DNA of 47,709 bases from Actinomycetota bacterium (GTDB lineage: Bacteria > Actinomycetota > Acidimicrobiia > Acidimicrobiales > Acidimicrobilacustridaceae): the NCBI GenBank assembly GCA_009700115.1, contig WLMU01000007.1, positions 1 to 47,709 on the forward strand, read 5' to 3'. The first letter of the stretch is position 1. Each line of letters begins with the position of its first letter. This document shows positions 1 through 47,709 of the stretch, piece by piece. The notes under the pieces were generated by a model, which worked only from the letters and a program-made list of their open reading frames with translations, was not told the origin of the DNA and did not search any database. The position numbers and the translations under genes were made by a program.

Positions 1-58
1 CGCAGTGCCCTTGAGAACAGATCGGCGACTAAAGGTGTTCGACATGAGGGCCCTTTCG

Positions 59-83
59 GCGGCGATCTATCGCCGCTCTATTT
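59..83. terminator. possible terminator hairpin of an upstream gene outside the window
   Basis: GCGGCGAT-CT-ATCGCCGC inverted repeat (59-66/69-76) followed by TCTATTT. Confidence 0.35.
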
Positions 84-214
84 CGACAAGTGTTAGTTCG
101 GCCTGCAGCATCAGTCAACGACCCAGCGAAGGTTCTACCCGCCATGAGCACCTGCGATACGTTCGTGAGAAGAGGAAATTCCACCTGCAATCAACATGAG
201 AAACCTGAGACCCG

Positions 215-670
215 ATGAGCACACTCGATGAAGTCGGTTCTCATGACAACTGGCGCTGTTGGCTGTGTGATGAACCCGTTGATCCCGAAATGTCGGTAAA
301 CGATTCACGCGGTCCCAGCATCGATTCGATGACCACAAAGTCAAAAGGCAAGAACAAGAGTTCAACCGACGTGTTCGGCGCAGAACGACTTGCGCACCGC
401 GACTGCAACACGAAGAAGGGCGCAATCGCCCCGGTTGTCGCATGGCCCGACCATCTGTTCGTCGTTGATCCCGCTCCGATCATCGGAAGTGTCGAGCGGC
501 TTTCGCGCAAAGGCGGTCGAGAAGTCGTTGCCCGTTGCCCTTCTGAACAAGATGCGTCCGATGCTTCGGAGTGGCTACTTGATCGCCTGGGTCGCCTTGT
601 TCCCTCCGAACAATTCGAGACTTCTGTTGAATCAGGCGGAGGGCAATTTCTCCTCGTGCTTCGCGCCTGA
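215..670 (+). CDS. HNH-like small protein (CxxC...HxxCNxxKG), conserved hypothetical
   Basis: 151-aa ORF with CWLCDEPVD and AHRDCNTKKGA, resembling an HNH/zinc-binding core. Confidence 0.6.
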   Translation: MSTLDEVGSHDNWRCWLCDEPVDPEMSVNDSRGPSIDSMTTKSKGKNKSSTDVFGAERLAHRDCNTKKGAIAPVVAWPDHLFVVDPAPIIGSVERLSRKGGREVVARCPSEQDASDASEWLLDRLGRLVPSEQFETSVESGGGQFLLVLRA

Positions 671-724
671 CCGCTCCACACGTTGTCAACGCATGTCAGA
701 GGGCTTCGCAAGTACCGTGGCCAC

Positions 725-2449
725 ATGACAGCAAGCGCAACTTCACACCGACGCCGACTTCCCGTTCTGCAAGGTGTCCTTCCGCTCGACCGAAAGCAGA
801 TTCCGGCCAACGTTCTGGCCGGCATCACATTGGCGGCGCTCGCAATCCCTGAAGTCATGGGTTACACCTCGATCGCCGGCATGCCCGTGGTCACTGGCCT
901 TTACACAATCTTGTTACCGATGCTTGCCTTCGCCTTTTTTGGCTCTTCGCGTCACCTGGTCGTTGGTGCAGATTCTGCAACTGCTGCGGTCATGGCGGCC
1001 GGTCTTGTTGAACTGGCACAACCCGGCACTGATAACTACGTCGCACTCGCTGGGGTTCTTGCGCTCATGGCAGCAACATTTCTACTTCTTGCTCGCCTCA
1101 TTCGACTTGGGTTTCTGGCTAATTTTCTTTCACGCTCAGTACTTATTGGTTTCCTCACCGGCGTTGGCATCCAAGTCGCCTGCGGTCAGGTCGGCGGCTT
1201 GCTCGGCATACCCGAAGGAAAAGGTCTCACCATTAATGGCGACCTCTTCGACAACACGATTACCAAACTGATTTCCACGCTTCAACACGCGAGTGCAACA
1301 AGTTGGGCAACCGTTGCGGTGTCCGTGAGCGTGCTTGTAGTTATCTTGGGCGGAAAGTTTGTGACGAAGAAAATTCCTGGCGCACTCATCGCCGTCGTCG
1401 GGGCAATCGTCCTTTCTTGGCACTGGGATTTTGCGTCGCACGGAATCGCCACCCTTGGGCACCTACCCGGCGGTCTCCCGAAGGTTGGGTTGCCCCAAGG
1501 AATCCACTATTCGGATATTCCTGCGCTCATGGGCACCGCAGTTTCGATCTTCATCTTGATCCTCGCTCAGAGCGCCGCCACTTCTCGCGCATACGCCGCT
1601 AAATACAACGATGACTTCGATGAGAACGTGGACCTTGTCGGCCTCGGTGTCGCAAATATTTTTGCTGGCCTCTCCGGAACCTTTGTCGTGAATGGAAGCC
1701 CAACAAAAACCGAGATGGTCGATGGTGCTGGTGGTCGTAGTCAGCTCGCGCAGATCACGACAGGACTCATCGTTCTCATTGTCCTGCTCTTCCTCACCTC
1801 GCCGATCCAGTACATGCCAAAGGCAGTGCTAGCAGCGGTCGTCTTCATGATTGGCCTTCAGCTTGTTGATATCAAAGGACTGCGAACGATCTTCAAAGTT
1901 CGTAAAGACGAGTTCGTCGTCGCCACTCTTACCGCAGCCACTGTCGTCCTACTGGGCGTCGAACAAGGGATCGTGCTCGCCATCGTTGCATCGGTCATCG
2001 GCCATCTCCGACGTTCATACATGACCGCGACTGCCGTGATGGTGCCCGATACCAATGATCCCGGTTACCACTCCCAACCAGTCGATGCTGAAATTCGAAC
2101 GATTCCAGGGCTCGTGGTTTACCGCTTTGCTTCTGACCTCTACTACGTCAATGCCAACCGCTTCCTTGAAGACCTCAACGCTCTCGCTAATTCGGCAGCA
2201 CCACTGCAGTGGATCTGCATCGACGCCGGAGCAATTACCGATGTCGACTTCACTGGTTCGCTCACAATCAAACAGGTTCAAACCGAACTCGCCGAGCACG
2301 ACATAAAACTTGTCGTTGCCGATGCCATGACCAGCGTGAAGGAAAAACTTGACCGGTACGGCATCACCGCTTTGATTGGTGAAGATGCTTACTTCCCCAC
2401 CGTGGAGTCAAGCGTTCAGGCATTCAACACAGAATCTGCTTCTCAGTAA
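725..2449 (+). CDS. SulP family anion transporter with C-terminal STAS domain
   Basis: GITLAALAIPEVMGYTSIAGMPVVTGLYT SulP signature plus STAS-like C-terminus; ATG at 725 preferred over 683 because TACCGT lies 6 nt upstream. Confidence 0.92.
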   Translation: MTASATSHRRRLPVLQGVLPLDRKQIPANVLAGITLAALAIPEVMGYTSIAGMPVVTGLYTILLPMLAFAFFGSSRHLVVGADSATAAVMAAGLVELAQPGTDNYVALAGVLALMAATFLLLARLIRLGFLANFLSRSVLIGFLTGVGIQVACGQVGGLLGIPEGKGLTINGDLFDNTITKLISTLQHASATSWATVAVSVSVLVVILGGKFVTKKIPGALIAVVGAIVLSWHWDFASHGIATLGHLPGGLPKVGLPQGIHYSDIPALMGTAVSIFILILAQSAATSRAYAAKYNDDFDENVDLVGLGVANIFAGLSGTFVVNGSPTKTEMVDGAGGRSQLAQITTGLIVLIVLLFLTSPIQYMPKAVLAAVVFMIGLQLVDIKGLRTIFKVRKDEFVVATLTAATVVLLGVEQGIVLAIVASVIGHLRRSYMTATAVMVPDTNDPGYHSQPVDAEIRTIPGLVVYRFASDLYYVNANRFLEDLNALANSAAPLQWICIDAGAITDVDFTGSLTIKQVQTELAEHDIKLVVADAMTSVKEKLDRYGITALIGEDAYFPTVESSVQAFNTESASQ

Positions 2450-2510
2450 CCCTCCAGCTCGACAGTCTTACTGAGCGATCCGGAGACTGGAATGGGATTG
2501 TGAACCCGAA

Positions 2511-2530
2511 TTGCTGAACTCGTTCAGCAA
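2511..2530. terminator. inverted repeat between convergent genes, possible bidirectional terminator
   Basis: TTGCTGAAC-TC-GTTCAGCAA, perfect 9-bp arms, between stops at 2449 (+) and 2534 (-); no clear U-tract. Confidence 0.4.
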
Positions 2531-2533
2531 GGC

Positions 2534-3487
2534 TCAGATTGGTTCGACCCCGAAGGACTTACGCGCCGTTTCGATGTTCATATCTTTATGGGCAAAAAGA
2601 TCGACAGTTCCCATCACATCAACCGTGCACTTCGATCCTCGCCGGAATCCTCTTGCGAAGCGTTCGATTGCACCCGGATCTCCCAACGCGTCGGTGCGAG
2701 CATTGCCAATCCGCTTCATCTCCACATGCTGGATAGAGCCGTTCTGGAAAAGCCCAAGTGTTATTCCCAGAAGTACGAGCCCACGGGCATCGCCCATCGC
2801 TGCAGCAATAAACGCGAAGACATCAAGTTCACCTTCGGGATCTGTGTCATACCCCGCCAGCACGTGTACCCAATCGTGACGAGCACCAAGTTCGTAGATT
2901 CCATGTTTCTCTCCCGGAAACGGGAACCCATGACTGACATAAAAATCAGCGACACCTTTGCCCCAGGAACCATCTGGACATTCGAGTAACGATTGCCACT
3001 TACGAGCGAGTGTTTGATCTTCGATCACACCGATATAGGCCAGCTTGGAGCGCAGAAGTTCACGGAACCGACCATGACGAGATTCCTGCAATGTCTCGTG
3101 TGTGTACCAACTATGTCGCTGAAGATCGAGATACATAGCGGCGATATGTTCATTGGCCATCGCTCGAGCATCAGCCAACATTTGCATGGTCATCCCCAGG
3201 GACATCGCGAATGAAAGAACCGAGTCGGCTACTTCCGGACGAAGCGGATGCTCCATGAGTTCGAGTACAACGATCAGATGTGCTGCTTGATCCTTAACTG
3301 ATTGAGGAACTGTCGAAAACTTCGATGGGTCGACGAAATCAACAGTCGTCCATTCAAGCCCCCACAACATTCGTGCAAGGTCAACGATCAGTTCATGCTG
3401 AAGATCGTCTAACCCGCCAGTGGGCTCAAACGCCGCTCGCACCATCTCCAGACACACTGGTGCATCTACAGCGTCAGGGAAGATCAT
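2534..3487 (-). CDS. Coq4-like family protein
   Basis: Contains HDWVHVLAGYDTDPEGE, an exact HDxxHx11E motif typical of Coq4 proteins. Confidence 0.6.
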   Translation of the reverse strand: MIFPDAVDAPVCLEMVRAAFEPTGGLDDLQHELIVDLARMLWGLEWTTVDFVDPSKFSTVPQSVKDQAAHLIVVLELMEHPLRPEVADSVLSFAMSLGMTMQMLADARAMANEHIAAMYLDLQRHSWYTHETLQESRHGRFRELLRSKLAYIGVIEDQTLARKWQSLLECPDGSWGKGVADFYVSHGFPFPGEKHGIYELGARHDWVHVLAGYDTDPEGELDVFAFIAAAMGDARGLVLLGITLGLFQNGSIQHVEMKRIGNARTDALGDPGAIERFARGFRRGSKCTVDVMGTVDLFAHKDMNIETARKSFGVEPI

Positions 3488-3496
3488 GTCGCAACG

Positions 3497-4870
3497 CTAG
3501 TTCGACACTCTGCGTAAACGCGTGGCGACAGGGATACCGACGGCGGTTATCGCTGCCGAGCAAAGAAGCACAATCCTCAAGCCCGCTTGTCCTGACGCTC
3601 CATCAAATCGGGACATCACCGAAGTTGACACCGCAACAGCAAGCGCAAGCCCAATCACTCTGATCATGCTCAGGACTGCAGATGCCTCGCCCGCATTTTT
3701 TGTATCGACATCGACAAGCGCTACCGACGTAGCCGCCGAATAGACAACGCCGTTACCAAAGCCGGCAATTGCCAATCCAACAATGACGTATACCAAGGGC
3801 GACATCACCCCCGAGAATACGAGCACCAAAGTTCCGACTGTGAGCAGTAGCGAGCCCACACCAAGTGCCGATGTTCGCCCCAACTTGTTGATCCAAGGTC
3901 CTGAAATTGCACCGCCGACGGCAAACGGAGCGGAGAACCCTAGGAAGATCCAGCCCATTTCAGCGACTGACGAACCACGGATCGTTTGCAATGCGATTGG
4001 CACAAGCACCATCACCACGCCCGAGCCCCAATTCGAAAGTGTCGCCACCGACGTTCCCACTCGGAACGAACGGTTCCCCGAAACCGAAGGGAGAATCAGA
4101 GGCTCATTCGGTTCTCGCAGGAACCACACGGCGAGAAGCGCAAGTAGCCCAACAACGAGTGGGAGAATCGTTGAACCCGCGAACCATCCGCCGGATGCGA
4201 CGTTCTGAATTCCACCGATCGTTCCCGCAATTCCGATCATCAGCACGACTAAGAGAAGAAGCGGAAGCGGTCGTGTCGAATCTTTTGGCAGATTTGGCAC
4301 GAGGAAAAAGAGTGCAACAAAAGCCACCGCCAAGATTGCGAGATTCACGCCGAAGAATGCCCTCCACGACCACATTGATGCAATCAATGCAGCGATGAGC
4401 GGACCGACTGCACCGCCTAGCCCCCCGATTCCACCCCAGATTCCAACGGCGATTGGTTGGCGACGTCGATCAAAAATCGCATCAATCGCCGCGAGTGACG
4501 TCGTGAGACAACACGCTGATGCAACACCCTGGAGAGTTCGTCCCACCATAAGCAACGAAAACGATTGGGTGAACGCGCATATCGCCGATGCCACCCAAAA
4601 GAGCGCAACCCCCCAAAGAAGAAGAGGGCGAGAGCCAAATCGATCGGCAGCGCGACCGATAAGGAGAAGTGGGGCCGCAAACGCAACACTGGCAACCGTC
4701 ACAATTGCGCCGGCAGCTGTTGCGGTCACATTGAGATCACCGCCGATGTCCGAAAGAAGGACAACGACACCATTCATGTCGACCGACAGCGCAAGAATCG
4801 GCGCGCTCAGAGCGATCAACGTCACCCACATGCGAACCGAGCTCACTGGCGAAGGGGCAATCACTGTCAT
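3497..4870 (-). CDS. MFS transporter
   Basis: Multi-TM protein with RAADRFGSRPLLLWG loop motif; ATG at 4870 gives an ATGA overlap with the upstream gene. Confidence 0.88.
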   Translation of the reverse strand: MTVIAPSPVSSVRMWVTLIALSAPILALSVDMNGVVVLLSDIGGDLNVTATAAGAIVTVASVAFAAPLLLIGRAADRFGSRPLLLWGVALFWVASAICAFTQSFSLLMVGRTLQGVASACCLTTSLAAIDAIFDRRRQPIAVGIWGGIGGLGGAVGPLIAALIASMWSWRAFFGVNLAILAVAFVALFFLVPNLPKDSTRPLPLLLLVVLMIGIAGTIGGIQNVASGGWFAGSTILPLVVGLLALLAVWFLREPNEPLILPSVSGNRSFRVGTSVATLSNWGSGVVMVLVPIALQTIRGSSVAEMGWIFLGFSAPFAVGGAISGPWINKLGRTSALGVGSLLLTVGTLVLVFSGVMSPLVYVIVGLAIAGFGNGVVYSAATSVALVDVDTKNAGEASAVLSMIRVIGLALAVAVSTSVMSRFDGASGQAGLRIVLLCSAAITAVGIPVATRLRRVSN

Positions 4871-5994
4871 TTGACGAAACATCCGAGTACATCGTCGAGA
4901 CCAAAAAACAATGAAACCTCAGCGGCACTAATCCCCGTTGCTGCCGCAATTCTGTTTTCGTCAAGAAGTCCAAGTCCCACCATCGCCCGTAACTGCTGAG
5001 TGGGAGCGAGTGCACCACCGAGGCCATGGATACTCAGTTCTTGTCCAAGTGATTGGTCATAGTTTCCCGACGAGGCCAGATCCGTTTTCGCCCCAGTCGC
5101 AAGTCCGAGAACGGGCGGAAGCAGATTCGGGATCGGACTCGGTGCTGGGTCACCACCGACAAAAGGGATCGACCAAAAATCGATTGATTGCATTGTTGGC
5201 GCACCGCCAGGGATAGTGCCTGTGCCGTTGGATGCAATCACGCGAATGGTGGACTCATCCGGATTTCGGGAGTTCAACAAACTGATGGCAAGGGAATTTT
5301 GACGGCGAGCCAATTCGGTCCCTGTATGCGCAATTGATGGGCAAAGAACAACGAGTTGCAAGTGAACTAGAGCGACCACCATATGCAACGTCGCTTCTTC
5401 AAATTGCCCGGCACCATGGACATTCCACAACAAGTCGTGAGCGATTGACGAAGCCATCAACGCAGGGTGCTCTGCCCGATAGCGATCATTAACAACACGA
5501 ATGTCGTCTGCCCCACCCTCAATAGGGCCAACAACGCGACCCGGAGAGCGAGTAACACCTACGGCGATCGATGAAACCGGAGTGTGTTCGTTCAGGAACC
5601 CCTCAACTAGCGGAGCAGCAATCGTCGACGACAGCATTACGAGTGCGGCGCGTGGCCCAGCATCGGGGCATCGTGCGCACAGGTCCGGATTGTCAAACAG
5701 TGCCAAACCTTCGGAACCAGTAATCCCAGCGAGAGCATCACGAGATTTTCCTTCACTCAATCGCCCGCCACTCGCTGGCTGCATTGCACTGCCTTCGGGA
5801 TAGATACCGGGCTCGCCGAACAATTCATTCGAAGAAAACAACGAGATATTTCGCGGCGGTTGTGGCGGCACCGACAATGCCAAATCAACCACATTCGACG
5901 TTGAGGACGACCCATTTGTAGCGATGCCCTTAGGATAACCAACGGAAATATGAGGAGTAGCCCTCGAATCGATTTCGAGTGCCTGAATATTCAC
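4867..5994 (-). CDS. uncharacterized protein with HPALMASSIAHDLLW...GTELARRQNSLAISLLNSR motif block
   Basis: 375-aa ORF, ATGA-coupled to the MFS gene; no family recognised. Confidence 0.75.
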   Translation of the reverse strand: MNIQALEIDSRATPHISVGYPKGIATNGSSSTSNVVDLALSVPPQPPRNISLFSSNELFGEPGIYPEGSAMQPASGGRLSEGKSRDALAGITGSEGLALFDNPDLCARCPDAGPRAALVMLSSTIAAPLVEGFLNEHTPVSSIAVGVTRSPGRVVGPIEGGADDIRVVNDRYRAEHPALMASSIAHDLLWNVHGAGQFEEATLHMVVALVHLQLVVLCPSIAHTGTELARRQNSLAISLLNSRNPDESTIRVIASNGTGTIPGGAPTMQSIDFWSIPFVGGDPAPSPIPNLLPPVLGLATGAKTDLASSGNYDQSLGQELSIHGLGGALAPTQQLRAMVGLGLLDENRIAAATGISAAEVSLFFGLDDVLGCFVK

Positions 5995-6031
5995 GAGCAG
6001 TATTCGCTACAACACTCGCCTAGGAGAACCC

Positions 6032-6457
6032 ATGTCTGAGAACGCTGCACCGGTTGGCTGGTTTCGAGCAGTTGTCGTCGACGCCGCAGACCCCGACCGC
6101 CTTTCACGATTTTGGCAAGGTGTTCTCGGCGTCAGTGTTGTCGAAAGCGCTCCCGACTGGATCCAACTTGGGCCCGATCGTGGCGGCGCATTCATTGCGT
6201 TCGAACCCGCCCCCGAGGGACAAGCCCCGACCGGATTCCGGACTCGGCCCGATATCGAAGTTGAAGATATGGAAGTCGCTCGCAGCCGCATCGAGGAACT
6301 GGGCGGTCGACTCGTTGAAGTGATTCACGCGCGACCGGGCGAATCCCATTATCGAATGGCTGACCCTGAAGGTAACGAGTTCACCGTCGTGCTCCCGCTG
6401 CCCGAAGATGTCGCGAAGAAGGCCTACGGACCGAGTGGAAAGCCAGCCGGAGCCTAA
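6032..6457 (+). CDS. VOC (glyoxalase/bleomycin resistance) family protein
   Basis: VVVDAADPDRLSRFWQGVLG and RMADPEGNEFTVV motifs; SD AGGAGA. Confidence 0.88.
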   Translation: MSENAAPVGWFRAVVVDAADPDRLSRFWQGVLGVSVVESAPDWIQLGPDRGGAFIAFEPAPEGQAPTGFRTRPDIEVEDMEVARSRIEELGGRLVEVIHARPGESHYRMADPEGNEFTVVLPLPEDVAKKAYGPSGKPAGA

Positions 6458-6490
6458 GCCTCGATTGTGGTTTCATGTCAACCGATTTCG

Positions 6491-6949
6491 TCAGCTTCGC
6501 TCGGCAGCGAGCTTTGCCGTTTCCCAATCGCCGATCATGGTTCCAAACGTCATTGGGTTGTAGATGTCTTCTTGGTAGGAAAACTGATTGTTCCCTGCGT
6601 ACTTCACAAGACTGAAGTTGTAGGCGCGATGGACCGATCCATCTCCTGGGTCAGCCATGACTGACCATGCCTGGAAGACAACCCAACCGCGTTCATCGTC
6701 AACGATGTGCCACTCGATGGGAAAGTCTGCGATGCAATTGCCCGGATACTCCTTCACCATTGAACGGGTATAGAACGCCTGAACTTCCTCCCGGCCGTTC
6801 ATCTCGCCGATCAGGTGCTCCTTATAAAAACAGTCCTCGGTGAAATGTTGAGCGAAGGCGGACCAGTCTCCCGTTCGTGCGCCCTCATCGGCCGCCGCCA
6901 CATAAGACGAAAATGCTGCTTCGATTTCTTTTCTACTCCAAGCACCCAT
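6491..6949 (-). CDS. SnoaL/NTF2-like protein
   Basis: IEAAFSSYVAAADEGARTGDWSAFAQHFTEDCFYKEH; AAAGGAGATGTC before ATG at 6949. Confidence 0.78.
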   Translation of the reverse strand: MGAWSRKEIEAAFSSYVAAADEGARTGDWSAFAQHFTEDCFYKEHLIGEMNGREEVQAFYTRSMVKEYPGNCIADFPIEWHIVDDERGWVVFQAWSVMADPGDGSVHRAYNFSLVKYAGNNQFSYQEDIYNPMTFGTMIGDWETAKLAAERS

Positions 6950-6975
6950 GACATCTCCTTTTACGTAAGTACTAC

Positions 6976-8406
6976 TCAAGTCGTTGAAAATTCTGACCAA
7001 TCGATTGATTCGCTGCGTCGTTTGTAGTCATCCATTGAAAATGGCCATTGGGTAACAACACGCCCATTTGGCGCCCGGTAGTACCCATTGCAATCGGCGT
7101 TCCACACATCAATTCCGTCGATTGCCTCTTGCACGCCAACGTTGTACGACTCCATCACCTCTGGCTTCACCTCAAGAGTTTGAAGTTCATCGGCTTTCAT
7201 CCGATGAAGCAACTGGAGTACGTGTTCGGTTTGATACTCCAACATTCGGATAATTGAGCCGTTATTCATGTTGGGGCCATAAAGCATGAAGAAGTTGGGA
7301 AACCCGACTGTTGTGACACCGAGGTAGGCCTGCGCTCCTTCCGACCATGCAGCGGAAATCGAGACTCCGTCGCGACCAGTGATGTCAACCGTCGCAGCAA
7401 ACTTCGTTGCGGCAAATCCTGTTGCCAGAACAATCAGATCAACTTCTCGCTCGACGCCATCGTCAGTAACGACAGCGTTGTTTGTGATTCTCGCGATTGG
7501 CTCAGTTACTAATTCAAGATTCGGCTCATTAAAGGCCGCGAAGTAATCGTTCGAGAGCAAAGGCCGCTTGCAACCAAACGGATGATCAGGTGTGAGTTTG
7601 GCCCTCACCTCTGGATCATTCACCACACTCAGTGCCGCGAGTCCGTACTTCTCGCTCAGTTCCAGAAGGTCTTTCAGCGCAAAGGTCATTCCACGATTCA
7701 TCCGACCTTCGATGTCACTGCGCATTTCGAGCAACGGTGTCGGGTCTTTGCGAAACACTTCGAGTTCGGCCTCGGTGTAAGGCGTGTCCTCCTTGGGAAG
7801 GATCCAGTTCGGAGTTCGCTGAAAAAGATGAACCTGACTGGCAGTCTTTCGAATCTCAGGAACGAACTGCACTGCGCTCGCCGCGCTTCCGATAACGGCG
7901 ATGCGCTCGCCGGCGAAATCATGTGACCAATCCCAACGCGCCGAATGAAACATTGCGCCCTCGAAGTCATCTCTCCCTTCGATCTCGGGCCAAACCGGGT
8001 GCGTCAACATTCCAACCGCGCTTACGAGAATCTCCGCTTGAAACCCTGCACCCGATTCGGTTGTGACTGTCCAGACTGACGCTGCTTCATCCCAAGATGC
8101 CGATATCACCCGATCATTGAATCGACAATGTGGCGTCACACCGTACTTATCGGCAACCTCACGCATGTAAGCGAGGATCTCTGGCTGGCGTCCATAGGGC
8201 TTGGTCCAGTCCGGCTTGAACTCAAAGGTGAACGAGTACATCGCCGACTGCACATCGCATTCACAGCCCGGATAGCGATTGAGGTTCCACGTTCCGCCGA
8301 CATCGTCGCTGGCCTCGAGAATGACGAACTCGTCGAAACCTTCCTCAAGGAGACGTTTGCCCATCACGATTCCGCCCGGGCCCGCCCCGATGATTACAAC
8401 TCGCAT
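6976..8406 (-). CDS. FAD-dependent Baeyer-Villiger-type monooxygenase
   Basis: N-terminal GAGPGG, DDVGGTWNLNRYPGCECDVQS, fingerprint FEGAMFHSARWD (FxGxxxHxxxW[PD]), second Rossmann GSAASA. Confidence 0.88.
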   Translation of the reverse strand: MRVVIIGAGPGGIVMGKRLLEEGFDEFVILEASDDVGGTWNLNRYPGCECDVQSAMYSFTFEFKPDWTKPYGRQPEILAYMREVADKYGVTPHCRFNDRVISASWDEAASVWTVTTESGAGFQAEILVSAVGMLTHPVWPEIEGRDDFEGAMFHSARWDWSHDFAGERIAVIGSAASAVQFVPEIRKTASQVHLFQRTPNWILPKEDTPYTEAELEVFRKDPTPLLEMRSDIEGRMNRGMTFALKDLLELSEKYGLAALSVVNDPEVRAKLTPDHPFGCKRPLLSNDYFAAFNEPNLELVTEPIARITNNAVVTDDGVEREVDLIVLATGFAATKFAATVDITGRDGVSISAAWSEGAQAYLGVTTVGFPNFFMLYGPNMNNGSIIRMLEYQTEHVLQLLHRMKADELQTLEVKPEVMESYNVGVQEAIDGIDVWNADCNGYYRAPNGRVVTQWPFSMDDYKRRSESIDWSEFSTT

Positions 8407-8479
8407 TGGCTGACTACCCCCGTGACATTGCCTCTGGTTTCAGCCTACGTCGGGGGACAATTGCGTGTAGGAAGAGAGC

Positions 8480-9550
8480 ATGAAGCGTTCAGCACGCGCC
8501 ATGGTGCAAACAGGTCCCGGAGTTCTTGAGTTTCAGGAGTTCGCCATTCCCGATGCGAATGACGACGGCGCAATCTTGCGAGTAGAAGCATGTGGAATCT
8601 GCGGCACCGACCTTGAGACCTATCGAGGATCGATCCCCCTTCGGTATCCAGTGATTCCAGGACATGAAGCTGTCGGCATCATTGAAAACATCGGGGCTTC
8701 TGCATCCCACGCGTGGGGCATTGTCGTAGGTGACCGCGTGATTGTCCCTGCGGAATTGGCCTGCGGGCAGTGCGTTTCCTGCACCGAAGGAAACCCCTGT
8801 CTCGCCTCGCCCGGCACGCATGGATTCCTTCCCACCACGATCGAGCCATCGCTCTGGGGCGGGTTTAGTGACTACATGTATCTGTCGCCACAGTCGCGGC
8901 CAATCAAAATCACTTCCACAATCGACGCGTCGATCGCTGCACTGTTCAATCCTCTCGGCGCCGGATTCGCCTGGGCAGTCGACGCGCCGAACCTGCAGCC
9001 CGGGCAATCAATCGCCATTTTTGGCCCCGGCCAACGAGGACTGGCCAGCGTCATCGCGGCAAAGTCGGTTGGCGCATCGCAGATCTTTGTCACTGGTTTC
9101 GGTGCACGAGACAGCCGCAAACTTGAACTTGCGGAATCATTCGGTGCTGATCTCGCCATCAACACTGAATCGGACAGCGCTATTGACGCGATTCTTGTAG
9201 CAACAGATGGCAAGGGCGTCGATGTTGTTGTCGACACAACCCCTCATGCCCTGCAACCCATTCACGACGCGCTTCGAATCGTTCGCCCCGGTGGAACAAT
9301 CGTTCTCGCAGGCATGAAAGGCATTGCAGTCGATGGATTCCCGACCGATGAAATCGCAATGCGTCGGCTCACCATCAAAGGTGTTCGCGCGGTTGACACA
9401 ATCAACTTCAAACGAGCAGTTGCGCTGATCGAGGACTCGCCCGAGTTAGTCGCGCAACTCCATACGCATAATTTCTCGCTTGAAGACGCTGCGAAAGCGA
9501 TTGAACTGCTCGCGAATGGCGACGGCATCGCCATCGCTCTTCGCACCTGA
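8480..9550 (+). CDS. zinc-dependent alcohol dehydrogenase family protein
   Basis: CGICGTDLETYRG, PGHEAVGIIENIG and structural zinc cysteines CGQCVSCTEGNPC. Confidence 0.9.
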   Translation: MKRSARAMVQTGPGVLEFQEFAIPDANDDGAILRVEACGICGTDLETYRGSIPLRYPVIPGHEAVGIIENIGASASHAWGIVVGDRVIVPAELACGQCVSCTEGNPCLASPGTHGFLPTTIEPSLWGGFSDYMYLSPQSRPIKITSTIDASIAALFNPLGAGFAWAVDAPNLQPGQSIAIFGPGQRGLASVIAAKSVGASQIFVTGFGARDSRKLELAESFGADLAINTESDSAIDAILVATDGKGVDVVVDTTPHALQPIHDALRIVRPGGTIVLAGMKGIAVDGFPTDEIAMRRLTIKGVRAVDTINFKRAVALIEDSPELVAQLHTHNFSLEDAAKAIELLANGDGIAIALRT

Positions 9551-9599
9551 CCCCGCACTGCACAAAAACATGCGGGCTCGCAACATCGCCGGAAAACGA

Positions 9600-9640
9600 C
9601 TGAGGGCGGCCGCCGGTTTCCCGACGACCGCCCTCAGTTT
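9600..9640. terminator. bidirectional intrinsic terminator
   Basis: CTGAGGGCGG (9600-9609) / CCGCCCTCAG (9628-9637), perfect 10-bp stem with T-rich flanks, between convergent genes. Confidence 0.8.
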
Positions 9641-9666
9641 CGTTACAGCGAGGCTATGCCCTCGAG

Positions 9667-11079
9667 TTAGCTCAAAGCTGCAATGCGGTTGGCATCGAGC
9701 TTGGCTCGATCGACAACCGGTCCCGTGATCTTCACGAGGTACTTCGGGTCACAGGCCTGAGTACCGATGGTGGTCGGCAGAACCTGCTCGTACTTGGTCC
9801 CCGTGAGTTTGAGAACCATCATGCACTCACCAGGAATGTTCGTACCTGGGTTGGTCGGTGACTGAAGGCCACCTGAGGTGTAATTGACCACCTTTTTGAG
9901 GTTGGTGAGAACACAGTCGGACGTGAGTGTTGACCCACATGACTGCGCACCCTGTGCCCAAAGGAGGAACGCTGCGGTTGCCTGAGCGCCAAGGAGGCTG
10001 GTGGATCCACCATTGGCCTTGACGATCTCGAGGTACTTGGCGACTGCCGGAATCTTGTCGGCCTGCTCAAACGGGTAGTAGGCCATCATGACGTAGACGT
10101 TGTCGCCATTGCCTGATGTGTTCCACTTGGCGAACGCTGTGTCGTAGAAGTTGGCTTCGTTGACCCAAATCGGGTTGTACCCAATGGACTTTGCCGCATC
10201 GAGAATGTTCTCGAAGTTCGGAGCCGGTGAACCGGAGAAGTACACCGATTCAGCGCCACAATCCTTCAGACGTTGAACGAATGGTGTCCAGTTTGATTCG
10301 CCGCCGATGTTGTACACCTGCGCGCAATCAAGATAGGTCCAGCCTGCAGTCTTGGACGCAGCTACCCACTTGTCAGTTGAATCAACTGTTGCGGCGTAGT
10401 TGGCGTACATCGTTGCAGCCTTCTTCACTGCAGCCGGGTACTTGCCGGCCAGAAGGAACGCGCTGCCTGCATCTTTGTAATCAGCGGGGTTTGGCGTGGG
10501 CTGCACCATAAGCGGAGCGTTCGCGAACTGAGGTGACACGGTGTAGGTAGGAACAGCAGCAAGCTTGCATCCTTGACGGATTTTCTCCTGTGCTGAGTCG
10601 AGTGACCAGCCTTCACCAACAAGCATGAACACCTTCGAGCATGCTTCGGTCATGACGTTTGCAACGTTCATGATGGCGGCGTCGCCGTAGTTGCCTACGA
10701 CCTGACGACCGTTGATGCCACCCTGATCGTTACACCACTTGATCATGGCCTTGATGGCGTCAGACATTTCCTTGTTGAGGCCAGGAGATGCTGAGTAACC
10801 CGCATCGTCTCCGTAACCAATCGTGATGGAAGTGTCGGTTACGCCCTGGGCCGTTGCGCCCTTGGCGTCGCCCTTGCCACATGGCGAGGCCATGGTGCCG
10901 AAGTCGGTTGCCTTCGCAGCCTTTGTCGTATCGGTGCTGCCGCCGGATGAACGGCTGCTGCCGCCACACGCTGCAGCGAAAATGCTGAGCACGGCGACAA
11001 GCGCCACAACCAGCACGGCGCCGCTAGTGCGACGCTTTGACCGGCTCTTTGCCGGTGTAGTTCCATTGCCTTTAGGCAC
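9667..11079 (-). CDS. ABC transporter substrate-binding protein, Leu/Ile/Val-binding type
   Basis: Signal/lipobox-like VALVAVLSIFAAACGGSS, then SITIGYGDDAGYS...AIKAMIKWCNDQGGINGRQV. Confidence 0.85.
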   Translation of the reverse strand: MPKGNGTTPAKSRSKRRTSGAVLVVALVAVLSIFAAACGGSSRSSGGSTDTTKAAKATDFGTMASPCGKGDAKGATAQGVTDTSITIGYGDDAGYSASPGLNKEMSDAIKAMIKWCNDQGGINGRQVVGNYGDAAIMNVANVMTEACSKVFMLVGEGWSLDSAQEKIRQGCKLAAVPTYTVSPQFANAPLMVQPTPNPADYKDAGSAFLLAGKYPAAVKKAATMYANYAATVDSTDKWVAASKTAGWTYLDCAQVYNIGGESNWTPFVQRLKDCGAESVYFSGSPAPNFENILDAAKSIGYNPIWVNEANFYDTAFAKWNTSGNGDNVYVMMAYYPFEQADKIPAVAKYLEIVKANGGSTSLLGAQATAAFLLWAQGAQSCGSTLTSDCVLTNLKKVVNYTSGGLQSPTNPGTNIPGECMMVLKLTGTKYEQVLPTTIGTQACDPKYLVKITGPVVDRAKLDANRIAALS

Positions 11080-11320
11080 TGAATTCCCCTTTGTAGATGA
11101 CTGTTGTACCGACCGAAATCGGGAGTTTCACTCGATACAACAAGCGAAACTTGTGGTGTTCGCACTGAAACCAGTGCGGGGCGGTCCTTGTGACCCTTCC
11201 CTTAGGCCGACACCAATGTGACGGCCTTAAACGACGTTACTGTCCCAATTCGGAAGTGACAAGCGTCATCGCTCAGAGAGATCTCTTGTACAGAAAGGAT
11301 TCCCGCCGGATTACCGGGGC

Positions 11321-11827
11321 TCAGACACCCTTGTAGGTCAGATCGGTGCGATCCCTTGACCCGAGCGTGAAATCAGCCTCCCATTGGAAGGTTGCCGCCG
11401 GATCGAAGGCCACGGTGTAGTTCCAATCAAAGACACAGACTCGTTTAGCGATAAGCCAATGCCCAGTCCGGCGCTCGAAACGATCGACGTACCGCAGGGC
11501 CATGATCATGTCGGTTGCCTGGCCAGATTCATCGGCTCGGCTCACATGGTGAGCAACGCAGTAGGTATCGACCTGGGCGACATCGCCGTCAAGGCGAATG
11601 TGAGGGAGTGCAATGAAGTGCGTGGTCGCCGCGAAATGAGGCAGCACCGTGCACACCCAATCGGCGAACTCCTCCCCCGAGCCTCGGAACGAATTGTGAT
11701 CATCAAAACCATCGGGGTGATAGCAGGAGGCCATGAGTTCGTGGTCGAGTCGATCGGTGCCGCGTGCGAGCCGCTGAATCACATCGGTGATCTCGGCGCG
11801 TGCAATGAGGTCATCGGTTGTAAGCAT
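11321..11827 (-). CDS. SnoaL-like / nuclear transport factor 2 family protein
   Basis: ITDVIQRLARGTDRLDHELMASCYHPDGFDDH...GHWLIAKRVCVFDWNY. Confidence 0.82.
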   Translation of the reverse strand: MLTTDDLIARAEITDVIQRLARGTDRLDHELMASCYHPDGFDDHNSFRGSGEEFADWVCTVLPHFAATTHFIALPHIRLDGDVAQVDTYCVAHHVSRADESGQATDMIMALRYVDRFERRTGHWLIAKRVCVFDWNYTVAFDPAATFQWEADFTLGSRDRTDLTYKGV

Positions 11828-11860
11828 TCGCGCAGTCTCGCGAATGCTGGCTATCCGTGC

Positions 11861-13423
11861 TCAGGATTGTTCGAGATCAGACCATTCGCCAGGGTGCGGT
11901 GCTTCCTCGGATTCGAGGTCAGGAAGAAAGACGAACGCCGCGATCGATCCACACAGCGCGACGCCAGCGCATACGAAGCACCCGAGGTGCATTCCTTGCA
12001 TGAAGGCGTCGGAAGCGGATGTACGGAAAAGTTCCTTGACTTCGGCAGGGGCTTGAGATGCGACCACGATCGCCGCAGCCATCGAAGCTTTCGCTGCAGT
12101 AACCGCTTCGGCAGGGACCTGCGGAAACTTCGCGAGAAACTCACCGATCTTCGGGGCATAGATCGAGGCGAACACACTCCCCACCACCGCGACACCCAGC
12201 GTTCCACCAATTTCACGAGTGGTGTCATTGACCGCTGCACCCGCACCTGCTTTTTCTTTCGGCAATGACGACATGACGGCTGCAGTTGAAGGCGAGGTAA
12301 CGAGCGAAAGTCCAGTCGCGATGAACGCCATCGAAATGACAACCGGTCCGAAGTACGCGGTATCGGCATCACAAAAACCGATGATGATGAAACCAATCAT
12401 CATCGTGAGCAGACCAGTTCCCACTACACGCCGTGGGCCAAATCGCAATGCGAGTCGTGCAGCATTTGGCGCAGTGATCGCGGCAAAGATCGCGAACGGC
12501 AGGGTATGCAGACCAGCAGACAACGTTGAATACCCGCGCACGAACTGGAAATATTGGGTAACGATGAAAATAAATCCGAAAAGCGTGAAAAAGGCGATGG
12601 CGATTGATCCGGCAGCCGCGCTGAAACGTGCGATGCGAAAGACACGAACGTCTAGTAGCGGGTGCTCTCGGCGAAGTTCGTAAACAACAAAGGCGGCGAG
12701 CAAGACCGCAGCACCAATGAACCCGCCAATCGTGGCCACCGAGTTCCATCCGGCATGTGGACCTTCGATGACGGTGTAAACGAGCAGGCCAACACCAAGG
12801 ATTGAAACCACTGTGCCGACCCAGTCGAATGCACCCGAATCAGGGTCGCGAGATGTGGGAACAAGGAACCATCCAGCGAGAAGTGCGATCGCAACGATCG
12901 GAACGTTCACGAGGAAGATCGATCCCCACCAGAAGTGTTCAAGCAAGATGCCGCCGGTGACTGGTCCAAAGGCGACAGCCATACCTGACACTGCCGACCA
13001 GGCACCGATCGCCTTTGCTCGTTCCGTCGGATCGGTGAAGACATTGGTGAGAATGGCGAGCGTTGCGGGAAACACCAGTGCGGCGCCGATGCCCATCGCG
13101 GCACGAGAAGCAATCAATTGTCCCGAACTGGTTGAGAATGCCGCGACGACCGATGTCGCAGCGAAGATCACGAGCCCAGCCTGCATTGTGCCCTTGCGAC
13201 CGATGCGATCGCCCAAACCGCCGGCGGCAAGAAGGAGTCCGGCGAACACGAGGCTGTAGGCATCAACGATCCACTGAAGATCAGTAGTCGACGCGTTGAG
13301 ATCGCGACTCAATGTCGGAAGCGCCACATTCACGATCGTGTTGTCGACAACAACGAGAAACACACTGAGGGCGAGCACAACGAGAATCCACCAGCGCCGG
13401 CGATAAATGGTTTCTGAATTCAT
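11861..13423 (-). CDS. MFS transporter, DHA2/EmrB-QacA type
   Basis: LSVFLVVVDNTIVNVALPTLSRDL...LQWIVDAYSLVFAGLLL; ATG at 13423 with TTTGGAG SD. Confidence 0.92.
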   Translation of the reverse strand: MNSETIYRRRWWILVVLALSVFLVVVDNTIVNVALPTLSRDLNASTTDLQWIVDAYSLVFAGLLLAAGGLGDRIGRKGTMQAGLVIFAATSVVAAFSTSSGQLIASRAAMGIGAALVFPATLAILTNVFTDPTERAKAIGAWSAVSGMAVAFGPVTGGILLEHFWWGSIFLVNVPIVAIALLAGWFLVPTSRDPDSGAFDWVGTVVSILGVGLLVYTVIEGPHAGWNSVATIGGFIGAAVLLAAFVVYELRREHPLLDVRVFRIARFSAAAGSIAIAFFTLFGFIFIVTQYFQFVRGYSTLSAGLHTLPFAIFAAITAPNAARLALRFGPRRVVGTGLLTMMIGFIIIGFCDADTAYFGPVVISMAFIATGLSLVTSPSTAAVMSSLPKEKAGAGAAVNDTTREIGGTLGVAVVGSVFASIYAPKIGEFLAKFPQVPAEAVTAAKASMAAAIVVASQAPAEVKELFRTSASDAFMQGMHLGCFVCAGVALCGSIAAFVFLPDLESEEAPHPGEWSDLEQS

Positions 13424-13462
13424 GACGGACTCCAAAGAGGTTCAGGCGACGATCATCAATTG

Positions 13463-13498
13463 TAGGTCAACGATCCACAAGCGTGTAATGCTGACCTA
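13463..13498. promoter_or_regulatory. putative TetR operator in a divergent promoter region
   Basis: TAGGTCA (13463-13469) and TGACCTA (13492-13498), perfect 7-bp arms, adjacent to -10-like TATACT (13497-13502). Confidence 0.55.
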
Positions 13499-13509
13499 TA
13501 CTTGAAGAA

Positions 13510-14154
13510 ATGGCCACAGCAAAGCCTTCCGCACCACGGGTCCGACGACACCGGACACCTTCCCTCGCCGTGACCAGTGCCGTGGTCGAGGCTTCCCTTC
13601 GAATCATCGGATCAGACGGCGCAGAAGCGGTCACGGTGCGGCGCCTCGCGTCAGAAGCAGGCGTGGCCCCGATGAGCATCTATAACCATTTCGGCGACAT
13701 GCATGGCGTCTTTGATGCGGTGTTCGAACATGGATTCAGGGAGTTTGCAGATGTCTTGCATCGAAACTCGAAGTCACAAAACCCGGTTACCTCTTTGTAT
13801 GAGATGGGTCTTGCGTACCGCACCTTTGCGCTTGAAAACCCGGAAACCTATGCAGTCATGTTTCTTCGTGTTGTACCCGGGTTCGAAGCATCTGAGGATT
13901 CATTTCTCGCTGCCGCCCAATCTTTTGAGGAACTCAGAATCGTTGTTCAACGTGCGATCGACACAAATCAATTTCTCCCGAACAATTCTGAATTAATCGC
14001 CCAACAAATTTGGGCCAGCTGTCATGGGGCCGTTGCTCTTGAACTCTTAGAAATGTCCGTCTTCGCCGACACGAACGAAACGTATAACAAACTCTTGGTC
14101 ACGCTCATCCGAGGACTTCTTCGGAATCCAGAGGAATCTGCAGCACTCGCCTGA
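13510..14154 (+). CDS. TetR family transcriptional regulator
   Basis: N-terminal HTH SAVVEASLRIIGSDGAEAVTVRRLASEAGVAPMSIYNHFGDMHGV. Confidence 0.92.
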   Translation: MATAKPSAPRVRRHRTPSLAVTSAVVEASLRIIGSDGAEAVTVRRLASEAGVAPMSIYNHFGDMHGVFDAVFEHGFREFADVLHRNSKSQNPVTSLYEMGLAYRTFALENPETYAVMFLRVVPGFEASEDSFLAAAQSFEELRIVVQRAIDTNQFLPNNSELIAQQIWASCHGAVALELLEMSVFADTNETYNKLLVTLIRGLLRNPEESAALA

Positions 14155-14488
14155 CACCTGGCTCGAGTTCGGTGACATGACCTTTGCCGTGTTCGTCCTC
14201 GGCGAGAACGACTCCTCCGGCCGGCAAGGTTCGCGTTTCTCCATCGCTTGCGGTGATCCGCACCCAACCATCGAGGAAGACGACGAACTGTCGCCGCGGT
14301 GCATTGTGCGCAGCCGGCACCTGGTCGACCGCTTGCACAGTGAGGAACTGCACACGATCAACATCAACCCCAGGAGAAACCCACAGTTCAGCCACACCTC
14401 GTTCGGCCGGATTCACCGCACGATCAAGCGTGACGTCCTCAAAGTGGCTCTCACCATGTTCATCGGCCCAAATCCGCAAGTAATCCAT
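14105..14488 (-). CDS. cupin-like small protein
   Basis: APRRQFVVFLDGWVRITASDGETRTLPAGGVVLAEDEHGKGH; ATG at 14488 shares one nt with the Nramp stop (TGATG). Confidence 0.7.
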   Translation of the reverse strand: MDYLRIWADEHGESHFEDVTLDRAVNPAERGVAELWVSPGVDVDRVQFLTVQAVDQVPAAHNAPRRQFVVFLDGWVRITASDGETRTLPAGGVVLAEDEHGKGHVTELEPGVRRVLQIPLDSEEVLG

Positions 14489-15777
14489 CACGAGAAACCG
14501 AGCCATCCGGCGACAGTTTGCACAAGAACGACTGCAGCGAGAGTCGCAATGACAACCACGCAGATGAGTGCAGCAACACGGAACTTTGGTCCGTTCACTG
14601 CGTTGCCAAGTACTGCCCGTCGGTTCGCCAAGATCAAGATGAAGATCAAGATGATTGGCGTGATCAATCCGTTAATCACCTGCATGTTGATGAGCAGCGA
14701 AATTAAGTTCCCCGGCAACAACGCCACCGCCGCGCCGATCACGATCAATGTGGTGAATAGCCCCATAAACAATGGCGCTTCTCGGAAAGTCTTTGAAACG
14801 GAACGCTCGACTCCCACCGCTTCAGCAACGGCGTAGGAGGTTGCCAGCGGTACGACCGCCGCAGCCAGAGCAGAAGCTCCAAGAAGTCCAATGCCGAAGA
14901 GAACCTCTGCGGCTGACCCAGCAACGGGTTCAAGCGCTTGGGCCGCGTCCTTTGCTGATTGCAATACGCCAGTGCCACCAATTGCGGCAGCAGTTGCGAT
15001 GATGATGGCCATCGAAATGAAGTTGGCGAACAACGCACCAGTGACCGTGTCGATGCGAACTATTCGATATTCGTCGGGCCCGCGTCCGCTGTCGGCAACA
15101 GCTGCGGCTTGATAAAGCTGCATGTAGGGCGTGATGGTTGTGCCGATGAGTGCAACAACAAGAAACAGGAATTCCTTTGTTCCCAGCATGTGCGGAATGA
15201 GGGTGTTGCTTACGACCTGTCCCCAATCAGGCTTTCCAAGAATCGCGGCAATTGGATACGTGATGAAAGCGAGCCCTAACAACAGAAAGACTCGTTCGGC
15301 ATAGCGGTAGTTGCCGAAGACGACCACGGCCCAAATCGCGAGCGCTCCAATTGGAATTGAGATGTAGCGAGAAACTCCGAAGAGTTCGAATGCCGCGCCA
15401 ATTCCGGCAAATTCGGAAACGACAAGCCCGAGATTGGCGATAAGCAAACAAACGATGGCGAACGTCGAAGCGCGCAGCGGGAACTGCTCGCGAATAAGTG
15501 ACATCAACCCTTCACCGGTGTGTGCGCCCAGCCGTGCTGACATTTCCTGCACAATCACGAGAGCGATCGTCACCAGCATCATCACGAACAGGGTTCGGTA
15601 ACCGAATTGCGAACCGGCCGATGCATAGGTCGCTATGCCACCAGCATCGTTTCCAGCATTTGCTGCAATGAGTCCTGGGCCAAGAACGGCCAGCCAAATC
15701 AACCAACGACGGCGACGCTTGGGCGCGGGTGTGCGCGCACCAGAAGCCTTCACGGGATCATTGGTGGACTCGGTCAT
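14488..15777 (-). CDS. Nramp-family divalent metal transporter with non-canonical metal-site motifs
   Basis: Nramp fold features; TM1 GNDAGGIATYASAGSQFGY and TM6 IGTTITPYMQLYQ. Confidence 0.9.
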   Translation of the reverse strand: MTESTNDPVKASGARTPAPKRRRRWLIWLAVLGPGLIAANAGNDAGGIATYASAGSQFGYRTLFVMMLVTIALVIVQEMSARLGAHTGEGLMSLIREQFPLRASTFAIVCLLIANLGLVVSEFAGIGAAFELFGVSRYISIPIGALAIWAVVVFGNYRYAERVFLLLGLAFITYPIAAILGKPDWGQVVSNTLIPHMLGTKEFLFLVVALIGTTITPYMQLYQAAAVADSGRGPDEYRIVRIDTVTGALFANFISMAIIIATAAAIGGTGVLQSAKDAAQALEPVAGSAAEVLFGIGLLGASALAAAVVPLATSYAVAEAVGVERSVSKTFREAPLFMGLFTTLIVIGAAVALLPGNLISLLINMQVINGLITPIILIFILILANRRAVLGNAVNGPKFRVAALICVVVIATLAAVVLVQTVAGWLGFS

Positions 15778-15788
15778 GACAAATCAGT

Positions 15789-17123
15789 TCACGCGAGCAG
15801 TCGAGCGAAGGGTCGGCGGCTGGAATCGTGTTGCGGAATGAGTGCGTCAACCACATCATCAGCAAGGATTCGACCAATCGGACGTCCGTCATCATCGACG
15901 ACCACAATCGAGGAACCGCGGTTTTCAACGAATGACTCGATCACATCTTCGATTGGTGCTTCCACGGTGACAGTCACGGGCCAAGGCGAGCCGATAAGCG
16001 AACGAAGCGTGTCTTCAGGCTTGGCCATAAACAGGTCAATCATCAAGATGTCATCAAGCAAGGTGCCGTCGCCATCGAGCACGAGAATTGATTCCAGTCG
16101 CGCGATGTCTTCTGCTTCCTCAAGCAATTGACGCGCAGCGCTAACAGTCAGGTCGGCGTCGAACGCAAATAGTGCGGTGGTCATGAGGCCACCCGCCGTC
16201 TCTTCGTCATACCCAACCAAACGAACGAGAACCGCAGCATCTTCTTGGTTCATCGCCGACAACAACTCTTCGCGAGTTTCATCGTCGAGATCTCGAAGAG
16301 CCTCAGCGGCTTCATCGGGTTCCATTTCCGCAAGCAGTGCGGCCGCCTGTGCAGGATCCGCATCACGAAGCAGCACTGCTAATTCGTCAGGTTCCATTTC
16401 CTCAAGCGCGTCGGCTGCGGTCTCAGCATCAAGGGCAGCAAGAAGTTCTTGGCGCTGCGATCGCCCGAGTTCCTCGAGAAGATCCGCGAGCTCGCCAGGA
16501 CGAAGGCGCCGAAGTTCGCTGTTGGCACGACTCAAACGCACCGGCTCGCCAGGGTCGGAGAACGGCTGAATGGCGGCCCAGTCGATCACCCGATCTGGAT
16601 GCGGACGCACTCGCCAACGGGCAGGACCAAGACGGCGCAACAAAGTTGAGAACCCAACGTCGGCTCCCACTAGGCGGTAGCCACCACCAACGCGCGCAAG
16701 AAACAGATCAGCAGCGCGAAAGACGCGCACACCATCAACGTCGACCATCTGATGATCAATGACGTCGTCGACGAGTTTCACTTCGTTGTCACGGCGAGCA
16801 AACTGACGGAGGTCAACCTTGGCCGAGCGCAGAACGACTCGTCGTTGCTCCATTTCCCCGATCTTGTCGGCCGATACCCATGTGAGTTGTCGACCAACGC
16901 GAACGACCAACCCGGTGAGGGGCGGATACGGCTCACCTTCCCAACGAACAACAAGGTCCACCAAGCGACCGACTTCGATTCCAGAAGAATGCACAACCGG
17001 CGCGCCAGTGAGTCCCGACACGGAAAGCAGGGACTCGGCAACAGCTTCGAGGGCAAGCAGACGCTTTGTTCGTTGTTTACGGCGTTGTGCAATGGCACGT
17101 GGTGCATTGAGGGCCTGTGGCAT
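15789..17123 (-). CDS. PRC-barrel/MgtE N-terminal/CBS domain protein lacking a membrane pore
   Basis: Acidic MgtE_N repeats (LEEMEPDELAVLLRDADPAQAAALLAEMEPDEAAEALRDL), TAGGLMTT, CBS pair; no TM segments. Confidence 0.88.
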   Translation of the reverse strand: MPQALNAPRAIAQRRKQRTKRLLALEAVAESLLSVSGLTGAPVVHSSGIEVGRLVDLVVRWEGEPYPPLTGLVVRVGRQLTWVSADKIGEMEQRRVVLRSAKVDLRQFARRDNEVKLVDDVIDHQMVDVDGVRVFRAADLFLARVGGGYRLVGADVGFSTLLRRLGPARWRVRPHPDRVIDWAAIQPFSDPGEPVRLSRANSELRRLRPGELADLLEELGRSQRQELLAALDAETAADALEEMEPDELAVLLRDADPAQAAALLAEMEPDEAAEALRDLDDETREELLSAMNQEDAAVLVRLVGYDEETAGGLMTTALFAFDADLTVSAARQLLEEAEDIARLESILVLDGDGTLLDDILMIDLFMAKPEDTLRSLIGSPWPVTVTVEAPIEDVIESFVENRGSSIVVVDDDGRPIGRILADDVVDALIPQHDSSRRPFARLLA

Positions 17124-17195
17124 AACGGACTCCAGAACTAGAAAACGGACGGACCACGCCCGCTCTACCTCACTGAATCCGAATCAGGAAGACTC

Positions 17196-17261
17196 TCAGT
17201 TGGAAGCAAAGAAGGCGACGTACGACAGAAAGCACGTACTTGGGGGCTCGCTTGCTGGCAT
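17196..17261 (-). CDS. putative 21-aa leader peptide MPASEPPSTCFLSYVAFFASN
   Basis: AAGGAGGTGA SD 5 nt before ATG (AAGGAGGTGACCCCTATG); ends 72 nt upstream of the MgtE-like start. Confidence 0.6.
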   Translation of the reverse strand: MPASEPPSTCFLSYVAFFASN

Positions 17262-17414
17262 AGGGGTCACCTCCTTGAGATATCGGCCGACATTCCGTCG
17301 GCAAGACAGAGACCTTTCTACCATCTGAGGCCTCATTCGTCCCCATCGGATTTCTCGGGAGGGGTGAATTCGGACTTCGTCCATGCGCCGTTCACCGTCA
17401 GGCAGGATGGAGCA

Positions 17415-18242
17415 ATGGCAACAGCACCAGTGATTCTCCTGCCTCCTTCGGAAGGTAAAGCCGAGGGCGGCACTGGCCCGAAACTCAAGATTTCAGGGCT
17501 GTCATTTCCTCAGCTTGAAAAGCAGCGGTCAGCGGTTCGTTCTGCCCTCACCACTTCGATGAACAGCTCTGAAGCAACGCGATCAAAATTGCTCGGCGTC
17601 AAGGGCAAGGCTCTCGCATCAGCGACCGCATCAAACCTTGCAGCACTGACATCACCAACAATGCCGGCGATCGAGCGTTACACGGGTGTGCTTTATGACG
17701 CGCTTGATGTCGACTCATTGTCAGCGCGCGATCGCAAACGATTGAACAAACAGGTTCTGATCTTCAGCGGACTGTGGGGTGTCGTGCGTCCCGACGACAT
17801 GATTCCCGATTACAAGCTGAAGATGGGAGCGACACTTGCGCCGATCGGGAAGCTCTCAACCTGGTGGCGTGAATCGCTTACGCCGGCGCTTGAACAATCA
17901 GTCGCTGGGGCAGTCGTCTGGAATCTATTACCAAAAGAACATGACAGTGCGTGGGCTCCGTTTGGTTCCGCCGAAAGCACAGCCAAAACTCCAAGTGCGA
18001 TGTTCTCAGTGAAGTTTCTCGACGAGACAACTCCCGTAAAGGGCGAACGAACTTTCACTACCGTCAATCATTGGAACAAATTGTTAAAAGGCGCGCTTGT
18101 TCGATACATCCTCGAAACCGGCGCTGACGATCCGAAGGCGCTCACAACGTTCCGCCATCCCGAGGGCTACAAATACGATCGGACGCTTACGGAAATCACC
18201 CCCTCGGGAACGATTTTGAGCATGGTCCGCCCCGCTTCCTGA
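17415..18242 (+). CDS. yaaA: YaaA family peroxide stress protein (DUF328)
   Basis: ILLPPSEGKAEGG...YTGVLYDALD...LIFSGLWGVVRPDDMIPDYKLKMG. Confidence 0.92.
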   Translation: MATAPVILLPPSEGKAEGGTGPKLKISGLSFPQLEKQRSAVRSALTTSMNSSEATRSKLLGVKGKALASATASNLAALTSPTMPAIERYTGVLYDALDVDSLSARDRKRLNKQVLIFSGLWGVVRPDDMIPDYKLKMGATLAPIGKLSTWWRESLTPALEQSVAGAVVWNLLPKEHDSAWAPFGSAESTAKTPSAMFSVKFLDETTPVKGERTFTTVNHWNKLLKGALVRYILETGADDPKALTTFRHPEGYKYDRTLTEITPSGTILSMVRPAS

Positions 18243-18275
18243 GGAACCTCGAACCTGTCGTCATATGGTGGAGAC

Positions 18276-20564
18276 ATGGCCAGTACCCAGAACTCGTCAT
18301 CGCTTGAGCGCATTGATCTTCCCATTGAGGGAATGACCTGCGCCGCGTGTGCGACTCGCATCAGCAAGGGGCTTGGAAAACTCGAGGGCGTCACTCAAGC
18401 CGATGTGAACCTTGCGGCGGCGCGCGCCACCGTTCATTTCGACCCGTCACTCACTGGGCGAACCACATTCACCGAGAAGATCGAATCCCTCGGCTACCAC
18501 GTCCCCGCCGTTGATCGACACGATGAAGCCGAAGCCGAGTATTCCAGAACTCTTGGAATTCGATTGATCTTCGCAGCAGCACTCACTATCCCGTTGTTGC
18601 TTATTTCGATGGTCCCAGCATTTATGTTCACCAACTGGCAGTGGGTGGCGTTCGCACTCTGCACTCCAGTGGTCTTCTACAGCGGTTGGGGGTTTCACCG
18701 AGCCGCAGCCATCAACCTCCGACATGGCACTGTCACGATGGACACGCTGGTCTCAATGGGAACACTGGCTGCCTGGACTTGGTCAACTGTTGCTCTTGTG
18801 TTCTTGCACGCAGCAGATACGGGTTCGACTTCGATGAGTGCAATGGCGGGGATGTCGTCGACAACCGACGCCGCTCACGTCTATTTCGAAACCGCCGGCG
18901 TCATCATTTCGCTCATCCTCCTAGGAAAGTGGTTTGAGGCACGCGCTCGTCGTCGTTCCGGTGATGCAATTCGAAAACTTGCGGAACTCGGTGTCAAAAC
19001 TGCTCGCCTCGAAGACGGAACTGAGATTCCGTTAGAGGAACTCACTGTTGGCATTCGTTTCGTCGTGAGGCCCGGAGAAAAGGTTGCAACGGACGGCGTA
19101 ATCGTTTCCGGTCACTCCGCCATCGACATGTCAATGATCACCGGCGAACCCGTCCCCGTGGAAGTTGGGCCAGGCGATGATGTTGTCGGCGCGACGGTGA
19201 ACGCAAACGGTCACCTTGTGGTTGAGGCAACACGAGTTGGCGACCAAACAGCCCTCGCTCAAATCGTGAAACTTGTTGAAGACGCGCAAGGTTCGCGAGC
19301 CCCTATACAACGACTCGCCGATCGGGTCGCGGGCATCTTCGTACCAATCGTGTTTGGCATCGCTATCGCAACCATCATCGGATGGAGCGTTACCGGCCAC
19401 TCCGCGCAAGACACATTCTCTGCCGCTGTCGCCGTACTGATCATTGCGTGCCCTTGCGCACTCGGTCTTGCCACACCGACGGCGATCATGGTTGGCACTG
19501 GTCGTGGTGCTCAACTTGGCATCATCATCAAAGGTGGCGAGGTGCTTGAACAGACTCGTCGAGTCGATGTGGCTGTTCTCGACAAGACCGGAACCCTCAC
19601 CGAGGGTCACATGAAACTCGTTGACGTCATCACCATGCCAACGACAACTGCCGATGCTGCTCTTCGACTCGCGGCCACGGTTGAGGCTCGTTCCGAACAT
19701 CCGATTGCCGCAGCGATTGTTGCCGGCGCCGATGCCCGGCGGCCGGGCGAAGCGTCCGGCACTCAAGTCCAAGGTTTTGAGAATCTCCCCGGTAGGGGCG
19801 TGACCGCAAAGGTCATGAGCGATTCGGGAATCGATTGGACCGTTGGGGTTGGCCGCACTTCGCTCTTCGAACGCATTGATCAGCAACTCACCGATGCTCA
19901 GGTATTGGCAGAGTCCGCCGGACGCACAGCAGTCCTCGTGGGTTGGTCGGAACATTCCGATGGCCCGCTTGTGGCCCAAGCGGTTCTCGTTGTCGCCGAT
20001 CAACTCAAACCAACCAGTGCCGAAGCAGTTGCCGATCTCCATGCACTCGGCCTTGAGGTTGTTCTTCTCACCGGAGATAACCGTCGCGCTGCTGAAACGA
20101 TCGGCGCTGAAGTTGGTGTCGACCGCGTGGTGGCCGAAGTTCTTCCCGCCGACAAAGTGGCTGAGGTCCGTCGGCTTCAAGAACAGGGCCACATGGTGGC
20201 GATGGTGGGCGACGGCATCAACGATGCACCCGCTCTTGCCCAGGCCGACCTCGGAATCGCTATAGGTACCGGAACAGACATCGCTATAGAGGCCAGCGAT
20301 CTCACCATCGTGAGCGGAGACCTCCGCGCCGCCGCCGATGCCATTGCACTGTCACGCCGAACGCTCGCGACAATCAAGGGCAATCTGTTTTGGGCGTTCG
20401 CCTACAACGTTGCTGCAATTCCGCTCGCTGCGTTTGGCGTGTTGAATCCGATGATCGCCGCCGGAACCATGGGATTCTCGTCAGTGTTTGTCGTCACCAA
20501 TTCGCTTCGCCTGCGAAGGTTTAAAGGCGTTCGCCGTCACTCCCCCACAAAGGATCAACGATGA
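18276..20564 (+). CDS. copA: copper-type heavy-metal P1B ATPase with N-terminal HMA domain
   Basis: [49 protein letters not shown]. Confidence 0.92.
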
Positions 20565-20767
20565 CCACCCGCACCTATTCCGTTCCCGGCATTTCTTGTG
20601 GTCACTGCAAGGCAGCCATCGAAGGCGAACTCGCCCCACTCGATGGCGTTGAAAGCGCGCTCGTAGACATCGATGCGAAAACCGTCACCGTTATGGGCGA
20701 GATCACCGAAGTCGATGTTCGCGCCGCAGTTGATGAAGCGGGCTACGAGGTTGCATCAGTCAACTGA
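20561..20767 (+). CDS. copZ: heavy-metal-associated (copper chaperone-like) protein
   Basis: 68 aa with [19 protein letters not shown] overlap with copA. Confidence 0.85.
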
Positions 20768-20771
20768 GCAA

Positions 20772-22730
20772 TCAACCGGTGAACTTGGGCTCTACAGGCT
20801 CTTCCGGACGTATTGGATTCAGAATGTCGTAGAGACCGTCGTGTCTGACCGTGCCAAGTCCGCTGGCCATGTCGTAGCCGACAGTTGCGCGGTACACGCC
20901 AACTTCATGGGCATCGTTGTTGCCGAGAGTTATGTCGAGGATGGCTCGTTCGGCATCGGCTCCGCCATTTTCTGCAATTTGATAGAGCAGTGGCGCAACA
21001 AAACCAAGCCGAGACCCACCGTGCGCTACTCGTGCAGTCGATTGCAGCGCGAATGCCGTCGCCGTAAATGGCGCTGATGCTGACGTGCCGCCAACCGCAC
21101 CCCATGCCCCTTGGTAAAAGAGGAAGTATCCAGGCAATTCGTCTGCGAAAGCTGAGATGTCCGGAACTGGTCGGTGCGTTCCAGCGCCGAATCGTGGCTG
21201 CCACGACTGCCGGCGCTCGTAGAGACTCAATCCGCCGCTACCACTTCCGATGATCTCGTTCTGCGGCAACGGGTTGATGTGGAAGTAACGATCATTCCAA
21301 ACTCCTGAGGAAACAATTCGATTGTCAGTCGACAGTGTGAGATTCGTTCCGCCGACTGCAGTGACCCACCGACTCGAGGCAGGGAACTGTGCCGAAATTG
21401 TGTTGTTCGGCGTGCCAGGACCATTTGGATAACAACCGGTTGAACCGGTATCTCCCGATGAAACGAATGCTCCAATTCCCGATGCGACGGCGGTCGCAAG
21501 CATCTGATCAAAGATGCTGAGTCCAACTTCGAACGCAGGATCGTTTTCGGCCATGTCGACTTCGCAATTCCCGAAACTTGCGGTGAGAGCATCGGGGGCA
21601 ATGCCCCCGGTCAGTGCCGCATGCAATGGAGCGGTAAAGAGTTGAAGATATTGGCCCATGAGCGATGTCGCCGTTGGTTCAACTCCAAACCAATCAATTC
21701 GGTCGGCTTCGGGCGCTAACGACAGCACTGTCTGAATATCAAGAGTTGTCTCATCAGATGCCGCCGCATTAAAGACGGGTGTACCGATCAGATGGTTCGT
21801 CACCGGTGTTCCGTGCAAGCCAAAGCAGTCTCTCCACTCTGTGATGTCTGACGGCAAGTAGGTGTTGAAATCCAAGATTGCGATCCGTGCACCCTTGCCG
21901 CGGAATCCTGCGTCCCAAAGGCGATCAATGCCATTCGCAGTGCGGAGTTGAGCGGGGGAAAGTCCCATCGGAAATCCAAGCGGAGCAACCGAGTCAGCAG
22001 CCGCACATGCATCGGTCGGGCTCCCTGTTCGCCAAGGCGTTCCTCCGTATGCGGGCTGAAATACCGGAGCACTAGTGGGCGAAAAATTACCAACATTCGA
22101 TTCCGGCGATACCGAGGTCGGAACTTGAGTATTCGATGTGGTATTCCAAATCACCGTCGCGCCTGCGACTCGATCAATCACTTCATCGAGCGGACTCACG
22201 AGGGAGTCGACTGCGGTAGTTGGGGTAAGAGCAACGAACCCTGCTGGAACCCCTGCCACCGCGTAGGCGCCATAAGTTGCGTTCATCATTACTTGCAGCA
22301 CCGAGAGCGGAACGTTTGCCGTTGCATAGGAATGTGTCGGGTCAACCTTTCCGTGAACGTTGTGCGCCGTCATCCAATTTGTAAAGGCCTCAACTTTTTG
22401 ATCGGATGCATTCAGTTCTCGCGCGTTCTTAGCAATCGACTCGTACTTTCCATACTCAGGCGACTTGGGATCTGAAACCGCGATTGCGCGGCGTTCGAGT
22501 TCAGCACGATCTGTGCGGAAACCGAATGTCATTTCAAGCTCGCTTGAAAGCGGAATCATCGTCGTCGGAGTCAGTGCCGCCTCGCCCCACGCAGCTACAG
22601 CAACAGGGCCAACATGCCCAAAGTCAACAACGCTGGTCGCTCGGCTTTGTCGTTGATCGATCGAAACAAAGGATCCAGCCGCGAGAACTGTTCCGACAAG
22701 CGTCAATCCAAGCAGACTCCGGAGCTTCAT
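20772..22730 (-). CDS. S53 (sedolisin/kumamolisin) family serine-carboxyl peptidase
   Basis: Signal peptide, propeptide, DETTLDIQ (E-xxx-D), GGTSASAPF and ILDITLGNN...GYDMASGLG Ca-site region. Confidence 0.88.
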   Translation of the reverse strand: MKLRSLLGLTLVGTVLAAGSFVSIDQRQSRATSVVDFGHVGPVAVAAWGEAALTPTTMIPLSSELEMTFGFRTDRAELERRAIAVSDPKSPEYGKYESIAKNARELNASDQKVEAFTNWMTAHNVHGKVDPTHSYATANVPLSVLQVMMNATYGAYAVAGVPAGFVALTPTTAVDSLVSPLDEVIDRVAGATVIWNTTSNTQVPTSVSPESNVGNFSPTSAPVFQPAYGGTPWRTGSPTDACAAADSVAPLGFPMGLSPAQLRTANGIDRLWDAGFRGKGARIAILDFNTYLPSDITEWRDCFGLHGTPVTNHLIGTPVFNAAASDETTLDIQTVLSLAPEADRIDWFGVEPTATSLMGQYLQLFTAPLHAALTGGIAPDALTASFGNCEVDMAENDPAFEVGLSIFDQMLATAVASGIGAFVSSGDTGSTGCYPNGPGTPNNTISAQFPASSRWVTAVGGTNLTLSTDNRIVSSGVWNDRYFHINPLPQNEIIGSGSGGLSLYERRQSWQPRFGAGTHRPVPDISAFADELPGYFLFYQGAWGAVGGTSASAPFTATAFALQSTARVAHGGSRLGFVAPLLYQIAENGGADAERAILDITLGNNDAHEVGVYRATVGYDMASGLGTVRHDGLYDILNPIRPEEPVEPKFTG

Positions 22731-22741
22731 TTTCCTGCCTT

Positions 22742-24235
22742 TTAGATTGAACCGTTTCTGAGCCCAGACCGTACTTCAACTGCGCGTTCACGAACGGCAT
22801 CGAGATCTTTCAGTTTGCGCATTGAACCAAGTTGATTTCCGAGTCGATGATTCGATCGAAGCACAGACTCGTTGCGCGCAAGAAAATCCCAATAGAGGGT
22901 CGTGAACGGACATGCGTGTTCGCCGATTCTCTTTTTCGGGTCATACCGGCAATCACCGCAGTGATCGCTCATTTTGTTGATGTACGCACCGCCCGAGGCA
23001 TAGGGCTTTGTCGACATCCGTCCACCATCGGCGTACAGCGCCATTCCCATCACGTTTGGCAACATCACCCACTCGGCCCCGTCAATGAACGACTTCCACA
23101 TCCATTCCACGAGCGCACCAGGACGAACGCCCGATGTAAGTGCAAGATTCCCCAAAATCATGAGTCGTTCAATGTGGTGGGCCCATGCGCGCTCATCGAT
23201 CGCCTTCACGGTATGCGAAACGCACGCCATTTGCGTTTCGCCACCTGCAAATGACACCGGCAACGGTTGATCGGCGTTAAGGGCGTTCAACTCTCGATAG
23301 TCCGGCATCCACAACCAATAGAGACCCCATACGTACTCACGCCATCCGATGACCTGACGAATAAAGCCCTCCGCCGAGGCAATCGGAATGCGTCCTTCGT
23401 TAAAGGCATCGTGTGCAGCCTCGACAACTTCACGAGGATGAAGCAGGCCGATGTTGAGGTACGGACTCAACATCGAGTGCGCAAGTTTCCACTCTGACGA
23501 CAGCACCGCATCCTCATGCGGGCCAAAGAGTGGCAACACCTCGTCAATAAATTGCTGAAGCCGTGCCAAAGCGCCGGTGCGAGTCGTTGCCCACAACCCA
23601 TCGAATGCCGACCCGAACGCGTCAGGTGCACGCCGTGCGATGTCGGCAATTACGCGGGCGTCAATTGCATCGAGGGGATCGACAATCGGACTTGGCCACG
23701 AACGGCCGTCTTTCGGCGGAGGCTCTCGGTTTTCTGCGTCGTAGTTCCAGGTTCCGCCGACGGGCTTGTTGCCATCCATGAGGATGTTCAGTCGCTGGCG
23801 TTGCCACCGATAGAAGTCCTCCATTTTGAGATTGGACCGACTTCCGGCCCAGGATCCGAAGGTTTCGGCACTGCAGAGGAACTGGTCATTGGCAATCACG
23901 TTGACATCGAGTTCTTCCAACATTGCTCGCCCATCGAACGACATGGGCGACATCGCCGTTACTCGTTCTGGTTTGAACTCGGCCTTGTGAGCCGCGAACC
24001 CCGCCCGTAATGACGGAGCGTGGCGATAGTCAACTGCAAAACCTTCGACCCGAAGTTCCTCGGCGAATCTGCGCATTGACGCCAGCACAAAATGCAGTCG
24101 TTGCCGATGCCACCGACCTGATCCGACCTTTCCATCGCTTTCGACCATGAGCACTCGGGCCTCACCTGGACGAACTCCGGCGAGTGCGCCGGTGTCACGA
24201 CGAAGTTGATCGCCAAGAATCCAAACCGTGTCCAC
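22742..24235 (-). CDS. cryptochrome/deoxyribodipyrimidine photolyase-related protein (FeS-type)
   Basis: MDTVWILGDQL start, GVRPGALVEWMWKSFIDGAEWVMLPNVMGM, CGDCRYDPKKRIGEHACPFTTLYWDFL. Confidence 0.92.
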   Translation of the reverse strand: MDTVWILGDQLRRDTGALAGVRPGEARVLMVESDGKVGSGRWHRQRLHFVLASMRRFAEELRVEGFAVDYRHAPSLRAGFAAHKAEFKPERVTAMSPMSFDGRAMLEELDVNVIANDQFLCSAETFGSWAGSRSNLKMEDFYRWQRQRLNILMDGNKPVGGTWNYDAENREPPPKDGRSWPSPIVDPLDAIDARVIADIARRAPDAFGSAFDGLWATTRTGALARLQQFIDEVLPLFGPHEDAVLSSEWKLAHSMLSPYLNIGLLHPREVVEAAHDAFNEGRIPIASAEGFIRQVIGWREYVWGLYWLWMPDYRELNALNADQPLPVSFAGGETQMACVSHTVKAIDERAWAHHIERLMILGNLALTSGVRPGALVEWMWKSFIDGAEWVMLPNVMGMALYADGGRMSTKPYASGGAYINKMSDHCGDCRYDPKKRIGEHACPFTTLYWDFLARNESVLRSNHRLGNQLGSMRKLKDLDAVRERAVEVRSGLRNGSI

Positions 24236-24252
24236 GGGTGGAACTTAGGCGT

Positions 24253-24909
24253 TTACGAAGTTGCAGGAGGGGCCGAGTGCTGACGAATCCACGAGTGCAT
24301 CGCAATTCCGGCTGCAACGCCGACATTGATGGAGCGAGTGGAACCGAACTGAGCGATTGAACACACCATCGCCGCTGATGCACAGGCTTCGTCGCTCAAC
24401 CCTGGTCCCTCTTGTCCGAAGAGAAACATGGTGCGTTCGGGAAGAACTGCTGTCTCAATCGGAACTGCTCCAGGAACGATGTCGATTGCCACCACGTTCA
24501 GATCGTTAGTCGCCGCCCATTCCACAAGCGCAGCGATGTCTTGGTGATGATGTACATGCATGTAACGATCGGTGACCATCGCCCCGCGACGATTCCAACG
24601 CTTCTTACCAACAATGTGGATACCGGCAGCATTGAACGCGTTTGCCGTTCGCACAACGGTTCCGATATTCAGATCGTGCTGCCAGTTTTCGATCGCGACA
24701 TGAAATGAATGCCGGCGCGAATCAAGATCGGCGACGATCGCTTCGTTGGACCAGTAGCGATAGCCATCGCCAACATTTCGTCGATCTCCGTGTTCAAGAA
24801 ATTCCAGATCGAACCGCGGATCATCAGGCCACGGCAACGGGTGGGGTCCAACACCGACTTCACGGTCATCGTTCTCTGGCGACACATCGCCCTCATGAAC
24901 ATCGGTCAT
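24253..24909 (-). CDS. TrmH/SpoU family RNA methyltransferase
   Basis: NIGTVVRTANAFNAAGIHIVG and FLFGQEGPGLSDEA...SIAQFGSTRSINVGVAAGIAMHSW. Confidence 0.9.
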   Translation of the reverse strand: MTDVHEGDVSPENDDREVGVGPHPLPWPDDPRFDLEFLEHGDRRNVGDGYRYWSNEAIVADLDSRRHSFHVAIENWQHDLNIGTVVRTANAFNAAGIHIVGKKRWNRRGAMVTDRYMHVHHHQDIAALVEWAATNDLNVVAIDIVPGAVPIETAVLPERTMFLFGQEGPGLSDEACASAAMVCSIAQFGSTRSINVGVAAGIAMHSWIRQHSAPPATS

Positions 24910-24914
24910 TGCGC

Positions 24915-25853
24915 TTACCGCCCAAGCAGAGCGGAACCGCCCGCATCGTCAAGCAAGTAGCGAGCCATGAGCTTTCCGGTTTCTTCGCCATCGCCAAGAG
25001 CACATCGACGAGAGTCATGAAGGATGGTCGAACCGTCCGGCGCTGCAACAAGAGCCTCGCAAACGAGTTCGTCGCCGTCGATGACGACATAGGCCGCAAC
25101 TGGCAGATCGCAATCGCCGCCAAGTTCGGCAAGGAACGCTCGTTCGGCATCGACACACAGCCGACTTGGACCGTGATCAATAGCAGCGAGCAACGAAAGC
25201 GTCGATGAATCGTCGACGCCGCATTCAAGGACAAGCGCTCCTTGCGCGACCTGGGGAAGCATCACTGAAGGCTCGAGTACCTGTACGACCCGATCGTCCA
25301 ACGAAATGCTCAGTCGTTCGATAGCTGCCGCCGCCATCACGATGGCATCGAACCCAGCAGCCTTTTCAAGCCTGGTAGCAATGTTGCCGCGCAATCCTGA
25401 GAACACAAGGTCGGGACGCAGTGATGCGAGTTGCGCTTTCCGACGAATGGACCCTGTCGCGACATGTCCGCCGATGGGTAAACCGTCGATGGTTGACCCA
25501 ACCAGAACATCGCGCACATCGCCCCGCTCGGGAATGGCAGCGATGACGAGTTCGTCGGGAGTGAGTGCAGGTAGGTCTTTTCCGGAGTGCACAGCGAAAT
25601 CAGCGCGGCCGTCGAGCACCGCCGCTTGAATTTCTTTCACGAAGACGCCCTTGCCACCCATGGCGTCGATCGGGATGTCAAGGCGTTGATCAGCCATCGT
25701 CTCGACGATCACTTTCTCCACCACTAATTCAAAACCACTCACGGACGCATGGCGCTGGAGCAGTTCTGTCACATGATCGGCTTGCCACAACGCAAGAGCA
25801 CTACCGCGCGTTGCTAATCGAAGTGTCACTGCGTCGGGACCGCCCCCGGACAT
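24915..25853 (-). CDS. hemC: hydroxymethylbilane synthase
   Basis: LRLATRGSALALWQA, GRADFAVHSGKDLP, ELGGDCDLPVAAY; ATG at 25853 follows the hemA stop. Confidence 0.95.
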   Translation of the reverse strand: MSGGGPDAVTLRLATRGSALALWQADHVTELLQRHASVSGFELVVEKVIVETMADQRLDIPIDAMGGKGVFVKEIQAAVLDGRADFAVHSGKDLPALTPDELVIAAIPERGDVRDVLVGSTIDGLPIGGHVATGSIRRKAQLASLRPDLVFSGLRGNIATRLEKAAGFDAIVMAAAAIERLSISLDDRVVQVLEPSVMLPQVAQGALVLECGVDDSSTLSLLAAIDHGPSRLCVDAERAFLAELGGDCDLPVAAYVVIDGDELVCEALVAAPDGSTILHDSRRCALGDGEETGKLMARYLLDDAGGSALLGR

Positions 25854-25860
25854 AGTGGAA

Positions 25861-27120
25861 TCAGAGCTCAAAGAGATCGCGAAGGGCCTCGGCAAGGCGT
25901 TCACCGCGAGGCGAACCAGCAGCATCTTTCAATCGCACGGTTGGCTGATGAAGCAACTTGGCGACGATTCCCTTTGTCAATGAATCGAGCGCTTCGAGTT
26001 GACGTTCATCGAGGTCACCAAGACGAGCACGGAGACGTTCGAGTTCGGCAAGGCGAATTTCATCGGACTTTTCGTGCAACCGTGAAATCAACGGCGCCAC
26101 TTCACGAGCTGAACTGACGGCCAAGTAGCGCTCGAGTTCTTCGCCGCACATTGCTTCGACTGATGCGACTTCGCGTCGACGCTCGGCCATGCCTGCTTCG
26201 GCAAACGCTCGAAGGTCGTCCATGTCGAGGATGGTGACACCCGGGATATCGGCAGCAGCAGGATCGACGTCACGAGGAACCGCAACATCGACAACGAGAA
26301 TTTCGCGATCGCCGCGTGCACGCATGACTCGTTCGATGTCAGCGTGTTCGATGATCATCGAGTTGGCGCCAGTGCCAGTGAGCAGAAGATCGACCTCGGA
26401 AAGAGCTGCATCGAGATCGGCAAGGCGGATTGCAGTTCCACCAAGTCGTTCTGCGAGATCTGCAGCGTTCTCCCACGTGCGATTGGCAATGCGAATGTCG
26501 GAGACTCCGTTGCTGGCAAGTGCACGAACCATGCCCTCGCCCATTTCGCCAGCACCCATCACAAGGATGGATCGACCTTCGAGTGAACCGAGATGCTGTG
26601 CGGCCATTGCGACTGCAGCAGTCGACACCGACGCGACGTGGCGACCAATACCCGTTTCGGTTCGAGCGCGCTTTCCCATTTCAAGTGCATGACGGAAGAG
26701 CAGGTTGAGTTGAGACCCGGCCGCACCTTCGGTCTGCGCAATGTCCCAAGCCCGGCGCACCTGTCCGAGAATTTCGGCTTCGCCAACGACGGCTGAGTCG
26801 ATGCCAGATGCAACGCGGAAGAGATGTCCGGCAGCAGCATCGGCATCGTGAACGTAAAGGTGATCGGCAAGTTCTTCTGGAGCAGCGAAGGCAAGTTCAG
26901 AGAAGAACGTGCGCAGGTCGCCGTAGGCGGGGTGAAACTTTTCAGCGACGACGTAGACCTCGGTGCGGTTACATGTCGACAGCACCACGGCTTCACTCAC
27001 ATGGTCTTGTGAGAGCACATCGTGAAGCGCTTTCGGCAGCCGAGCGTCGTCGATGGTGACTCGCTCGAGTAGAGCGAGTGGAACCGTTCGGTGATTCAGT
27101 CCAACGACTACGACAGACAC
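25861..27120 (-). CDS. hemA: glutamyl-tRNA reductase
   Basis: GLNHRTVPLALLERV, VLSTCNRTEVY, GMGKRARTETGIGRHVASVSTAAVA-type region. Confidence 0.96.
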   Translation of the reverse strand: MSVVVVGLNHRTVPLALLERVTIDDARLPKALHDVLSQDHVSEAVVLSTCNRTEVYVVAEKFHPAYGDLRTFFSELAFAAPEELADHLYVHDADAAAGHLFRVASGIDSAVVGEAEILGQVRRAWDIAQTEGAAGSQLNLLFRHALEMGKRARTETGIGRHVASVSTAAVAMAAQHLGSLEGRSILVMGAGEMGEGMVRALASNGVSDIRIANRTWENAADLAERLGGTAIRLADLDAALSEVDLLLTGTGANSMIIEHADIERVMRARGDREILVVDVAVPRDVDPAAADIPGVTILDMDDLRAFAEAGMAERRREVASVEAMCGEELERYLAVSSAREVAPLISRLHEKSDEIRLAELERLRARLGDLDERQLEALDSLTKGIVAKLLHQPTVRLKDAAGSPRGERLAEALRDLFEL

Positions 27121-27737
27121 GCCTGGAGGCGCTCCTTGGCTTCGGCGAGGCGACCCTCGCGGATGAGTTCCAGCATTCCCGAATCGAGCGCTCCTTGCCA
27201 GTCCAGACCCTCGGTCGACGTGCCTTCGGCCTGAAGCCGGGCTCGGTGTTCGGTGAGGATCTCGACCAGTACGGCGTACTCGGGTCCGAACTCAGGACCA
27301 TAGCGACGTCGGAGCCATGTGGAGAGCGCCGGTGACGACCCACTGGTGGAGAACGTGACCAATAGGGGCCCCTGCCGGACTCGGGCGGGCAAAGCGAAGG
27401 CACAGTTGGCCGGATCGTCGGCGCTATTGACCCAAATCCCGGCTTCTTCGCCCTCAAGAAAAACCTGACGGTTCACCGCTGGATCGCTCGTAGCCGTGAT
27501 GACCAGGCGATAGCCGGCGACCTCGCCGGTCTCGTAGGGCCGCTTGTGACAGATAACCCCGTCGAGCGAAGCGAAATCTTCGAGGATTTCTGGAGCGACG
27601 ACATCGACCGCTGCTCGACACACCACGAGTTCTCGAGCCTTGGACAAAGCGACGGGACCGCCCCCGACCACCAAACAACGACGGCCAGCCAGCGAAAGAT
27701 TCACCGGATAGAGCGGTTCAGCGAATGGCATCTTCAT
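27108..27737 (-). CDS. precorrin-2 dehydrogenase/sirohydrochlorin ferrochelatase-like protein (CysG N-terminal)
   Basis: LYPVNLSLAGRRCLVVGGGPVALSKARELV...NSADDPANCAFALPARVRQGPLLVTFSTSGSSPAL. Confidence 0.9.
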   Translation of the reverse strand: MKMPFAEPLYPVNLSLAGRRCLVVGGGPVALSKARELVVCRAAVDVVAPEILEDFASLDGVICHKRPYETGEVAGYRLVITATSDPAVNRQVFLEGEEAGIWVNSADDPANCAFALPARVRQGPLLVTFSTSGSSPALSTWLRRRYGPEFGPEYAVLVEILTEHRARLQAEGTSTEGLDWQGALDSGMLELIREGRLAEAKERLQACLS

Positions 27738-28426
27738 GCCCCCAAATTCTTCGCAGGAACGGAGACACCAAGTTCATCGCGTAATGACGAACCGATGGAG
27801 TCGCGCTGGCCATAAAAACTCAGCACCTGAAGCTCAAGGGCAAGATCGACTTTGCGCAATGTCGCTTGCTCCGGAACGGTGACGACCGCCGGCGCGAAGT
27901 TCAGAATTGACGTCACTCCCGCCGCAACCAACCGATCGGCAACTTCCTGCGCACCGGCTGCGGGTGTTGCGATGATGCCGATAGCAATACCGAGCTCGAC
28001 TACCAACGCGGGCAAGTCATCGAGATGACGAATGGTGTGGCCGCCAAACGTTGTTCCGACTTTGGTCGGATCGGCGTCGATCAATGCAGCAACAGGAAAC
28101 CCGCGATCGCCGAACCCGCCGTAATTCGCGAGTGCCGCACCGAGGTTTCCGACACCAACAATTGCCACCGGCCAATCACGTGTGAGCCCAAGTTCCCGAC
28201 TCATCTCAACGAGAAGATGATCAACGTCGTAGCCAACGCCGCGAGTGCCGAAAGAGCCGAGGTAGGAAAGGTCCTTGCGGACTTTGGCCGCGTTGACCCC
28301 GGCCAGTTCAGCAAGGCGCTCTGAGGAAATCGTGGTGACCCGGTCAGCCTGTACTTCGAGAAGGGTGCGCAAATAGACCGGAAGTCGGGCCACAGTGGCT
28401 TCAGGTATCCGTCGTTGGCGCTCCAC
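27734..28426 (-). CDS. rex: redox-sensing transcriptional repressor Rex
   Basis: RRIPEATVARLPVYLRTLLEVQ...LSYLGSFGTRGVGYDV; GTG at 28426 preferred over the ORF-track start at 28462. Confidence 0.92.
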   Translation of the reverse strand: MERQRRIPEATVARLPVYLRTLLEVQADRVTTISSERLAELAGVNAAKVRKDLSYLGSFGTRGVGYDVDHLLVEMSRELGLTRDWPVAIVGVGNLGAALANYGGFGDRGFPVAALIDADPTKVGTTFGGHTIRHLDDLPALVVELGIAIGIIATPAAGAQEVADRLVAAGVTSILNFAPAVVTVPEQATLRKVDLALELQVLSFYGQRDSIGSSLRDELGVSVPAKNLGA

Positions 28427-28446
28427 GAATGACCACGCTACCGACC

Positions 28447-28464
28447 TTGTTCTCTTGTTCACAA
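28447..28464 (-). promoter_or_regulatory. putative Rex operator (ROP) upstream of rex
   Basis: Minus-strand TTGTGAACAAGAGAACAA matches TTGTGAANNNNTTCACAA with one perfect half-site and 11/14 positions overall. Confidence 0.45.
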
Positions 28465-28523
28465 AGTGCCGCTGGGCCGCGTCCCCCTGTGGCCCTGGCC
28501 CTGATCCCCCTTAGGCTGTCGCC

Positions 28524-29294
28524 ATGCACGCCGCCCTCGCTGCCGCCGCCACCTTGGTATCGCTGGCCTTTGCACTGTCGACGGGTGAGCGTTGGCTTCG
28601 AAGCCGAAAGCGCCACGAAGCAGCGTGGACAATCTCGCTCATCATGTTTGCGCTTGGTTCGATCTCGCTGTGGTGGGGAGCATCGGTCGGATGGGGCGAA
28701 TGGTCGTTTAAGTCCTTCTATCTGTTCGGGGCCATTCTCAACGTCCCGTTCCTCGCTCTCGGAACTATCGAACTGTTGGCCGGACCAAAGCACGGCAAGC
28801 GATGGACAGCGATCATCACGATGCTTGGCGCGTTCTGCGCAGGCATTGTCGTTGCTGCGCCCCTTACTGGGGTCATCAATTCCGAGGTACTTCCGCAGGG
28901 CAAAGAAGTTTTCGGCCCCGGTCCGCGAATTGCCGCTGCTCTCGGTTCCGGTGTTGCCGCGCTGGTCATCATCGGCGGAGCAGTCTGGAGCGCGTGGCGA
29001 TTGTTTCGGGTGTGGCGCGCTGGCGCAGATACCCGCGCTCGCGGAACCGGCGCACCTTCACCGCGACGTCTAGCTATTGCGAATCTGATCATTGCCGCCG
29101 GCACACTCATTCTGAGCGCAGGCGGCATCCTCAACTCCGTGGTGAATGAGATGGACGGATTCGCTATTTCACTTGTCGCCGGAATCTCTGTGATCTTTGT
29201 TGGGTTCCTGCTTACAAGTTCGGGAACAGCAGTGCAGTTGCGATCAGTTGCTGAACCAGATGCGTGGCGATCACCAAACGCCGACGTCGCTTAG
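28524..29294 (+). CDS. multi-pass membrane protein, uncharacterized
   Basis: 256 aa, several hydrophobic segments; TAGGCT 6 nt upstream of ATG. Confidence 0.78.
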   Translation: MHAALAAAATLVSLAFALSTGERWLRSRKRHEAAWTISLIMFALGSISLWWGASVGWGEWSFKSFYLFGAILNVPFLALGTIELLAGPKHGKRWTAIITMLGAFCAGIVVAAPLTGVINSEVLPQGKEVFGPGPRIAAALGSGVAALVIIGGAVWSAWRLFRVWRAGADTRARGTGAPSPRRLAIANLIIAAGTLILSAGGILNSVVNEMDGFAISLVAGISVIFVGFLLTSSGTAVQLRSVAEPDAWRSPNADVA

Positions 29295-29311
29295 ACACGA
29301 CGCTGCTCTTG

Positions 29312-29401
29312 CTAGTGAGCAAGTACGAACAACTGCATCACTGCCGCAAATAGGATCACAAAAAGCAATGTTCCGACGGCGATAACGGTTCCTGGTCGCA
29401 T
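29312..29401 (-). CDS. 29-aa single-TM small protein MRPGTVIAVGTLLFVILFAAVMQLFVLAH
   Basis: ATG at 29401 with AGGAAG SD, 9 nt after the stop of the upstream gene; TAG at 29312-29314; not in the ORF track. Confidence 0.55.
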   Translation of the reverse strand: MRPGTVIAVGTLLFVILFAAVMQLFVLAH

Positions 29402-29410
29402 TGTTCTTCC

Positions 29411-30271
29411 TCAGATTCGGCGCTGGCCGAGTTGTACGGGCGTAATCACACTTGGCGGGCGAGTCTCGTCGAATTGCTCGATGGTCACTGCCGAAGCAGT
29501 CGACAAACCAAGTTCTTCTGCCGCTGATCGCTTGTCGAGAACGATCGTTATAAGTCCGTAGGAATCGACGATGAGTCCGAGTTCATTCTTTTCAAGATCA
29601 GCAAATGTTGAGACACGCCGAGCCACACGAGAACCGTCGTCCATCACCAGACGCACGTGATCGTCGAAAGCTTCAAGTTCATCGGGGTCAACGTTGAGTT
29701 GCGCATTTCCGTAGTGATCGACCCACAAAACTTCTGAGTGAAGTCGACCCTCGTCTTCACGAGTGAGGGGAATCATTGCTGGGAACAACGAAATGGGATC
29801 GATGGAAGGTCCAAGCTCGGCAAGGTCGACACCGTTACAAAGATGAGCAGCAGCCGGTGCAAAGACATCGCGACCATCGAACGTGCCCGGCTCAGTCGTG
29901 AAACGGTATTCGGGGTTAACGATTTCAACCGCGCGGCCGGCGCCACCACAAAGCTGCACAACCGGAGCGAGCACACCGTTGTCGGGGCCCACCAGAACCG
30001 ATGAACCGCCACCGATTTCCACCGCAATCGGTCGACGCGGGGTGCCGACTGTTGGGTCAATCACAGCAACAACGACACCGGGCGCGAGATAATTCGCAGC
30101 CCGCACCAGAGCGAGTCCGCCTGAGCGAACGTCATAGGGCGCAATGTCATGTGTGATGTCGATGACTCGAACTTCGGGAGCAATCGATCGAATAATCGAA
30201 TGCACCACTCCGACGAATTCATCGACGCGGCCGTAGTCGGAAAGGAATGAAACAGTGTCGTAGCGCGGCAT
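29411..30271 (-). CDS. SAM hydroxide adenosyltransferase family (DUF62, fluorinase/chlorinase-like)
   Basis: VSFLSDYGRVDEFVGVVHSIIRSIAPEVRVIDITHDIAPYDVRSG...VIDPTVGT. Confidence 0.9.
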   Translation of the reverse strand: MPRYDTVSFLSDYGRVDEFVGVVHSIIRSIAPEVRVIDITHDIAPYDVRSGGLALVRAANYLAPGVVVAVIDPTVGTPRRPIAVEIGGGSSVLVGPDNGVLAPVVQLCGGAGRAVEIVNPEYRFTTEPGTFDGRDVFAPAAAHLCNGVDLAELGPSIDPISLFPAMIPLTREDEGRLHSEVLWVDHYGNAQLNVDPDELEAFDDHVRLVMDDGSRVARRVSTFADLEKNELGLIVDSYGLITIVLDKRSAAEELGLSTASAVTIEQFDETRPPSVITPVQLGQRRI

Positions 30272-30303
30272 GGGTTCGTTACGTTACCGGCAGGTCGGCG
30301 ACG

Positions 30304-31095
30304 TCAGTCCTGACCAAGTTCGCGAGAACGTTCAGTCGCAGCAGCGACGGCATCGAGCACCGCAGAACGGAATCCGCCTGATTCAAGAGCACGAAGGCCA
30401 GCAGCCGTTGTTCCTCCGGGCGACGTGACCTGAGCCCGCAGAGCTGCGGCCGCTTCGCCGCTTGATTCAAGAAGGCTGGCCGAACCCAAAAGCGTCTGCA
30501 CGGCAAGCACTTCGGCGACATCACGAGGAAGCCCGACAAGAACGCCTGCTTCGATCATGCTCTCGGCCATCACAAAGACATAGGCAGGACCCGAACCGGA
30601 AAGGCCCGTGACTGCATCAAGTTTGTCTTCGGGCACTCGAACCACAACGCCAACTGCCTCAAGCACCGAAGCCGCCCAATCAAGATCGGCGTCATCGGCC
30701 GAGGAACCAGCGGCAATCGCTGCAGCCCCGGCACGAACAACTGCCGGAGTGTTCGGCATGGCTCGCACCACGGCGATTCCATCGCCAAGTGATTTCTGCA
30801 AAGACGTGGTTGTGATGCCTGCGGCAATCGACAACACGCGCTTCGCACCTGCTTCGGCCAATGCCCGGCAGGTGTCGGCGACATCGCCCGGTTTCACCGC
30901 GATTACCGCGCCGTCAGCTTTAACAAGCGAATCGCTCACGACAACGCCAGGGAATAGGTGTGTCAGTTCCGCACGCCGATCGGCGACGCGTTCGACAACA
31001 GCGAGTTCACTTGGTTCGGCCCAGCGAGCATCGAGAAGTCCACCGAGAAGGGCTTCTCCCATGCGACCGCCACCGACAATTTGAAGTCGAATCAT
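30304..31095 (-). CDS. proC: pyrroline-5-carboxylate reductase
   Basis: VGGGRMGEALLGGLL, VRAMPNTPAVVRAGAAAI, VTGLSGSGPAYVFVMAESMIEAGV. Confidence 0.95.
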   Translation of the reverse strand: MIRLQIVGGGRMGEALLGGLLDARWAEPSELAVVERVADRRAELTHLFPGVVVSDSLVKADGAVIAVKPGDVADTCRALAEAGAKRVLSIAAGITTTSLQKSLGDGIAVVRAMPNTPAVVRAGAAAIAAGSSADDADLDWAASVLEAVGVVVRVPEDKLDAVTGLSGSGPAYVFVMAESMIEAGVLVGLPRDVAEVLAVQTLLGSASLLESSGEAAAALRAQVTSPGGTTAAGLRALESGGFRSAVLDAVAAATERSRELGQD

Positions 31096-31260
31096 GGTTA
31101 GACGCTACCCAATCGGCGCGAGTGGGCCTCTACCGATTCATAGCCATCGCCTAATCGTTGCCCGGGTGGTCGAGCCGACACACCCACTTCCCCGATGAAT
31201 GCAGCGGTTCGCGCCACCCGGACGACCGAGACAGTAGGAGCCGGCAATTCATCGGCGCAT

Positions 31261-31295
31261 GGGCCAAACGAGCGATTCGCCGCGGGCTCGTGCCC
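31261..31295 (-). terminator. possible terminator hairpin of the mshA-ybjN-like unit
   Basis: Minus strand GGGCACGAGC...GCTCGT-(TTG)-GCCC, 10 bp with a 3-nt bulge, directly after the stop; no U-tract. Confidence 0.35.
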
Positions 31296-31763
31296 CTAGT
31301 TCGTGGCAAAACGCGTAGCGAACCCGATGCGCAGCGCGGGCAAGAAGAACTGCTCGACATACATGTAGATCGACCCGAGGATTCGGTCGAGCTCTCCATC
31401 GTCAATCGCGTGAACCGGAAGCGAGCCGGCAAGAAAGACAGCGTCTTCCTCACCAATACAGAACGACATCCCGTTGACTTTTCGATTTCTCCGGAGAAGA
31501 TGCTCGAAAAACTGCGCATGATTCTCGTCGGGCGCCGGCATTACATAGGTCTCGTAGTGCAAGGTCCTCTGACGCAGCGTGAACCAAATCGTGAAAATGT
31601 CTTTGCTCTCGCCAAGAACTCGGACATACCAACGCCGCTCCGAAGGTTCACCGCGTTCAACAGCAGCAACAACCGGATTGGTCGCAAGTTCGCTTGCCAA
31701 CCAGTCGGTTATTTGGATCTCGATCAGATCTAGTTGCTGTTCGTCAGCGATGTCATCGGCCAT
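31296..31763 (-). CDS. YbjN domain-containing protein
   Basis: LHYETYVMPAPDENHAQFFEHLLRRNRKVNGMSFCIGEEDAVFLAGSLP; adjacent to mshA. Confidence 0.8.
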   Translation of the reverse strand: MADDIADEQQLDLIEIQITDWLASELATNPVVAAVERGEPSERRWYVRVLGESKDIFTIWFTLRQRTLHYETYVMPAPDENHAQFFEHLLRRNRKVNGMSFCIGEEDAVFLAGSLPVHAIDDGELDRILGSIYMYVEQFFLPALRIGFATRFATN

Positions 31764-31766
31764 GGG

Positions 31767-32984
31767 TTATCGACAGGTCACAAGTGCGCGAGATGTGAGA
31801 TCGGCGTATAAACGACGAAGACGTGCTGCCGTTGTCGACCATGTGTACTGCGAGGCGCTCTCGGCTGCTGCTGCTGCCATCGATTGCGCGAATGTCGGCG
31901 TATCGAGAATGGTTCCGATCGCATCGGCATAGGCGCGTGGATCTCGAGTGTCGATCAGGAAGCCAGTGACTCCGTCATCGACCAGCGTCAACAAACCACC
32001 GACAGCAGCGGCAACTACCGGAGTTCCACAAGCGGCAGCTTCAAGCGCGACGAGCCCAAACGATTCAGAACGACTGGGAACAATGCACACATCGGCAGCG
32101 CGGTAATAGGTGGAAAGAAGGTGATGGGGCTGAGGCGGAACAAACCGGACACGTCCACTAAGGCCAAGGGCGTCAACTAACGACATTGCGGCGTCGAGTT
32201 CAGCTCGGCCTTCGGCACCACTCGCTCCGCCCACAACTAACAGCAACGCATCGGGATGGGATTCAGACAACTCGGCCAACGCCGCGATCGCGATCGTCAA
32301 ACCCTTGAGTGGCTGAATGCGCCCAGCGAACAACAGCACTGGGTGGTCCCCAATGCCAAGTGCAAACCTCGCGCCACGACGATCGCCCGCAGAGAAGAAC
32401 GCGTGGTCAACGCCAGGTGGAACTATTTCGATTCGTGTTGGATCGGCTCCGTACAACTCAACGAGTTGCGTCACTTCCGCCGCACAGTTGGCGAGAATCG
32501 CATCGGAACACGCGATGACTTCGGTCTCGGCCTGAATTCGACGCTCTGGTTCTGCATCGCCAGTTTCAGCTTTGACGCGGGCAAGGGTGTGGAACGTCGA
32601 GACCAGGGGCAACGACAACTCGTGCTTGAGGCGATGTCCGACCACGCCCGACAACCAATAGTTGGCATGAATCGCATCGGGTCCATCGGCACGCGTCAAG
32701 TGACGAGCAACGCCGTCGGAAAACTCGTCAAGAACCTCGGGAAGGTCTTCCTTCGCAAGGTCAAGCGGGCCAGCATCGATATGCACGACTCGGAAGCCCG
32801 GTTCAACATCAACGAACTCGGGTTGATCCTCGGCCGAACGCCGTGTGTAGACCTCGGTTCGAACGCCCGCTTGTGCGAGCGCGCCAACGAGTTCGCGCAC
32901 ATACACATTCATCCCACCCGAATCGCCACTGCCAGGTTGCGCAAGGGGGGAAGTGTGAAGCGAAAGTACCGCTAGGGATCGCAT
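31767..32984 (-). CDS. mshA: D-inositol-3-phosphate glycosyltransferase
   Basis: LSLHTSPLAQPGSGDSGGMNVYVREL, GRIQPLKG, PSRSESFGLVALEAAACGTPVVAAAVGGL. Confidence 0.92.
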   Translation of the reverse strand: MRSLAVLSLHTSPLAQPGSGDSGGMNVYVRELVGALAQAGVRTEVYTRRSAEDQPEFVDVEPGFRVVHIDAGPLDLAKEDLPEVLDEFSDGVARHLTRADGPDAIHANYWLSGVVGHRLKHELSLPLVSTFHTLARVKAETGDAEPERRIQAETEVIACSDAILANCAAEVTQLVELYGADPTRIEIVPPGVDHAFFSAGDRRGARFALGIGDHPVLLFAGRIQPLKGLTIAIAALAELSESHPDALLLVVGGASGAEGRAELDAAMSLVDALGLSGRVRFVPPQPHHLLSTYYRAADVCIVPSRSESFGLVALEAAACGTPVVAAAVGGLLTLVDDGVTGFLIDTRDPRAYADAIGTILDTPTFAQSMAAAAAESASQYTWSTTAARLRRLYADLTSRALVTCR

Positions 32985-33090
32985 GACCCCTCCACGCTAC
33001 GGGGAGAGAGCCCCCAGAAACACCTTCAGAGCTTCGAACCGCCCCGAAACAGTGATCTCGAGCGCCAAATCTCGGATCCGTCCGACGGAG

Positions 33091-33861
33091 TCAACCGCTA
33101 CGGGCGAGGTAGTTGGTCAGCATCCAGCACCACACCGGAGCAACGACCAGCCATGCATCAAGCCGGCGCAGGGCCGGACCAGCGGACTCGGAGGTTGGGG
33201 TCAAGGACGAAGCCACCAACGCGCCAAGCGGAGCAAGCACCGCTACGAGGGCGCCAAACACCCAACCGGCACGAGTCTCAAACGGCCCAATCTGGAAGAC
33301 CGATTCCGCAAATGTCACAACCATCACTGCTGCGAATCCCGACAGTGGACCTTCGAAGATACTTTCCGCTTCCGCTCCCATCAGGTAGTCGCCTGTTTCA
33401 TAGGCACTAATGAGAATCAGCAAAACAACAAGCGCACCCATATCGGTGCGTCCGGTCAGCACGACCGCACCAGCAGCAAGTCCAGGAAGAATCGCCGATC
33501 GAAATCCGACAACAACGTTGTTCCCAAGAACGCCACCGATGACAACGAGCCCCATCGCAACGATGAGGCCACCACCAAATCCCTTGGGACCAGCAAGAGC
33601 GGCGATCGGGACAACTGCGGCCGCCACACCACAAACAATCGGATTGGACCTCCGCCCGACATCAGTCCAAGCGCGGGCAGTTTGCATCGCCGCCACTGCT
33701 GCGAGAACCGAAAAGAGCGCGGCTACTGCAATCGTTCCTAAAGCGCAGGCTGCGCATGCAGCGATAAACCACAAAACACCTAGACGCGCGTGGGGGCCAT
33801 CTGGCTTCGGAAGATACGCGAGTCGGCCAACAATCGTTGGTTTCGCTTTCGTGCTACTCAC
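33091..33861 (-). CDS. multi-pass membrane protein, possibly a divergent phosphatidate cytidylyltransferase (CdsA)-like protein
   Basis: Hydrophobic, C-terminal LRRLDAWLVVAPVWCWM resembles the CdsA DRxD...APV end; GTG at 33861 overlaps the upstream stop (GTGA). Confidence 0.6.
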   Translation of the reverse strand: MSSTKAKPTIVGRLAYLPKPDGPHARLGVLWFIAACAACALGTIAVAALFSVLAAVAAMQTARAWTDVGRRSNPIVCGVAAAVVPIAALAGPKGFGGGLIVAMGLVVIGGVLGNNVVVGFRSAILPGLAAGAVVLTGRTDMGALVVLLILISAYETGDYLMGAEAESIFEGPLSGFAAVMVVTFAESVFQIGPFETRAGWVFGALVAVLAPLGALVASSLTPTSESAGPALRRLDAWLVVAPVWCWMLTNYLARSG

Positions 33862-34100
33862 AAGCAACCGCCGGAAACAGGCGGAAGCACTGCGATTTCG
33901 TCAGCATCGGTGACGGGTGCGTCACCAATAGTTGGCTCGCCGTTGCACCACACCCGACTCGTGGCCACGACCTCGGCAAACGCGGGTCCGTAACGTCGAG
34001 CAGCCTCGGCAAGGACTTCGTCGACCGTTAACCCCGGAATCACGTCTCGGCTGGTGCCTGCGGCTTCCCGGGCCGACGCGAACAGACGAAGAGAAGCCAC
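33858..34100 (-). CDS. MoaD/ThiS family sulfur-carrier-like protein ending SGGCL
   Basis: MASLRLFASAREAAGTSRDVIPGLTVDEVL...DADEIAVLPPVSGGCL. Confidence 0.85.
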   Translation of the reverse strand: MASLRLFASAREAAGTSRDVIPGLTVDEVLAEAARRYGPAFAEVVATSRVWCNGEPTIGDAPVTDADEIAVLPPVSGGCL

Positions 34101-34160
34101 GAGCGAAGGTTACGTGGTCACCGACTCACCTCGGTCTCGCGGGTCGGGTACCGTCACGCC

Positions 34161-34751
34161 GTGACTCGCCTCCTACTTGTACGCCACGGGCAATCCGAAT
34201 GGAACGCTGTTGGCCGTTGGCAAGGGAAGGCCGACCCGGAGCTCACCGACATGGGCCGCCAGCAGGCATTCCACGCAGCACAGCGAATCGGATCGGTCGA
34301 CGTCATCGTTGCCTCTCCGCTCGTTCGTGCGTTCGAAACAGCACAGATCATTAGTTCTCAAATTGGCGTGGGCCCGATCGTGATCGATCCCGATCTCATG
34401 GAACGCGACGCCGGCGAATGGGAAGGACTGACTCGCTCCGAGATCGAAACGGACTGGCCGGGATACCTCGGCCACGACAAATGGCCTCCCGGATACGAGT
34501 TGCATGATGAATTGCTCATTCGCACCCGCGCAGCACTCGATCGCATTCATGTTGAGTACGAAGGCGCCGATGTTCTTGTACTCACGCACGGCGGCGTGAT
34601 CGGCACGCTTGAAGTCCAACATTCTGAACAATGGCAACGCATGCCGAACCTCGGAGGGCGCGTGTTTGTTCACCATGGCGATCGCCTGGAAATCGGCGAG
34701 CGAGTCGTTCTTGTTGAGGATGACGAGATCACCATTCCCGATCAGATCTGA
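34161..34751 (+). CDS. histidine phosphatase family protein
   Basis: LLLVRHGQSEWNAVGRWQGKADPELTDMGRQQA...VLTHGGVIG; GTG start. Confidence 0.92.
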   Translation: MTRLLLVRHGQSEWNAVGRWQGKADPELTDMGRQQAFHAAQRIGSVDVIVASPLVRAFETAQIISSQIGVGPIVIDPDLMERDAGEWEGLTRSEIETDWPGYLGHDKWPPGYELHDELLIRTRAALDRIHVEYEGADVLVLTHGGVIGTLEVQHSEQWQRMPNLGGRVFVHHGDRLEIGERVVLVEDDEITIPDQI

Positions 34752-34759
34752 ATGATCCG

Positions 34760-35410
34760 ATGACCGAGCCACAACGTTCCTCGCTCCCAGTGGAGATCGT
34801 GCGTTCGCGGCGCCGACGAAAGACCGTGCAGGCCACCATCGTCAATGGCGTCATTCGCGTTCAAGCGCCCGCTTCAATGTCCAAACGTGAGCTCGACGAA
34901 CATGTTCATTACTTGGTCGCCCGCCTCGAACGCCGTTATCGCTCAGAGTCCGTCGATCTCGAATCTCGCGCATTGCGTCTGGCGAAACGATTCGCTCTTC
35001 CAAAAGCAGCCTCGGTGGAGTGGGCTGACCAGCGAAGCCAATGGGGTTCGTGCACGACAACTACTGGCGATATCCGAATCTCTAATCGGCTTGCGGCGTA
35101 CCCGCCATGGGTCCTGGATTATGTAATCGTCCACGAACTCGCTCATCTCGTTGAAGCGAACCACTCTCCCGCGTTCAATGCACTCGTTGCGAAGTATCCA
35201 CTCGCAGAACGTGCGCGCGGCTTTCTCATGGCGATTTCTTTTGGTGAAACTGGAATCGCCCAAGACGTCGACGGAGACGCAACCGAACCGGAAGATGAAT
35301 TCAACGACGTACTCGGTGACGATTCCGGCGATGACCTCAATGCCGAGATGGTGGAACAGATCGAGCCTGAGTCGGACAACGGGACTAATCCGCCGCTCAC
35401 ATTGTTTTAA
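34760..35410 (+). CDS. YgjP-like metallopeptidase (DUF45)
   Basis: RRRKTVQATIVNGVIRVQAP, WGSCTTTTGDIRISNRLAAYPPWVLDYVIVHELAHLVEANHSPAF. Confidence 0.9.
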   Translation: MTEPQRSSLPVEIVRSRRRRKTVQATIVNGVIRVQAPASMSKRELDEHVHYLVARLERRYRSESVDLESRALRLAKRFALPKAASVEWADQRSQWGSCTTTTGDIRISNRLAAYPPWVLDYVIVHELAHLVEANHSPAFNALVAKYPLAERARGFLMAISFGETGIAQDVDGDATEPEDEFNDVLGDDSGDDLNAEMVEQIEPESDNGTNPPLTLF

Positions 35411-35413
35411 ACG

Positions 35414-36097
35414 TCAGGTCTGAGTTTTCCTGCCTACGACGACACAGTGCGGATGGAAGTAGCCCTTATCGAGACGCGCAACCCGTGTTTCGAGTCCGTC
35501 AGAGACCAAAAGGCCTTCAAGCTCAGCCGCAGAGGGAAAGTCCAACGCATCGCCATCGGTGATTCGAAGCACTTTGGTGGCGAGAAACTCTTGGAACTGC
35601 GCGATCTGTGCCTTGAACTTTGGGGCCGTGTCGACTTCCTTCACGACCAGGACGCCATTCGTGGAAAGAGCATCAACGCACTCAGCTAACAACGCTGTTC
35701 GAGCCTCAAGGGGAAGGAGGTAAAGCACATCGGCGAAAACAATCGCATCCCAGCCACCATCAATGAGCGGCACGTCACCCGATGCTCGGTGGTCAAACGA
35801 GAGGTTTGCCTCACCGTCGCGAAGACCGAGAACTGATTGCTTAGCGAGCGCGATCTTTTCCGCATCAATGTCGATACCGACAACGCGTCGTTCTACAGAA
35901 GACACTGCGAGGAACGTCGTGAACACTCCGTGCCCGCAACCGACTTCGAGAATGTTTCCTGAACGCGGAACCTCAACCTCAAGTGCCTCGAAAGGGGCTG
36001 TCCACCACCGAATGTTTGTATGAAGGCGCGCCGACCGCGGAAAATCTCGCCACAGTCCAAGCGTTCGTTTTGCCGCCTCCGAACGAGGTGGCTTCAC
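35414..36097 (-). CDS. class I SAM-dependent methyltransferase
   Basis: ILEVGCGHGVFTTFLAV; GTG at 36097 forms a GTGA overlap with the upstream gene. Confidence 0.87.
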   Translation of the reverse strand: MKPPRSEAAKRTLGLWRDFPRSARLHTNIRWWTAPFEALEVEVPRSGNILEVGCGHGVFTTFLAVSSVERRVVGIDIDAEKIALAKQSVLGLRDGEANLSFDHRASGDVPLIDGGWDAIVFADVLYLLPLEARTALLAECVDALSTNGVLVVKEVDTAPKFKAQIAQFQEFLATKVLRITDGDALDFPSAAELEGLLVSDGLETRVARLDKGYFHPHCVVVGRKTQT

Positions 36098-36954
36098 ATT
36101 CCCCACCTTGGAAGATCCGCAAAGGTGCCGAGTCGAAAGCCCGAAGCTTCGATCGATGAGCGCACGGCCTTCGAACATAACGCCGTGAACTCAAGGTCCC
36201 AGTTGTAGTTCCACCGGTAGCGATCGCGCTCGGGGTCATCGGGTAATCCGGGATGACTTCCGATTTCCGCGCTTGCTGCACCTGAAGATGCCAAGAGCTC
36301 GATCGCTTGAACCATTTCCGCGGTGCCGAGCGATCCGGCTTCATCAAGACCTGTCGCTGCGCCTGTCCAGGCCCAATGACGTTTGCGCAACTCAGCCTCG
36401 AGTTGCCGCGCAAGGCGACGGACAACAACGCCCACCGGACCGCGCGCATTCGACCGTGTGACGCGCATGGCATGAACACCATTTGAGTCACCAAGATCGA
36501 GCAGTACTCGACTCACAGACGGCCAGAGATGAATGTGTTGATGTGTATCAAAATGATCGACCACAAGACCCTCGGCGGTGATGGCTTCGAGTTGAGCGGC
36601 GAACTCTCGACGCAGATCATCGGGATCAATTCGGTGAGCCGCGGCACGGGGCAAGAAAGCTCGCCATGTAGGCCAGAAGTTTCCGTGTTTGTCGACCAGT
36701 GAAGGAACTTCACGAGCCGATAACAGCGGAGGATCCTCGCCTACGGCGGTGAAATGAGCCCCCACACCAAGACTTGAGACAGCGCGCAATTGTTTGGCCG
36801 AAGACCTAAACGCTGGCGCCACCGCAATGACTGATGTCGACGTGACGACACCTTGACCGTGAGCCTCAAGGATTCCTTCAGAGACTCTTGCCGTGAGGCC
36901 GAAGTCATCGGCAGAAACGATCAGAATGGGCGCTTCATCATCTGACGAATTCAC
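36094..36954 (-). CDS. ChbG/HpnK (YdjC-like) family deacetylase
   Basis: ILIVSADDFGLTARVSEGILEAHGQGVVTSTS...DHFDTHQHIHLWPSV. Confidence 0.9.
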   Translation of the reverse strand: MNSSDDEAPILIVSADDFGLTARVSEGILEAHGQGVVTSTSVIAVAPAFRSSAKQLRAVSSLGVGAHFTAVGEDPPLLSAREVPSLVDKHGNFWPTWRAFLPRAAAHRIDPDDLRREFAAQLEAITAEGLVVDHFDTHQHIHLWPSVSRVLLDLGDSNGVHAMRVTRSNARGPVGVVVRRLARQLEAELRKRHWAWTGAATGLDEAGSLGTAEMVQAIELLASSGAASAEIGSHPGLPDDPERDRYRWNYNWDLEFTALCSKAVRSSIEASGFRLGTFADLPRWGM

Positions 36955-37733
36955 GAGGACGCGCCGCCTCCTGAATTCCAGGGCTGGCGCACCTCGATCG
37001 GCAATGGTTCAAGCGATTGGAGTTCGCTACGCAATTCATACATCTCGCGAAGAATCTTGAAGATCACCGAGTTCGATGACAATGTTGAAATTCCTCGTGT
37101 GCGTGGGAAGTAATCGACTCCGAATTGCACGATCCTGAAGCCGAGCTTCTGAGCGCGAGCAAGTAGCTCAACATCGATGAATGAACCCTCGCTCTGGAGT
37201 TCCACGTTGTCGAGCAGTGTGCGTCGCATGACTTTGAACGCAAAGTTCATGTCGCGAAGTCGCAATCCGAACACTGTTTGAATCAGATGGTTGTAGACGT
37301 AGCTGTAAATGAGACGTCGAGCGCCTTCACCAGTGCGATCGAATCGATAGGCGCTCACAATGTCGGCTTCATAAATCCGAAGCAGCCGAACCGCCTTCGA
37401 CACTTCCGCCATGTCGAATGGAAGGTCGGCGTCGGTGTACAGGACGATTTCGCCCTTGGCGTTTTCGAAGCCGGTCTTCAGCGTTCCACCAAGTTTCCGA
37501 TTCGTCTCGTGGTGGACGACAGAGATCTGCTCGTCGGCAGCAGCCATCGCGTCGGCGATTTTGCCGGTCGCGTCGGTCGACGCGTCGTTAATGATGAGAA
37601 TGTCGAAACTCGCGATTTCGCCAGCCTCGATAAGAGCATCGCCAGCCTCGAAGGCTGCCTCTACGGCGCGCTCAATGGTCTCTTCCTCATTCCACATCGG
37701 ATAAAAGATCGTGAGGCTTTCGAAATGCGCCAT
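36951..37733 (-). CDS. glycosyltransferase family 2 (polyprenyl-phosphate sugar synthase-like)
   Basis: FYPMWNEEETIERAVEAA, ILIINDASTDATGKIAD, YTDADLPFDM; ATGA overlap downstream. Confidence 0.9.
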   Translation of the reverse strand: MAHFESLTIFYPMWNEEETIERAVEAAFEAGDALIEAGEIASFDILIINDASTDATGKIADAMAAADEQISVVHHETNRKLGGTLKTGFENAKGEIVLYTDADLPFDMAEVSKAVRLLRIYEADIVSAYRFDRTGEGARRLIYSYVYNHLIQTVFGLRLRDMNFAFKVMRRTLLDNVELQSEGSFIDVELLARAQKLGFRIVQFGVDYFPRTRGISTLSSNSVIFKILREMYELRSELQSLEPLPIEVRQPWNSGGGASS

Positions 37734-37737
37734 GGCC

Positions 37738-39015
37738 TCAGGCTACGTAGTAACCGCGCCCGAAGGCGAAGGCCCATGCCAGCAGCGCAATTCCGCTCAC
37801 CGACCACCATGCCCAGCGCAACTTTGGTCGGGTCGCGAGAAACCCGCCGAGGACCAAGAAGCAAGGGAAGGTCGCCAAGAGGTATCGGCCTGTCCCCTGA
37901 AAATCCTTTGTGCCTATGAGGGCAATCGCAAGCATCGAGAAGCAGTAGAGGCCATAGCCCCAGCCGAACTTCTTCCATACCTGCCATGCCAAGAAAAGGA
38001 AACCGAGAACGAAGAGCCCCTGAAGAATCACGGTTACCGCGTATTGCACTTTTTCGAACGTGACCGAATCTCCGTGCTGCAACCAGTCCCACGTCCAACG
38101 TGGAAGGTTCTTGATCTGCTGGAACCACGTGATCTTCAACCAGGTCCTTGGGCCCGAGCCTTGATCCCAACCGGGAGCGCGCTGCACTTCATCAAACGCG
38201 AATGGATGGCCAAATCGAACACCGAGATACGTCATGTACCCAGCAAGCCCGGCGAATGACAACAACACTCCAGCGTCTGCTGGATGAAGTCGGCGCAACA
38301 TAATCCGCGGACGCCAACGAGACTCCCCCGCCTCAATGACATGACGTCGCCACAACGCAACAGCAACAAGTCCGATAATGAGAGCGATGCCGACTGGTCG
38401 CGTTGCTGTCGCGACTGCTCCCGCAAGTCCCGCGAGGATCGGGTGATCATTCTCAAGAAGAAGAAACGCACCTACGACAGCAAAGAGGAAAAGTGCGTCA
38501 CCGTACACCGCTCCGAAGAGATAGAAGACGTAGGGATAGAGCAACAGCGTGACGAGTGCGATTCGTGCAACGCGATCGGTGACGTGATTGCGGAACCAAC
38601 GGAAAATGGCAAGGACGGCACCAAACCCGCACACGATGGTCACCAAAGAGCCGAGCAACTTCACTGACAACGTCGTGACGGAGTGAAGCCCCCAAAGCAC
38701 CCCGGGGTACGCCGGGAAAAACGCCACTGCAGACTGACTTTCTGAGCCCGCATACCAATATCCGGTGGTTGCAATCTGCGTGTACCAATTTCCGTCAAAA
38801 CGAAGCCAGCCGCTAAAGATTCCAGAACCCGCATAAGGGGCTACGCCGCCGTAGCTCGCAAACGGCCCCCGAGCGCCGAGCCACACTGCAAGAAAGAGGG
38901 CAGCAAAGACAGCCGCCCAGAGTGCGGCCGCATCGACCCAGGGGGCGCGGCCCGACGCCCCCATTTTCGTTTCGCCGTCCAGCTCTGATTCGCTCGGTAT
39001 GGGGGAGGAAGGCAC
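37738..39015 (-). CDS. PIG-V-like integral membrane mannosyltransferase family protein
   Basis: WLRFDGNWYTQIATTGYWY...AFFPAYPG; multi-TM. Confidence 0.75.
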   Translation of the reverse strand: MPSSPIPSESELDGETKMGASGRAPWVDAAALWAAVFAALFLAVWLGARGPFASYGGVAPYAGSGIFSGWLRFDGNWYTQIATTGYWYAGSESQSAVAFFPAYPGVLWGLHSVTTLSVKLLGSLVTIVCGFGAVLAIFRWFRNHVTDRVARIALVTLLLYPYVFYLFGAVYGDALFLFAVVGAFLLLENDHPILAGLAGAVATATRPVGIALIIGLVAVALWRRHVIEAGESRWRPRIMLRRLHPADAGVLLSFAGLAGYMTYLGVRFGHPFAFDEVQRAPGWDQGSGPRTWLKITWFQQIKNLPRWTWDWLQHGDSVTFEKVQYAVTVILQGLFVLGFLFLAWQVWKKFGWGYGLYCFSMLAIALIGTKDFQGTGRYLLATFPCFLVLGGFLATRPKLRWAWWSVSGIALLAWAFAFGRGYYVA

Positions 39016-39075
39016 GACACGACGCTACCTGTGGCGTCGGCGAGGGCCGGGGAGACCGGTAACGTGTCGGCTCAC

Positions 39076-39152
39076 GCCTCTGTGGCCAAGTTGGTTAAGG
39101 CAGCGGACTTTTAATCCGACGATCGTGGGTTCGACCCCCACCGGAGGCACCA
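39076..39152 (+). tRNA. tRNA-Lys(UUU)
   Basis: GCCTCTG/CGGAGGC acceptor, anticodon loop CTTTTAA, T-arm GTGGGTTCGACCCCCAC, encoded CCA. Confidence 0.96.
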
Positions 39153-39161
39153 CAAAACGCT

Positions 39162-39191
39162 CGAAGCGCCCACCGGAAGGTGGGCGCTTCG
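39162..39191. terminator. strong hairpin terminator downstream of tRNA-Lys
   Basis: CGAAGCGCCCACC-GGAA-GGTGGGCGCTTCG, perfect 13-bp stem with GGAA loop, between tRNA (+) and a convergent CDS (-). Confidence 0.75.
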
Positions 39192-39218
39192 TCGTTCAAA
39201 ACCTTTGCGACAAGTGGC

Positions 39219-39950
39219 TTACGCCGTTGGGGCTTTGCCGGTTCGAGCAGCATTGAGGAGCGCATTCCATTCGGCTTCGGTCTTCTCGCCACTCGTGCGG
39301 TAGACGACTTTGCCCTGCGCGTCAGTCACGAGGAAATACGGGAATCCTGAAACGCCAAACGCCATGCCGGCCTGATTCTGCTTGTCGTCGACAATCGTCG
39401 GAACGCTCCACTTTTGCGCACGCAACCAATCCGATGCGGGAAAGTTGCCCTTCGCTGGATCGTTCGACGTAGCGACTGTGACCAGTTCGACATCGGCAGG
39501 CATTCCGGATGCATTCAGCCAACCCTGGATTCGTGGAACCTCGGCTTGGCAATGTGGGCACCAATGAGCAACGACCATGATGATGTGCGGCTTACCGTCG
39601 GCTGAGATCGTGAGCTGCTTACCATCGAATTGCTGGCCGGTCACCGACGGAATCACTGTTCCGACCATCGGGTCAGCACCACTATCGGGCAGTGGTGTGA
39701 GGTTTGTCCCGTTTACCGCCACCTGCCCGTAGTCGAGTTTGCCGTTCGGGACGATCGTCCCTCCACTTGCGGCAGAGCCGCCACCTGAAGACTTGCTGCC
39801 CCGGCCTGCGACAACGGCAACAACGCCAACAACAACAACGACAACGACAATGGCGATCCAGATCCATGCAGTGGATTTATTTTTTCCGGCATTCGATGCA
39901 GCACGAACACGCTGCGACGCGGACTTTGATTTTCCTGGACGGTTACTCAT
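39219..39950 (-). CDS. membrane-anchored thioredoxin-fold protein with CPHC active site (TlpA/DsbA-like)
   Basis: N-terminal TM, HIIMVVAHWCPHCQAEVPRI, FGVSGFPYFLV. Confidence 0.88.
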   Translation of the reverse strand: MSNRPGKSKSASQRVRAASNAGKNKSTAWIWIAIVVVVVVVGVVAVVAGRGSKSSGGGSAASGGTIVPNGKLDYGQVAVNGTNLTPLPDSGADPMVGTVIPSVTGQQFDGKQLTISADGKPHIIMVVAHWCPHCQAEVPRIQGWLNASGMPADVELVTVATSNDPAKGNFPASDWLRAQKWSVPTIVDDKQNQAGMAFGVSGFPYFLVTDAQGKVVYRTSGEKTEAEWNALLNAARTGKAPTA

Positions 39951-40525
39951 GGCGAGACCTCAACTTCTTCGGCGATATCGATCTCGACATCGAACGGATG
40001 ACTAACAAACAAAAGCGAAATCATGAATACCGCAGCGGAGAGTGCCATGAACGGAAGAGTGACGAAGTCAAACTCGTTCACATACTTCAACGTGCACGGC
40101 GCAGCTGCTGTGCAGAATGAGGTGCCCGTCGACGGTGGGAACCACTGAATCCACGAGTGATACGCGGAAATCACAACACTGATGCACAAAATCGGGATGG
40201 CGTACACCTTGATCGCTGCGTCTCGACGCCACGCTGCGATTCCTAGAATGACTGACCACGGATACAAACAAATGCGCTGATACCAACACAGTTCGCAAGG
40301 CACATATCCCTGGACCTTTGAGTAATAGAGCGACCCTGCGGTTGTCACGAGAGCGATGACCCACGCCAGTGGGATCGCAACATTGCCCAACTGTGCTCGT
40401 GTCTCGGCAAACGCGTCAGGGTCCGCGAAACGACGTACGAGTGCGCCGACGACAATTGCTGCTGTACCTGCCCAACATGCAAGGGCGAGGACTGCGTAGA
40501 AGAACGAGAAGGACTGGACATTCAT
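39947..40525 (-). CDS. dsbB: disulfide bond formation protein B family
   Basis: YVPCELCWYQRICLYPW and SFCTAAAPC cysteine pairs, 4-TM layout; ATGA overlap with the CPHC protein. Confidence 0.9.
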   Translation of the reverse strand: MNVQSFSFFYAVLALACWAGTAAIVVGALVRRFADPDAFAETRAQLGNVAIPLAWVIALVTTAGSLYYSKVQGYVPCELCWYQRICLYPWSVILGIAAWRRDAAIKVYAIPILCISVVISAYHSWIQWFPPSTGTSFCTAAAPCTLKYVNEFDFVTLPFMALSAAVFMISLLFVSHPFDVEIDIAEEVEVSP

Positions 40526-40635
40526 GCTCCCTTATCCTCGCAGAATCCGAGCACTTCTCCAACGCGACCGCCCATCAACTGTCTCAGCCACCAAACCACA
40601 GGACTGGCGTGTCGGAGACCCCGTAGGCTCACGCC

Positions 40636-41103
40636 ATGAGCTCCTCGCCTTCCGGCAACACCGTCATAGCGGCCGTCGACTTTTCCGATCATGGCGAGCA
40701 AATCGTCCGCGAGGCACTGCTTCTGGCCCGCGCTGCCGGGTCTTCACTGCATTTGGTGCATGTCGCTGCAGGTGAACCCGTCCTCGCTGGCTACGACAAA
40801 GAAGACATCAGTTCCTTCACCCGTTCTGCCCGTGCTGGCGAACTCACCGACGAGCACCGCAAAGTCCGAGAACTGGCAGAGACGCTCACCGACACCACTG
40901 GGGTCGACGTTCATCCCCTAGTGATCATGGGGCCGGCGTCGGAAACACTGCTTACCGCCATCGAAGAGCTCAACGCTTCACACATCGTTCTAGGGACACA
41001 CGGACACGGTGGCATGCACCACCTCATGTTCGGCAGCGTGGCCCAAGAACTCGTGCGCCGCAGCAACGTCCCAGTCCTTCTCGTGCCCGTCGTCAAGCGT
41101 TAA
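40636..41103 (+). CDS. universal stress protein
   Basis: IVLGTHGHGGMHHLMFGSVAQELVRRSNVPVLLVP. Confidence 0.93.
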   Translation: MSSSPSGNTVIAAVDFSDHGEQIVREALLLARAAGSSLHLVHVAAGEPVLAGYDKEDISSFTRSARAGELTDEHRKVRELAETLTDTTGVDVHPLVIMGPASETLLTAIEELNASHIVLGTHGHGGMHHLMFGSVAQELVRRSNVPVLLVPVVKR

Positions 41104-41123
41104 CGATCGAACAGGAATTCAGC

Positions 41124-41552
41124 ATGGGGAAAATTGTTGTTGGCGTCGATGGTTCGGATGGTTCTCGCGAAGCGCTCCGGTGGGCTTTTGCCGAAGCAAC
41201 GCTCCGCGGCACTGCACTCGAAGTCGTCACCGTTTGGCAGTACCCAATCACCGCTTCGCTGCCAACGTTCGGCGCAATGACCACACCTGATGATTTTGAA
41301 ACCAATGCGCGGTCATCCCTTCTTTCAATTTTGGCGGACGAAGGAATCACCGCAGCTGCTCCCATTCCAGTGAGCACTCTCGTTGCCGAAGGCAACGCCG
41401 CTCGCGCACTTCTCGATGCCGCCAGCGATGCTGACCTTCTCGTTGTGGGTTCACGGGGACATGGTGGCTTCACCGGCGTTCTCGTCGGCTCAATCAGCCA
41501 ACAATGTGTGCACCACGCAACCTGCCCGGTCGTGGTTATTCACCCGAACTGA
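41124..41552 (+). CDS. universal stress protein
   Basis: VVGVDGSDGSREALRWAFAEA...LVVGSRGHGGFTGVLVGSISQQCVHHATCPVVVI. Confidence 0.93.
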   Translation: MGKIVVGVDGSDGSREALRWAFAEATLRGTALEVVTVWQYPITASLPTFGAMTTPDDFETNARSSLLSILADEGITAAAPIPVSTLVAEGNAARALLDAASDADLLVVGSRGHGGFTGVLVGSISQQCVHHATCPVVVIHPN

Positions 41553-41574
41553 CGAAGACGCCTGAACGCTGACT

Positions 41575-43938
41575 ATGGAAACCAAGATTCACGGATTGAG
41601 TAGTGCCGATGTCGCGCACCGCCGCAGCGACGGACGCACCAACGATGTCCCAAATCCGACGAGTCGAACGATCAGTCAGATCATCAAGGCCAATATTTTT
41701 ACGCCTTTCAATCTTCTACTCGGCATTCTGCTTGTCATCATCCTTGCGGTCGGCGAGTACCGAGACGCGTTGTTCGGCTTCGTTCTGGTGGGTAATGCCC
41801 TCATCGGAATCGTCCAAGAAGTTCGCTCTAAACGTTCACTCGATGCACTCGCAGTGCTTAATGCCCCGCAGGCGACTGTAAGGCGCGATGGAGTCGACGA
41901 GTCGATCGCTTCGAAAGACGTCGTTCTCGACGAGATCATCGTGCTCATGCTCGGCGATCAAATCGTCGTCGATGGTGAAGTGCTTGAGAGCACAAACCTA
42001 GAAATAGACGAGTCACTTCTGACCGGCGAAGCAGAACCCGTCGATAAGGCAACGAACGACACGGTGATGTCAGGAAGTTTCGTCGTTGCCGGGAGTGGCA
42101 TCATGCGCGCAACTGCAGTGGGCGCTAACTCCTATGCATTCCGGCTTTCGAGCGAGGCTCGACGCTTCTCACTAGTGAAGAGCGAACTACGGACCGGCAT
42201 CAATCGAGTCATCGCCATCGTCGGCTGGATGATGATTCCTGTTGCGCTCATACTCATCACTTCCCAACTCGCAACGCACGACGGATTTGTTGCTGCGGTT
42301 CAAGGCTCAGTCGCTGGCCTGGTCGCAATGGTGCCCGAGGGTCTTGTTCTTCTCACAAGCATTGCCTTTGCCGTGGGCGCAACTCGACTGGCAAGCAAGA
42401 AAGTTCTCACGCAAGAACTCGCTGCCATCGAAGGTCTTGCCCGTGTCGACACGATTTGCCTCGACAAGACAGGAACCCTCACCGAGGGGTCACTCTCACT
42501 TTCAACCGTCGAGCACCTTGGCAGCCAAGCCACTTCAACCATTGATCCCGCGCTGGTTCTCGCCGCCATCGGCGCGTCGGACAATCACCCCAATCCGAGC
42601 CTTGCGGCGATTGTTGCCAACTATCCCGATGGTCCCGGTTGGACCCTTTCCAATTCGATTGCGTTTTCCTCTGCTCGGAAATGGAGCGCCGCACAGTTCG
42701 CTGAGCATGGTTCGTGGTATCTCGGTGCCCCCGACATCCTCCTTGACCACGCCGCCTCAAACGCCACCCTTGCTACCGCCCGCACACGAATGGAGCACTA
42801 CGCAAGCCAGGGTCAGCGGGTGCTCTTGCTCGCGGCATCGCCGTCGGGCTTGAACGGCGAAATACTTCCAAACGAACTCGAGCCAACAGCGCTTGTGGTT
42901 CTCGACGAGCAACTTCGCGAAGCCGCACCGCAAACAATCTCGTATTTCGGCGATCAAGGCGTCGCCGTCAAGGTCATTTCAGGAGATAGCCCAGTCACGG
43001 TCGGCGCCGTGGCGACGCGATGCGGTGTCCCTGGGGCAGACGAACCGATCGATGCGCGCACCCTTCCTGAAGATCAAGAAGCACTTGCTGATGTCCTCGA
43101 GAAGCACTCGGTATTCGGAAGAGTTACTCCTCAACAAAAGCGCGCGATGGTGCACGCATTGCAATCTCGTGGCCACATCGTTGCCATGACCGGCGACGGA
43201 GTAAACGACACACTCGCACTTAAAGACGCCGACGTTGGCGTCGCTATGGGTTCAGGTTCAGCTGCCGCACGTGCCGTTGCCCGCTTTGTACTTCTCGCGA
43301 ATGACTTCTCTGTGTTCCCCTCAGTCGTAAATGAAGGACGGCGAGTCATCGCCAACGTCGAACGCGTTGCGAACCTCTTCCTTACAAAAACGTTCTACGC
43401 CGTGGTGCTCGCGCTTGTCGTCGGTATTGGGCGGTTTCCCTTCCCGTTCCTTCCGCGCCACTTCACCATCATCTCGGCACTCACCATCGGTATCCCTGGA
43501 TTCGTCCTTGCGTTGTCACAAAACAATCGCAGAGCGATGTCGGGTTTCCTCCGCCGAGTCCTCCGCTTTGCCATTCCGGCCGGCGCAATCACCGCTATTG
43601 CGACGCTCGTCGCCTATCTCATTGAACGCAATGCCGATGTGCCGCTCGATCAAGCACGAACAGTTGCGGTCATCACTCTGTTCACCATCGCCATTTGGGT
43701 TCTCGCAATTCTTTGCCGTCCGATGTCCTGGTGGAAATACGTGCTCATCATTGCCATGGTGACCGGCTTCATCGGCACTCTCTCCATACCCGGGATGCGA
43801 AATTACTTCGACCTTCCACTCCCCGACCCGCGTGACATTGCCAATGCCATCGGCATTGGCATCGTTGCAGCAGCGATCATCGAAGTTGGATGGCGAATGA
43901 CCGACTGGTCAATCCCTCAGCCTGCAACAACTGACTGA
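41575..43938 (+). CDS. cation-translocating P-type ATPase, CtpE-like
   Basis: [56 protein letters not shown]. Confidence 0.9.
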   Translation: METKIHGLSSADVAHRRSDGRTNDVPNPTSRTISQIIKANIFTPFNLLLGILLVIILAVGEYRDALFGFVLVGNALIGIVQEVRSKRSLDALAVLNAPQATVRRDGVDESIASKDVVLDEIIVLMLGDQIVVDGEVLESTNLEIDESLLTGEAEPVDKATNDTVMSGSFVVAGSGIMRATAVGANSYAFRLSSEARRFSLVKSELRTGINRVIAIVGWMMIPVALILITSQLATHDGFVAAVQGSVAGLVAMVPEGLVLLTSIAFAVGATRLASKKVLTQELAAIEGLARVDTICLDKTGTLTEGSLSLSTVEHLGSQATSTIDPALVLAAIGASDNHPNPSLAAIVANYPDGPGWTLSNSIAFSSARKWSAAQFAEHGSWYLGAPDILLDHAASNATLATARTRMEHYASQGQRVLLLAASPSGLNGEILPNELEPTALVVLDEQLREAAPQTISYFGDQGVAVKVISGDSPVTVGAVATRCGVPGADEPIDARTLPEDQEALADVLEKHSVFGRVTPQQKRAMVHALQSRGHIVAMTGDGVNDTLALKDADVGVAMGSGSAAARAVARFVLLANDFSVFPSVVNEGRRVIANVERVANLFLTKTFYAVVLALVVGIGRFPFPFLPRHFTIISALTIGIPGFVLALSQNNRRAMSGFLRRVLRFAIPAGAITAIATLVAYLIERNADVPLDQARTVAVITLFTIAIWVLAILCRPMSWWKYVLIIAMVTGFIGTLSIPGMRNYFDLPLPDPRDIANAIGIGIVAAAIIEVGWRMTDWSIPQPATTD

Positions 43939-44006
43939 ATCAGCGCTAAGCGAGCAAGCACTCCGATTGAGCAACTCGGAACGGTCCTGGTTTGGAAAGT
44001 TTCTGA

Positions 44007-44453
44007 CTATTGGCCGGTGTGGCCAAAGCCGCCATCGCCACGTTCTGATTCACCAAGATGATCAAAGTCATCAACGGGATGTAGCACCACGTGTTCGACT
44101 TTTTGCACGACGAGTTGCGCTATTCGCTCGCCACGCTTGATCTCGAATGGTTCTTCGGGATCGGTATTAATCAGCAACACTTTCAGCTCACCGCGGTAAC
44201 CGCTATCGATGAGCCCTGGCGTATTGAGACAAGTCACTCCGTGTTTCAGAGCCAGACCACTGCGCGGCTGGATAAATCCAGCGTGACCTTCAGGAATCGC
44301 GATCGCGAGACCAGTCGCAACGAGCGCTCGCCCGCCGGCAGGAGGCAAGACCACGTTTTCGCGTGCCACCAGATCGAGCCCGGCATCGCCCAAACGGGCA
44401 TAGGACGGCAGGTCTAAATCGGGGTCGAGGCGCATCACAGGAACTTCAAGCAC
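44007..44453 (-). CDS. dut: dUTP diphosphatase
   Basis: DAGLDLVAREN, QPRSGLALKHGVTCLNTPGLIDSGYRGELKV, RGERIAQLV, GDGGFGHTG; GTG at 44453 chosen for TACGAT 6 nt upstream. Confidence 0.92.
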   Translation of the reverse strand: MLEVPVMRLDPDLDLPSYARLGDAGLDLVARENVVLPPAGGRALVATGLAIAIPEGHAGFIQPRSGLALKHGVTCLNTPGLIDSGYRGELKVLLINTDPEEPFEIKRGERIAQLVVQKVEHVVLHPVDDFDHLGESERGDGGFGHTGQ

Positions 44454-44487
44454 CTGCCGATCGTAGGACGGTGCGTAGGATCCGGTC

Positions 44488-45048
44488 ATGCTCGCTTGGA
44501 TCGATCTCGAAATGACAGGCCTCGACACCGCCAAAAACGTGATCGTCGAGATCGCAACGCTCCTCACCGACGACTCTCTCGAAATCATCGCTGAGGGTCC
44601 TGATCTCGTGATCCATCAACCGCCAGAAGCCATGGCGCTTATGGATGAAGTCGTCGTCGGCATGCATACCCGCAGCGGATTGCTGCCGGCGATCGAGGCG
44701 TCCACCATCAGTCTTCAAGAAGCGAACGATGCCACGATGGCCTTCCTACGCGAACACATCGCCGAACCGCGCACCGTCCCCTTATGCGGAAACTCCATCG
44801 GCACCGATCGGCGTTTCTTGGCGACCTACATGCCAGAAATCGAAGAATTCCTGCATTATCGATCGGTTGATGTTTCGACCCTCAAGGAGCTGATCAAGCG
44901 CTGGAACCCGAAGCTGCTCAAAGGGGCTCCCCGCAAAGCCGAAGGACATCGTGCCCTTGATGACATCAGGGAAAGCGTTTATGAACTTCGCTACTACCGC
45001 GACACGTTCTGCCTCCTCGCTAATGAAGCTACGGCGCCAGAAGCGTAA
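44488..45048 (+). CDS. orn: oligoribonuclease
   Basis: LAWIDLEMTGLDTAKNVIVEIATLLTD, LCGNSIGTDRRFL, HRALDDIRES. Confidence 0.95.
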   Translation: MLAWIDLEMTGLDTAKNVIVEIATLLTDDSLEIIAEGPDLVIHQPPEAMALMDEVVVGMHTRSGLLPAIEASTISLQEANDATMAFLREHIAEPRTVPLCGNSIGTDRRFLATYMPEIEEFLHYRSVDVSTLKELIKRWNPKLLKGAPRKAEGHRALDDIRESVYELRYYRDTFCLLANEATAPEA

Positions 45049-45109
45049 CGAGGCATAAACCCGGGCAACCGAAGGCCACGGCCTCAGCGAGCGGTAGTGT
45101 CGGAACGTC

Positions 45110-46231
45110 ATGGGGGAAACGCACGATCACAGTGGACATGCACACGGCGCTGAGGCGCCTCGTGTGCTGCGTCAAGAACAAGAAGACGCGTCCACCGAAA
45201 TCACTGAAGTCGCGCGCGGCATTCTTCGACTGCAACTTCCGACCGACTTCACCGGACTCGGACATGTGAACACCTACGCAATTGAAGATTCACGTGGCTT
45301 CACGTTGGTCGATCCCGGTCTGCCCAGTGACGAATCTTGGGCCGCACTTCAAGATCGCATGCGCGATGCAAACATTCCGCTGTCGCGAGTGCACACCGTG
45401 TACATCACCCATTCGCATCCCGATCATTTCGGCGGCGCTCATCGCCTTGTTGAATCAAGTAACGCAGACATCCTGACGTCCACGATGTTTCGCAAGTGGA
45501 CCGATCTCCTTGATCTCAACGAAACCCCGCTTGAACCGCTCGATCCAGCCGACGCCACTGAGGCCGGAACAATCCTCGATGCCATTGGTTCGACCGATGA
45601 AGCCGAGATGGAACAGTCGTTCCCGGGGTTCAAGGCATTTCGCGATCGCATCCGTGCGGCAATCGCCGATGGTCGTATTGAAGAAGTGTCGTGGATGAAA
45701 GCGCCACGCCCGACAATCGTTGTCGACGATGCCCAGCGAGTACGTATGGGCGATCGCGACTGGGTTGCAGTGTTCACTCCTGGACACACCCACGATCACC
45801 TCTGCATGTGGAACCCCGAAGACGGTGTGCTGCTTTCGGGCGACCATGTGCTGCCCACCATCACACCTCACATCGCGGGCTTCATGGGCGGCGATCCCCT
45901 GTCGAACTACTTGCAGAATCTTGACAAGGTGGCTCAGCTCGAAGGAATCACCACGGTGCTTCCCGCTCATGGTCATCCGTTCAGTGACCTTTCTGGTCGC
46001 TGCGACGCAATTAAGGATCATCATGCGTCGCGCTTGCAACTACTTGTTGACGCAAGCATGGAAGCTGGTTGGGCTCCGATCACAAAGTGGTCCGAATACT
46101 TGTTCTCACCCCGCAGCCGAGGGCCAATGGCCGACAGCGAAACCTACGCCCACCTCGAAAATCTCCGTCTGGCCGGCAAAGCAGAGCGCCGTCCCGCCGA
46201 TGAAGGTTTCGAGTACCGCGTCGAGTCCTGA
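45110..46231 (+). CDS. MBL-fold metallo-hydrolase
   Basis: YITHSHPDHFGGAHRL, VFTPGHTHDHLCMWNPEDGVLLSGDHVLP. Confidence 0.92.
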   Translation: MGETHDHSGHAHGAEAPRVLRQEQEDASTEITEVARGILRLQLPTDFTGLGHVNTYAIEDSRGFTLVDPGLPSDESWAALQDRMRDANIPLSRVHTVYITHSHPDHFGGAHRLVESSNADILTSTMFRKWTDLLDLNETPLEPLDPADATEAGTILDAIGSTDEAEMEQSFPGFKAFRDRIRAAIADGRIEEVSWMKAPRPTIVVDDAQRVRMGDRDWVAVFTPGHTHDHLCMWNPEDGVLLSGDHVLPTITPHIAGFMGGDPLSNYLQNLDKVAQLEGITTVLPAHGHPFSDLSGRCDAIKDHHASRLQLLVDASMEAGWAPITKWSEYLFSPRSRGPMADSETYAHLENLRLAGKAERRPADEGFEYRVES

Positions 46232-46236
46232 CACAA

Positions 46237-47625
46237 ATGACTGCACCAGTTTCTGCAAAGGAACTCTTCCGGAGTCGTTCAGTCACGCCCTTCCTCTTGG
46301 CGTCCGTCGCTTCAACGATGGCTGCGATGATTCAGATCACGGCTCTGGGCAAACAGATCTACGACATGACCGGGCGCGATCTCGACCTTGGCCTTCTCGG
46401 ACTTGCCGAATTCGCACCAGCATTTTTTCTGATGACCGTTACCGGTTCGTTCGCCGATCGATACGACCGACGACATATCGCATCGATCGGCCTCATCGTC
46501 GAGGTCATCACCACCGGCATGTTGGCCTGGTACGTCTCGACCAACCCCACAGACACGACACCGATTTTCGCCATCGTGATCGCATTCGGGATCGGGCGTG
46601 CGTTTGTTAGCCCCGCGACACGATCGATGCCTGCCGATATCGCGCCTGACGGCGGTCTACCTCGACTGATCGCCTTCCATGTCGGCGGATGGCAAGCCAG
46701 CGCAATCATCGGACCCGTAATCGCGGGCTTCTTGTTTGTCGCTTCACCTTCTTGGCCGTTCATTGCGTGCATGGTTCTGACCGCCGCTGGAGCTTTGCTC
46801 ATTCAGTTCGCCAAACCTCGTCACGATCGTGTTGCACCGGGCGTTTCGCTTGCCGGCGGACAAGAGGCGTCAGTAATCGAGCTCGGTGATGAAATGCGAC
46901 CGGCAGAAATGCTCGATGTTCTCGGCGAACACAACGCTGAACACATCGCTCACGGCTCCACCGCTCCGTCGGCATCTTCTGACAGTGGAACCAAGAAGAA
47001 GCGCACATTCCATGAAGCATTCGAGGGATTCCGTGTCATTCGCCGAAATCCCGCCTTGCTGGGCGCAATCTCACTTGACCTCTTTGCAGTGTTATTCGGT
47101 GGGGCAGTTGCGCTACTTCCTGCAATCGCCGAAACCCGCTTGCACGTAAACGCAGTCGGACTCGGTTGGCTCCGAGCTGCAGGCGGCATCGGGGCAGCCG
47201 TCATCACCATTCTTCTCAGCATCAAACCAATCCAGCGTCGAACTGGCCCCGTCATGTTCATCGCCGTCGGAGTTTTCGGTTTGTTCACCATCACGCTTGG
47301 CCTTACCCACAGTTTCGCGATCGCGTTTCTGAGCGTCATGTTGTTGAGCGCCGCCGATTCGGTCAGCGTGTACATCCGCAGCACATTGGTTCCGCTAGTT
47401 ACGCCGTCTTCCGCTCGTGGTCGCGTGATGGCAGTTGAGGGTGTCTTCATAGGCGCTTCGAACGAACTTGGCGCGTTTGAATCCGGTGTTGCCGGTCAGT
47501 TACTCGGAACCGGTCGGGCCGTCGTTCTGGGCGGCGTTGCAACGATCGGTGTCGTCATCGCCTGGATTGTTTTGTTCCCGGTCTTGTGGCAGTACGACCG
47601 CTTCCCTGATCACCCGCCGGACTAA
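46237..47625 (+). CDS. MFS transporter (enterobactin-exporter-like subgroup)
   Basis: ALGKQIYDMTGRDLDLGLLGLAEFAPAFFLMTVTGSFADRYDRRHIA; multi-TM. Confidence 0.87.
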   Translation: MTAPVSAKELFRSRSVTPFLLASVASTMAAMIQITALGKQIYDMTGRDLDLGLLGLAEFAPAFFLMTVTGSFADRYDRRHIASIGLIVEVITTGMLAWYVSTNPTDTTPIFAIVIAFGIGRAFVSPATRSMPADIAPDGGLPRLIAFHVGGWQASAIIGPVIAGFLFVASPSWPFIACMVLTAAGALLIQFAKPRHDRVAPGVSLAGGQEASVIELGDEMRPAEMLDVLGEHNAEHIAHGSTAPSASSDSGTKKKRTFHEAFEGFRVIRRNPALLGAISLDLFAVLFGGAVALLPAIAETRLHVNAVGLGWLRAAGGIGAAVITILLSIKPIQRRTGPVMFIAVGVFGLFTITLGLTHSFAIAFLSVMLLSAADSVSVYIRSTLVPLVTPSSARGRVMAVEGVFIGASNELGAFESGVAGQLLGTGRAVVLGGVATIGVVIAWIVLFPVLWQYDRFPDHPPD

Positions 47626-47633
47626 TGCGCGGA

Positions 47634-47709
47634 TCAGTTCGGTGTAACCGTCGACCAAACGCTTCGAGCGCCTTCGCCTTCGACCTTGCCCTCTTGAGCG
47701 AGCTTGCGA
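47634..47709 (-). CDS. C-terminus of a truncated CDS running off the window (RKLAQEGKVEGEGARSVWSTVTPN)
   Basis: Open minus-strand frame ending TGA at 47634-47636, convergent with the MFS gene. Confidence 0.4.
   Translation of the reverse strand, partial: RKLAQEGKVEGEGARSVWSTVTPN

Follow-up and report, generated by a model that had tools for sequence, protein, structure and literature searches.

The window analyzed here, a stretch of 47,709 nucleotides, carries on its minus strand a two-gene operon that is preceded by a short open reading frame (ORF). The genes and the elements upstream of them are:

14488–15777, minus strand: NRAMP-related transporter gene, NRMT type (Pfam PF01566; match to 7QIA)
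15789–17123, minus strand: gene for a PRC/MgtE_N/CBS protein, cytosolic MgtE-like, 444 aa (Pfam PF03448 and PF00571; MgtE cytosolic domain structures)
17196–17261, minus strand: leader ORF MPASEPPSTCFLSYVAFFASN, 21 codons (sequence and conservation)
17235–17249, minus strand: core codons GAG CCC CCA AGT ACG (Glu-Pro-Pro-Ser-Thr, codons 5–9), the presumed stall site (codon table of 32 genus-level groups)
17286–17302, minus strand: 5' hairpin GCCGAC-GGAAT-GTCGGC, upstream of the leader (sequence)
17315–17323, minus strand: extended -10 element TGGTAGAAA, promoter-like and conserved, just 5' of the leader (alignment of 20+ relatives)

In comparison with solved structures, the first gene's product is similar to the cytosolic portion of MgtE. 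The second gene starts 11 nt past the end of the first, and the best solved structure for its product is EleNRMT (7QIA, E = 2e-99), compared with 1e-24 for MntH. The metal-site signature of NRMT proteins, DxxG in TM1 and TxxA/T in TM6 (PMC8806188), is present in the alignment to 7QIA as D-A-G-G and T-T-I-T, respectively. On sequence grounds, the transporter is of the NRMT type and a predicted magnesium-type metal transporter; EleNRMT binds and transports Mg2+, and Mn2+ too (PMC8806188). A gene for a heavy-metal P-type ATPase (window positions 18276–20767) and a small gene for an HMA-domain, metallochaperone-like protein adjoin the operon, and the divergent neighbor gene at 17418–18239, which shares the leader promoter region with the operon, encodes a YaaA-type peroxide stress protein.

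The 21-codon leader ORF proposed in the initial annotation was confirmed on the minus strand, with its ATG at 17261 and its TGA at 17198–17196, and so was the 72-nt gap between the leader stop and the ATG of the MgtE_N gene (17123). The accompanying claim that its Shine-Dalgarno (SD) sequence is the strongest in the window also holds: the 10-nt AAGGAGGTGA at 17276–17267 (minus strand) occurs once in 47.7 kb, against 0.07 expected copies, whereas the SD matches of eight nearby genes span just 3–6 nt. For the 16S tail of the source genome itself, no match was found in the incomplete assembly. The leader frame could also be opened farther upstream, giving a 62-aa ORF, but the SD, the conservation, and the start codons of the relatives favor the ATG at 17261. 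In near relatives, the promoter-like TGGTAGAAA likewise lies directly 5' of the leader. The GCCGAC-GTCGGC hairpin noted earlier at 17286–17302 is present, and relatives within the genus have a hairpin of different sequence at that position; it is conserved in near relatives only and is not the attenuator, the pairing segments of which are located elsewhere.

The leader ORF recurs far above chance, at the orthologous loci as well as in lineages farther removed. Orthologous loci (n = 27) were collected by protein homology (at least 50% identity), without a sequence pattern for the upstream ORF (uORF), and their upstream DNA contains the uORF in 26 cases, with L026 as the only locus that lacks it. 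Within the window's family, the uORF is exactly 21 codons long in nearly all members and has the core EPPS(T), whereas the leader start lies anywhere between 133 and 195 nt from the gene. Codons 1–9 vary synonymously (codon 2, for Pro, is CCA, CCC, CCT, or CCG, and Glu is GAA or GAG), and in the 3' half the amino-acid sequence diverges between relatives. A strict pattern, scanned against 85,462 species genomes, matched 30 loci, each followed by an MgtE_N-type gene; most are in acidimicrobial assemblies (Microthrix-like and others), and further ones are in IMCC26256 and Acidithrix ferrooxidans. Across the phylum, a strict pattern had no real match outside the class, and the relatives from outside were found by protein homology only, with Pro-His-Ser. 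Several public assemblies titled 'Bifidobacterium breve' (L086–L089) carry this acidimicrobial locus on their contigs, and these records look mislabeled.

Beyond the class, GDIPHSP uORFs precede two orthologues of 54% identity, and mini-ORFs that end in RPHSR, KPHSK, KPHSN, or RPHSS before the stop codon precede the MgtE_N-NRMT operons of three Coriobacteriia-like families. Type-2 NRMT genes form a second class of targets, with the uORF directly 5' (QPPST, EPPST, DPPST, or KPPST). No PPS-like uORF was found ahead of type-2 MgtE_N genes; the uORF precedes NRMT instead, and in some genomes it faces the NRMT gene, with the MgtE_N gene divergent or upstream. Scanning 296 genomes with TGAARCCNCCNAGTACC produced 18 matches, namely 15 of these NRMT leaders and three chance matches to the KPPST pattern within genes (L169–L171). 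The KPPST uORFs of one family use a CTG start (L141–L143, L146, L150–L153, and relatives), at the place where L147 and L148 have ATG. The AAGGGGG ahead of these CTG starts might base-pair with the CCCCC run in the pair of proline codons; a GGGGG/CCCCC hairpin that hides the CTG start was rejected as a general feature, since it is absent from some family members.

The residue that precedes the first proline is E, K, Q, D, R, or T in the 32 genus-level groups, and E, D, Q, K, R, T, or I across all leaders once GDIPHSP is included. Because this residue varies, the acidic logic of MgtL, to which the initial annotation had likened the leader, is not maintained by selection, and the second proline can itself be replaced by His. 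In the comparison of upstream regions that it had proposed, the ORF, the SD, and the first Pro are conserved and the acidic residue is not. At the first Pro, 29 of the 32 groups have CCC or CCT, and at the second the wobble base is free. The core Ser codon is AGT in all 32, and in the Coriobacteriia-like leaders as well; some leaders were found with patterns that contain AGT, but the 26 loci found by homology were not. Among the Ser codons in the genes of the window, AGT is used least (18 of 251), and none of the explanations tested accounts for its invariance. The conserved element, as judged from these alignments, is Pro-(Pro/His)-Ser with the Ser codon AGT, not acidic-Pro.

Four segments of the leader RNA can pair in alternative ways:

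17266–17276, minus strand: segment 1, the leader SD AAGGAGGTGAC, pairs with segment 2 (pairing analysis)
17203–17219, minus strand: segment 2, GTCGCCTTCTTTGCTTC in the 3' part of the ORF, alternative partner of segments 1 and 3 (permutation tests, z = 4.6 and 4.7)
17157–17171, minus strand: segment 3, GAGGTAGAGCGGGCG, 3' of the leader stop (covariation tests)
17119–17130, minus strand: segment 4, GTCCGTTATGCC in the start region of the MgtE_N gene, a possible partner of segment 3 (z = 4.5)

Covariation was assessed on 20 thinned leaders: for each pair of segments, the best helix obtained when both came from one species was set against the best obtained when they came from two, after double centering. 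In the window's class, helices 1:2, 2:3, and 3:gene start scored z = 4.6, 4.7, and 4.5, compared with 1.5 for the control pair 1:3 and 0.3 for the pair of spacer and gene start. Examples are GGAGGTGATGCAG/CTGCGCCACCTCC, TGCGCCACCTC/GAGGTGGCGTG, and GTGGCGTGACG/CGTCATGCCGC at L021 and GGAGGTGATGTCA/TGGCGTCATCTCC at L070. Both alternative helices covary in the Coriobacteriia-like leaders (z = 3.2 and 5.6); for the type-2 NRMT leaders, the same test supported 2:3 (z = 4.7) and neither 1:2 nor 3:gene start. In most leaders of the window's class, segment 2 begins ~15–20 nt past the Ser codon, which places it clear of the footprint of a ribosome that holds the second Pro in its P site, so that a stall there would free segment 2 to take segment 3 from the gene start. 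The window's own leader folds as predicted, with an SD accessibility of 0.48 in the stalled state vs 0.17 at the stop. Whole-leader folding with ribosome footprints showed no consistent change in start-site accessibility between the 'stalled' and 'at stop' states, and the read-out proposed below is therefore drawn from covariation only.

The leader matched no Rfam family at gathering thresholds, and permissive thresholds gave nothing of relevance. Among homologous operons, an Rfam scan detected the M-box (RF00380, 126–153 bits) in 16 of the 34 that lack the uORF, where it lies 5' of MgtE_N, in the gap between MgtE_N and NRMT, or 5' of NRMT; the 43 uORF loci yielded none. The probability of such exclusivity is 1.6e-7 by Fisher's test, which treats lineages that are not independent as if they were; a rough count by family gives 4e-4. 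No M-box was found anywhere in the source genome, the assembly of which is 85% complete. Clostridium MgtE-like/NrmT operons are under M-box control (PMC4072509). A uORF with the peptide LKVRKSKPHSK precedes the PRC/MgtE_N-NRMT operon of one genome that encodes a protein aligning end to end with 7QIA; we take this genome to be that of Eggerthella lenta and the operon to be the EleNRMT operon. With the M-box at equivalent positions in operons without the uORF and in 0 of 43 uORF loci, Mg2+ is the likeliest signal for the leader to read. It is no more than likely, because an Acidobacterium NrmT without an M-box behaved as a Mn2+ transporter (PMC4072509). Separately, in other Actinomycetota (L104, L105, and L099), an M-box is followed ~90–130 nt on by a strong-SD uORF before NRMT. 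The strong-SD uORFs ahead of NRMT at these loci and at L106 begin MESDPG or MDSEPG, or else MSPGDSPYP, and a riboswitch and an acidic-Pro leader may thus act in tandem at L104, L105, and L099.

Comparative analysis of the loci establishes the conservation of the ORF, the SD, the core codons, and the target genes, the exclusivity with the M-box, and the covariation of helices 1:2, 2:3, and 3:gene start. We consider it probable that the ORF encodes the leader peptide of an attenuator that works through the ribosome, likely at the level of translation though possibly through Rho, and controls the MgtE_N-NRMT operon in answer to Mg2+, and we infer a ribosome pause at Pro-Pro-Ser, low Mg2+ as its cause, and the pause as the ON state of the operon. 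Ribosomes would load on the very strong leader SD. At sufficient Mg2+, Pro-Pro-Ser(AGU) would be read through, segment 2 would be covered or paired with segment 1, and the free segment 3 would base-pair at the MgtE_N gene start, keeping the gene closed. At low Mg2+, the ribosome would stall at the proline pair, the AGU serine codon being next to enter, and its front edge would lie just short of segment 2; this segment would then pair with segment 3 and free the gene start. Such a proline-based read-out of Mg2+ has a precedent, because the mgtL prolines respond to the loss of EF-P, which relieves diproline stalling and whose absence raises Salmonella mgtA mRNA (PMC6460261), and because the shortage of m1G37 in tRNA-Pro at low Mg2+ has been proposed to act at the mgtL proline codons (PMC6335274). 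The earlier suggestion of a metal-sensing attenuator thus stands insofar as the leader is conserved, the RNA is attenuator-like, and the link to Mg2+ is strengthened by the M-box and EleNRMT; its acidic Glu/Asp-Pro basis falls.

The same attenuator might instead respond to Mn2+, to another divalent metal, or to translation stress exerted through EF-P or tRNA-Pro. NRMT proteins can carry Mn2+ (PMC8806188, PMC4072509), EF-P governs diproline stalls (PMC6460261, PMC11611912), and the Salmonella mgtL leader responds to proline-tRNA levels, too (PMC6460261). Nevertheless, sister operons hold M-box riboswitches at the equivalent place and a related leader precedes the EleNRMT operon, and we regard a signal other than Mg2+ as unlikely. 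As a special case of the attenuator model, the sensor could be the codon context CC(C/U)-C itself, if low Mg2+ curtails the m1G37 made by TrmD and slows the Pro codons. TrmD indeed requires Mg2+, and the m1G37-dependent codons are CCC and CCU (PMC6335274). The excess of CCC or CCT at the first proline, and not at the second, is far from window usage (binomial 2e-9), although CCC was favored by some of the pattern searches. Such a sensor seems distinctly unlikely, considering that the Pro-His-Ser leaders use CCA and CCG besides CCT, that three other leaders have CCG or CCA, and that the invariance of AGT is left unexplained.

A sequence-specific core with an invariant AGT, alternative helices that covary, and mutual exclusivity with a riboswitch are all hard to reconcile with a uORF that merely delivers ribosomes to the mRNA, through coupling or Rho protection, and senses nothing. 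Despite the very strong SD, the short spacer to the gene, and the folding-based accessibility, which shows no consistent change, we judge this explanation very improbable. Smaller still is the probability that we assign to ribosome destabilization by acidic-Pro residues in the style of MgtL, which fits the Glu ahead of Pro-Pro in the window and its family but not the K, Q, R, T, or I that other lineages have before Pro.

For the Mg2+-answering attenuator, we lean, with confidence only a little better than even, toward an undescribed, phylum-wide class of Mg2+-sensing leaders, defined by Pro-(Pro/His)-Ser with an obligatory AGU, in which the ribosome replaces the M-box at NRMT operons of Actinomycetota. 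Our literature search, which did not extend to most subscription journals and preprints, found no description of the leader element. To our knowledge, Mg2+-reading leader peptides have been described chiefly in enterobacteria. If the proposed class is real, it would represent a second, unrelated type of Mg2+ leader peptide, spread over several Actinomycetota lineages and built on a minimal core that trades places with a riboswitch. At the same operons, protein-free sensing of Mg2+ could then be compared in nature with sensing by the ribosome, and the class would give a handle on how a ribosome reports on the Mg2+ available to it. An immediate test bed could be the E. lenta operon, for which a transporter structure and transport assays already exist.

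Among the known systems, MgtL (the leader of Salmonella mgtA) and MgtP (the leader of mgtCBR) are likewise short Pro-containing ORFs ahead of Mg2+ transporter genes, and proline stalling in them increases expression (PMC6460261, PMC6335274). Their prolines alternate with E or D (MEPDPTP), whereas the leader described here has Pro-(Pro/His)-Ser(AGT) and no sequence relation to them; their target is a P-type ATPase and their output Rho-dependent termination, whereas here the target is an NRMT operon and the output looks like masking of the start site. In the ermC attenuator, which senses macrolides, a leader ORF is combined with four alternative pairing segments, the last of which holds the start of the target gene. 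The present leader is ermC-like in that it has four segments with covarying 1:2 and 2:3 helices; unlike in ermC, segment 1 is the leader's own SD. The NrmT operons of Clostridium acetobutylicum consist of the same gene pair, an MgtE cytosolic-domain protein and an NRAMP-related Mg2+ transporter, but are controlled by the M-box (PMC4072509). The M-box (ykoK, RF00380) occupies, in homologous MgtE_N-NRMT operons, the same position as the leader described here, which has no aptamer.
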